A DNA stretch of 45,917 nt from Rhodospirillales bacterium. GTDB taxonomy: Bacteria; Pseudomonadota; Alphaproteobacteria; BOG-932; Roseiterribacteraceae. Below, piece by piece: positions 1 to 45,917 of the stretch. A model generated the notes under the pieces. The model ran no database searches and had not been told where the DNA came from. It saw only the letters and a list, made by a program, of their open reading frames with translations. The stretch is from positions 1 through 45,917 of the forward strand of contig JAQGIE010000178.1 of NCBI GenBank assembly GCA_028291365.1, read 5' to 3'. Numbering within the stretch: the stretch's first letter is position 1; the number at the start of each line of letters is the position of its first letter. Both the position numbers and the translations under genes were made by a program.

Positions 1-2
1 GG

Positions 3-173
3 CCAACATACTTCGACAAAGAACTCAAACTACGCGCACTTGAGATGAGATTGAATGATTTGGTCGTTAAATCTGATCCTGCGCAATTAGCGTTAGCAAA
101 AGCTGAGAAGGAAACGTTTGTCCTGCAACTCAGTGCGCAAATCGAAGATTTCGATCGTCCGGGCGAATCTTAG
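3..173 (+). CDS. C-terminal fragment of an unidentified low-GC gene (cut by left edge)
   Basis: An open frame enters from the left edge and stops at TAG 171-173, giving 56 residues. The peptide is hydrophilic and looks helical, with a KELKLRALEMRLNDLV stretch followed by an alanine/lysine/glutamate-rich segment, possibly a short coiled coil. I do not recognise a family. The base composition is striking: about 45% G+C over 173 bases, against roughly two thirds in the genes that follow, and AT-rich codons such as tta, aaa and gaa are common. This suggests a recently acquired gene or island whose edge lies near 173-200. The reading frame is inferred from its openness and codon pattern only; the start and most of the protein lie outside the window. 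Confidence 0.5.
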   Translation, partial: PTYFDKELKLRALEMRLNDLVVKSDPAQLALAKAEKETFVLQLSAQIEDFDRPGES

Positions 174-201
174 CAGCGCTGCATTTCGAGTCGCGGCACT
201 T

Positions 202-1476
202 TCAAGGTGCCGCCGCCCGCGCCAGCAGCAACTCCCGCTCCCGCGCATTCTTCGTCATCGACGCCGCGCGCTCGAACTCCGCCCGCGCCTCCTCCGTCCG
301 CCCCAGCTTCGCCAGAAAATCCGCCCGCGCGCTCGGCAGCAGGTGGTAGGCGCGCAGACTCGGCTCTTCCATCAGCGCATCTGCCAACGCCAATCCCGCC
401 GCCGGCCCGAACGCCATCGCATGCGCTACGGCGCGGTTCAGTTCGACCACCGGTGATTTCATCCGTTCGGCCAGCGTGTCGTAGAGCGACGCGATCCGTT
501 TCCAGTCCGTCTCGTCAGCCGTGCGCGCACGCGCGTGGCACGCCGCCAGCGCGGCCTGCAGCGCATATGGCCCGTTCGCCCCGCCAAGCTGCTCGGCGCG
601 GTCCAGCGCCGCCAGGCCACGGCGGATCAGCAACGGGTCCCAGCGCGAACGATCCTGGTCGAGCAGCAGCACCGGCTCGCCCATCGAGCCGACGCGCGCA
701 CGCATGCGCGACGCCTGGATTTCCATCAGCGCCACGAGCCCGTGCACTTCCGCTTCGTCCGGCGTCAGTTCGGCCAGGATGCGGCCGAGGCGTTGTGCCT
801 CTTCGCACAGCGCGGGGCGCATCAGATCTTCGCCCGCGGTGGCGGAATAGCCTTCGTTGAAAATGAGATAGAGAACCGTCAGCACCGACGACAGGCGCTG
901 GGCGCGATCGTTGCCGCGCGGCAGTTCGAATTCGGCGCCTTCGTCCGACAAGGTGCGTTTGGCGCGCACGATGCGCTGCTGGATGGTCGATTCCTGCACC
1001 AGAAAGGCGCGCGCGATTTCCTGCGTGCTGAGACCGCCGAGCAATCGTAGCGTCAGCGCGATCTGCGCTTCGGTCGACAGGCTCGGGTGACAGGCGATGA
1101 AAACGAGCCGCAGCAGATCGTCGCCGACATCGTCGTCGAGCGCGGTTGCGTAATCGGGGATCTGTTGTTCTTGTTCCGCCAGCTCGCGTTCGAGTTCGGC
1201 GTGTTTGCGGTCGAGCAGCTGTCTGCGCCGCAGCGCGTCGATGGCGCGATGCTTGGCCGTCGCCATCAGCCACGCCGCCGGCCTGTCGGGCACGCCCGCC
1301 ACGGGCCAGCGTTCGAGCGCGGCGACCAGCGCGTCTTGCGCCAGCTCCTCGGCCAGGCCGACGTCACGCACCATGCGCGTCAGGCCGGCGATCAGCTTTG
1401 CCGATTCGATGCGCCAGACGGCGTGGATCGTTGCTTGAACGGAGTCGGGTGAAGACACGGCACCCGATCTGCACAT
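202..1476 (-). CDS. ECF42-type RNA polymerase sigma factor with C-terminal TPR-like extension
   Basis: A 424-residue sigma-70 family protein, about twice the usual ECF length. Region 2 lies at about residues 20-90, with AEELAQDALVAALERW and the helix WLMATAKHRAIDALRR. Region 4 lies at about 130-190, with LGGLSTQEIARAFLVQESTI as the helix-turn-helix. The remaining roughly 220 residues are helical, with TPR-like repeats near the end (LAKLGRTEEARAEFERA). This architecture and the two adjacent YCII/DGPF genes match the ECF42 group; no anti-sigma gene is seen, as is usual for that group. It is the last gene of a minus-strand set after two YCII genes. ATG at 1476 is used although its Shine-Dalgarno is weak; a GTG at 1458 is an alternative. 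The signal it responds to is unknown. Confidence 0.9.
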   Translation of the reverse strand: MCRSGAVSSPDSVQATIHAVWRIESAKLIAGLTRMVRDVGLAEELAQDALVAALERWPVAGVPDRPAAWLMATAKHRAIDALRRRQLLDRKHAELERELAEQEQQIPDYATALDDDVGDDLLRLVFIACHPSLSTEAQIALTLRLLGGLSTQEIARAFLVQESTIQQRIVRAKRTLSDEGAEFELPRGNDRAQRLSSVLTVLYLIFNEGYSATAGEDLMRPALCEEAQRLGRILAELTPDEAEVHGLVALMEIQASRMRARVGSMGEPVLLLDQDRSRWDPLLIRRGLAALDRAEQLGGANGPYALQAALAACHARARTADETDWKRIASLYDTLAERMKSPVVELNRAVAHAMAFGPAAGLALADALMEEPSLRAYHLLPSARADFLAKLGRTEEARAEFERAASMTKNARERELLLARAAAP

Positions 1477-1510
1477 GCGCGCGGATCAGCGCAAGCACCA
1501 CGTTCCTTTC

Positions 1511-1580
1511 GTCATGCCCGGGCTCGTCCCGGGCATCCACGCTGGTTGCCAGTCGCGTGGATGGCCGGGACAGGCCCGCG
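1511..1580. repeat. Nested intergenic palindrome, family A copy 1
   Basis: Starts with hairpin ATGCCCGGG/CCCGGGCAT (1514-1522 with 1528-1536). It continues with a CCACGC...GCGTGG stem (1537-1542 with 1555-1560) and ends with an imperfect GGCCGGGACAGGCCC hairpin. The same architecture recurs at 19428-19510. It fills most of the gap between a YCII gene and the sigma factor gene. Confidence 0.7.
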
Positions 1581-1640
1581 GGCGGAGGGGTCGGCGCGGT
1601 GTACCGCGCGACGGCGGTGCAACGCGCCGAGGTGCGCGCG

Positions 1641-2075
1641 CTACGCCTGCGTCTTCCCCATGTCCAGGCGCTGCCGTTGTTCGGCGCTGAGGCCGTCGGG
1701 CAGGATCTCGTGGAGATCTTCCGGCAGGTACACGCGACGGATCTCGATTTCGCCCGGCAGGTCCAGACCGTGCGGCGACGGGCAGCGTTTGGCCCATTCG
1801 ATCGCTTCCTCTTTCGACGCGACCTGGATCAGCCAGAAGCCGGCGACCAGCTCTTTGGTCTCGGCGAAAGGGCCGTCGATCACGGTCGGCTTTGCACGCC
1901 CGTCGAACACGATCCGCGCGCCCTCGGCGCTGGGTTTCAGGCCCATCCCGTCGAGCAGGATTCCGGCCTTTACCATCTGCTCGTTGAACTTGCCCATCGC
2001 GTCGACCAGCTCGGGCGTCGCTTTGGCACCGGCCTCGGAGTCGGGGCTGGCTTTGACGATCATCATGAAACGCAT
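1641..2075 (-). CDS. YCII-related (DGPF) domain protein, copy B
   Basis: A 144-residue protein of the YCII-related/DGPF family. It opens with MRFMMIVKASPDSEAG and carries the signature DGPFAETKEL at about residues 66-75, then GFWLIQV and EAIEWAKRC. The frame is open further upstream to 2204, but ATG 2075 has GGAG about nine bases before it and matches the family start, so I use it. It is a paralogue of the next gene upstream (2093-2482); both share the same order of motifs and differ mainly at the C-terminus, where this copy has an extra tail ending KTQA. It lies 17 bp after that gene and precedes the ECF42 sigma gene. The biochemical role of DGPF proteins is unproven; a partner or sensor role for the sigma factor is inference from linkage. 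Confidence 0.9.
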   Translation of the reverse strand: MRFMMIVKASPDSEAGAKATPELVDAMGKFNEQMVKAGILLDGMGLKPSAEGARIVFDGRAKPTVIDGPFAETKELVAGFWLIQVASKEEAIEWAKRCPSPHGLDLPGEIEIRRVYLPEDLHEILPDGLSAEQRQRLDMGKTQA

Positions 2076-2092
2076 GGTTGTGTGCTCCGGCG

Positions 2093-2482
2093 TCAGGCGC
2101 TGGCCGCTTCGCCCAGATAGGCGAAGTCTTCGGCTTCGAAATAGGGGCGGATTTCGATGTTGGCGGGGCCCTGGCCGTTCAGCTGCGGAATGCGCTTGGC
2201 CCACGAAATCGCTTCGTCGAGCGACTTCACCTCGATCACCCAGAAGCCCGAGATCAGTTCCTTGGTCTCGGCAAAGGGACCGTCGATCACCGTCGGCGTG
2301 CCCTTGGCATCGAACTGCACGCGCGCGGCTTTCGAGCTGGGCTTCAGGCCGGTGCCGTCGATCATCACGCCCGCCTTCTGCATCTCTTGATTGAACGCAC
2401 CCATCGCCTGGACGAGCTCCAGCGACGGCATGCGGCCGGCTTCGCTATCGGCGGTACCTTTGACGATCATCAGACAACGCAT
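2093..2482 (-). CDS. YCII-related (DGPF) domain protein, copy A
   Basis: A 129-residue YCII-related/DGPF protein, the first gene of the ECF42 module. It begins MRCLMIVKGTADSEAG and holds the signature DGPFAETKEL followed by GFWVIEV, and ends with a family-typical IEIRPYFEAEDF segment. ATG 2482 is preceded by GGAAGGA about nine bases upstream. It resembles the downstream copy throughout, so the pair is a local duplication that has diverged. Members of this family are small cytoplasmic alpha/beta barrel proteins related to YciI. Here the only functional hint is genomic linkage to the sigma factor, with all three genes on one strand and short spacers between the first two. Confidence 0.9.
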   Translation of the reverse strand: MRCLMIVKGTADSEAGRMPSLELVQAMGAFNQEMQKAGVMIDGTGLKPSSKAARVQFDAKGTPTVIDGPFAETKELISGFWVIEVKSLDEAISWAKRIPQLNGQGPANIEIRPYFEAEDFAYLGEAASA

Positions 2483-2606
2483 TTCTCGGGTCCTTCCGGT
2501 TTCGTGTTCAGGGCCGGGACAGCCCCGCCTCTATGGACACGTCGAACGGGGGTCGGGCGGATCGACAGGGGGTGGTGAAAATCTGAAAAAGATTCGTCCC
2601 CCAAAA

Positions 2607-2664
2607 TTGTCACCCCGGCGAAGGCCGGGGTGACAAATAGAGGGAAGGTGACAAGCAGAGGGAA
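2607..2664. repeat. Palindrome family B copy 1 plus 18-bp direct repeat
   Basis: A perfect 13-bp stem, TTGTCACCCCGGC (2607-2619) with GCCGGGGTGACAA (2624-2636) around a GAAG loop. Bases 2605-2630 are identical to 16575-16600. Overlapping its right arm, an 18-bp unit (GGTGACAARYAGAGGGAA) occurs twice in tandem at 2629-2646 and 2647-2664, with a degenerate third start after it. The rest of the 2483-2686 gap shows nothing further. Confidence 0.7.
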
Positions 2665-2686
2665 AGAGACAATCGAGCCGACAGCA

Positions 2687-2712
2687 AAACGGGGCGCCGC
2701 AGCGCCCCGTTT
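2687..2712 (-). terminator. Intrinsic terminator of the amidase gene
   Basis: An 11-bp stem, AAACGGGGCGC (2687-2697) with GCGCCCCGTTT (2702-2712), and a 4-base loop. On the minus strand it sits 25 bp past the amidase stop and ends in a short T run (GTTTTGC). Confidence 0.75.
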
Positions 2713-2737
2713 CGTCGAACTGGTTACGACACCACCG

Positions 2738-4291
2738 TCACTTCAACGGCGGCGTGCTCACCGGCGGCTTTCGATATTTGGTCGCCTGCTCGAACGAATA
2801 GGCGATCGACAGGAGCTGCGCCTCGCTCCACGGGCGGCCGAGAATATCCATGCCGACCGGCACGCCGATCGGCGCATCGGCCGTCGGCGTTGAATAACCG
2901 GCGGGCACGTCGACCGCCGGATAGCCGGTGACCGAGGCGAGAATGCCGGTGCGGTCGACCTGGCTGGTTTCGCCGATCGGCACCACCAGACGCTTCTGCA
3001 GCGGATAGACCACCGCATCGAGACGATTGTCGTCCATCAGCTTGGCCAGCGCCGCGCGCGTCTCGCCGTTGCGCACCAGCCGCAGCTTGTAGTCGGGCTC
3101 GGACATGCCGTCCTTGTAGCTGACCGCGCTGGTGAGGAATTTCTCCAAGGTCGGATGGTCGTATTTGCCGCTCGCGACGATGTCGGCCACCGTCTTGGTC
3201 GGCGCGTTGGGGATGGTGGCCAGATACTGGTCCATCAGCTGCTTGAACTCGTATTTCTGCACGTCGTTGTCGGCGATCAGCTTGTCGGCGTCGAGCGCAG
3301 GCGCGTCGAGATCGACCAGCGTCGCGCCCGCTTTCTTCATCGCCGCCAGCGCCGTCTCCATGACGCGGTTCACCTCCTGGTGTTCGGGCTTGCTGCCGAA
3401 CATCACGCGCAGCACGCCGATCCGCTTGCCCTTGAGCGCGCCGGCTTTGAGCGACGTCGCGTAGTTGGGATGCGCATGGCCGGCGCTGCTCGGCGTCGCG
3501 GGGTCGGGCACCGCCAGCACCTGCAGCAGAGTCGCGACATCGGTGACGTTGCGGGCCAAGGGGCCGATCGCATCCTGCGTGCTCGAGACCGGCATCACGC
3601 CGGCGAGGCTGACCAGGTCTTTGGTCGGGCGAATGCCGACGATCGCGTTCGCCGAGGCCGGCGAGCGGATCGAATTCACCGTGTCCGAGCCCATGCCGCC
3701 CATGGCGAAATTGGCCGCCAGCGAGGCGCCGGTACCACCGCTCGAACCGCCCGGCGTGCGCGTCAGGTCGTACGGGTTGCGCACCTGCCCGCCGAGCGAA
3801 CTCACCGAGGTCCCGCCGAGCGCGAATTCATGCATGTTGGTCTTGGCCAGCAGCACCGCACCGGCGCCGCGCAGCCGCGCGGCGGCGAAAGCATCCTGGG
3901 TCGGCTGCGCGCCTTCGAGCGATTTCGATCCGCCCGTCGTGGGCAGATCGCCGGTGTTGTAATTGTCCTTGAGCACGATCGGCACGCAATGGAGCGGACC
4001 GGTCTTCTTGCCGGCAGCGAGCGCGGCGTCGCGCGCATCGGCTTCGGCCAGCGCTTTCGGGTTCGGCGTCAGGACCGCGTTGAGCGCCGGCCCCTGCTTG
4101 TCATAGGCCGCGATGCGATCGAGATAGGCCTGCACCAGCGCGTGGCAGGTGATCTGCTTGGCGCGCAGCGCCTTTTGCAGCGCGGGAATGGTCGCTTCTT
4201 CGATGCGGAACGGCTCCGCCGCACGGGCCGGCCCCTGCAACGCGCAGAGCGTCAGGAGGGCGGGCAACAGGACGATCTTTCTTGTTTTCAC
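2738..4291 (-). CDS. Exported amidase (amidase signature family)
   Basis: A 517-residue amidase-signature enzyme that would hydrolyse an amide bond of an unknown substrate, probably in the periplasm. The start is GTG 4291, with GAGG eight bases upstream. It gives a clean signal peptide, KTRKIVLLPALLTLCALQGP then ARA/AEP. An upstream in-frame ATG at 4417 would bury this signal and is rejected. The catalytic set of the family is visible: lysine in IVLKDNYNTGDLPTTGGSK, and the serine-rich loop TPGGSSGGTGASLAANFAMG holding the cis-serine and nucleophile, followed by GSDTVNSIRSPA. Its closest named relatives would be the periplasmic or secreted Glu-tRNA-amidase-like amidases, not GatA itself. It is monocistronic, with priA about 200 bp upstream and its own terminator downstream. 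Confidence 0.9.
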   Translation of the reverse strand: MKTRKIVLLPALLTLCALQGPARAAEPFRIEEATIPALQKALRAKQITCHALVQAYLDRIAAYDKQGPALNAVLTPNPKALAEADARDAALAAGKKTGPLHCVPIVLKDNYNTGDLPTTGGSKSLEGAQPTQDAFAAARLRGAGAVLLAKTNMHEFALGGTSVSSLGGQVRNPYDLTRTPGGSSGGTGASLAANFAMGGMGSDTVNSIRSPASANAIVGIRPTKDLVSLAGVMPVSSTQDAIGPLARNVTDVATLLQVLAVPDPATPSSAGHAHPNYATSLKAGALKGKRIGVLRVMFGSKPEHQEVNRVMETALAAMKKAGATLVDLDAPALDADKLIADNDVQKYEFKQLMDQYLATIPNAPTKTVADIVASGKYDHPTLEKFLTSAVSYKDGMSEPDYKLRLVRNGETRAALAKLMDDNRLDAVVYPLQKRLVVPIGETSQVDRTGILASVTGYPAVDVPAGYSTPTADAPIGVPVGMDILGRPWSEAQLLSIAYSFEQATKYRKPPVSTPPLK

Positions 4292-4496
4292 GGGACAACC
4301 TCGCTTGCAGGTCCTTCGGGCGCCGCGGCCTCTGCAAGTTGCGGTCCAGGCGGCCGCCCCGCTGCAGAGTCCCATGGCAAGTCCCATGGAACCATGGCGC
4401 CCGAAGCGCCGCCCCATGAAATCTGCTTCATTCTGCCGTTTGCATGCGCAGCGCGCCTAGCGTCGAGGCAGCGACGGCGGCACCGGCCGCTTCCGT

Positions 4497-6734
4497 TCAA
4501 AGAAAACTGTACGGGTCGACGTCGATCTGCACCCGGATGCTGCTGGGGATTTCGACCGCGTCGACCCAGGCCCGCAGCAGCGGCTGGACCGGGACGTCCT
4601 TGCGCGCCTTGAGCAGCAGGCGGCGGCGATGGCGGCCGCGCAGCAGCGCCAGCGGGGCCGGCGCCGGGCCCAGCACCTGCACCGTGTCGCTGCGCGGCGC
4701 AGCCTTGGCCAGGTCGCGCGCGATCTGGTCGACCTGCGCCTGGTCGGCGCCCGACACGATCAGCGCCGCCAGCCGCGAATAAGGCGGCATGCGCGCGACC
4801 TGCCGTTCTTCGGCTTCGACGCGCAGGAAGGCGTCGCGGCGGTCCGACACCAGCGCCTGCATCACGCGATGCTCCGGCATCCAGGTCTGCACCAGCACGC
4901 GCCCCGGCCGCTCGGCGCGACCGGCGCGGCCCGCCACCTGATGCAGCAGCTGGTAGGTCCGTTCCGAGGCGCGCAGATCGCCGCCCGCGAGACCGAGATC
5001 GGCGTCGACCACGCCGACCAGCGTCAGCATCGGAAAGTGATGGCCCTTGGCGACGATCTGCGTGCCGATGACGAGATCGATCTCGTGCGCCTGCACTTTG
5101 CGGATCGCTTCGTCGAGCGCCGCCGGCCCCGCGCCCATGCCGGCGCCGACCGTATCGCTGGCGAGCAGGATGGTGCGCGCCTCGGGCCACAGCGCGCCCG
5201 CTTCTTCGGCGATGCGTTCGATGCCGGGACCGACCGCGGCGAAACTGTCGGCGGTGCCGCAATTCTCGCACGTCTCGGGCTGGCGTTCGGCGTGACCGCA
5301 ATGGTGGCACAGCAGCGTGCGGTGAAAGCGATGCTCGACCAGCCAGGCGGTGCAGTTGGGACAGCGCAGCCGGTGGCCGCAGGCGCGGCACAGCGTCAAC
5401 GGCGCATAGCCGCGCCGGTTGAGGAACAGCATCGCCTGCTCGCCGCGCGCCAGCGTTTCGCTGATCGCGTCGATCACCGTCTTCGACAGGAAGCGATTGC
5501 GCGGCGGCGGCTCCTTGCGCAGATCGACCAGCTCGATCGCGGGTTTCGACGCGCCGGCATGGCGCGACGGAAGATCGAGTTTGGTGAAGCGGCCGATCTC
5601 GACATTGACGATCGATTCCAGCGACGGCGTCGCCGACACCAGCGCGATCGGCACCTGCTCGATCGAGGCGCGCACGATCGCCATGTCGCGCGCGTGATAG
5701 ATGACGCCGTCCTCTTGTTTGAACGCCGATTCATGTTCTTCGTCGACGATGATGGCGCCGAGTTCGGGGAACGGCAGGAACAGCGCCGAGCGCGCACCGA
5801 CCACGACTTTGGTGGTGCCTTCGGCCACGCCGCGCCACACCAGTCTTCGTTGCGTCGAAGAAACGTCGGAATGCCACAGCGCCGGCCGCGTGCCGAAGCG
5901 GCGTTCGAAACGCTGCAGGAACTGCGCCGACAGCGCGATTTCGGGCAGCAGCACCAGTGCCTGCTTGCCGGCGCGAAGCGCCGCCGCAACCAGCTCGAAA
6001 TAGACTTCGGTCTTGCCCGAGCCGGTGACGCCGTCGAGCAAGGTGACCGAGAAACCGGAACCGACCTGCGCCACCAGCGCGTCGGCGGCGACCTGCTGGT
6101 CCTCGGCGAGGGCGGGACCGGGATAGGCGCCGTCAATGTCGGCGGCGGGCATGCGCGGCGGCACCGATACCGCGACCAGCGCACCCGCATCGGCGAGGCC
6201 GCGCACCACCGCGAGGCCGCACCCGGCGAGATCGGCGAATTCGCTGGCCGACCGCGCCAGCCCGTCGGCGGCGATGGCGAGCACGCGTTCGCGCGCGTGG
6301 CTGCGCTTGAGGCTCGGCGGCACGCTGCCCAGCCGGAACGCGACCGATGCGCGCGGCGGTTCGAGCCCGCCGGTGCTCGACAGCGCCATGCGCAGCACCG
6401 CGCCGGTCGGCGCCACGACATAGGCTGCGACCCATTCGATGAAGCGCCGTGTCGCAGCCGGCATCGGCGGCGCGTCGAATCGACCCGCGACGGCTTTCAG
6501 TCGCTTTGATTCGATTCGCGAATCACGGGATTGCGGCGCGTCCCAGACCACGCCGACCGTCTCGCGGGGGCCGAGCGGCACGCGGACATAATCGCCCACC
6601 GCCAGCGCCAGCCCGGCAGGGACGCTGTAATCGAACGGCTCCCCGAACGGATATGGCAGCAGCACGGGAACGCGCCCGGCAGCGGCCCCGGAAACGTGCG
6701 GCGTGGAGGTGCTGGTAGAGATTGGGCCGCTCAT
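4497..6734 (-). CDS. priA: Primosomal replication restart helicase PriA
   Basis: A 745-residue superfamily 2 helicase that recognises abandoned replication forks and reloads the replisome. The N-terminal DNA-binding domain begins [18 protein letters not shown]. Walker A ([13 protein letters not shown]) is near residue 240 and the DEEH box in [13 protein letters not shown] near 330. Around 445-490 are the eight zinc-binding cysteines, in four CxxC pairs: CRAC, CPNC, CHHC and CENC. The helicase C-terminal part has [20 protein letters not shown] and QVAGRAGR. The frame stays open to 7340, but the upstream part is antisense to fsa and is not coding; ATG 6734 is the family start. It is divergent from fsa, with only 18 bp between the two start codons and no clear Shine-Dalgarno. 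Confidence 0.97.
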
Positions 6735-6752
6735 GTCGTAAGGTGCGCCACC

Positions 6753-7436
6753 ATGAAGTTCTTCATCGACACCGCCGACCTGTCCGAGATCAAGGACCTG
6801 GCTGCAACCGGCCTGCTGGACGGCGTGACCACCAATCCGTCGCTGGTCGCCAAAAGCGGACGCGATTTCGTCCAGCTGGTGCGCGAGATCTGCGAGATCG
6901 TGCCCGGCCCGGTTTCGGCCGAAGTCGCCTCGACCGACTTCGACTCGATGCTGGCCGAGGGCACGTACCTGGCGACTTTGGCGCCGAACGTGGCGGTCAA
7001 AGTGCCGCTGACGCCGGCCGGACTCAAAGTCTGCAAGACGCTCGCCGACCAGGGCACGATGGTCAATGTCACGCTGTGTTTCTCGGCCGCGCAGGCGCTG
7101 CTCGCGGCCAAGGCCGGCGCCGCCTTCATCTCGCCCTTCGTCGGCCGTCTCGACGATGTGGGCCAGAACGGCATGGAGCTCATCGCCGACATCTGCACCA
7201 TCTACGCCCAGTATCCCAACCTGGATACCGAAGTGCTGGTGGCGTCGATCCGCAATCCGATCCACATCGTCGAAGCGGCGAAGATGGGCGCGCATGTCGC
7301 GACCATGCCGCCCTCGGTGCTGCGCCAGCTCTATCAGCACCCGCTGACCGACAAGGGCCTGGCGCAGTTCGTCGCCGATTGGGCCAAGACCGGCCAGTCG
7401 ATTCTTCCCGACGCAAGCAAAGCAGCTGCGGAATGA
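6753..7436 (+). CDS. fsa: Fructose-6-phosphate aldolase / transaldolase-like protein (TalC family)
   Basis: A 227-residue small transaldolase-family barrel. It starts [14 protein letters not shown] and has the family motif [13 protein letters not shown] at about residues 24-36. The Schiff-base lysine is K83 in [11 protein letters not shown], with [18 protein letters not shown] and [13 protein letters not shown] following. Members cleave fructose 6-phosphate or act as transaldolases in the pentose phosphate pathway; sequence alone does not separate these two activities. The longer in-frame extension upstream to 6531 is antisense to priA and rejected. The stop overlaps the start of the DUF484 gene (ATGA at 7433-7436), so the two are translationally coupled. 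It may share a compact divergent promoter with priA. Confidence 0.95.
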
Positions 7437-8158
7437 GAAAGACCGAAGAAGCCGGCGCGCTGCGTCCGGCCGATCTCGATCTCAGCGCCGACGTGGTCGC
7501 TGCGTTTCTCCGTGCCCATCCCGATTTCTTCAGCAAGCACGCCGAGCTGCTGCGCCATCTCGAAGCGCCCAAGCGCCATCGCGGCAACGGCGTGGTCGAT
7601 TTCCAGCATTACATGGTCGAGCGGCTGCAGCGCGACATCGACGGCATGACGCGCGAGCGTCACGACCTGATCCTCACCGCGCGCGACAATCTGCTCAACC
7701 AGACGCGCGTGCATGCGGCGGTGCTGGCGCTGCTCGAAGCGCGCGACCTCGCCACCTTGCTGCAGGGCATCACCACCGATCTCGCGCTCGTGCTCGATCT
7801 CGACGTCGCGACCTTGGTGATCGAATCCAACGGCGACAACATTCCGCACGTGCATGGTTCGGGCGTGCGCATCGTGCCGCCGGGCACGGTCGATCGCTGG
7901 CTCGAGGGCCGCAAGGTGCTGCTGCGCGACCATGTCGACGCCGATCCGGCGTTGTTCGGCGAAGCGGTCGGGCTGGTGAAGAGCGAAGCGTTGCTCAAGC
8001 TCGAAATCTCGCGCCTGGCGCCGGTCGGGCTGCTCGCCTTCGGCAGCCGCAATCCCGAGATGTTCCATCCCGGCCAGGGCACCGAGCTGGTCGGATTCCT
8101 CGCACGCACCGTCGAACTACGACTGCGCGCCGAGCTGGATCTGCCGCCGCAACAGTGA
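7433..8158 (+). CDS. DUF484 family protein (GAF-like)
   Basis: A 241-residue DUF484 protein. The N-terminal motif [20 protein letters not shown] (about residues 20-40) is diagnostic, followed by [15 protein letters not shown], a coiled-coil linker at about 60-85, and a GAF-like domain over the C-terminal 140 residues ([33 protein letters not shown]). The family sits next to xerC in many proteobacteria, as here, but its molecular function is not established. It overlaps fsa by four bases at the start. It is separated from xerC by 120 bp that contain a two-hairpin repeat. A signal-sensing role is suggested only by the GAF-like fold. Confidence 0.93.
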
Positions 8159-8164
8159 GTTGAT

Positions 8165-8262
8165 CGTCGTCCCTGCGGAAGCAGGGACCCAGGAGTGGCC
8201 GTAAGGGAAGACGAAGATTTCCAAGCTGAGCCACCTGGATCCCCGCTTCCGCGGGGATGACG
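8165..8262. repeat. Composite two-hairpin element, family C copy 1
   Basis: Left hairpin GTCCCTGC (8169-8176) with GCAGGGAC (8181-8188); right hairpin TCCCCGC (8240-8246) with GCGGGGA (8251-8257). The flanks (CGTCGTCCC and GGGATGACG) are complementary, so a long outer stem can form. Related copies are near 16705, 23776 and 24864. Confidence 0.65.
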
Positions 8263-8278
8263 AAGTAGGACGATCGCG

Positions 8279-9220
8279 ATGACGTCCCTCACCCTCCCCA
8301 TCGCCGCCGACCTCGAAGCCGCGCGCGACGCATGGCGGCGCTGGATGGCGAGTGAGCGGCGCCTGTCGGAACACACGACCGAGTCCTACACCGGCGACGT
8401 CGACCGGTTTCTGCGCTTTCTCAGCGCGCATCACGGGCGGAACATCGCGCTGGCCGATCTCGGCAACGCCACGCTGGCCGAGTTTCGCGCCTGGAGTTCG
8501 GCGCTGGCGCGCGACGGTGCGGCCGCCACCAGCCGCGCCCGCGCGCTGTCGTCGGTCAAAGGCCTGTTCCGCTTTCTCGACAAGAACGGGACGCTGCACA
8601 ACGCAGCGTTGGGCACGCTGCGCGCACCGAAACTGCCCAAGTCGATTCCGAAGCCGCTGACCCAGCTCGACGCCGAAGCCTTGCTCGCCAATGCCGACGA
8701 TCACCCGACCGAAGACTGGCTGGGCAAGCGCGACGCCGCCTTGTTCACGCTGCTCTATGGCTGCGGCCTGCGCATCGACGAGGCGCTGTCGCTCGCACGT
8801 CGCGTGGTGCCGCTGGGCGAGGCGCTGACCGTGCTCGGCAAAGGCCGCAAGGAGCGGCGCGTGCCGGTGCTGCCGGCGGTGGCGGCGGCGCTCGCCGCCT
8901 ATGTCGATGCGCTGCCCTACAGCGGCGCGCCCGATTCACCGCTGTTCGTCGGCGCCAAAGGCAAACGGCTCGATGCCGGCGTGGCGCAGCGCCGCCTGCG
9001 CGAGCTGCGGCGGCAATTGAACCTGCCCGACAGCGCGACGCCGCACGCGCTGCGCCATTCCTTCGCGACGCACCTGCTCGCGGCCGGCGGCGATCTGCGC
9101 GCCATCCAGGAATTGCTCGGCCACGCCTCGCTGTCGACGACGCAGCGCTATACCGCGGTCGAGACCGAGCAGCTGCTCGCGGTCTATCAAGCGGCGCATC
9201 CGCGCGCGAAAGCCTCATGA
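8279..9220 (+). CDS. xerC: Tyrosine recombinase XerC
   Basis: A 313-residue site-specific recombinase that with a XerD partner resolves chromosome dimers at dif. The N-terminal SAM-like DNA-binding domain covers about residues 15-105. The catalytic domain has all six expected positions: R165 in [13 protein letters not shown]188 in [15 protein letters not shown]256 and R259 in [13 protein letters not shown]282 in [13 protein letters not shown], and nucleophile Y291. A housekeeping role, not a phage integrase, is supported by length, by the DUF484 neighbour and by the lack of any mobile-element genes nearby. ATG 8279 has GTAGGA about nine bases upstream. The stop overlaps the start of the MaoC gene by four bases (ATGA). 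Confidence 0.95.
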
Positions 9221-9663
9221 CCAAATACTTCGAAGACTTCCCCGCCGGCAGCGTGCTCGATTGCGGTGCGTTCTCCTTCACCGAAGAGCAGATCGTCGAC
9301 TTCGCGCGCGCCTACGACCCGCAGCGTTTCCATGTCGATGCCGACGCGGCGCGCGACACGATCTATGGCGGGCTGATCGCCAGCGGCTGGCACACCGCAT
9401 CGCAGGCGATGCGCCAGGTCGTCGACCATGTCTTCGCCGATGCGGCCGCGATGGGCTCGCCCGGCCTGTCCGAACTGGGCTGGAAGAAACCGGTGCACCC
9501 GGGCGACCGGCTGCGCGTGCGGCTGACCATCGAAGAGGCGCGCAAATCGGCGAGCCGTCCCGGCCTCGGCATCACCAGCCAGCTGATCGAAGTGCTGAAC
9601 GACGCCGACGAAGTCGTCCTGCAATGGCGCGCCGCGGTGCTGTTCGCGACCAGGCCTGCCTGA
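9217..9663 (+). CDS. MaoC-like (R)-hydratase / dehydratase
   Basis: A 148-residue single hot-dog domain protein. The hydratase motif is present: D34 and H39 in [18 protein letters not shown], then [13 protein letters not shown], and a C-terminal [21 protein letters not shown] segment typical of MaoC. Such proteins hydrate trans-2-enoyl-CoA or related acyl-CoA esters. The exact substrate cannot be told, and there are no polyhydroxyalkanoate or fatty-acid genes alongside. Its start codon overlaps the xerC stop, so it is probably translated with xerC. It is followed by a large inverted repeat that may end the transcript. Confidence 0.9.
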
Positions 9664-9728
9664 GCTTCGCTAGCGGGCTGTTGAAAACCCTGCCGCAGCC
9701 GCGCGCGCGTGGGGTTGTATGAGATCTC

Positions 9729-9887
9729 ACCGCAGAGAACACAGAGAACACAGAGGTATCCCGTCGGGTGGCGTGATACGCGTCGTGCTCAGTTGATCTT
9801 CTGACGCGCGCTTTGCGCGCGTCGATCAAAACCGAGTCTGGTCGCCGGTCGTCGCGGTCCCTCTGTGTTCTCTGTGTTCTCTGCGGT
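9729..9887. repeat. 159-bp element with perfect 28-bp terminal inverted repeats
   Basis: Bases 9729-9756 are the exact reverse complement of 9860-9887; the arm consists of CAGAGAACA-type units ending in CAGAGG. The 103-bp interior carries a second hairpin, TTGATC..GACGCGCGC with GCGCGCGTC..GATCAA. A degraded third copy of the arm sits at about 9908-9934. The element lies between convergent genes, where it could serve as a two-way terminator, or it is a MITE- or REP-like repeat. No coding sequence is seen in 9664-9948. Confidence 0.8.
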
Positions 9888-9948
9888 AAATCTTCGATCT
9901 CTGACGAAGACTCTGCGTTGTCTGCGTCCGCTGCGGCAACCTCTTCCG

Positions 9949-11493
9949 CTATCGCAGCCGGTACAGCTTCCACGGCCCCGACTCGCGCAGCAGCACGAGG
10001 CCCGGCGGCAGCGGCGCGAGATATTCATCCAGATAGGTCAGCAGCACGTCGAACCGCTGCAGCAGCGCCGGCGCCATCGGATCCAGGTTTCTCGGTCCCA
10101 GCGCGTCGTGGTCGAGCGGGAAGCGGTGCATGATGCTGCGCGATCCGATATGGCCGCCGAGATCGGCATAGTCCGGCGTGAAGTTGAGCGGCTGCTGGCC
10201 CGGGAACGAGAACACGCCGGGATAGAAACCGTCGGCGTCGAGCACGGCATAGGACGGCATGTGCAACAGCGCCGGCACCTCGATTTTCCGCGGCGCCGCC
10301 AGTGCGGCGGTGACGCGGATGCCTTTCGGCAGCGTGCGCAGCTCGGCGCGGATCGGTGCGAAATCGGCGTCGATGCCGCGCCATTGCGCCGCCACGCTTT
10401 CGGCGCGCACGGCGACGAAGAGGAAGACGATCGCGGTCAGCGCGCGCCGCGGCGCGCGGCCGGTCCAGTCGATCGACGCCACCGCAACGAAGCCGAGCAC
10501 GATCGGCATACGGTGATAGGCGAACCAGCTCGACGACACCATCATCGGCATGAAGGCGAAGCAGAGCGAGAACAGGGCCAGCACCGGCAGCAGGCGAAGA
10601 TCGAAGCGGATCCAGTCGGCGATGAAACCCAGCAGCACGAGCGAGGCGACCAGCAACAAGGCCGCATTGGTCATGGGGTCGTTGAAGTTGACCATGAACA
10701 ACACGCTCTGCAGCTTGACGATGTAGTGCCAGGGCCGCAGCAGATCGCCCCAGCTCGTCTCGGACGCGACGCTCGAGGTCGGCGTCGCGAACAGGAACAG
10801 CGCCAGGCACAGCAGCGCCCCGGGCAGCACGGTCATCCCTTCGCGCACCACGCCGGTGAAATTCAGCTCGCGCACCCACATGCGCCCGAACGACCAGCCC
10901 GCCACGGCGATCAGGAACAGGCAGAAGCCGAACAGATGCGCCACGAACAGCACCAGGCACAGCGCCGCGTAGAGCGCAGCGCGCGCGGCGACGGGCCAGT
11001 CCTGCGTGCGCACGAAGATGCCGAGGCTCCACAGGAACAGGCCCAGCGCGAACAGGAAGTTCAGAAAGCCGAACCAGAGAATGCCGTTATAGAGCAGCAC
11101 CACCGCGAGCAGCGGCCACGTCGAGACCCGGCGATGGACCGCGGCGTGCAGGAACATCGCGCCGGTCGCCAGCAGCACCATCGTAGCGGCGACGAACAAG
11201 CGTCCGGCGAGTTCGACCGAGCCCAGCAGCCGCGCCAGCGGCGGCACGATCAGGTCCATCGCGAGGTTGGGCATCAGCGCCCAGTGAACCTCGTAATAGC
11301 GGTTCAGCGTCTCGTTGTGGCCGTCCTGCAGCAGCACGTACATACGCGCGAGATGGCTGGGATAGTCGTGCAGCGGCAGCGATTCGACGCTGAAGATCGG
11401 CACCGTCGCGACCATGGTCGCAACCAGCAGCAGCGCGATGCGGATCGTATCGCGCCGAACCAAGGGCAGCGAAGCTGCCTGCTGGACCGTCAT
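9949..11493 (-). CDS. Polytopic membrane protein, GT-C-like glycosyltransferase
   Basis: A 514-residue integral membrane protein with about ten hydrophobic helices in the first 390 residues and a soluble C-terminal part of about 130 residues. The first periplasmic loop contains SVESLPLHDYPSHLARMYVL; an acidic residue in this loop is the catalytic hallmark of GT-C transferases, which take sugar from polyprenyl phosphate. No specific Pfam family is recognised with certainty. It overlaps the upstream family 2 glycosyltransferase gene by four bases (ATGA at 11490-11493). That supports a two-step model in which the GT2 makes the lipid-linked sugar and this protein transfers it outside. The acceptor is unknown. 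An alternative is a flippase-like or structural membrane protein. Confidence 0.7.
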   Translation of the reverse strand: MTVQQAASLPLVRRDTIRIALLLVATMVATVPIFSVESLPLHDYPSHLARMYVLLQDGHNETLNRYYEVHWALMPNLAMDLIVPPLARLLGSVELAGRLFVAATMVLLATGAMFLHAAVHRRVSTWPLLAVVLLYNGILWFGFLNFLFALGLFLWSLGIFVRTQDWPVAARAALYAALCLVLFVAHLFGFCLFLIAVAGWSFGRMWVRELNFTGVVREGMTVLPGALLCLALFLFATPTSSVASETSWGDLLRPWHYIVKLQSVLFMVNFNDPMTNAALLLVASLVLLGFIADWIRFDLRLLPVLALFSLCFAFMPMMVSSSWFAYHRMPIVLGFVAVASIDWTGRAPRRALTAIVFLFVAVRAESVAAQWRGIDADFAPIRAELRTLPKGIRVTAALAAPRKIEVPALLHMPSYAVLDADGFYPGVFSFPGQQPLNFTPDYADLGGHIGSRSIMHRFPLDHDALGPRNLDPMAPALLQRFDVLLTYLDEYLAPLPPGLVLLRESGPWKLYRLR

Positions 11494-12491
11494 TCCGCAG
11501 CCAGCCGGATCGCCGTTTCGCGCACCGTCTCGCTACGCGGCCGGTCGAGTCCGATCCGTTCGCGCACCAGATAGATCGGGCGGCTCTTCACCTCGACGAA
11601 GATGCGCGCCACATACTCGCCGACGATGCCGAGACCGATCATGTTGAGCGCGCTCGACACCAGCAGCAGCACGATGATCGAGGCATAGCCCGGCACGTCG
11701 ACGCCGAAGGCGATGGTCTTCACCACCACGACCAGCGTGTAGAGCGCCGCCACCAGCGCCAGGCCGAAGCCGAGATAGCTCCAGATGCGCAGCGGCAGGC
11801 TGGAGAAAGACACGATGCCTTCGAGCGCGAAGTTCCACAGCCGCCAGAAGCGCAGCTTGGACGAGCCCGCCGAACGCGGCGCGCGCGCGTAGGTCACGGT
11901 CGTGGTCTTGTAGCCGACCCAGGCGAACATGCCTTTCATGAAGCGCGCCCGTTCGGGCAGAAGCTGCATCGCATCGACGACGCGGCGATCCATCAAACGG
12001 AAGTCGCCGGCATTGGCGGGAATGTCGACGTCGCTGATGTGGTCGATGAAGCGATAGAACCACTCCGCGGTCTTGCGCTTGAGCCAGGTGTCGCTGCTGC
12101 GATCGGCGCGGATCGCGAGCACCACTTCGTTGCCCTCGCGCCAGCGCGCCACCAATTCCGGGATCACTTCGGGCGGATCCTGCAGATCGGCGTCGATCGG
12201 GATCACCGCGCGTCCCACCGCATGGTCGATCGCGGCGGTCAGCGCGGCCTCCTTGCCGAAATTTCGCGACAGGTCGATCACGCGCACGATTCCGGGATGG
12301 CGCACCGTCGCCGCCGCCAGCATCGCCAGCGTATTGTCGCGCGAGCCGTCATTGACGCACACGATCTCGTAGCGAAGCCGCAGCGAGTCCATCACCGGCA
12401 CGATCCGCTCGAAGAAGAGTTTTACTGCCTCCTCCTCGTTGTAGAACGGCACGACGAGGCTGAGTTCGATCGATCCGCCGTGCATCCTCAT
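11490..12491 (-). CDS. Family 2 glycosyltransferase, GtrB/ArnC-like polyprenyl-phosphate sugar synthase
   Basis: A 333-residue GT2 enzyme. The N-terminal nucleotide-sugar domain starts IELSLVVPFYNEEEAVKLFF, with CVNDGSRDNT and the metal-binding DxD-type motif at D100/D102 in VIPIDADLQDPPE. Two C-terminal transmembrane helices (about 235-262 and 270-295) precede a GEYVARIFVEVKSRP tail, the usual GtrB/ArnC/DPM layout. It would load a hexose or aminosugar onto polyprenyl phosphate on the cytoplasmic face. ATG 12491 is chosen because AGAGG lies just upstream; another ATG is two codons inside. The frame extends to 12560 without a better start. It is coupled to the membrane protein gene downstream. 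Confidence 0.92.
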   Translation of the reverse strand: MRMHGGSIELSLVVPFYNEEEAVKLFFERIVPVMDSLRLRYEIVCVNDGSRDNTLAMLAAATVRHPGIVRVIDLSRNFGKEAALTAAIDHAVGRAVIPIDADLQDPPEVIPELVARWREGNEVVLAIRADRSSDTWLKRKTAEWFYRFIDHISDVDIPANAGDFRLMDRRVVDAMQLLPERARFMKGMFAWVGYKTTTVTYARAPRSAGSSKLRFWRLWNFALEGIVSFSSLPLRIWSYLGFGLALVAALYTLVVVVKTIAFGVDVPGYASIIVLLLVSSALNMIGLGIVGEYVARIFVEVKSRPIYLVRERIGLDRPRSETVRETAIRLAAE

Positions 12492-12704
12492 CGGCACCTC
12501 TGATCCAGGCGATTGCGAAGGTGCAAACGCTTCCGGCGAAGATCGGCACAGCGCCGCCACAGCGGCGTGCCGTCGCGGCCCGGATTTGACCGAAGATCTG
12601 CGTAGTTCAGCATGGGCCTCATCGACATCGGAGAATGCGTAGACATCGGGTTCGCTTCGGCAATGCTCGTGCCACGAGTTCCGCGTCGCGAAGGCGCGAT
12701 CGAC

Positions 12705-13352
12705 CTAGGACGCGCTCGACGCGGCCGGATTGCGCGTCGTCACCGAAGCGCCGGCGGACGACAGCTCCAGTCGGGCCGCGAAATGTAAACCGCGATCGAA
12801 CAACATCGACGCGGGCCACGGATACAGATTCAGCCGGTCGCGCCACGCCACCGTTTTGAGCGCCAGCGTTTCGAACGCGGCCCGCCAACGCTGAAGCGGC
12901 CAATAGTTGTAAGGAAGCACGACACCGTGCGGCGCGTTGCCGACCCAATCCATGAACCGCAGCGTGGGACCCGCCAACAGGCCGTCGCGCAGATGATCCT
13001 TGAGCACCACCGAATGGCGCGAAACGCGCGCCGCTTCGCGCAGCAACCGGCTGGGATCGTCGGTATGGTGCAGCACGTCGACGAACATGACCGTGTCGAA
13101 AGAGCGATCCTCGAACGGCAGCGTCGAACCGTTAAATAGCTCGACAGGAATGTGCGTGTGCGGCCGGCGCAGCACGTCGACGCCGACGATCTCCAGGTCG
13201 GGCCGCTGCTGCAGGATCAGCGCGTCGATCGAGCCGTCGCCGCAGCCGACATCGAGCACGCTTGCGTTTCGCGGCAGCAATTCAGCGAGCTGGCCGGCGA
13301 GAATTCGGATCCTGCGTCCGAACACCAGCGACCCGTGAAGCTCTCGCAGCAT
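12705..13352 (-). CDS. Class I SAM-dependent methyltransferase
   Basis: A 215-residue methyltransferase. Motif I is SVLDVGCGDGSIDA (about residues 31-44), the acidic end of strand 2 is IVGVDVL, and SFDTVMFVDVLHHTDDP corresponds to motif IV and the following loop. The start is ATG 13352, with GGAGG five bases upstream. In-frame starts further up (13442 and beyond) would run into the divergent glycosyltransferase and lack this signal. It would methylate a small molecule or glycan precursor; the position between two glycosyltransferase units suggests a lipid-linked sugar, but this is inference. It is divergent from the gene at 13441 with 88 bp between them. The 213 bp upstream of the GtrB-like gene show no further feature. 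Confidence 0.85.
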   Translation of the reverse strand: MLRELHGSLVFGRRIRILAGQLAELLPRNASVLDVGCGDGSIDALILQQRPDLEIVGVDVLRRPHTHIPVELFNGSTLPFEDRSFDTVMFVDVLHHTDDPSRLLREAARVSRHSVVLKDHLRDGLLAGPTLRFMDWVGNAPHGVVLPYNYWPLQRWRAAFETLALKTVAWRDRLNLYPWPASMLFDRGLHFAARLELSSAGASVTTRNPAASSAS

Positions 13353-13440
13353 CCATTCCTCCGTTTGCGCGTGCGCGAAGTGTGGAACAAACGAGGATCG
13401 CGAAAGTTCTCGGTCCTGGCGCGCTAAGAGGGATGCGACC

Positions 13441-14643
13441 ATGGGCTTTGAACTCACCGTGCTGATGCCTTGCCTGAACGAGGCCCGCACGCTGGCTACA
13501 TGTATCGGCAAGGCCAGGGCTTTTATCGAGCGCACCGGCATCGCAGCCGAAATCATCATCGCGGATAACGGCAGTACCGACGGGTCGCAGGCGATCGCCA
13601 TTCGACATGGCGCGCGCGTGATTCATGTACCGCGACGCGGCTATGGCAGTGCGCTGATGGCCGGCATCGAGACGGCGCGCGGTCGCTACGTGATCATGGG
13701 CGATGCAGATGACAGCTACGATTTCGGGCAGCTTGATGCATTCGTCGCCAAGCTGCGCGAGGGTTATCAGCTGGTGATGGGCAATCGCTTCCGCGGCGGC
13801 ATTCGTCCGGGCGCCATGCCGCCGCTGCATCGCTATCTCGGCAATCCGGTGCTGACCGGCATCGGGCGTCTCTTCTATGGCAGCGCCTGCGGTGACTTTC
13901 ATTGCGGCCTGCGCGGCTTCGATCGCGACGCGATCCGCACCCTTTCCCTCACCGCGCCCGGCATGGAATTCGCGAGCGAGATGGTGGTGAAAGCGACCAT
14001 CCATCAACTGCGCATCACCGAAGTCCCGACCACGCTCGATCCGGACGGTCGCGACCGCGCCCCGCATCTGCGCAGCTGGCACGATGGCTGGCGCCATTTG
14101 CGCTTCATGCTGCTGTTGGCGCCGCGCTGGCTGTTCCTCCATCCCGGCCTGTTGCTCGTGATGGCGGGCACGGCGCTGACCGCGTGGCTGATCCCCGGCC
14201 CGCGGCGCGTCGGCAATCTCGAACTCGGCGTGCACACGCTGCTCTATGCCTGCACCATGATCGTGCTCGGCGCGCAGGCGGTCTCGTTCTGGGTGTTCGC
14301 CAAACTGGCGACGGCGCGCGAAGGGTTGCTGCGGCACGACGCGCAGCTCGAACGGTTTCTGTCGCGCATCTCGCTCGAGACCGGGCTCAAGATCAGCGCC
14401 GCGCTGATCCTGCTCGGCATCGCCGGAATCGCCTACACGATGCGGATCTGGGGCTCGAGCGCTTTCGGTGCGCTGACGCCGGCCCATGTGATGCGCTTCG
14501 CCATCCCGGCTTCGACCGCGATCGTGCTCGGCTTTCAGCTCTTCGCGTCGTTCTTCATGATCGCGGTGCTGGGGCTGCGGGCCAAACCGGCGCCGGCGAC
14601 ACCGGCCGAGCGCGAAGCGGCGCACCTCGAACCGGCGCTGTAA
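13441..14643 (+). CDS. Family 2 glycosyltransferase, dolichol-phosphate mannosyltransferase-like
   Basis: A 400-residue GT2 protein distinct from the GtrB-like enzyme. It opens with FELTVLMPCLNEARTLATCI, has IIADNGSTDGSQ, and the metal site MGDADDSYDF at about residue 85-92. After the catalytic domain come four predicted transmembrane helices between about 220 and 385. Such enzymes place a sugar on polyprenyl phosphate and may assist its translocation. ATG 13441 has AGAGGG about nine bases upstream. It converges on the GT-C-like gene at 14647-16419 with only three bases between the two stops, so the pair is adjacent but not co-transcribed. Confidence 0.9.
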   Translation: MGFELTVLMPCLNEARTLATCIGKARAFIERTGIAAEIIIADNGSTDGSQAIAIRHGARVIHVPRRGYGSALMAGIETARGRYVIMGDADDSYDFGQLDAFVAKLREGYQLVMGNRFRGGIRPGAMPPLHRYLGNPVLTGIGRLFYGSACGDFHCGLRGFDRDAIRTLSLTAPGMEFASEMVVKATIHQLRITEVPTTLDPDGRDRAPHLRSWHDGWRHLRFMLLLAPRWLFLHPGLLLVMAGTALTAWLIPGPRRVGNLELGVHTLLYACTMIVLGAQAVSFWVFAKLATAREGLLRHDAQLERFLSRISLETGLKISAALILLGIAGIAYTMRIWGSSAFGALTPAHVMRFAIPASTAIVLGFQLFASFFMIAVLGLRAKPAPATPAEREAAHLEPAL

Positions 14644-14646
14644 CGC

Positions 14647-16419
14647 TCAGCGCGGTCGTTGCACCGCCGGCTGACCGCCGGACTCGGCGCCGCAGCGTTC
14701 GACGCAACGCAGCGTGCCGCCGTCCCAGCGGAGGATCTTGCGCGTCGGGTACAACGCCGCCAGCCGCGACGCCGAGTCGGCACCGCGTTCCAGCGCGTAC
14801 AGCACCGGCGCGCCGGGATCGATCCGGGTGCCGTTGCGCGTCAGGTCCCATTCATACATCGGCCGCAAATGTCCGGTCGGCGCGGCGACCAGCACGACCG
14901 CGTTGGTGATCTTCTGCTCGTCCACCAGATCGTAGATCGCCATCCGCTCGTCGACGACGCGGCGCAGATAGATCGACGCGAAGGGCAAGGTCGCGAGCGC
15001 GAAGGTGACATGCAGCGCGACGCAGGCGAGCAGCACCGCGCGCAGCCGCGACGACGCGCCGGGCCAGAGCGCGGCGCCGCCGCGCGCGATGGCGAGCACC
15101 GCGAACGGAAACGGATCGAAATAATAGCGCGGCCCGTACCGGTTGCCGCCGACATCGGGATAGAACAGGAAGGCGATCACGAACAGCAGCGGCAGCAGGT
15201 CGAAGGCGCGCAGCATGCGCCGCCGCAGCAGCACGCCGAGCGCAGCGGCGTAGGCGAGCGGCACGACCGGCGAGGTCCATTCGGCCAGTTCGAAAATCTG
15301 CTTGAGCAGCGCGCGGATCGCGTCAATCGGCGTGCTGTGAAAGCCGAACTCGGTGGTGGCCCACAGGCCGAAGGTGAGTTTCGGCCAGGCCCAGCCGCTG
15401 ACCGTGGTGAAGGCCGAGCCGGTGATCTCGCGGTTGTAGAGCAGCAGCGGTGCCACGAAGCACAGGCCCGCGAGCACGCCGGCCAGCCCGAACGCGACGT
15501 GACGCAGCCGCAGGCGCGGCAGCAGCGCGATCGCGACCGACAAAGCGGCGAGCAGGGTCGAGAAATAGCGCGTCACCGCCAGCCCGCCGAGCGCGGCGCC
15601 GGTGGCGGCGGCGTTGCCGAGTTGCGGCCGCGCGATGAAGCGGTCCGCCCCGATCCACAGCGCCAGCAACGTCGCGGCGGCGAAGACGTGGTTGAAATAC
15701 GAGGCCGCGTTGAACAGGAAGAACGGCGTGATCGCGACGCAGGCGACGATGGGCGCGGCCAGCCGCGGATCGGCGACGCGGCGCGCGAACACATAGAGCA
15801 GCGCCAGCATCGCGGCGCCGCAGGCCGGGCCGGCAAGCCACGCCGGCAGGCCGAGGCTGGTCCAGGCGAGCACCGCCGCCGGCCAGCCGGGCGGAAAATG
15901 TCCGACCCATTTTCCGTCGCGGTTGATGATGTGCATGTACTGGAACAGATCGTCGAGCGGCGGCGGGGCCTGCCACAGAAGCCCCTGCCGGAAGGTCTCG
16001 ACCTGGAACAGCATCTGATATTCGTCGGCCGAGTTGGGGAAGCGGCGCAGCACGACGCCCGCGATCAGCACCGAGACCGGCAGCGAAAGCGCGATCGCCC
16101 ATCGCGCCAGCGACTGCCAGCGCGACAGCGCGCTCGGCACCGGGCGGGCGCGCGCGACGGTCCAGACGCAGACCAGCGACGCGATCGCGACGACGAAAAG
16201 ACGAACCAGGCTGGGCCAGCGCAACGCTTCGCCCGCGCCGACCCGCAGCGCCAGCGGGAACAGGTTCGGCGTCAGCGCCGCGTGCAGCAGGTTCAGCGCC
16301 GCGAACACGGCGAGCAGCAGAAACGTCAGTCGCCACAGGCTGGCGATGGCGGGCGGCGCGTCGGCCTCGGCCGCCACGTCCGGCGCTGCGACAACTCGTC
16401 GGAATGGAGACAAGAACAC
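14647..16419 (-). CDS. Polytopic GT-C-like membrane glycosyltransferase (ArnT/PMT-like)
   Basis: A 590-residue membrane protein with about eleven hydrophobic segments and a soluble C-terminal region after about residue 480. The first large loop has RRFPNSADEYQMLFQVETF; the DE pair fits the catalytic acid of GT-C enzymes that use polyprenyl-phosphate sugars. Further on there is a loop HIINRDGKWVGHFPPGWPA of the kind that holds acceptor contacts in this superfamily. It probably transfers a sugar in the periplasm to lipid or cell-surface glycan. It is not clearly homologous to the 514-residue membrane protein of the same locus, so the locus has two separate transferases. ATG 16419 is the first Met; no strong Shine-Dalgarno is seen. 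Confidence 0.75.
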   Translation of the reverse strand: MFLSPFRRVVAAPDVAAEADAPPAIASLWRLTFLLLAVFAALNLLHAALTPNLFPLALRVGAGEALRWPSLVRLFVVAIASLVCVWTVARARPVPSALSRWQSLARWAIALSLPVSVLIAGVVLRRFPNSADEYQMLFQVETFRQGLLWQAPPPLDDLFQYMHIINRDGKWVGHFPPGWPAAVLAWTSLGLPAWLAGPACGAAMLALLYVFARRVADPRLAAPIVACVAITPFFLFNAASYFNHVFAAATLLALWIGADRFIARPQLGNAAATGAALGGLAVTRYFSTLLAALSVAIALLPRLRLRHVAFGLAGVLAGLCFVAPLLLYNREITGSAFTTVSGWAWPKLTFGLWATTEFGFHSTPIDAIRALLKQIFELAEWTSPVVPLAYAAALGVLLRRRMLRAFDLLPLLFVIAFLFYPDVGGNRYGPRYYFDPFPFAVLAIARGGAALWPGASSRLRAVLLACVALHVTFALATLPFASIYLRRVVDERMAIYDLVDEQKITNAVVLVAAPTGHLRPMYEWDLTRNGTRIDPGAPVLYALERGADSASRLAALYPTRKILRWDGGTLRCVERCGAESGGQPAVQRPR

Positions 16420-16500
16420 GCCCCGTTTGCACGACCGACCCGTTGCGGCCCTGCGCCAGAACGCCGGCGGCCGGACTGGGTTTCATTCGGCGCTGCGCGC

Positions 16501-16569
16501 TTACCGAACGGCCAGGGCCAGCTTGAGGCCGAGCGCGACGAAGGCGCCGGCGAAAGCGCGGCGCACACC
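16501..16569 (-). pseudogene. Possible 3' remnant of a LysE-family exporter gene
   Basis: On the minus strand, between TAG (16570-16572) and TAA (16501-16503), the frame reads GVRRAFAGAFVALGLKLALA followed by VR. This resembles the last helix of LysE/RhtB-type amino-acid exporters. Nothing upstream continues it; instead a family B palindrome begins within three bases. It looks like the tail of a gene lost by deletion up to the palindrome. The match is short, so the identity is tentative. Confidence 0.4.
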
Positions 16570-16574
16570 CTACT

Positions 16575-16600
16575 AATTGTCACCCCGGCGAAGGCCGGGG
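16575..16600. repeat. Palindrome family B copy 2
   Basis: Identical over 26 bases to 2605-2630. Stem CCCCGGC (16583-16589) with GCCGGGG (16594-16600) around GAAG; the outer arm present at 2607-2636 is lost here. Confidence 0.7.
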
Positions 16601-16630
16601 CCCATTGCGACGACGACGGCACACAAAAGA

Positions 16631-16658
16631 AAAGCGCGCTGCATCGACAGCGCGCTTT
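16631..16658 (-). terminator. Intrinsic terminator of lpd
   Basis: Perfect 11-bp stem AAAGCGCGCTG (16631-16641) with CAGCGCGCTTT (16648-16658), six-base loop. On the minus strand it is followed by TTTTCTTTTG, about 85 bp past the lpd stop. Confidence 0.8.
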
Positions 16659-16704
16659 CCATCAAACATACGTCCAAGAACAACTGTGGGCCCCGGCCGG
16701 AGTT

Positions 16705-16735
16705 TATTCCCGCGAAAGCGGGGGCGGGCATGACG
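16705..16735. repeat. Composite element family C, right half only
   Basis: Hairpin CCCGC-GAAA-GCGGG (16709-16722) followed by GGGCATGACGACGAA, matching the right half of the element at 8165-8262. It directly abuts the 3' end of lpd. Confidence 0.5.
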
Positions 16736-16743
16736 ACGAACGA

Positions 16744-18141
16744 TCAAATGTGAATCGGCCGACCATCCACGGCCAGCGCCGCTTCCTTGACCGCTTCTTC
16801 CAGCGTCGGATGCGGGTGACAGGTGCGGGCGATGTCTTCGGCCGAGCCGCCGAACTCCATCGCCAGCACGATCTCTTGAATCAGCGTGCCCGCTTCGGCG
16901 CCGATGATGTGCGCGCCGAGCACGCGGTCGGTGGTGGCGTCGGCGAGGATCTTCACGAAACCGTCGGTCGCGTTGATCGCGCGCGCGCGGCCGTTGGCGG
17001 TGAAGGGAAACTTGCCGGTCTTGTAGGCGATGCCCGCCTGCTTCAGCTGCTCTTCGCTTTTGCCGACGCTGGCCACTTCGGGGAAAGTGTAGACCACGCC
17101 CGGAATCGCGTCGTAGTCGATATGCGGCTTCTGGCCCGCGATGATTTCGGCCACCGCCATGCCTTCGTCTTCGGCCTTGTGCGCCAGCATCGGGCCCGCG
17201 ATCACGTCGCCGATCGCATAGATGTTCGCGGCACTGGTGCGAAACTGGTGATCGGTCTTGATGCGCTTCTTGTCGTCGAGCTGCACGCCCGCCGCTTCGA
17301 GACCGAGATTGTCGGCATAGGGACGACGGCCGACCGCAACCAGCACGATGTCGGCTTCGATGGTTTCCGCACTGCCGCCCGCGGCCGGCTCGACCGTCAG
17401 CGTCACGCCGTTCTTCGACGATTTGGCGCTGGTGACTTTGGTCGAGAGTTTGAACTGCATCCCCTGCTTGTTGAGGATGCGCTGCATCTGCTTCGACACT
17501 TCGCCGTCCATGCCGGGCAGGACGCGGTCGAGGAACTCGACCACCGTCACTTCGGCGCCGAGACGATGCCACACGGTGCCGAGTTCGAGACCGATATAGC
17601 CGCCGCCGATCACCACCAGCTTCTTCGGCACCGAGGTCAGTTCGAGACCGCCGGTCGACGACACGATTTTCTTCTCGTCGATCTCGATCCCGGGCAGCGA
17701 CACGACTTCGCTGCCGGTGGCGATGATGATGTGCTTGGCGGTGATGTCGCCGACGCCCTCGACGGTCAGCGTCGTCGCGTTCTTGAATCTGGCGGCGCCT
17801 TTGAGCCAGTCGATCTTGTTCTTCTTGAACAGATAGGCGACGCCGTCGACGTTGGCCTTCACCACCTTGGTGCGATGGCCCTGCATGGTCGGCAGGTCGA
17901 GCTCGACGCCGGCGACCTTGACGCCGAAGGCGCCGAGATGGTCGCGCGCCGCTTCGAACCGTTCCGACGCCGCGAGCAGCGCCTTGGACGGAATGCAGCC
18001 GACATTGAGGCAGGTGCCGCCGAGCGTTTCGCGCTTCTCGACGCAGGCGGTCTTGAAGCCGAGCTGGGCGGCCCGGATGGCGGCGACATAGCCGCCGGGC
18101 CCGGCACCGATCACCACCACGTCGTAGGACGTATCCGCCAT
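16744..18141 (-). CDS. lpd: Dihydrolipoyl dehydrogenase (E3)
   Basis: A 465-residue flavoprotein that reoxidises dihydrolipoamide of 2-oxoacid dehydrogenases with NAD. The FAD motif is VVVIGAGPGGYVAAIRAAQLG at about residues 8-28, the redox disulfide C44/C49 is in GGTCLNVGCIPSKALL, and the NAD motif VVIGGGYIGLELG is near 180. The second FAD motif is IYAIGDV, and the catalytic pair H444/E449 is in HPHPTLEEA. ATG 18141 is preceded by GGAG; ATG 18153 is an alternative, and the long frame upstream is antisense to the isoaspartyl peptidase. It belongs functionally with sucA and sucB but is separated from them by an opposite-strand gene, so it needs its own promoter in 18142-18285. Confidence 0.97.
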   Translation of the reverse strand: MADTSYDVVVIGAGPGGYVAAIRAAQLGFKTACVEKRETLGGTCLNVGCIPSKALLAASERFEAARDHLGAFGVKVAGVELDLPTMQGHRTKVVKANVDGVAYLFKKNKIDWLKGAARFKNATTLTVEGVGDITAKHIIIATGSEVVSLPGIEIDEKKIVSSTGGLELTSVPKKLVVIGGGYIGLELGTVWHRLGAEVTVVEFLDRVLPGMDGEVSKQMQRILNKQGMQFKLSTKVTSAKSSKNGVTLTVEPAAGGSAETIEADIVLVAVGRRPYADNLGLEAAGVQLDDKKRIKTDHQFRTSAANIYAIGDVIAGPMLAHKAEDEGMAVAEIIAGQKPHIDYDAIPGVVYTFPEVASVGKSEEQLKQAGIAYKTGKFPFTANGRARAINATDGFVKILADATTDRVLGAHIIGAEAGTLIQEIVLAMEFGGSAEDIARTCHPHPTLEEAVKEAALAVDGRPIHI

Positions 18142-18285
18142 CACACGCTCCATCAGATCGAGACTTCTTGTCCGGTCTGGCGGAGATAGCCTTGCCCACC
18201 CCACCGCGGCAAGGCGCGGTCCCGGATTGGCGGCGCATTGCACCCGTGCGATGCAGGCAAGGTCGCAAAAACGGAACCTGCCGCC

Positions 18286-19371
18286 ATGTTTCGAGGCCTG
18301 CTTCTCGCCCTGCTCCTGCTCGTCGCCACGCCTGCCCTCGGAGCGGCCAACGAGTCGGCGACCCAGCCATCCCCGCCCCGCCCCGCCTGGGCGGTCGTGC
18401 TGCATGGCGGCGCCGGCGTCATCGAGCGCGCCAAGCTGGATCCGGCGCTGGCGGAGGTCTACCGCAAAAGCCTCGCCGCCGCGCTGGACGCCGCCACCAC
18501 CAAGCTGGCCGCGGGCGCACCCGCGCTCGATGCGATCGAGGCCGCGATCAACATTCTCGAGGACGATCCGCTGTTCAACGCGGGGCGCGGCGCGGTCTTC
18601 ACCGAAGCGGGCAAGAACGAGCTCGACGCCGCGATCATGGACGGCAGCAATCTGAAAGCGGGCGCGGTCGCCGGCCTCACGCGCACCAAGCATCCGATCA
18701 GCCTGGCGCGCGCGGTGATGGAGAAGTCGCCGCACGTCATGCTGATCGGCGAAGGCGCCGAGACCTTCGCCAGGGAAGTCGGGCTGGAACAGGTCGACCC
18801 GTCTTATTTCTTCACCGAGCGCCGCTGGCAGGGGCTGATCGAAGCGCTGAAGAAACAGGGCCTGCCGATTCCGGCACGTCCCGCCGGCGCACCGCCCGCA
18901 CCGGCCAAGCAAGGGGCGCTGCCGCAGGACGACATCGCGACGTCGCACAAATTCGGCACGGTCGGCGTCGTCGCGCTCGACATGCGCGGCAACATCGCCG
19001 CCGGCACCTCGACCGGCGGCATCAATGCCAAGAAATGGGGCCGCGTCGGCGACGTGCCGATCATCGGTGCCGGCACTTACGCGTCGAACGAATCCTGCGC
19101 GGTGTCGGCGACGGGCGCGGGCGAGTATTTCATCCGGCTCGGCGTGGCGCGCGAGATCTGCACCTTGGTCCAGTATCGCAAGATGAGCCTGCAGGAAGCG
19201 GCCGACGAGGTGGTGCAACACCAGGTCGTGCAGCTGGGCGGCGACGGCGGCATCGTCGCGCTGACGCGTGACGGCCAGATGGTGTGGAGCTTCAACACGT
19301 CGGGCATGTACCGCGCCAGGCAACAGGCCGGCGGCAAGCCGCAGATCGGCATTTTCAAGGACGAGAAGTAG
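18286..19371 (+). CDS. iaaA: Exported isoaspartyl peptidase / L-asparaginase (plant-type, Ntn hydrolase)
   Basis: A 361-residue Ntn-hydrolase of asparaginase family 2. It cleaves itself before the catalytic threonine, T225 in SHKFGTVGVVALD, to give alpha and beta subunits. Supporting motifs are VVLHGGAGV, FNAGRGAVFTEAGKNELDA, AGTSTGGINAKKWGRVGD and IIGAGTYAS. The start at ATG 18286 gives a strong signal peptide (FRGLLLALLLLVATPALGA), so the enzyme should be periplasmic; the in-frame ATG 18238 would hide it. The enzyme removes isoaspartyl dipeptides or hydrolyses asparagine. It lies in reverse orientation between sucB and lpd, an unusual place, and is followed by tandem and palindromic repeats. 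Confidence 0.92.
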   Translation: MFRGLLLALLLLVATPALGAANESATQPSPPRPAWAVVLHGGAGVIERAKLDPALAEVYRKSLAAALDAATTKLAAGAPALDAIEAAINILEDDPLFNAGRGAVFTEAGKNELDAAIMDGSNLKAGAVAGLTRTKHPISLARAVMEKSPHVMLIGEGAETFAREVGLEQVDPSYFFTERRWQGLIEALKKQGLPIPARPAGAPPAPAKQGALPQDDIATSHKFGTVGVVALDMRGNIAAGTSTGGINAKKWGRVGDVPIIGAGTYASNESCAVSATGAGEYFIRLGVAREICTLVQYRKMSLQEAADEVVQHQVVQLGGDGGIVALTRDGQMVWSFNTSGMYRARQQAGGKPQIGIFKDEK

Positions 19372-19387
19372 GCGGCGCTCGCCTCGC

Positions 19388-19429
19388 GTTCCGTGTTCCG
19401 TGTTCCGTGTTCCGTGTTCCGTGTTCCGT
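19388..19429. repeat. Six tandem copies of GTTCCGT
   Basis: Six perfect head-to-tail copies of the 7-mer GTTCCGT, starting 16 bp after the isoaspartyl peptidase stop and running directly into the family A palindrome. A candidate variable-number repeat. Confidence 0.9.
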
Positions 19430-19510
19430 CATGCCAGGGCTTGTCCCTGGCATCCACGCGACTTCTGACTCACAAATCGCGTGGATGGCCGGGACAAGCC
19501 CGGCCATGAC
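19428..19510. repeat. Nested palindrome, family A copy 2
   Basis: Three stacked stems: ATGCCAGGG/CCCTGGCAT (19431-19439 with 19445-19453), CCACGCGA/TCGCGTGG around 19454-19484, and ATGGCCGGG/CCCGGCCAT (19485-19493 with 19499-19507). The ends GTCATG and CATGAC also pair. Same design as 1511-1580. Confidence 0.8.
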
Positions 19511-19531
19511 GATTCCTGCTGACGCACATAC

Positions 19532-19562
19532 AAAAAGGGCCGCGTCGTTTCCGACGCGGCCC
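19532..19562 (-). terminator. Intrinsic terminator of sucB
   Basis: Perfect 11-bp stem GGGCCGCGTCG (19537-19547) with CGACGCGGCCC (19552-19562), tetraloop, and five T on the minus strand (19532-19536). It lies 20 bp past the sucB stop. Confidence 0.9.
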
Positions 19563-19582
19563 TCGTTTCGACGTGACGTCGA

Positions 19583-20809
19583 TCAGACTTCCAGCAGCAA
19601 CCGCTGCGGCGCTTCGATCGCTTCCTTGATCTTGACCAAGGCGGTGACGGCTTCGCGGCCGTCGATGAGGCGGTGGTCGTAGGTCAGCGCCAGATACATC
19701 ATCGGGCGAATCTCGACTTTGCCGCCGATCGCGACCGGGCGCTCCTGCGTCTTGTGCATGCCGAGGATCGCCGCCTGCGGCGGGTTGATGATCGGCGTCG
19801 ACAACAGCGAGCCGAACACGCCGCCATTGGTGATGGTGAACGTTCCCCCCTGCAGCTCGTCGATCGCGAGCTTGCCGTCGCGGGCGCGCGTGCCGAGATC
19901 GACGATTTCCTTCTCGATCTGCGCCATCGACTTCTGGTCGGCGTCGCGAACGACGGGCACCACGAGTCCGGTCGGCGTCGAGACCGCGACACCGATGTCG
20001 TAGTAATTCTTGTAGACGATGTCGGTGCCGTCGATTTCGGCATTGACCGCCGGGATCGCCTTGAGCGCGGCGATCGACGCCTTCACGAAGAAGGACATGA
20101 AGCCGAGCTTGGTGCCGTGCTTCTTCTCGAACGCTTCTTTGTATTCGTTGCGCAGCGCCAGGATGGCGCTCATGTCGACTTCGTTGAACGTCGTCAGCAG
20201 CGCCGCGTTGTTCTGCGCTTCTTTCAGACGTTCGGCGATGCGCTGGCGCAGGCGCGTCATGCGCACCCGCTCCTCACGCGCCGCCTGGCTGCGCGGGCCG
20301 CTCGGCGCGGGCGGGGCTTTCGCCGCAGGTACAGCGGCCGGCGCCGAAGCAGGCGCTGCCAGCACGTCGCCCTTGGTCACGCGGCCGTCTTTGCCGGTGC
20401 CCTGCACCAACGTCAGATCGACGCCCTTCTCGTCCGCGATCTTGCGCGCGGCCGGACCTGATTGCGGCGCACCGCCAGCGGGCGCAGCGGGTGCAGCAGC
20501 AGCCGGCGCGGGCGCCGGGGCCGGCGCGGCTTTCGCGGCTGCGGGCGCAGCAGCGGCCGGCTTCGCAGCCGCACCGCCTTCACCGATCATGCCGAGCGTC
20601 GCGCCGACGCCGACCGTGTCGCCTTCTTTGGCCGTGATCTCGGTCAGGGTGCCGGCCGAGGTCGCGTTGACTTCGAGCGTGACCTTGTCGGTTTCGAGTT
20701 CGACGATCGGATCGTCGACCGCGATCGCGTCACCGGCCTTCTTCAGCCAACGCGACACGGTCGCTTCGGTCACCGACTCGCCCAACGTGGGCACTTTGAT
20801 CTCGGCCAT
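19583..20809 (-). CDS. sucB: 2-oxoglutarate dehydrogenase E2, dihydrolipoyl succinyltransferase
   Basis: A 408-residue E2 core of the 2-oxoglutarate dehydrogenase complex. One lipoyl domain occupies residues 1-77, with the lipoylated K42 in [13 protein letters not shown] long alanine/proline-rich linker follows (about 78-115), then the E1/E3-binding domain at about 115-150 ([20 protein letters not shown]), a second flexible linker and the catalytic domain. The active-site motif HRLIDG has H379 and D383 near the C-terminus. It lies 12 bp after sucA on the same strand and is closed by a strong terminator. Start ATG 20809 gives the standard [16 protein letters not shown] opening. Confidence 0.97.
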
Positions 20810-20821
20810 CTTTGATGATCC

Positions 20822-23746
20822 TTATTTTCCGACCAGAGCGGCTTCGATGAGCGCAGCCTGCTCGAGATTGTGTTTCTTCAGCAGACCGGTCGCGGTCGCG
20901 GCGGCTTCGCTGCGGCCGGCATAGGCCGGGCGCTTGGCCTTGCCGCCGAGCTTGGCCAAGGTCGCTTCGAGACGGCGGTCGATCCAGTACCAGGCGCCCT
21001 GGTTTTCCGGTTCTTCCTGACACCAGACCACGTCGGCGTTGGGATACTTCTTGAGTTCGCGCAGCAGCGGCTCTTCCGGATAGGGATAGAGCTGCTCGAC
21101 GCGCACCAGGGCCACGTCGTCGAGCTTGCGCGCTTCGCGGTCGGCGAGCAGGTCGTAATAGACCTTGCCCGAGCACAGCACGACACGACGCACCTTCTTG
21201 GCATCCAGCGCATCGCGTTCCGCAAGAACGCGATGGAAAGAACTCCCCTCGGCGAAATCCTTCAGCGGCGACACCGCCAGCTTGTGACGCAGCAGCGATT
21301 TCGGCGTCATCACCACGAGCGGCTTGCGGAAGGTGCGGCGGATCTGGCGGCGCAGCACGTGGAAATAGTTGGCCGGCGTGGTGCAGTTCACCACCTGCCA
21401 ATTGTCTTCGCCCGACATCTGCAGGAAGCGTTCGAGACGCGCCGACGAATGTTCGGGGCCCTGGCCCTCGTAGCCGTGCGGCAGCAGCAGCACGAGACCC
21501 GACATGCGCAGCCACTTGGATTCGCCGCTCGACACGAACTGGTCGAAAATCGGCTGCGCCATGTTGGCGAAATCGCCGAACTGCGCTTCCCAGCACACCA
21601 GCGCCTTGGGCTCGGCCAGCGACACACCGTATTCGAAACCGACCACCGCCAGTTCCGACAGCGGACTGTCATGCACTTCGAACGTGGCCTGGGCCGGATC
21701 GACATGCTGCAGCGAGATGTAGCGCTGCTCGCTGTCCTGGTCGTGCAGCACCGCATGACGCTGGCTGAACGTGCCGCGGCCGGCATCCTGGCCCGACAGA
21801 CGAACCGGCGTGCCTTCGGCCACCAGCGAACCCAAGGCGAGCGCTTCGCCCGTCGCCCAGTCGATCCCTTCGCCGGTCTCGAACATCTTCGCCTTGGCCT
21901 GCAGCTGGCGCGCGATCTTGGGATTGACCGCGAAACCTTCGGGAATGCGCGTCAGCGCCTCGCCGATCTTTTTCAGCTCTTTCGCCGGCACCGCGGTTTC
22001 GCCGCGACGGTCGCCGTCCTTCGCCGTTTCCAGGCCGCTCCATGCGCCTTCGAGCCAGTCGGCCTTGTTCGGCTTGTAGCTGGTGGCGGCTTCGAACTCG
22101 GCTTCGAGCTTGGCCTGGAAGTCGGTGACCAGCCGGTCGGCATCGCCCGGCTGCAGCAGGCCTTCGGCTTCGAGACGCTTGGCGTAGATCTCGCGCGTCG
22201 ACGGATGGTCCTTGATCACGCGATACATGATCGGCTGCGTGAAGGCCGGTTCGTCGCCTTCGTTGTGACCGAAGCGGCGATAGCAGAACATGTCGACGAC
22301 GACGTCTTTCTTGAAGCGCTGGCGGAACTCCGTCGCGATGCGCGCGACATGGACCACCGCTTCGGGGTCGTCGCCGTTCACGTGGAAGATCGGCGCCTGC
22401 ACCATCTTGGCGACGTCGGTGCTGTACGGACCCGAACGCGAATAGCTGGGCGTGGTGGTGAAGCCGATCTGGTTGTTCACCACGACATGCATGCAGCCGC
22501 CGACGCGATAGCCTTTCAGCTCGCTCAGCATCATCGATTCGGCGACCACGCCCTGGCCCGCGAACGCGGCGTCGCCGTGCAGGATCAGCGGCAGCACCTG
22601 GCCGCGTTCGGTGTCGCCAAGCTGCATCTGCTTGGCGCGCGCCTTGCCGAGCACGACCGGGTTGACGACTTCGAGATGCGACGGGTTCGGGTTCAGCGAC
22701 AGATGGATCGTGTTGCCGTCGAAGTCGCGGTCGGACGAGGTGCCGAGATGGTATTTGACGTCGCCCGAACCCTGCACGTCTTCGGGTTTGGCGGCGTTGC
22801 CCTGGAACTCGCTGAAGATCGCGTGGAACGGCTTCAGCAGCACGTTGGTCAGCACGTTGAGGCGGCCGCGATGCGCCATGCCGACGACGATTTCCTTCAC
22901 GCCGAGCTGGCCGCCGCGCTTCATGATCTGTTCGATCAGCGGCACCATGGCTTCGCCGCCGTCGATGCCGAACCGCTTGGTGCCGACATATTTGGTGCCG
23001 AGGAAACGCTCGAACGTTTCGGCCGCGGTCAGGCGCTCGAGGATGGCGCGCTTGCCCTCGGGCGTGAACTCGGTCGCGTTGTCGATCGTCTCGATACGTT
23101 GCTGGATCCAGAGCCGTTGGTCGGGCTCCTGGATGTGCATGTATTCGACGCCGACATGGCCGCAATAGGTGCGGCGCAGGCGGTCGATGATCTGGCGCAA
23201 GGTCGGCGTCGTGGTGCCGAGGCTGAGAATGTCGTCGATGAAAATCGGCCGATCGAGATCGGCGTCGGTGAAGCCGTAGGTCGCCGGATCGAGGTCCGGA
23301 TTCATCCTGGGCTTTTCGAGTCCGAGCGGATCGAGCTGCGCCAGCAGATGACCGCGCACGCGATAGGCGCGGATCAGCAGCCAGGCGCGCAGCGAAATCT
23401 TGATCTCTTCGGGCGAGACGCCGGCGCCCGCGCCGTCGGCCGCCTTGCCGTTGGGCTTGGCGCCTTTCGGCGGCGCTTCAACCGGTTCTTTGGGCTTGGG
23501 CGGCGTCCAGCTGGGACCGTTCAGGTCGGCGAGGACCGAACGTTCGTCGTCGCCGAGCGACTGGAAGAGGTTACGCCAGCTCGGCTCGACCGCGTTGGGG
23601 TCGCGCAGGAAGCGGGCATAGAGGTCGGCCACGAAGGTCGGGTCGACGCCGGAAAGGAAGGAAGAGGTGGAATCCATGTCCGAAGCGGCGGGGCCAACGG
23701 CTCCGCGCGCCCTCTCGAGAAGGTCTGCGATAGGGGTCGAGGACAT
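20822..23746 (-). CDS. sucA: 2-oxoglutarate dehydrogenase E1 component
   Basis: A 974-residue thiamine-diphosphate enzyme that decarboxylates 2-oxoglutarate and succinylates the lipoyl group of SucB. The family N-terminus SFLSGVDPTFVADLYARFL starts near residue 28 and mediates binding to E2. ThDP-domain motifs include VVGMAHRGRLNVL, LILHGDAAFAGQGVVAESM near residue 390, and VVNNQIGFTTTP. The C-terminal part has the transketolase-like pyrimidine domain (RGTFSQRHAVLHDQ) and ends in KHNLEQAALIEAALVGK. I use ATG 23746, which has AGGA upstream; ATG 23677 (MDSTSSFLSG) is possible but lacks a Shine-Dalgarno. A hairpin terminator lies between sucD and sucA, so sucAB probably has its own promoter. Confidence 0.97.
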   Translation of the reverse strand: MSSTPIADLLERARGAVGPAASDMDSTSSFLSGVDPTFVADLYARFLRDPNAVEPSWRNLFQSLGDDERSVLADLNGPSWTPPKPKEPVEAPPKGAKPNGKAADGAGAGVSPEEIKISLRAWLLIRAYRVRGHLLAQLDPLGLEKPRMNPDLDPATYGFTDADLDRPIFIDDILSLGTTTPTLRQIIDRLRRTYCGHVGVEYMHIQEPDQRLWIQQRIETIDNATEFTPEGKRAILERLTAAETFERFLGTKYVGTKRFGIDGGEAMVPLIEQIMKRGGQLGVKEIVVGMAHRGRLNVLTNVLLKPFHAIFSEFQGNAAKPEDVQGSGDVKYHLGTSSDRDFDGNTIHLSLNPNPSHLEVVNPVVLGKARAKQMQLGDTERGQVLPLILHGDAAFAGQGVVAESMMLSELKGYRVGGCMHVVVNNQIGFTTTPSYSRSGPYSTDVAKMVQAPIFHVNGDDPEAVVHVARIATEFRQRFKKDVVVDMFCYRRFGHNEGDEPAFTQPIMYRVIKDHPSTREIYAKRLEAEGLLQPGDADRLVTDFQAKLEAEFEAATSYKPNKADWLEGAWSGLETAKDGDRRGETAVPAKELKKIGEALTRIPEGFAVNPKIARQLQAKAKMFETGEGIDWATGEALALGSLVAEGTPVRLSGQDAGRGTFSQRHAVLHDQDSEQRYISLQHVDPAQATFEVHDSPLSELAVVGFEYGVSLAEPKALVCWEAQFGDFANMAQPIFDQFVSSGESKWLRMSGLVLLLPHGYEGQGPEHSSARLERFLQMSGEDNWQVVNCTTPANYFHVLRRQIRRTFRKPLVVMTPKSLLRHKLAVSPLKDFAEGSSFHRVLAERDALDAKKVRRVVLCSGKVYYDLLADREARKLDDVALVRVEQLYPYPEEPLLRELKKYPNADVVWCQEEPENQGAWYWIDRRLEATLAKLGGKAKRPAYAGRSEAAATATGLLKKHNLEQAALIEAALVGK

Positions 23747-23775
23747 AGCAAGTCCTGCCCGATACTTGAAGGCCG

Positions 23776-23880
23776 TGTTGCCCGCGAAAGCGGAGACCCA
23801 GCTACGACCTGTCAGGCTGACTCGAATTCAGCGACCGCCTACCGGCCCCTCGATCCAAGCTTCCGCCTGGACGACACGAA
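23776..23880. repeat. Degraded composite element, family C copy
   Basis: Left half TTGCCCGCGAAAGCGGAGACCC (23779 onward) and right half CGATCCAAGCTTCCGCCTGG (about 23850-23870) match the element at 8165-8262 in order, but the stems are eroded. It fills most of the sucD-sucA gap. Confidence 0.45.
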
Positions 23881-23911
23881 AACGCGCCGCCCGCCCGGTG
23901 CCGAACATGAA

Positions 23912-23938
23912 AGAGCCCGGCCTGTCGCCAGGCCGGGC
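23912..23938 (-). terminator. Intrinsic terminator or attenuator after sucD
   Basis: Perfect 10-bp stem GCCCGGCCTG (23915-23924) with CAGGCCGGGC (23929-23938); on the minus strand the loop is GCGA and TCTTTC follows. It lies 37 bp past the sucD stop. The T run is short, so partial read-through into sucA is possible. Confidence 0.7.
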
Positions 23939-23974
23939 GCTCATTTCATTTCACAGTCGGCGCTCGAGGACCGA

Positions 23975-24850
23975 TCAGCCCTTCATCGCCTTCAGCATGG
24001 TCTGGCCCAGCGAGGCCGGGCTTTCACTGACATGGATGCCGGCTTCGCGCATGGCCGCGATCTTGTGATCGGCGGTGTCGGCGCCGCCCGAGATCACTGC
24101 GCCGGCATGACCCATGCGGCGGCCCGGCGGGGCGGTGCGGCCGGCGATGAAGCCGACCACCGGCTTCTTTGACTTCATGGCCTTCACGTATTCGGCGCCT
24201 TTGATTTCGGCGTCGCCGCCGATTTCGCCGATCATGATCACGCCTTCGGTTTCCGGATCGGCGAAGAACATCTCGAGACACTCGACGAAATCGGTGCCGT
24301 TGACCGGATCACCGCCGATGCCGATGCAGGTCGTCTGGCCGAGCCCCGCGGCGGTGGTCTGCGCCACCGCTTCGTAGGTCAGCGTGCCCGAACGCGAGAC
24401 GATGCCGATCTTGCCGCGCTTGTGGATGTGGCCCGGCATGATGCCGATCTTGCACGCGTCGGGCGTGATGACGCCCGGGCAGTTCGGCCCGATCAGGCGC
24501 GACTTCGAGCCCGCGAGCACGCGCTTGACCTCGACCATGTCGAGCACCGGGATGCCTTCGGTGATGCAGACGACGAGCGGGATTTCCGCGTCGACCGCTT
24601 CGAGGATCGCGTCGGCCGCGAAGGCCGCCGGAACGTAGATCACGCTGGCCGTGGCGCCGGTCTTCTTGACCGCGTCATGCACCGTGTCGAACACTGGCAG
24701 GTCGAGATGCTTGGTGCCGCCTTTGCCCGGCGTCACGCCGCCGACCATCTGCGTGCCGTAGGCGATCGCCTGCTCGCTGTGGAACGTGCCCTGCGCGCCG
24801 GTGAAACCCTGGCAGATGACTTTTGTATTCTTGTCGACGAGAACGGCCAT
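23975..24850 (-). CDS. sucD: Succinyl-CoA synthetase, alpha subunit
   Basis: A 291-residue CoA-binding alpha subunit. It opens with the family sequence [29 protein letters not shown] and has [12 protein letters not shown] and the active-site histidine H248 in [11 protein letters not shown], which is phosphorylated during the reaction. With SucC it converts succinyl-CoA to succinate and makes a nucleoside triphosphate. The length equals the standard. It lies 89 bp downstream of sucC, a gap filled by a two-hairpin repeat and larger than the few bases usual between these genes. Confidence 0.97.
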
Positions 24851-24863
24851 GGTGTCGTCCTAT

Positions 24864-24938
24864 TCCCCGCGGAAGCGGGGATCCATTTTTGGTTGAGCGT
24901 ACGTCGGATGGAAGCCTGGACCCCCGCTTTCGCGGGGG
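24864..24938. repeat. Composite two-hairpin element, family C copy, inside the sucC-sucD gap
   Basis: Left hairpin CCCCGC-GGAA-GCGGGG (24865-24880) and right hairpin CCCCCGC-TTTC-GCGGGGG (24921-24938). The right arm touches the sucC stop codon at 24940-24942. It would be transcribed within the sucCD message and could affect its stability. Confidence 0.7.
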
Positions 24939-24939
24939 G

Positions 24940-26109
24940 CTAAGCGGCCTCCTTCACGGCCTTCACGACCTTGTCGGCCGCGTCGGCCAGATCGTTCGCG
25001 GCGATGATCTTGAGGCCGCTTTCATTCAGGATCTTCTTGCCCAGCTCGACATTGGTGCCTTCGAGGCGAACCACGAGCGGCACGTGCAGCGACACTTCGC
25101 GGGCCGCCGCGACGACGCCTTCGGCGATGACGTCGCAGCGCATGATGCCGCCGAAAATATTCACCAGAATGCCTTCGACGTTGGGATCCGACAGGATCAG
25201 CTTGAACGCGGTCGTGACCCGCTCACGCGTGGCGCCGCCGCCGACATCGAGGAAGTTGGCAGGATCGCCGCCATACAGCTTGATGATGTCCATGGTCGCC
25301 ATCGCGAGGCCCGCGCCGTTGACCATGCAGCCGATATTGCCGTCCAGCTTGACGTAGTTGAGCTGGTGCTTGCCGGCTTCGAGTTCGATCGGATCTTCTT
25401 CCGACTCGTCGCGCAGCGCTTCGACGTTCGGGTGCCGGTAGAGCGCGTTGTCGTCGAAATTCATCTTCGCATCGAGCGCGATGATGTCGCCGGCGCCGGT
25501 GACGACCAGCGGGTTGATTTCGACCTGGCTCGCATCGAGATCGACGAAAGCGCGGTAGATGCCGGTCAGGAACTTGACCGCGGCATTGACCTGCTTGCCT
25601 TCCAGCTTCAGCGCGAAGGCGACTTCGCGCGCGTGGTACGGCATCAGGCCGGTGACCGGGTCGATCGCGACCTTGAGGATGCGCTCGGGATGCGCGTGCG
25701 CGACTTCCTCGATCTCCATGCCGCCTTCGGTCGAAGCGATCACGGTGACGCGCGAGGTGGCGCGGTCGAGCAGCAGCGACAGATACAGTTCGCGTTTGAT
25801 GTCGCAGCCTTCCTCGATATAGACGCGCTTCACTTCGCGTCCTTCGGGGCCGGTCTGGGGCGTGATCAGCACCTTGCCGAGCATCGATTCCGTGGTGGCG
25901 TGAACCTCGTCGAGGCTCTTCACGACCTTGACGCCGCCGGCCTTGCCGCGGCCGCCGGCATGGATCTGGGCTTTGACGACCCAGACGGGCCCGCCGAGCT
26001 GGGAGGCGACCTCAGTCGCTTCGCGCGGCGTGTAAGCGACGCCGCCGCGAGGCACCGCGACGCCGTACTCCTTCAACAGGCCCTTGGCCTGATACTCGTG
26101 AATGTTCAT
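24940..26109 (-). CDS. sucC: Succinyl-CoA synthetase, beta subunit
   Basis: A 389-residue ATP-grasp subunit that binds nucleotide and succinate. The start [22 protein letters not shown] is the family start, and ATG 26109 has AGGA upstream; the frame is open to 26268 but those residues do not fit. Visible motifs are [20 protein letters not shown] in the ATP-grasp fold, LEINPL-type sequence [10 protein letters not shown], and [20 protein letters not shown] with LDVGGGA in the C-terminal CoA-ligase domain. It precedes sucD in the usual order. The upstream neighbour on the same strand is a DUF5996 gene, not mdh directly. Confidence 0.97.
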
Positions 26110-26286
26110 CGAGAGTCCTGGGAGATTCCTGGGAGGTCCTGGCCACTGGCGGGGCGCCGGCCGGGCCGTCGAGAGCGCCGGTCGTCTTAGGCCGCGAATT
26201 GGCGCGGCGCAACCGGGTCGAGGGCGGGATAGCCCTGCGTGGCAGGCAGCGTCCACCAGCAGGAACACGCCGAAAGCCGCGCCGAA

Positions 26287-26310
26287 GAATCCCGGCGAGA
26301 CGCCGGATTC
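26287..26310 (-). terminator. Possible terminator after the DUF5996 gene
   Basis: Hairpin GAATCCCGGCG (26287-26297) with CGCCGGATTC (26301-26310), one bulged base, 16 bp past the stop. It is followed by only ATTCTTC on the minus strand, so it is weak. The rest of 26110-26325 shows nothing clear and may hold the sucC promoter. Confidence 0.4.
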
Positions 26311-26325
26311 TGGGTGGCGGGCGAC

Positions 26326-27264
26326 TCAGACCGGACGCGGAACGCCCGGCAGGCCGAGCGGGCATTCGAGCGCCGCACGGTCCCATGCGCCGTGTGTGGC
26401 GGCGGCCTCGTACGTGCGCTGCAGAAACGAAAGCAGGGTCCGTTCGGGATCGGCGCTCAGCCGCACCACGTCATAGGGCAGCAAGAACTCGCCCAGCACT
26501 GCGTCGTACGTCGCCTGCGCCGGCTCGACCGGCGCGTCGCGAAATCCGGGCGGCTCGGGATAGGCATACGCGTAAAAAGCCGGCTGCGGCGTGCGCGCAT
26601 TGCCGGGCCAGAATCCGGCGCTGCTGACTTCGTGCGAATAGGCCTCGCGTGTGACCGCGTCGGCGAGATGCGGGATGCCGCCGGGATGCGGCGGCGCGCG
26701 ACGGCCCGAGAAGCGCGTCACGGCGAGGTCGAGACCGCCCCAGAAAAGATGCACCGGACTGGCTTTGCCGACAAAGCCGGTGCGGAACTGCTTGAACACG
26801 CGATCGGCGGCGAGCAGCACACGCCAGAAGCGGTTGGCGAAGTCCGGATCGTATGAATCGTGGCTGCGATCCTGGTCGAGACGGATGGTGCCGGGCAGCT
26901 CGCACGCGATCGGATCGATGGTGACGGACAGGCCGCGCCGGTCGAGCAGCTGCATGACGGACTGGTAGAACGCGCCGACCGGCATCGGGCGCAACGGGAC
27001 GGTGTCGACCGTCCCCTCGCTGGTCGTCAGCAGCAGCCGATGCGCGATGAAGTCGAATTCGAGTTCGAACGAGCGTGCGCCATGCGCGATCGGCGAGGTG
27101 GTGAGCCCGCGCGCCGTGACGTAGAGCGTGACGTGCCAGGAATGATTGAGCCAGGGCGTGAAAGCGAGCCGCACCTTGCCCACGATCTGCGTCCAAAGAT
27201 GCAGCGTCTCGGCGGTGTCGCGCCACGCCTCGTAGGGCAGCGCCGGCCAGATCTCGCCCGGCAT
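26326..27264 (-). CDS. DUF5996 family protein
   Basis: A 312-residue cytoplasmic protein matching the DUF5996 pattern: WPALPYEAWRDTAETLHLWTQ then IVGKVRLAFTPWLNHSWHVT at the N-terminus, FELEFDFIAHRLLL, and later HLFWGGLDLAVTRFSGRRAP and SAGFWPG. No catalytic motif is known for the family, so no function is assigned. ATG 27264 is the conserved start; it lies seven bases after the stop of the VOC gene, implying co-transcription. In-frame codons further upstream overlap the VOC gene and do not fit the family. The gene is one of two that separate mdh from sucC in this locus. Confidence 0.85.
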   Translation of the reverse strand: MPGEIWPALPYEAWRDTAETLHLWTQIVGKVRLAFTPWLNHSWHVTLYVTARGLTTSPIAHGARSFELEFDFIAHRLLLTTSEGTVDTVPLRPMPVGAFYQSVMQLLDRRGLSVTIDPIACELPGTIRLDQDRSHDSYDPDFANRFWRVLLAADRVFKQFRTGFVGKASPVHLFWGGLDLAVTRFSGRRAPPHPGGIPHLADAVTREAYSHEVSSAGFWPGNARTPQPAFYAYAYPEPPGFRDAPVEPAQATYDAVLGEFLLPYDVVRLSADPERTLLSFLQRTYEAAATHGAWDRAALECPLGLPGVPRPV

Positions 27265-27271
27265 GATCCGG

Positions 27272-27655
27272 TCAGTAGAGACGGTTGGCGATTTCGACGA
27301 GATTCTCGTCGGGATCGCGCACATAGACCGACAGGATCGAGCCCATCGAACCGGTGCGCTCGACCGGCCCCAGCACGACGGCCACGTTCTTCGCGGCCAG
27401 ATGCGCCTGCACCTGACCGATCGGCATCTGCGTCAGCAGGCAGAAATCACCGCTGCCCGGCGTCGCATGCAGCGCGAAGGGATCGCTGCGTCCGACCACT
27501 TGCAGGTTGATCTTCTGCGACCCGAACTGCAGCGCCCAGCGATCTTCCTTGAAGTTGATCGCTTGCGTGCCGAGCACGTCGCGATACCACCCGACCGCAC
27601 GATCGAGGTCGCGCACCAGCAGCACGAAATGATCGAGCGCGTCGGGTTGGATCAT
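27272..27655 (-). CDS. VOC (glyoxalase/bleomycin-resistance) superfamily protein
   Basis: A 127-residue single-unit VOC protein. It has LDHFVLLVRDLDRAVGWYRD with a candidate first metal ligand H9, INFKEDRWALQFG and NLQVV in the first module, and VERTGSMGSILSVYVRDPDE then NLVEIANRLY in the second, where the glutamate is the expected last metal ligand. The second-position ligand is not obvious, so it may be a non-glyoxalase member such as a binding protein or a dioxygenase relative. ATG 27655 is used; a TTG at 27673 with GGGA upstream is an alternative. It is followed within seven bases by the DUF5996 gene and lies after the mdh terminator. Confidence 0.85.
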   Translation of the reverse strand: MIQPDALDHFVLLVRDLDRAVGWYRDVLGTQAINFKEDRWALQFGSQKINLQVVGRSDPFALHATPGSGDFCLLTQMPIGQVQAHLAAKNVAVVLGPVERTGSMGSILSVYVRDPDENLVEIANRLY

Positions 27656-27684
27656 GGCGCCGTTCTCAAACAAGGTCCCAAAGC

Positions 27685-27713
27685 AAAAACGGCGCGGAGA
27701 GTTCCCCGCGCCG
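27685..27713 (-). terminator. Intrinsic terminator of mdh
   Basis: Perfect 8-bp stem CGGCGCGG (27690-27697) with CCGCGCCG (27706-27713) and five T on the minus strand (27685-27689), 27 bp past the mdh stop. It separates mdh from the VOC gene. Confidence 0.85.
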
Positions 27714-27740
27714 CTGCTGTCTGCCTCGTCTCTGAAAACC

Positions 27741-28754
<1,014 letters not shown>

Positions 28755-28815
28755 TTACGCCCGGAATGGAGGAGAATCCAGACGGGGTCCTGCAGAGCAG
28801 AACCCTCACCGTCCC

Positions 28816-28840
28816 ACCCTCTCGCGCTGGGGAGAGGGTT
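28816..28840. repeat. GC-rich imperfect hairpin upstream of mdh
   Basis: ACCCTCTC and GAGAGGGT pair around GCGCTGGG, with a further GGGGGGAGGGT after it that can pair with the upstream ACCCTCACC. It lies between the DUF2147 stop and the mdh start and may end the DUF2147 transcript. No T run is present. Confidence 0.4.
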
Positions 28841-28859
28841 CGGGGGGAGGGTTCCGTGC

Positions 28860-29318
28860 CTAGGGCTTGCAGCGCGGATGGTCGTTGGGCAGCCGGGTCC
28901 AGGTCTGGCTTTTCCCGAACAGCGGGATGCCGACATAGCCGCGCACGCCGAGCACGTCGGGGCTCTTCAGTTCCATCTCGCTCGAGTAGGTCTTGCCGTC
29001 CTCGGGATTGTAGATGAAGCCGCCGTCCCACTCGTTCGGCTTCGAGGTCGGCTTGAAGTTGCCGACCATCAGCAGGCCGCAGAGCTTCTGGGATTTGAGT
29101 TCGGCCGCCGGGTTGTTCTTGTCGAGGCGCGGCTTGCCGGTCTCGTCCATCGCCTCTTTCAGCCACGCGATCTTGCCGCACAGCAGACCACCGCCGCAGT
29201 CCGACACTTCGACTGCGGCCCTGCCCGATTCGGTCAGCCACATCCCGACCGGTGTCTCGGCGTGGGCTGGGAAATTTGAGGCAAGAACGAAGACGAAGCC
29301 GATCAGAAATGCGCGCAT
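28860..29318 (-). CDS. DUF2147 family exported protein
   Basis: A 152-residue secreted protein. The signal peptide is MRAFLIGFVFVLASNFPAHA, cut before ETPVGMW. The mature part has the DUF2147 hallmarks: GMWLTESGRAAVEVSDCGGG, LCGKIAWLKEA, and WDGGFIYNPEDGKTYSSEMEL near the C-terminus, with a cysteine pair (DCGGGLLC) and a later one that could form disulfides. ATG 29318 has AGGA four bases away and fits the signal peptide; the ORF extension to 29351 is not needed. DUF2147 proteins are small periplasmic beta-barrel-like proteins of unknown role. It is the last gene of a set with the DUF2336 gene, 22 bp downstream of it. Confidence 0.88.
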   Translation of the reverse strand: MRAFLIGFVFVLASNFPAHAETPVGMWLTESGRAAVEVSDCGGGLLCGKIAWLKEAMDETGKPRLDKNNPAAELKSQKLCGLLMVGNFKPTSKPNEWDGGFIYNPEDGKTYSSEMELKSPDVLGVRGYVGIPLFGKSQTWTRLPNDHPRCKP

Positions 29319-29340
29319 GGTTCCTACTCGAGTTTCCCCG

Positions 29341-30585
29341 TCAGCTTCCAACGCCGAAAAATTCCAGCAGTTGCATCATCTCGTCTTCCGTCAGCGGGTA
29401 GTCGGTGCCGTCGCGGGCGTTGACGAGCTTTTTCGGCGACACGCCCGCCGCTTTTACCTGCAGCTGCATCGCAGCGCGCATCGACAGGCCGGCGCGCCAG
29501 GAAAGCGCCACCACGCCTTTGGCCGAGCCGGCCATGAAGATGCGGTCGATCAGCTCGGGCGGCACCTGCGCCTTGAGCGCCAAAGCTTCGAGCACGAAGA
29601 CGCGGTCGTTCCATGACAGCGCGTCGAGGACCGCGTTCTCGGTGAGATCGCCGCCTGCCAGCATGGCGCGGGCGCGCACGGCCGGGCTTTCTTCTTCGAT
29701 ATTGCTGTCGATCCAGTCGACGCGGCGGCGCATCGTTTCCAGCACCGTCGACAGCGTCTCGGGATCGAAATCGAGGCGATTGCGCAGCAGGCGCATCACG
29801 CTGATGTCGACGAAATCGCACATTTTGAGCGCGAGTTCCGGCGCCAGCTTGCGCCGCCGCGCCAGCGCCTTCTGGAATTCCTTCTGGTCGCGCGACCGTT
29901 CGATCAACTGCTCGATCGAATATTCAGTGATCTCGGCGCCGTTATTGTCGAGCAGCTTCGACGTGGCCGGCACGTCGCCGGTCGCGATGATCGCTTCGGC
30001 GACGTCAACCGGCACGGTGGCGCGGCTGGCGATCGCCAGCAGCTGCCAGCTCTTGGAATCGGTCGTGATGATCTCGAGCAGATCGGCGTCGCTGACCAGC
30101 GCGCAGATCTTGAGCACGGTGGCGGCGACTTCTTCCTCGACGTCGCGCGCCAAAATTCGAATCAAGCCGGGCGGCGTGCAGGCTACGTCAGCCAGTGCGC
30201 TGGCCACCGCCGCGCGTACCTTGATCACCTGGTCGCGCGCCAGCGTTTCCAGCGACTGCACGCACAGATCGAACAGCTGCGCCTTGGATTCGGGGTCGAG
30301 TTCGGGCAGCAGCCGCGCCAGCTTCTGCGCCAGCGCGATGCGCACGGTCAGGTCGGGATCGCGCGCCAGCACCGGGCCGACATGCACCGGCGTGCGCGGA
30401 TTCAACGCGACGGCGCGGCGAACTTCGGGCGAAGGATCTTCGGACAGGTAGTAGAGGAACTCGGACCGCACGTCGTCGCGTGCCGCCAGTTCGCGGCGGA
30501 CAACGGGATTTCCGTGGCGAGCGAGTTTCTTCGCCTGCTCGTAATCCATCAATTTGGGCTGGTCGTCTTTGGTCTTGGTGCTCAT
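29341..30585 (-). CDS. DUF2336 family protein (HEAT-repeat-like)
   Basis: A 414-residue cytoplasmic, mostly helical protein of the DUF2336 family, which is largely confined to alphaproteobacteria. Repeated helical pairs resemble HEAT repeats: HGNPVVRRELAARDDVRSEF, EDPSPEVRRAVALNPRTP, DPDLTVRIALAQKLARLLPE and RDQVIKVRAAVASALADVAC. A C-terminal part has RRRVDWIDSNIEEESP and GVSPKKLVNARDGTDYPLTE. The function is not established. ATG 30585 is used; a TTG at 30597 is possible. It starts eight bases after the stop of the unknown gene upstream, so the two are likely coupled. Confidence 0.85.
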   Translation of the reverse strand: MSTKTKDDQPKLMDYEQAKKLARHGNPVVRRELAARDDVRSEFLYYLSEDPSPEVRRAVALNPRTPVHVGPVLARDPDLTVRIALAQKLARLLPELDPESKAQLFDLCVQSLETLARDQVIKVRAAVASALADVACTPPGLIRILARDVEEEVAATVLKICALVSDADLLEIITTDSKSWQLLAIASRATVPVDVAEAIIATGDVPATSKLLDNNGAEITEYSIEQLIERSRDQKEFQKALARRRKLAPELALKMCDFVDISVMRLLRNRLDFDPETLSTVLETMRRRVDWIDSNIEEESPAVRARAMLAGGDLTENAVLDALSWNDRVFVLEALALKAQVPPELIDRIFMAGSAKGVVALSWRAGLSMRAAMQLQVKAAGVSPKKLVNARDGTDYPLTEDEMMQLLEFFGVGS

Positions 30586-30593
30586 CTGCGGAC

Positions 30594-31397
30594 TCAACGT
30601 CGAGCGATGCGGGCCGTGCTGCCGTGCTTTCGCATGTGATCGTTGAGCTGCAGCGCAAGCTGGAGCTCACGCTTCAGGAAGGCGTGATCGTTGTCGAACG
30701 GCATACGGTTGACCTGCGTCGCGACGGCGATCAGCAGGTGACGCGGGAAGTAATGCAAGTTTTCGATCAGCGACAGCTTGATCTTCGAGCGCAGCGTCGG
30801 CGATTCGAGGATCGACAGGACGGTACGCTGCAACACTTCGGGGCGAAGATTGGCGGCGTAGGAATGCCGCAGCAGATCGGGGACGAACGTGTCGCCGACC
30901 GGATCGCCGCGGCGCAGCCGGTGAACCAGATCGACCAGCTTCTGCAGCGCCTGCGCGCGGTCCTGATCGACCCGGCGCAGCGACATGTCGGCGACGCGGT
31001 CGGCGATGGCCGGATTGAACTTGTAGCGGGCGGCGAGCCCGATGCCGTTGCGCACGTCGGCGTGCTTGGACATCTCGCCGGCGACGGTGGCGATGGCGCC
31101 GATCAGGCGCTGCTCACGCGAGGCGTAGATCAGGCGGGCCGAGGCGGCCAGCGCGGTCGAAGACATCGGATCGCGGCTGGCGATCAGCGACAGGACGATC
31201 GGGTTCTCGTAGGGCCCGAGATCGAGATCGCGATTGACCACCTCTTCCGGACGGAGCGGACGCTCGTCGTCGGTCGGCGCCAGCACCGGCAGACCAATGC
31301 GGTAACGCGCCTTGAGATCGCGCGCGAACGAGATGACCTGCTCGGTAAGCAGGCCGACCATCGGCTCGTTCGTGGATCGGGGGTGGGCGCTGGGCAA
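30594..31397 (-). CDS. Hypothetical protein, possibly DUF2336-related
   Basis: A cytoplasmic protein of 267 residues if it starts at TTG 31397, which has AGGA just before it, or 255 if it starts at ATG 31361, which has no Shine-Dalgarno. I recognise no domain with confidence. It is helical throughout, with NPIVLSLIASRDPMSSTALA, RQ-free basic stretches and a C-terminal segment rich in arginine and leucine (FLKRELQLALQLNDHMRKHG). The repeating helix pattern and coupling to the DUF2336 gene suggest a distant relative or partner. No signal peptide or membrane helix is seen. Coding is supported by length, GC-typical codon use and tight spacing to the next gene. Confidence 0.65.
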   Translation of the reverse strand: MPSAHPRSTNEPMVGLLTEQVISFARDLKARYRIGLPVLAPTDDERPLRPEEVVNRDLDLGPYENPIVLSLIASRDPMSSTALAASARLIYASREQRLIGAIATVAGEMSKHADVRNGIGLAARYKFNPAIADRVADMSLRRVDQDRAQALQKLVDLVHRLRRGDPVGDTFVPDLLRHSYAANLRPEVLQRTVLSILESPTLRSKIKLSLIENLHYFPRHLLIAVATQVNRMPFDNDHAFLKRELQLALQLNDHMRKHGSTARIARR

Positions 31398-31513
31398 AGG
31401 TCCTGTCGTCTTTCTTCGCGTGGCGACCGGAGGGAGCAGGATCCGACCACGCGCGCCTTTAAGACTCTCTTACAGTGCCGATCCGTTAGACGCGAGCGCC
31501 CAGCGCCGGGCGC

Positions 31514-31584
31514 GTGTGCCGGATTTGAAGTTCGGCGCGCCTCGGGTCAGGCACCGAGGCGAACTGCAAATCCAAAAGGCACAC
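31514..31584. repeat. Long imperfect hairpin between zapE and the unknown gene
   Basis: Nested arms over 71 bases: GTGTGCC (31514-31520) with GGCACAC (31578-31584), GGATTTG (31521-31527) with CAAATCC (31567-31573), and CGCCTCGG (31538-31545) with CCGAGGCG (31554-31561). Two short bulges interrupt it. It lies just past the zapE stop, in a 228-bp gap with no other visible feature. It has no T run on either strand. Confidence 0.65.
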
Positions 31585-31625
31585 GGGAAACAATGCGTTG
31601 CCGGTGCCGTGATCGATTCCGAAGT

Positions 31626-32798
31626 TCACTCAGAGCTTGCCGCAGGCGCGGCCGAATTTCGGAATCGGGGCACGAGCCAGGAATCGGCCTGCATTTCGGC
31701 CAGTCGGCTCGCGGTGCGCTGGAATTCCGCAGCGTGTGGCCCCTCGGCCACCAGACCCTCGGGATCCGAGTCAGCCGAGGCGATCACCACCGTGCCGGCC
31801 TCGTAGAGCGCGTCGACCAGCAGGATCAGCCGGCGGGCTTCGTTGCGCTGTGCTGCGCGCAGCGGCTTCAGCCCTGAAATCAGCACCGCGTCGAAGCGCT
31901 GGGCGATGGCGAGAAAGTCCTGCGCTCCGAGCGGCCGGTCGAGCAGCTCCTCGGCCTGGAACCAGGCGACCCGCCCGGCGGCCCGGCGCACCACCAGTTC
32001 GCGGCCGCCGGCCACGGTCAGCGCCACCGGCGCGGTCGGGGCACCCTCGGCGAGTTCGCCGAAATAGCGGGCCAGCGCGCGTTCGGCGGCACCGTCGGGG
32101 GGACGCCACCAGACGCGCCGTCCGGCGAGCCGCCCCTGGCGATGGTCGAGCGGACCTGCCACCGCCACCGTCTCGACCCGCTGCTGCAGCAGTTCGATGA
32201 AGGGCAGGAACAGCTGCCGTTGCAGCCCACCTTCATAGAGCCGGTCGGGCGCCGTGTTCGAGGTCGCGACCACCACCGCGCCGCGTGCGAACAGCGCCGT
32301 GAACAGCCGGCCCAGGATCATCGCGTCGGCGATGTCGAAGACCTGGAACTCGTCGAAACAGATCAGCCAGTACTCGGCGACGATTTCGTCGGCGAGACGT
32401 TCGAGCGCGTCACGCTTGGGTTCGTCGCGCCGCAGTTCGAACAGGCGCCGATGCGCCGCCGCCATGAATTCGTGGAAATGGACCCGGCGTTTCTTCGCCA
32501 CGGCGACGCGCGCGAAGAACATGTCCATCAGCATCGACTTGCCGCGGCCGACCGGTCCCCAGAGATAGAGCCCCTTGGGCGGCTCGGTCTTCTTGTCGAA
32601 CAGGCGGCCGAAAAACCCGGCGCCTCGCGACTGCGGCGCGTAATCGCGCAGCCGGTCGGCGAGATGGTCGAGCTGTTCGGCGGCGGCGAGCTGCGCCTGA
32701 TCGGCGATCAATAATGCGCTTTTGAAGCGCGCGCGCAGATCGTCAGCGACGGTGGCAGGGAGGGCGTCCATGAGGTCGGGCGCTTCTACGCGCCTCAT
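31626..32798 (-). CDS. zapE: Cell division protein ZapE (AFG1-like ATPase)
   Basis: An AAA-type ATPase of the AFG1/ZapE family, 390 residues from ATG 32798. Walker A is LYLWGPVGRGKSMLMDMFF with K87, followed by the family signature RVHFHEFMAAAHRRLF. Walker B is in YWLICFDEFQVFDIADAMIL, and VVVATSNTAPDRLYEGGLQR is the sensor-1 region. ZapE acts at the FtsZ ring in Gram-negative bacteria, and eukaryotic AFG1 acts in mitochondrial protein quality control. The start is uncertain between 32798 and 32771, neither with a well-spaced Shine-Dalgarno. In many alphaproteobacteria this gene stands directly before mdh; here three genes intervene. Confidence 0.92.
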   Translation of the reverse strand: MRRVEAPDLMDALPATVADDLRARFKSALLIADQAQLAAAEQLDHLADRLRDYAPQSRGAGFFGRLFDKKTEPPKGLYLWGPVGRGKSMLMDMFFARVAVAKKRRVHFHEFMAAAHRRLFELRRDEPKRDALERLADEIVAEYWLICFDEFQVFDIADAMILGRLFTALFARGAVVVATSNTAPDRLYEGGLQRQLFLPFIELLQQRVETVAVAGPLDHRQGRLAGRRVWWRPPDGAAERALARYFGELAEGAPTAPVALTVAGGRELVVRRAAGRVAWFQAEELLDRPLGAQDFLAIAQRFDAVLISGLKPLRAAQRNEARRLILLVDALYEAGTVVIASADSDPEGLVAEGPHAAEFQRTASRLAEMQADSWLVPRFRNSAAPAASSE

Positions 32799-32820
32799 AT
32801 CCTCAGGACAACGTGCGACC

Positions 32821-33966
32821 TCAGGACAAGGTGCGCGAGGCCGGAAACAGGACCTGGACGCGCGTACCGACGCCCTTGCTGCTTTCGATGGAAAGCTCGG
32901 CCCCGTGCGCAACCGCCAGCGCGCGGGTCAGCGGCAGGCCCAGCCCGGTGCCGCCCTCGGGGCGCGCCAACGTGTCGCCGACCTGGCGAAACGGTTCGAG
33001 CGCCTGATCGATTTCCGGTTCCGACATGCCGATGCCGGAATCGACCACCGCAAAGCCAAGCTGGTCGCCGCTGCGAAACAGATCGATCGTGACGCTGCCT
33101 TCGACCGGCGTGAATTTCAGCGCATTGGCCACGAGATTGACCAGCATCTGGCGCAGCTTGGTCTTGTCGCCGAGCAGCGGCGTCAAATCTTCCTGGGTCG
33201 TGATCGCGACTTCGGTGCCGGCGCTTTCGATCCTGGGCTGCAGCAGACTCAACACTTCCTGCGCGATGTCGCGCAGGTCGCAAATCTGTTCGCGCAGCTC
33301 CATGCGACCGGCCTCGATCTTCGCCAGATCGAGCAGCGCGTTGATGATGTCGAGCAGGTGAGTCGCGCTGCGATGGATGTCGGTGACATATTCGGCATAG
33401 CGCGGAATGTTGATCGGGCCGAGCAGCCCGTAGGCCATGATTTCGCTGAAGCCGAGAATGGCGTTGAGCGGCGTGCGCAATTCGTGACTGACATTGGCGA
33501 GGAACGCCGACTTGGCGCGGCTGGCGATTTCGGCCGCGTCGCGCGCCCGCGCCAGCTCGTAGCGCCGCTGCTCGTGTTCGGTAACGTCGGTGACGATCAG
33601 GTCGATGCCGCGTTCGGGATGCGCCTGGTCGATGGCGACGGAATCGATGATGACCGTGTGCAACGAGCCGTCGCGCGAGCGGACGCGCCAATTGCGCCAG
33701 TCGTGACCGTTGGTCCCTGCGAAAGCATCGGCGAAACGGCGTTCCGCAAGCGCGTGATCTTCGTCCGGCAGCAACATCGTCGCCGGCTGGCTGATCAATT
33801 CATCGGGTTCGAAACCGAAGCGGCGGACGAAGGCGCCGTTGACGCGGCGAATACGGGCCCGACTGTCGAGCTGCAACACGCCGACCGCACCAGAATCCTC
33901 GATGAAGGCGAGCAATCGTTCCAGCTCGGCCAATCGACGTTCTGTCTCTGCGCTCTCACCGCCCAC
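32821..33966 (-). CDS. Soluble PAS-domain sensor histidine kinase
   Basis: A 381-residue histidine kinase without membrane helices. A short N-terminal helix is followed by a PAS domain (about 25-135; VLQLDSRARIRRVNGAFVRR, RSRDGSLHTVIIDSV). The HisKA dimerisation domain has phospho-acceptor H161 in FLANVSHELRTPLNAILGF. The HATPase domain carries the N box LVNLVANALKFTP, G1 VDSGIGM, and G2 GGTGLGLPLTR. It starts at GTG 33966, with GGGAGG seven bases upstream. No response regulator or receiver domain is encoded beside it, so it is an orphan kinase whose partner lies elsewhere. The gene ends 22 bp before the zapE start and may be co-transcribed with it. Confidence 0.92.
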   Translation of the reverse strand: MGGESAETERRLAELERLLAFIEDSGAVGVLQLDSRARIRRVNGAFVRRFGFEPDELISQPATMLLPDEDHALAERRFADAFAGTNGHDWRNWRVRSRDGSLHTVIIDSVAIDQAHPERGIDLIVTDVTEHEQRRYELARARDAAEIASRAKSAFLANVSHELRTPLNAILGFSEIMAYGLLGPINIPRYAEYVTDIHRSATHLLDIINALLDLAKIEAGRMELREQICDLRDIAQEVLSLLQPRIESAGTEVAITTQEDLTPLLGDKTKLRQMLVNLVANALKFTPVEGSVTIDLFRSGDQLGFAVVDSGIGMSEPEIDQALEPFRQVGDTLARPEGGTGLGLPLTRALAVAHGAELSIESSKGVGTRVQVLFPASRTLS

Positions 33967-34074
33967 CCGGCATCCTCCCGCGGCGAAGCCGGAGTTCGTA
34001 CCACAGGCCGGCCCTGTTTATGCAAGCGTTCGGACCGGCCATTCGGGTGCGCACAACCTCCAGGTGGCCGAATC

Positions 34075-35850
34075 TCAGACCGCCTCGCTGTCGAAGGCGC
34101 GTAGCGTCGTGTGGGCGCTGGTCATGGGTCCGTACAGACCATGCGCCTGCGGCACGAGCTGTTCGGCGAAGAAGCGCGCGGTGAGCAGCTTGCGTTGCAG
34201 GAACGCGTTGCCACCCTGCGCCAGGCCTTGCGCCGCCGCCGCCGCGGCGCGCGCCATTTCCACCCCGCCCGCCACCAACCCGACCGCGCGCAGATAGGCC
34301 ACCGCGCCGGCCGAGGCGGCCCACGCATCCTGCTTGCCGGTCGCGACCATCCACTCGGTCGCGCGCTGCACCAGATCCAGCCCTTCGCCGACCCGGTCGC
34401 GGATCGCGGACAGGTCGTCGCCCGGCAGCGAGCCCAGCGCGGCGACGTCGCGCCGTGCGCTGGCGAGCCACGCGCCCAGCGCACGTCCCTCGTCGCGCAC
34501 GACTTTGCGAAAGGCGAGATCGTTGGCCTGGATGCCGTTGGTGCCTTCGTAGATCGGCAGGATGCGCGCGTCGCGATAATGCTGCGCGGCGCCGGTTTCT
34601 TCGATGAAGCCCATGCCGCCATGCACCTGCACGCCGAGCGAGGCGACTTCGACGCCGATATCGGTCGACCAGGCCTTGACGATCGGGGTCAGAAAATCGA
34701 CTTCGGCCTGGGCTGCGGAATCGTGCGCCGCATGGGCGCCGTCATAGGCGGCAAAGGCGCGCAACGACAGGGCGCGCGACGCTTCGGTCAGCGCGCGCAT
34801 CGTCACCAGCATGCGACGCACGTCGGGATGTTCGATGATGGCGACCGGGCCGGTGCTCTTCCCGTCGAGTCCTTTTCCCTGCACGCGCTGCAGCGCGTAG
34901 TCGCGCGCCTGCTGGTAGGCGCGTTCGGCGATCGCGACGCCCTGCAGTCCCACCGACAGGCGCGCATTGTTCATCATGGTGAACATGTATTCGAGGCCAC
35001 GCCCTTCTTCGCCGACCAGATCGGCGGTGGCGCCGTCATTGTCGCCATACGCCATGACCGCGGTGGGCGATGCGTGAATGCCCATCTTGTGTTCGAGCGA
35101 CACGCAGCGGAGATCGTTGCGCACGCCCAGCGAACCGTCGCCGGCGACGAGAAATTTCGGCGCGATGAACAGCGAGATTCCCTTGACGCCGGCCGGCGCG
35201 TCGGGCGTGCGCGCCAGCACCATATGCACGATGTTCTCGCTGAGATCGTGCTCGCCATAGGTGATGAAGATCTTCTGCCCGTAGAGGCGATAGGTGCCGT
35301 CGCCGTTGCGTTCGGCCCTGGTGCGCACGGCGCCGAGATCCGAACCTGCCTGCGGTTCGGTGAGATTCATCGTGCCGGTCCAGACGCCTTCGATCAGCTT
35401 GGGCAGATAGATCCGCTTCTGCGCATCCGAACCGTGCACGAGCAGCGCGTCGACCGCGCCCTGGCTCAACATCGGACACAGGCCGAACGACAGCGAGGCC
35501 GACTGCCACATCTCGGCCAGCGTTGCCTGCACCGTCCAGGGCAGGCCCTGGCCACCGAATTCGACCGGGAACGGCACGGCGTTCCAGCCGCCGGCGACGA
35601 ATTGCCGGTACGCGTCGCGCCAGCCGTCGGGCGTGCGCACCACGCCGTTTTCGAGCCGCGAGCCCTGGCGGTCGCCCTGGACGTTGAGCGGTGCCAATAC
35701 GCCGCCGGCGAATTTCGCCGCCTCTTCCAGCACGGCGCCGACCAGCTCGTCCGAGACGTCTTCGTGTCCGGGCAACGCAGCAAGCCGGTCGTAGCCGACC
35801 AGATGCTCGAGCACGAAACGCATGTCGTCGACGGGCGCGGTATAGGTCAT
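34075..35850 (-). CDS. Acyl-CoA dehydrogenase, DmdC-like long form
   Basis: A 591-residue FAD enzyme, longer than the usual 380-400 residues because of a C-terminal domain. The N-terminal MTYTAPVDDMRFVLEHLVGY is typical of the long DmdC/AcdA-like group. FAD and substrate loops are LTEPQAGSDLGAVRTRAERN and FITYGEHDL, then VHGGMGFIEETGAAQHYRD. The catalytic glutamate is expected in ILPIYEGTNGIQANDLAFRK. It would oxidise an acyl-CoA to the trans-2-enoyl-CoA; the substrate is unknown, and DmdC itself acts on methylmercaptopropionyl-CoA. ATG 35850 fits the family, with GAGAA upstream. It is divergent from the Tat-exported gene at 35970. Confidence 0.92.
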   Translation of the reverse strand: MTYTAPVDDMRFVLEHLVGYDRLAALPGHEDVSDELVGAVLEEAAKFAGGVLAPLNVQGDRQGSRLENGVVRTPDGWRDAYRQFVAGGWNAVPFPVEFGGQGLPWTVQATLAEMWQSASLSFGLCPMLSQGAVDALLVHGSDAQKRIYLPKLIEGVWTGTMNLTEPQAGSDLGAVRTRAERNGDGTYRLYGQKIFITYGEHDLSENIVHMVLARTPDAPAGVKGISLFIAPKFLVAGDGSLGVRNDLRCVSLEHKMGIHASPTAVMAYGDNDGATADLVGEEGRGLEYMFTMMNNARLSVGLQGVAIAERAYQQARDYALQRVQGKGLDGKSTGPVAIIEHPDVRRMLVTMRALTEASRALSLRAFAAYDGAHAAHDSAAQAEVDFLTPIVKAWSTDIGVEVASLGVQVHGGMGFIEETGAAQHYRDARILPIYEGTNGIQANDLAFRKVVRDEGRALGAWLASARRDVAALGSLPGDDLSAIRDRVGEGLDLVQRATEWMVATGKQDAWAASAGAVAYLRAVGLVAGGVEMARAAAAAAQGLAQGGNAFLQRKLLTARFFAEQLVPQAHGLYGPMTSAHTTLRAFDSEAV

Positions 35851-35969
35851 CGATGCTTCTCGCGATTGGATTGCGAAACCCGAACACACAATTTCGCGCG
35901 ACGGAAGCTAGACCGCGCCCGAGGCCGCGCGCAGCCTTGGCGCCGATTCGAAAGAAGAAGGAGGATCCC

Positions 35970-36977
35970 GTGCCCATCAGCCAATTCAGCCGCCGCACCT
36001 TGCTTGCCGGCGCCGCGACTGGACTCGTCGCCGCCAATCTACCGCTGCCGGCGCGCGCCGCATCGCGTATTCCGACGACGACGCAGCAAGGTGCAGGCTT
36101 CTACCGCTTCAAGATCGGCGCATTCGATGGGGCCGTGATCAGCGACGGCGTGTTCGAGCTCGGCGCGCCGGCGCCGCTCAGCCTCAACGCCAAACCCGGT
36201 GACGTCGAGCGCGCGCTGGAAGCTGCGGGCCAGCCGACCGACAAAGTCGGGCTGCATTGCAATTCCCTGCTCATCGATACCGGACGCGAGCTGGTGCTGG
36301 TCGATCCCGGGTCGGGTCCGCATTTCGGCCCCGCGCTCGGCAAGCTGGCGCAGAATCTGCGCAATGCCGGGATCGCGCCCGAGGCGATCGACCGGCTGAT
36401 CATCACGCACGCGCATCCCGATCACATCTGGGGATCGGTCGACGCCGAGTTCCGCGGCGCCTTCCCCAAGGCGCAGCTGCACCTGCCGGCGGCCGAGCTG
36501 GCGTTCTGGAGCGCGCCCAATGTCAGCCTGGGCATGACCAGGTTCCCGCCCGAGCAGCAGCGCCTGTTCATCACCAACACCCAGAAAGTGCTGACGACGT
36601 GGAAGGACCGCGTCGTCACCTTCCGCGCCGGCGACGAAGTCGTCCCGGGCGTCCGCTCGATCGCGACGCCGGGCCATACGGTCGGCCATGTCTCGCTGCG
36701 GTTCGATGGCGGCGGCGGCAACCAGCTCGTCTATACGGCCGACGTGGTCCACCACCATGTCACCGGCCTGCTGCACCCGGACTGGACGCCGATCTTCGAC
36801 CAGGACGCCGAGCAGGCCAAAACGACCCGGAAGAAATTGCTGACCAGCCTCGCCGCGGAGAAGGCGCGGCTGCTCGTCTATCACTTCCCCTTCCCGGGAA
36901 TTGGCCACGTGATCGGGGCGAAGCCCGCAGGAAGCTTCGCCTGGGCGCCTGAAAGCTGGGCCTGGGAGCCGGCCTGA
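35970..36977 (+). CDS. Tat-exported metallo-beta-lactamase-fold hydrolase
   Basis: A 335-residue MBL-fold protein. It starts at GTG 35970, five bases after a strong AAGGAGG, giving the twin-arginine signal SRRTLLAGAATGLVAANLPL with cleavage after ARA. The metal motif HxHxDH is in LIITHAHPDHIWGS, a third histidine is in ATPGHTVGHVSLR, the bridging aspartate in VYTADVVHHHV and the last histidine in LVYHFPFPGIGH. Tat export suggests that the protein folds with its metal in the cytoplasm. Close families include periplasmic lactonase- or N-acyl-homoserine-lactonase-like hydrolases, but the substrate cannot be read from sequence. It shares a 119-bp divergent promoter region with the acyl-CoA dehydrogenase gene. 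Confidence 0.92.
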   Translation: MPISQFSRRTLLAGAATGLVAANLPLPARAASRIPTTTQQGAGFYRFKIGAFDGAVISDGVFELGAPAPLSLNAKPGDVERALEAAGQPTDKVGLHCNSLLIDTGRELVLVDPGSGPHFGPALGKLAQNLRNAGIAPEAIDRLIITHAHPDHIWGSVDAEFRGAFPKAQLHLPAAELAFWSAPNVSLGMTRFPPEQQRLFITNTQKVLTTWKDRVVTFRAGDEVVPGVRSIATPGHTVGHVSLRFDGGGGNQLVYTADVVHHHVTGLLHPDWTPIFDQDAEQAKTTRKKLLTSLAAEKARLLVYHFPFPGIGHVIGAKPAGSFAWAPESWAWEPA

Positions 36978-37035
36978 CCCCGGCCCGATCGAGGCGGCGA
37001 GGTCTGGCACACGCCTTGCTGACCCAGGAGGCGTC

Positions 37036-37908
37036 ATGCAGACCTCGCACCTCGATCTGCCGCTCAAGCGCGGCGCCCAAGCCCCGGCCGACGTGGTCGC
37101 TGCGGTCCAGACCGCCAGCGCCAAGACCGGGGTCAATTTCTCGTATCTGATGCAGAAGGCCGGCGTCGAAAGCGGCTACGACGCCTCGGCCAAGGCCTCG
37201 AGCTCGAGCGCGACCGGTCTGTTCCAGTTCACCGAGCAGACCTGGCTGCGGATGGTCGCCGATCACGGCGCCGCCGACGGCTATGGCAAGTATGCGAGCG
37301 CGGTCCAGGAACGGGCTGACGGCAAGCTCTACGTTCCGGACCCGAAGCTGAATCAGGAAATTCTCGACCTCCGCAACGACCCGCGCGCCTCGGCGCTGAT
37401 GGCGGCGGAATATGCCCGCGACAATGCCGACGATTTGCAGGCCTCGGTCGGCGGCAAGGTCGGCACGACCGAACTCTACCTCGCCCATTTCCTGGGCTCG
37501 GGCGGCGCGGCCCAGTTCCTCAATGCGATGAAGGCGAACCCGTCGGCCCCGGCCGCGAGCGTGCTGCCGCAAGCCGCCGCCGCCAACAAGGCCGTCTTCT
37601 ATGACGACACCGGCCGGGCGAAGACGCTGAAAGAGGTCTACGACCGCTTCGCCGCAAAATTCGACAGCACCCCGGCAACCACGTTCACGGCGGTCGCCAG
37701 CAACAATACGGACGTGCTGTCCAACCGGTTCGGCAGGAGCCCGGACGCGCTGACCGACGCGGCCATTCCGGGCAGCAGCAAGACGCTGTCGCTCTACACG
37801 CTGCTGACCTTGGCGTCGCTCAACGTGCCGACCAACAGCGACGAATCAGGCCAGCGGAAAAAGGACGACCCGTTGCTGGGCGGCCGGACCTTCATCGCCG
37901 CCGCCTGA
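37036..37908 (+). CDS. Transglycosylase SLT-domain protein without a signal peptide
   Basis: A 290-residue protein. The SLT lysozyme-like fold is indicated by FSYLMQKAGVESGYDASAKA with the catalytic glutamate E45, then SSSATGLFQFTEQTWLRMVA (about 56-75), and AEYARDNADDLQ followed by TELYLAHFLGSGGAAQFLNA. It would cleave the glycan strand of peptidoglycan. The N-terminus MQTSHLDLPLKRG is not a signal peptide, so export by another route, for example flagellar or another machinery, is needed or the start is atypical. ATG 37036 has AGGAGG five bases upstream, making the start firm. The last 90 residues are low-complexity, without an identified domain. No flagellar genes are nearby. Confidence 0.85.
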   Translation: MQTSHLDLPLKRGAQAPADVVAAVQTASAKTGVNFSYLMQKAGVESGYDASAKASSSSATGLFQFTEQTWLRMVADHGAADGYGKYASAVQERADGKLYVPDPKLNQEILDLRNDPRASALMAAEYARDNADDLQASVGGKVGTTELYLAHFLGSGGAAQFLNAMKANPSAPAASVLPQAAAANKAVFYDDTGRAKTLKEVYDRFAAKFDSTPATTFTAVASNNTDVLSNRFGRSPDALTDAAIPGSSKTLSLYTLLTLASLNVPTNSDESGQRKKDDPLLGGRTFIAAA

Positions 37909-37923
37909 GCGGCCTGACGCGAA

Positions 37924-37958
37924 GCGCCAGCGCACGCGCTGCCGGCGCAATTTTGTTT
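37924..37958 (+). terminator. Probable terminator of the SLT gene
   Basis: GCGCC (37924-37928) pairs with GGCGC (37944-37948) and an inner AGCG/CGCT stem closes a four-base loop with a three-base bulge. AATTTTGTTT follows, 16 bp past the stop. Confidence 0.5.
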
Positions 37959-38125
37959 CCTCGTTGCGGCTGAGAAAACAAGCCCCCTCCAAAGCGAAGC
38001 TGCTAAGGTCCGCGCCCATCAGCGCGGCGGACGCCCGCGCATCTGGAACCAACGAGCGGTCGCGCCCTAGCCCCGTTAGACCGGGACATCGGGACACGGC
38101 CCCAAACCGGAAACGCCCCAGCCCC

Positions 38126-39382
38126 ATGACGATCTATACCGGCCCCGTCTTCGAGATGGCGCGCCAGCAATTTCAGGTCATTGCCGATTACCTCGAAATC
38201 CCGCACGACGAACGCGACCGCCTGCTCTATCCCAAGCGCGCCGTCACGGTGTCCTGCCCGATCCATCGCGACGACGGTTCGACCGCGGTGTTTCAGGGCT
38301 ACCGTGTGCAGCATCACCTGACGCTCGGGCCGACCAAGGGCGGCACGCGCTTCGCCAAGAATGTCGATATCGGCGAAATCGCCGCGCTGGCGATCTGGAT
38401 GAGCTGGAAATGCTCGCTGGCCGGCCTGCCCTATGGCGGCGCCAAAGGCGGCGTGACGGTCGATCCCTACGCCCTGTCGCGCCGCGAGCTCGAAGGCCTG
38501 TCGCGCCGTTACATGCAGGAGATGATCCCGTTCGTCGGCCCGCATACCGACGTGATGGCGCCCGACATGGGCACCAACGAGCAGGTCATGGCGTGGTTCA
38601 TGGATACCTACTCCATGTACCAGGGCCACACCGTCACCGAGATCGTCACCGGCAAGCCGGTGTCGTCGGGCGGCACCGAAGGTCGCCGTGAAGCGACCGG
38701 CCGCGGCGTCGTCTATCTGGTCGAACGCGCGCTCGATCGCCTGGGCATGAACCCGTCGGGTTCGACTGCGATCGTGCAGGGCTTCGGCAATGTCGGCTCG
38801 GTCACCGCGCTGACCTTCCAGCAGCACGGCACCAAAGTGCTCGGCGCCAGCGATCACACCTCGGCCTATTTCGATCCCAAGGGCCTCGACGTCGAGGCGA
38901 TGGACAAGTGGGTGCAGCAGCACGGCACGCTGCGCGGCTTCTCCAACGAACTCGCGATCGATCCGGAAGAGATGCTGCTGCAGAAATGCGACATCCTCGT
39001 TCCGGCCGCGGTCGAGCGCGTCATCAACGCCGACAATGCGGGCAAGCTGCAGTGCCGCGTGCTGGCCGAAGGCGCCAACGGTCCGACCACGCCCGATGCC
39101 GACCTGATCCTCAATGAACGCGGCGACGTGTTCGTGATCCCGGACATTCTCGCCAACTCGGGCGGCGTGATCGTCAGCTATTTCGAATGGGTGCAGGATC
39201 TGCAGCAGTTCTTCTGGGGCGAAGCGGAGGTCAACGACAAGTTGAACCGCGTGCTCGAGAAGGCCTTCACCCAGGTCATGCGCCGCGTCGACAAGGACAA
39301 GGTCCCGCATCGCACCGCCGCCATGGCGATCGGTGTCGAGAAAGTGCGCGACGCCAAGCGCACGCGCGGCCTGTTCCCGTAA
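38126..39382 (+). CDS. gdhA: Glutamate dehydrogenase (Glu/Leu/Phe/Val dehydrogenase family)
   Basis: A 418-residue enzyme interconverting glutamate and 2-oxoglutarate with ammonium. Substrate lysines K71 (GPTKGGTRF), K95 (WMSWKCSLAG) and catalytic K107 (PYGGAKGGV) are present, then DVMAPDMGTN and the Rossmann motif IVQGFGNVGSVTA. The length matches the short hexameric type used by many alphaproteobacteria, often NAD-dependent, but coenzyme preference is not read here. ATG 38126 is the family start; the in-frame extension to 37964 has no match. It is monocistronic or co-transcribed with the AraC gene 58 bp downstream. The 217-bp upstream gap has no confident promoter call. Confidence 0.95.
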   Translation: MTIYTGPVFEMARQQFQVIADYLEIPHDERDRLLYPKRAVTVSCPIHRDDGSTAVFQGYRVQHHLTLGPTKGGTRFAKNVDIGEIAALAIWMSWKCSLAGLPYGGAKGGVTVDPYALSRRELEGLSRRYMQEMIPFVGPHTDVMAPDMGTNEQVMAWFMDTYSMYQGHTVTEIVTGKPVSSGGTEGRREATGRGVVYLVERALDRLGMNPSGSTAIVQGFGNVGSVTALTFQQHGTKVLGASDHTSAYFDPKGLDVEAMDKWVQQHGTLRGFSNELAIDPEEMLLQKCDILVPAAVERVINADNAGKLQCRVLAEGANGPTTPDADLILNERGDVFVIPDILANSGGVIVSYFEWVQDLQQFFWGEAEVNDKLNRVLEKAFTQVMRRVDKDKVPHRTAAMAIGVEKVRDAKRTRGLFP

Positions 39383-39440
39383 GGAGCACGGGTCCGATCG
39401 TGGCGAGCGAAGCCCGAAGCGTGATCGGTCCCGCAAACAA

Positions 39441-40244
39441 ATGACTCGCGCGACGACGCTTCGGATCGGCAAACAGGCCGCTCTCGGCGTCGTCGCCGAG
39501 CGCCGCACGCTTGGCGGCGCGACGCTGGTCCGGCAGCATTACGCGCCGGGCACCAATCTGCCGCTTCACCGGCACGACGATTCCTATCTCTGCATCGTTC
39601 TCGACGGCTCGTACGAGGAGCGCGTCGCGGGCCGCACGCATGCGGCCACCACGGGAAGCGTGTTCGTCCACCCGGCCGGCGAAAGCCATGGCGATGCATT
39701 CGGTCGCGACGGGGCTGCCTGCCTCGACCTTCATCTCGAGGCGAATTTCGGCGGCTGGCGCCGCCTTGCCGCCGCGCCGCGCCAGCTGCGCCTGCCAGCG
39801 CTTGCCGCGTCCTTCGCACGCGAACTCGAGGCACGAGATTCGCTCGCAGGGTTCGCGCTCGAAGCCTTGACGCATGAGCTGCTCGGCGCGCTCGCGAACG
39901 CGCATCCAGACGCGCTCGGCGCACGCTGGGTCGCGCGTGTGCGGGCGGCGATGGACGACGACCCGGCGCATGACTGGAGCTTGGCCGAACTCGCCGCGAT
40001 CGCGTCGGTACATCCGATCCATGTCGCGCGGCAGTTCCGCCGCGACACCGGCCGCTCGGTACAGGCGCATCTGCGCGAACGGCGCCTGCTGCACGCAACC
40101 GCACTTCTGGCGCGCGGCGAAGCGCCGGCTGAGGTCGCCGCCGGCTGCGGCTATTGCGATCAGGCGCATCTGACCCGCGCGATGCAGCGTCGTCTGGGCA
40201 TCACGCCCGCCGCGCTGCGCCGCCGAGGCCGCACGTTCGCCTGA
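39441..40244 (+). CDS. AraC-family transcriptional regulator with cupin-like N-terminus
   Basis: A 267-residue regulator. The N-terminal half resembles an AraC cupin sensor (RQHYAPGTNLPLHRHDDSYL, GSVFVHPAGESHGDAF). The C-terminal half is a two-helix-turn-helix AraC domain: WSLAELAAIASVHPIHVARQ then FRRDTGRSVQAHLRERRLLH, and the second motif AEVAAGCGYCDQAHLTRAMQ then RRLGITPAALRR. The conserved glycines and the closing LGITPAALRR are intact. ATG 39441 begins the family-like sequence; the preceding frame overlaps gdhA. It is followed 38 bp later by the zincin-like protein gene, which may be its co-transcribed partner or target. The ligand is unknown. Confidence 0.92.
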   Translation: MTRATTLRIGKQAALGVVAERRTLGGATLVRQHYAPGTNLPLHRHDDSYLCIVLDGSYEERVAGRTHAATTGSVFVHPAGESHGDAFGRDGAACLDLHLEANFGGWRRLAAAPRQLRLPALAASFARELEARDSLAGFALEALTHELLGALANAHPDALGARWVARVRAAMDDDPAHDWSLAELAAIASVHPIHVARQFRRDTGRSVQAHLRERRLLHATALLARGEAPAEVAAGCGYCDQAHLTRAMQRRLGITPAALRRRGRTFA

Positions 40245-40282
40245 TCCAAGACGAACGCCGTCGCGCCAGCCAGACTGGCCTC

Positions 40283-41380
40283 ATGCGCATTGTTCTGCTC
40301 GCCCTCGCCGCCCTGTTGCCGCTGCTCGCCACGACGCCGTCGCGGGCCGCACTGAAGGCCGAACCGACGATCGTCTATGACACGCTGTGCCTGCTGGGCG
40401 TGCTCTCGGGCGATCCGTTCTATGTCCGCTTCTATCCTGCCGAGCGCGAGCGCTGGTGGAACGCGCTGCCGGACGACGCACGGCGCGCCGCCGAACGCAT
40501 CGTCGCGACCTTCAAACAGGACAACGGCATCACCAGCGCGTCGCTGACGCTTTGGTATTCGACCGTCGATCCGAGGACGCTCGACGATCTGATCGCGGCG
40601 GCTGGCGCGCCTGACCGGATCACCGACGCGATGCGGCCGCTGCAATGGTGGGACACGGACGCGGCGCGGCAGATCGAACAGACCGCGCCTGACGTCGCGA
40701 CGGTGGTGCGCGCGCTGAAGGCGGCGGGCTTCGCCGAATGGTGGGAAGCGGCCTTACGTCCGCAACTGGCGGCACGCGCGGCCGAAATCGAAGCGGCGGC
40801 GAAAAGCTTCGACCCGTCGGCCATGCTGGCGCTCACGCTGGGGCGCAAGCTGGCGCATCCCGACATCACGGTCGAAGTGCTGTACTTCGTGAAGCCGCAC
40901 GGGATCAGCATGACCGGCCAGCGCTATTTGACCGGCGCTGCCTATCCGATCCCGATCACGATCCGCACCGCGCTGCATGAATCGATGCATCCGCCGTTCG
41001 ACAGCAAGGATCCGCGCCTGTGGCAGGCGCTGGCGCCGCTGCGCCAGGATCCGGTGCTGATGCCGCGCATCGAGCATCACAATAAATCGTACGGCTACAA
41101 CACGTTTGAAGGCTTCGTCGAAGAAGACTGCGTCAAGGCGCTCGAACACACGATGGCCGAACGGCTCGGGCTGGGGATCGACGTCGCCGAGATGTGGCGC
41201 GCCAATGACGACGGCATGCATGTGCTGGCGCCGGTCGTGTACCGGCTGCTGCACGAGACCAGGTTCCTCGACGGCACGGAATCGTTCCAGGCCTGGCTGA
41301 TCCGCATGCTCGACAGCGGACGCATCAAGGTGGGCGAGATCCGGCCGATCGAAGGGGCGGCCTGGACGCCGACCGACTGA
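40283..41380 (+). CDS. Exported protein with HExxH zincin-like motif, function unknown
   Basis: A 365-residue protein with a signal peptide, MRIVLLALAALLPLLATTPS then RAA, so probably periplasmic. At residues 232-236 there is a HESMH sequence within TIRTALHESMHPPFDSKDPR, the HExxH signature of zinc metallopeptidases. About 40 residues on, NTFEGFVEEDCVKALEHT has glutamates that could supply the third ligand in a gluzincin arrangement. I do not recognise the family. Other features are tryptophan pairs (QWWDTDA, AEWWEAA) and a conserved-looking GHS-free C-terminal helix. ATG 40283 suits the signal peptide; an in-frame extension to 40154 overlaps the AraC gene. Enzyme activity is inference. Confidence 0.75.
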   Translation: MRIVLLALAALLPLLATTPSRAALKAEPTIVYDTLCLLGVLSGDPFYVRFYPAERERWWNALPDDARRAAERIVATFKQDNGITSASLTLWYSTVDPRTLDDLIAAAGAPDRITDAMRPLQWWDTDAARQIEQTAPDVATVVRALKAAGFAEWWEAALRPQLAARAAEIEAAAKSFDPSAMLALTLGRKLAHPDITVEVLYFVKPHGISMTGQRYLTGAAYPIPITIRTALHESMHPPFDSKDPRLWQALAPLRQDPVLMPRIEHHNKSYGYNTFEGFVEEDCVKALEHTMAERLGLGIDVAEMWRANDDGMHVLAPVVYRLLHETRFLDGTESFQAWLIRMLDSGRIKVGEIRPIEGAAWTPTD

Positions 41381-41470
41381 TCAGCGCCGGCCGGCCGCAT
41401 CAGCGGCGGCGGCGGCGTCAAACTGAGTTACGCGATCGGGCGCGCAGCTTGCCGAACTTGCCTGGGAATT

Positions 41471-41485
41471 GTTCGCTAAGCGAAC
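41471..41485. promoter_or_regulatory. Palindromic operator for the MarR regulator
   Basis: GTTCGCTAAGCGAAC is a perfect 7-1-7 inverted repeat, 13 bp before the marR-type start. Its size and position fit a MarR dimer site covering the promoter spacer, so self-repression is likely. Confidence 0.85.
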
Positions 41486-41491
41486 TATTAT
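41486..41491 (+). promoter_or_regulatory. Candidate -10 box (TATTAT) giving a leaderless transcript
   Basis: TATTAT directly follows the operator. A start seven bases on falls at the A of ATG 41498, and no Shine-Dalgarno precedes that ATG. The -35 is unclear (TTGCCT at 41458 is 22 bases away). Confidence 0.5.
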
Positions 41492-41497
41492 CCGCCC

Positions 41498-41971
41498 ATG
41501 CATGCCCCTGCCACGTTGCCGCCGCTGGCCCAGGATCTCGGCTTCCGGCTGTTTGACCTGTCCCGCGCGTTGCGCAGGCGGTTTCTCGCCCTGATCAAGG
41601 ATGACGGGATCGCCCTGACGCGGGCCGACTGGCAGGCGCTGTTCCATATCGAGCGCAATGAAGGGCTGAGCCAGGCACGCCTGGCGCAGCTGCTCGAGAT
41701 TGAACCGGTGACGCTGGTGAAACAGCTTGACCGGTTGCAGCAGGCGGGGCTGATCGAGCGCCGCGCGCATCCGAGCGACCGGCGCACCCATGCGCTGTAT
41801 CTCACCGATGATGCGGCGCCGTTGCTCGATCGCATGCACGCGATCGGGCAGCGCGTGCATGAAGAGGCGCTTGCCGAATTGAATCCCGAGGAACAGGCGA
41901 TGTTGGGCCGGTTGTTGCTGCGCGTCCGCGAAACGATTGTCGCCAGGCCGGAGGCGGAGGCCGGGTCGTGA
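41498..41971 (+). CDS. MarR-family transcriptional regulator of the RND operon
   Basis: A 157-residue winged-helix regulator. DNA-binding helix motif LSQARLAQLLEIEPVTLVKQ is followed by LDRLQQAGLIERRAHPSDRR with the wing arginines, and the C-terminal helix pair forms the dimer interface. It is the first gene of an operon with an RND adaptor and pump: the stop overlaps the adaptor start (GTGA at 41968-41971). A palindrome lies just upstream. By analogy with MarR/EmrR-type systems it would repress the operon until an antibiotic or phenolic ligand binds; the ligand is not known. Translation may be leaderless. Confidence 0.93.
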   Translation: MHAPATLPPLAQDLGFRLFDLSRALRRRFLALIKDDGIALTRADWQALFHIERNEGLSQARLAQLLEIEPVTLVKQLDRLQQAGLIERRAHPSDRRTHALYLTDDAAPLLDRMHAIGQRVHEEALAELNPEEQAMLGRLLLRVRETIVARPEAEAGS

Positions 41972-43152
41972 AGCACCGCAATCTGGCCCGCGCCGGCGTC
42001 GCCGCCGTGCTTCTCCTCGCCGTGGTCTATGCCGTCGCGGCGCCGCCGCGCGACCATGCCGGTCCGCGCAACGCCGCCGCCAACGCCGCCGTCCCCGAAG
42101 TCGCGATCGCCACGGCGCGCGTCGAAGCCGCCTCGATCTATGTCCGCGCCGTCGGCACGGTGCGTCCGATCAAGTCGGTGCAGGTGCTGCCGCTGGTCGA
42201 CGGCCCGATCATGCGGGTCGGTTTCGTCGACGGGCAGACGGTCGCGCAGGGCGAGGTGCTGTTCGAGATCGATCCGCGTCCCTATCAGGCGGCGCTGGCG
42301 CAGGCCGAAGGCCAGCTCGCGCGCGACCATGCCGATCTCGAAGCGGCCGGACGCGACCTGTCGCGCACCGAGCAGCTTGCCAAGAACGGCTATGCGACGG
42401 GCCAGGCGCTCGACCAGCAGAAGAGCCGCGTCGGCCAGCTCAACGCGGCGCTGAAGACCGACCAGGGCCGCATCGCACAGGCCAAGGTCGATCTCGACCG
42501 CACCACCATCCGTGCCGCGATCGCGGGCCGCGTCGGGGCCGCCGCCGTCACCGAAGGCAATGTCGTGCGCGCCGGCCAGACCGTCCCGCTGACCTCGATC
42601 AATCTGCTGGCGCCGATCGAAGTCCAGTTCACCGTGCCGCAGGAGCGACTCCAGGAAGTCCAGGCGCGCATGGCGCAGACGGCGCTGGTCGCGCATGCGC
42701 GCAGCGCCGACAACACAAAGCGCCTCGCCGACGGCACGCTGACCTTCGTCGACAACCGGGTCGATCCGACCACCGGCACGGTGCAGATGAAGGCGCGCTT
42801 CGACAATGTCGACGGGGCTTTGTGGCCGGGCCAGTTCGTCAATGTCGAACTCGAACTCGAACGCCGCCCGCAAGCCGTCGTGGTCGACGCGCGCGCCATC
42901 CAGACCGGCCCCAACGGCCGCTACGTATTCGTCGTGCGCGCTGACGACACGATCGAAGCACGCCCGGTGAAGCTCGCGGTGCTCGAAGACAAGACCGCGA
43001 TCGTCAGCGACGGGCTGACCGGCGGCGAACGCGTCGTCGTCGACGGCCAGCTCAAAGTTCAGCCCAACGGCAAAGTCCGCATCCGCGGCATGGCCGGCGC
43101 GGAGGTCGACGTCAGCACGGCGGCGGGCACGTCGTCGGCGAGTTTGCGATGA
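41968..43152 (+). CDS. RND efflux periplasmic adaptor (membrane fusion protein)
   Basis: A 394-residue HlyD/AcrA-type adaptor. It starts at GTG 41968, overlapping the MarR stop, with GGAGG upstream. An N-terminal hydrophobic anchor (AGVAAVLLLAVVYAVA) holds it in the inner membrane. The lipoyl-like half is split by a coiled-coil hairpin: VGTVRPIKSVQVLPLVDGPI then FVDGQTVAQGEVLFEIDPRP, the hairpin at about 105-170, then KVDLDRTTIRAAIAGRVGAA. The beta-barrel part has FTVPQERLQEVQARM and the membrane-proximal part ends QLKVQPNGKVRIRG. It links the pump to an outer-membrane channel. The stop overlaps the pump start (ATGA at 43149-43152), so all three genes are translationally coupled. Confidence 0.95.
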   Translation: MKHRNLARAGVAAVLLLAVVYAVAAPPRDHAGPRNAAANAAVPEVAIATARVEAASIYVRAVGTVRPIKSVQVLPLVDGPIMRVGFVDGQTVAQGEVLFEIDPRPYQAALAQAEGQLARDHADLEAAGRDLSRTEQLAKNGYATGQALDQQKSRVGQLNAALKTDQGRIAQAKVDLDRTTIRAAIAGRVGAAAVTEGNVVRAGQTVPLTSINLLAPIEVQFTVPQERLQEVQARMAQTALVAHARSADNTKRLADGTLTFVDNRVDPTTGTVQMKARFDNVDGALWPGQFVNVELELERRPQAVVVDARAIQTGPNGRYVFVVRADDTIEARPVKLAVLEDKTAIVSDGLTGGERVVVDGQLKVQPNGKVRIRGMAGAEVDVSTAAGTSSASLR

Positions 43153-45917
43153 GTATTTCCACCGCCTTCATCACGCGTCCGATCGCGACGACGCTGCTGA
43201 CGCTGGGCCTGCTGATCTTCGGCAGCGCCGCGTTCTTCCTGCTGCCGGTTGCGGCGCTGCCCGAAGTCGAATTCCCGACCATCCAGATCTCGGCCAACCT
43301 GCCCGGCGCCTCGCCCGAAACGATGGCGAACTCGGTCGCGTCACCGCTCGAGCGCCAGCTTGCGACGATCCAGGGCGTGTCGCAGATCACCTCGACCAGT
43401 TCGACCGGCTCGGCCCAGGTCACGGTGCAGTTCGTGCTCAACCGCAGCATCGACGCGGCGGCGCAGGACGTTTCGGCGGCGATCAACGCGGCGCGCGGCC
43501 GGCTTCCGGCCGACCTGCCCGATCCGCCGCAATACCGCAAAGTGAATCCGGCCGACACGCCGGTGCTGCTGTACGGGCTGAGCAGCGATTACCTGCCCGA
43601 CTACGAGGTCTCGAAATACGCCGACATCCTGGCGCAACAGCTGTCGACCCAGCCGGGCGTCAGCCAGGTCTCGATCGGCGGCGAGCAGAAATTCGCGGTG
43701 CGTGTCGACGTCAACCCGACCGCGCTGGCCGGGCGCGGCATCGGCATCGACGAAGTCGCCAACGCGATCACCCAGACCAACCTCAACCGGCCCAAGGGCC
43801 AGCTGCAGGGCGAAACCAAGGCGTTCCAGCTTGACGCCAACGACCAGCTCACCGACGCCAAGCAGTTCGGCGAGGTGCTGGTCGCCTATCGCAACGGCGC
43901 CCCGGTCAAAGTCTCCGACGTCGCCACCGTCTATAACGGCGTCGAGAACGACAAGGTGCGCGGCTTCGTCAACGGCAAGCCGGGCGTGCTGCTGCTGATC
44001 ACGCGCCAGGCCGGCGCCAATGTGGTCGAAACGGTGGACGCGATCATGGCGCGCATGCCGTTTTTGACCCAGTCGGTGCCGCCGACCATCAAGATCGGCC
44101 TGATCGCCGATCGTTCGCAGTCGGTGCGCTCGTCGATCCACGAAGTCGAGATCACGCTGCTGATCACCATCGCGCTGGTGATCGTCACGATCCTGCTGTT
44201 CCTGCGTAACATCACCGCCACGCTGATTCCCGCGACCGCGGTACCGCTGTCGCTGGTCGGCACTTTCGCGATCATGTACGTGGCCGGGTTCAGCCTGAAC
44301 AACCTGACCCTGATGGGCCTCGCGATCGCGGTCGGCCTGGTGGTCGACGACGCGATCGTCATGCTCGAAAACATCGTCCGCCACGTCGAGCATGGCGACA
44401 CGCCGTATGAAGCGGCGCTGAAAGGCGCCAGCGAAATCGGCTTCACCATCGTGTCGATCACCGTGTCGCTGATTGCGGTGTTCATTCCGCTGCTGTTCCT
44501 GGGCGGCATCGTCGGCCGCCTGTTCCGCGAGTTCGGCGTCACCGTCACCGCATCGCTGCTGGTCTCGATGGTGGTGTCGCTGACGCTGACGCCGATGCTG
44601 GCCTCGCGCTTCATCAAGCCCGAGAAGCCCGAGGCCGAACGCGGCCGGCTGTTCCGCGCGTCCGAACACGCCTTCAACGCGACGCTGGATTTCTACCGTC
44701 GCTCGCTCACCTGGGTGCTGCGGCGGCAATTCGCAACGCTGCTCGTGACGCTCGGCATCATGGCGACGACGGTCACGCTCTATATCGTGCTGCCCAAAGG
44801 CTTCGTGCCGCAGGAAGACACCGGCACCATCTTCGCGCAGACCGAAGCGGCCCCCGACATCTCCTTCAAGGCGATGTCGGCGCTGCAGCAGCGCGCGGCG
44901 CAGATCATCACCGAGGATCCGGACGTCTCCGGCGGCGGCGCCTTCGTCGGCTCGACCGGCGGTGCGTCCAATACCGGACGCATGTTCGTGAGCCTCAAAC
45001 CACGCAACGAGCGCACCCGCAGCGCCGAGCAGATCATTGCCGATCTGCGGCCCAAATTCGCACAGATCCAGGGGTTGAAAGTCTACCAGCAGTCGATCCA
45101 GAACATCCGCATCGGCGGCCGCCCGTCGCGCACGCAGTACCAGTACACGTTGCAATCGATCGACGGCGACGCGCTGCGCCAATGGGCGCCCAAGGTCGAG
45201 GAAGAGCTGCACAAGGTGCAAGGCGTGGTCGACGTCGCCTCGGATCTGCAGGCGACCAGCCCGCGCTATCGCATCGAGATCGACCGCGTGCAGGCGGCCC
45301 GGCTGGGCATCTCGACCGATCTCGTCGACGCGGCGTTGTACAGCGCCTACGGCGACCGTTTCGTCTCGACCATCTATACCGACCTCGACCAATACCGCGT
45401 CGTGATGGGCGTGCAGGACCAGTTCCAGAACGACGAGACCGCGCTGTCGCAGCTCTATGTGCGCTCGCGCACCAGCGATCTGGTGCCGCTGTCGAGCTTC
45501 GTGCGGATCAGCCCGACGACCGCGGCCCTGTCGGTCAACCATTCGGGGCAGTTCCCGTCGGTCACCCTGTCGTTCAACCTCGCCCCCGGCGTCGCACTGG
45601 GACAGGTCGTCCCCGCGGTTCAGGCAATTCCGGAAAAGATCGGCGCCCCCGGCACCATCAGCGCGCGCTTCGAAGGCACGGCGCAGGAATTCCAGAGCTC
45701 GCTGAAGTCGCAGCCGATCCTGATCGGCGTCGCCGTCATCGCGGTCTATATCGTGCTGGGCGTTCTGTACGAGAGCTTCGTGCACCCGATCACGATTCTG
45801 TCGACCATCCCGTCGGCGGGTCTCGGCGCGCTGCTCGGCCTCGCCATCACCGGCAAAGAACTCTCGGTGGTCGCCATCATCGGCATCATCATGTTGATCG
45901 GCATCGTGAAGAAGAAC
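43149..45917 (+). CDS. RND multidrug efflux pump, inner-membrane transporter (cut by right edge)
   Basis: The reading frame is open from ATG 43149 to the window end: 923 codons out of the usual 1,030-1,050. It is an HAE1-type pump, closest in layout to MdtB/MdtC/MuxBC-like proteins. The start is MSISTAFITRPIATTLLTLG with the first transmembrane helix, the periplasmic porter domain begins VAALPEVEFPTIQI, and the proton relay pair D400/D401 lies in AVGLVVDDAIVMLENIVRH. A second porter loop and the second half of the helices follow, ending in the conserved IIGIIMLIGIVKKN. It exports drugs or similar compounds using proton flow. The missing C-terminus and any outer-membrane gene lie beyond the edge. 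Confidence 0.96.
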   Translation, partial: MSISTAFITRPIATTLLTLGLLIFGSAAFFLLPVAALPEVEFPTIQISANLPGASPETMANSVASPLERQLATIQGVSQITSTSSTGSAQVTVQFVLNRSIDAAAQDVSAAINAARGRLPADLPDPPQYRKVNPADTPVLLYGLSSDYLPDYEVSKYADILAQQLSTQPGVSQVSIGGEQKFAVRVDVNPTALAGRGIGIDEVANAITQTNLNRPKGQLQGETKAFQLDANDQLTDAKQFGEVLVAYRNGAPVKVSDVATVYNGVENDKVRGFVNGKPGVLLLITRQAGANVVETVDAIMARMPFLTQSVPPTIKIGLIADRSQSVRSSIHEVEITLLITIALVIVTILLFLRNITATLIPATAVPLSLVGTFAIMYVAGFSLNNLTLMGLAIAVGLVVDDAIVMLENIVRHVEHGDTPYEAALKGASEIGFTIVSITVSLIAVFIPLLFLGGIVGRLFREFGVTVTASLLVSMVVSLTLTPMLASRFIKPEKPEAERGRLFRASEHAFNATLDFYRRSLTWVLRRQFATLLVTLGIMATTVTLYIVLPKGFVPQEDTGTIFAQTEAAPDISFKAMSALQQRAAQIITEDPDVSGGGAFVGSTGGASNTGRMFVSLKPRNERTRSAEQIIADLRPKFAQIQGLKVYQQSIQNIRIGGRPSRTQYQYTLQSIDGDALRQWAPKVEEELHKVQGVVDVASDLQATSPRYRIEIDRVQAARLGISTDLVDAALYSAYGDRFVSTIYTDLDQYRVVMGVQDQFQNDETALSQLYVRSRTSDLVPLSSFVRISPTTAALSVNHSGQFPSVTLSFNLAPGVALGQVVPAVQAIPEKIGAPGTISARFEGTAQEFQSSLKSQPILIGVAVIAVYIVLGVLYESFVHPITILSTIPSAGLGALLGLAITGKELSVVAIIGIIMLIGIVKKN

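Follow-up and report, generated by a model that had tools for sequence, protein, structure and literature searches.

The locus at positions 9,949–16,419 of the window (the whole 45,917-nucleotide stretch of DNA that was analysed) holds a probable Gtr-type gene pair without a local flippase, and the transferase of this pair represents a sizeable unnamed family of GT-C glycosyltransferases. We hold with good, if incomplete, confidence that genes A and B constitute a periplasmic glycosylation pair of Gtr type in which A is the GT-C transferase, with the flippase encoded elsewhere and genes D and E acquired separately. In the proposed mechanism, B, as its closeness to GtrB suggests, would attach a hexose to polyprenyl phosphate on the cytoplasmic side. 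The charged lipid would then cross the membrane by way of a GtrA-type flippase whose gene lies at another place in the genome, and A, judging from its structural model, would use the lipid-linked sugar to glycosylate an extracytoplasmic acceptor, be it glycan, lipid or protein, with Asp43 as the likely base. Gene C might conceivably methylate the sugar or the glycan, and D and E would be a further gene for a donor synthase and one for a GT-C enzyme, both acquired separately, with no joint action with A–B or with each other implied.

We also lean, more cautiously, towards a broader reading, according to which A founds an unrecognised GT-C family of Alphaproteobacteria, Burkholderiales, Nitrospira and other phyla that occupies the GtrC slot of Gtr-type systems and also uses shared GtrA and GtrB in trans, and that has turned into a two-gene system without its own flippase in the Roseiterribacter lineage. 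The GT-C enzymes of bacteria decide which sugars decorate the cell surface, and their divergence hides them from sequence libraries. Here, a confident structural model, a 78-protein alignment and a conserved site make several hundred 'hypothetical proteins' accessible to testing as one enzyme family, whose GtrA and GtrB neighbours name the likely donor.

Table 1. The five genes of the locus, in window coordinates.
Gene	Position	Strand	Description
A	9949..11493	-	514-aa integral membrane protein, predicted GT-C glycosyltransferase from fold comparison and residue counts; no Pfam match
B	11490..12560	-	GtrB-like GT2; likely start ATG at ~12491
C	12705..13352	-	Class I SAM-dependent methyltransferase, ~215 aa; ORF open to 13601
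D	13441..14643	+	GT2 with four predicted C-terminal membrane segments, AglJ/DPMS-like; patchy distribution
E	14647..16419	-	590-aa membrane protein, probable GT-C (PMT_2-like); SADE loop motif and GGNRYGPRYY

The initial annotation had placed five genes here, two GT2 enzymes and two large membrane proteins among them, and in those places all five are indeed open reading frames with coding-type GC at the three codon positions (GC1/2/3). Each has homologues in other genomes, so the five are not chance reading frames. On the minus strand the order is C, then B, then A, with A and B overlapping by ATGA, as had been described for one of two glycosyltransferase–membrane protein pairs. The methyltransferase likewise sits where it was reported, between B and D. 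Gene D is head-to-head with C and tail-to-tail with E, from which it is separated by 3 bases; this convergence makes D and E neighbours rather than a co-transcribed pair. A promoter scan of the locus found none against 0.6 expected, and the seven terminator-like sites (4.3 expected) are mostly uninformative. The left flank carries genes for a XerC-like recombinase and a MaoC-type dehydratase, the right flank genes for dihydrolipoamide dehydrogenase and asparaginase, followed, by our reading of the ORFs, by sucB and sucA. A phage origin was considered and set aside: the XerC-like recombinase gene (8279–9220), the only phage-type domain tested beside the five genes, is read as housekeeping. The host is a soil bacterium, and the locus is chromosomal.

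Comparison of the predicted structures of the membrane proteins with ArnT and PMT folds had been put forward as a check, and we carried it out for A. The AlphaFold2 model, calculated with 77 relatives from named records, has a pLDDT of 89.6 and a pTM of 0.92 and shows the multi-helix GT-C fold. A Foldseek search of the PDB returned a single match at E ≤ 0.001, the lipid A enzyme ArnT (5f15, 6.5e-5), with a TM-score of ~0.5 and ~12% identity; a TM-score of this size implies a distant relation. Ranks 1–16 are all ArnT, oligosaccharyltransferase (OST) or OST-complex, arabinosyltransferase (AftA/D) or protein mannosyltransferase chains, the identity of three OST-complex chains being taken from the entry title only. 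VIA-align gave Z values of 17.7 (human OST-A), 16.9 (Pmt4) and 16.6 (ArnT), with STT3 also among the highest. Among the 50 rows listed, 48 belong to GT-C enzymes, to chains of the OST complex or to the U chain of GPI-transamidase, which is related to GT-C. The last two rows are the C-terminal domain of an AglB (row 49) and an unrelated entry (row 50, Z 4.3). Overall, the model allows us to predict a GT-C fold for A with confidence. The initial assignment of both membrane proteins to GT-C thus stands for A, and for E it is probable, on a sub-threshold PMT_2 match and an hhalign profile match of 95.6% (see below).

Sequence libraries gave little sign of this fold. No Pfam family matched A, and searches of Pfam with 14 of its relatives produced just two weak matches (E 0.03 and 0.09), which look like chance. 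Nothing meaningful was found in NCBIfam (one model at E 0.91) or PHROGs, nor was any PDB sequence significant, glutamate decarboxylase chains appearing at E 0.44–0.47. The model had no match among viral structures at E ≤ 0.001, and our literature searches, in which the motif itself was not searchable, found no description of the family. With its fold taken from the model, A is a member of a widespread and sizeable unnamed GT-C family that has no Pfam model.

The acid expected in a GT-C loop is present in A as D43, which the model places right after the first helices, in the putative first extracytoplasmic loop. Our search pattern itself asked for D43, Y44, H47, A49 and R50, whose invariance in the 78-row alignment (A3) is therefore partly built in, and so the residue claims rest on 27 proteins that were not selected by motif. 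These are 27 of the 35 places reached by whole-genome similarity searches, window included, eight fragmentary or weak ones having been dropped. Within this set D43, G142, H186, P316 and R328 are present in 27/27 proteins and H47 in 26/27. Several GT-C enzymes have a proposed catalytic Asp at the place that matches D43, as described in PMC11127046, and by analogy Asp43 is likely the catalytic base of A.

Relatives of A were found in 24 of 385 genomes of the class, its own included, with the best few candidates per genome scored; the family and order searches covered the same five genomes. A pattern search of the genome_contigs collection gave 380 matches, 372 of which encode A relatives. The best 80 of these 372, which are not a random sample and lie in part on short contigs, come from records named Alphaproteobacteria, Nitrospira, Noviherbaspirillum, Thauera, Desulfobacterium and Acidobacteria, among others. 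The A3 alignment took in 77 of these 80 named loci, leaving out L139 (no in-frame ORF) and L128 and L138 (A ORF split). Some places were apparently reached through two collections (L062/L115, L063/L117, L031/L143, L032/L167 and L030/L169), and the two sets were never summed. An A-pattern match also occurs in 11 plasmid records, with an annotated gene under the match in two, both 'hypothetical protein'.

The description of B as a polyprenyl-phosphate-sugar synthase-like GT2 is well borne out. B resembles known GtrB over its full length, with 164 of 311 aligned positions identical to Synechocystis GtrB (sll0501; 385 bits) and 374 bits to the phage GtrB family phrog_841, and it carries a DAD motif. 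It reaches the equivalog cut-off neither of PgfS (NF047588, 261.1 bits against 500) nor of ArnC (NF007986, 177.6 bits against 529). By sequence, B is a probable polyprenyl-phosphate-hexose synthase of GtrB-like type. The PgfS score of 261 could be taken to mean that A–B glycosylates a surface protein rather than a polysaccharide or lipid, as PgfS–PgfM1 does in Streptococcus mutans, where pgfS is followed by a co-translated gene for a PMT-2-type membrane protein, as described in PMC5856776; STT3 and Pmt4 also rank among the highest structural Z values of A. We regard this as rather unlikely, however, as the PgfS score falls far under the cut-off, B is nearer to GtrB, and the top Foldseek match of A is ArnT. 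A common fold, moreover, says nothing about the acceptor.

We searched the 80 named loci (best 80 of 372) for neighbours of A relatives, using GT2 and GtrA profiles built from sequences of the window and their relatives. GT2 was detected in 15 of these, within 1 kb of A in 11, and GtrA in 11, all with GT2 too; some 2.6 GT2 and 0.4 GtrA would be expected by chance in the 944 kb of A loci, a rough estimate from the window genome's own densities only (12 GT2 and 2 GtrA in 4.37 Mb). Since the GtrA profile had been seeded with L147 and others, the matches were rechecked with Pfam, and the GtrA genes exceed the Pfam cut-off in 11/11 cases, L147 and L096 included. In L147, GT2, GtrA and A stand in a row, and fusion genes of GT2 and GtrA adjoin A in L061, L101, L115 and L135; two of these loci, L101 and L135, are from Nitrospira, and there the fusion gene runs tail-to-tail with A and is not in one operon with it. 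In Gtr systems the undecaprenyl-phosphate sugar is a product of GtrB, its flippase is proposed to be GtrA, and its transfer falls to a GT-C enzyme, as set out in PMC11127046. The presence of GtrA in 11 of the 80 named loci, always accompanied by GT2, indicates that A probably fills the third slot of such a three-component system.

No GT2 was detected by profile in 65 of the 80 named loci (best 80 of 372, some on short contigs), which means that most A relatives do not lie beside their own synthase. Some GT-C-like proteins are considered non-catalytic, and A, with most relatives standing alone, might similarly have kept the GT-C fold but lost sugar transfer, serving as a scaffold or transporter. 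We find this very improbable given that the loop Asp, two histidines and an Arg are near-invariant across distant relatives, and that GtrA and GT2 lie in the same loci as family members in records of Nitrospira, Noviherbaspirillum and Rhodospirillales. For A as an active transferase, supply in trans is plausible because GtrA and GtrB have been described as interchangeable among Shigella serotypes (PMC3259042). The initial statement that no GtrA-type flippase is present holds for the window's contig (C171), where none of the five proteins matches GtrA and no GtrA gene shares a locus with A–B, but not for the genome, which has two copies, one on C241 and one on C264. A point against the pairing is that, in the other genus of the family, the B relatives found are on contigs other than those of the A relatives.

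Whether the five genes form one system was addressed by comparison with a cultured sibling species, Rhodospirillales bacterium TMPK1, published as Roseiterribacter gracilis (PMC11164329). TMPK1 has A (73% identical) and B (82–84%) at the same place, but between lpd and B it carries genes for an AraC-type regulator and a LysE-type exporter where the window has C, D and E. Whether C-D-E were gained in one lineage or replaced in the other, A–B stands without them. Together with the convergence of D and E, this makes A–B and C/D/E look like separate modules. At the thresholds used (E ≤ 1e-40 for D, E ≤ 1e-12 for C), neither D nor C was found in the other four genomes of the family, with the best 4 and 7 candidates per genome scored. 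The initial proposal of two parallel routes to one acceptor is not upheld by these results.

One could still read the locus as a single system in which B and D make donor lipids, A and E transfer the sugars from these to one shared acceptor, and C methylates the product. The five genes are adjacent within 6.5 kb; in L154 an A relative shares its strand with a GT87 GT-C, an E-profile match and a GT2; and L106 and L137 each have two GT2 genes and several GT-C-type genes. Such a system is nonetheless improbable in view of TMPK1, the convergence of D and E, the patchy distributions of C, D and E, and the ten other D loci examined, which hold no A or E relative at E ≤ 1e-6. The region is, in our reading, a Gtr-type pair next to a second, looser set that was acquired separately.

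Within that looser set, D scores 96 bits with PF00535 and 124.5 bits with AglJ (TIGR04182), short of the cut-off of 325, and was found at E ≤ 1e-40 in 11 of 385 genomes of the class, its own included (best few candidates per genome scored). GtrA adjoins D in two of the ten other D loci (L195 and L197), a GT87 GT-C lies upstream in L199, and L194 has a methyltransferase. Thus D too occurs in Gtr-like company, but without E. E scores 20.6 bits with PMT_2 (PF13231), below the gathering cut-off of 26.1, and its profile matches two PMT_2-positive proteins at 95.6% in hhalign, the match to the A profile being weak (61.9%). The profile found no PDB sequence up to E 10, and a search of viral contigs gave no E relatives. 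The predicted model of E, made from two sequences, has a pLDDT of 35 and was left out of the fold search. E is probably a GT-C enzyme, with moderate support from the sub-threshold PMT_2 matches, the profile match and the SADE motif. E relatives occur in 6 of 385 class genomes (best few candidates per genome scored); a paralogue on contig C166 of the window genome adjoins a GT2 with no GtrA there, and in TMPK1 an E relative lies by a GT2 with GtrA between (Pfam 59.1 bits).

C matches Methyltransf_23/11 and is, as annotated, a class I SAM-dependent methyltransferase, of no specific family. A homologous 217-aa ORF in L201 fits the shorter C start. At E ≤ 1e-12, C was found in 4 of the 385 genomes of the class, its own among them, with the best few candidates per genome scored. 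In one other genome, L068, a relative of B (59%), a methyltransferase and a relative of A follow one another, which is the one sign that C belongs with A–B; the L068 methyltransferase is 31.7% identical to C over 101 residues.

Among known systems, AglJ of haloarchaea resembles D in being a GT2 that matches over most of the TIGR04182 model, but D scores under the cut-off, is bacterial and has a longer C-terminal membrane part. ArnC–ArnT, which transfers aminoarabinose to lipid A, likewise combines a GT2 synthase with a GT-C enzyme, and ArnT is the best Foldseek match of A; unlike in that system, B falls far under the ArnC cut-off (177.6 bits against 529), and A and ArnT share only ~12% identity. 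Pgf of S. mutans, as described in PMC5856776, shares a synthase gene co-translated with a membrane-protein gene and a second membrane protein nearby, whereas B is far under the PgfS cut-off, no epimerase occurs among the five genes and the host is Gram-negative. The GT136 pentofuranose three-component systems described in PMC11127046 offer an analogy in a GT-C enzyme that defines a family of its own, keeps conserved His and Arg residues and has a proposed Asp behind its first helix; they differ from A–B in using another donor synthase and a MATE flippase. Finally, Gtr O-antigen glucosylation, with GtrA, GtrB and GtrC or another Gtr-type GT-C (as described in PMC3688519 and PMC11127046), differs in that the window has no GtrA, A belongs to no Pfam, NCBIfam or PHROGs family, and A–B is flanked by housekeeping rather than phage genes. 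The likeness lies in the GtrB-like B with the predicted GT-C enzyme A adjoining it, and in A relatives that stand beside GtrA and GT2, GT2–GtrA fusions included.

A large membrane protein of about 640 residues is encoded downstream of gene A (the GT-C membrane protein) on the same strand at 13 of the 80 named A loci, which are the best 80 of 372 relatives (L096, L100, L103, L109, L114, L122, L130, L136, L143, L153, L167, L169 and L173). At four of these 13, namely L143, L153, L167 and L169, its reading frame overlaps that of A by 4 bases. Pfam searches with two of these proteins (taken from L030 and L031, apparently the same places as L169 and L143) returned no match. We consider this protein a possible second GT-C partner for A. 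The A reading frame is itself broken across two frames at L128 and L138, possibly through a frameshift or sequencing error.

Each of the two sibling genomes also carries a distant A paralogue with the loop motif DGPIHADIVRI, close to a gene that reads like lepA. In both genomes a relative of E, the probable GT-C gene, adjoins a GT2 gene, with GtrA between them only in TMPK1. Within the window, a terminator-like stem with a T-rich tail, on the strand of E and lpd, would separate these two genes. The long open frame antisense to both has a codon pattern, with GC1 highest, that is consistent with an antisense frame arising by chance where GC content is high.

Coordinates of features at the A, D and E loci
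Feature	Location	Strand
Second membrane protein, example	L169:7494-9422	same as A
Split A ORF	L128:5956-7476	
Split A ORF	L138:6040-7490	
Distant A paralogue	L079:7855-9489	
Distant A paralogue	L080:7658-9556	
GT2 and E relative (contig C166, window genome)	L029:4407-7071	
GT2 and E relative (TMPK1)	L028:5487-8481	
Terminator-like stem, 14 pairs, between lpd and E	window 16629-16660	-
Open frame, 1176 codons	window 14659-18189	+
A relatives with GT2, GtrA and PMT_2 (N. pedocola)	L106:3112-13038	
D relative set	L199:6786-9542	
D relative set	L195:6570-11699	

A 10-kb stretch of Noviherbaspirillum pedocola contains three genes related to A, along with GtrA, two GT2 genes and a gene for a PMT_2 protein. 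Elsewhere, relatives of the GT2 gene D adjoin a GT87 GT-C (L199) or sit beside GtrA and two large membrane proteins that had no Pfam match (L195); these two loci read as further Gtr-like sets.
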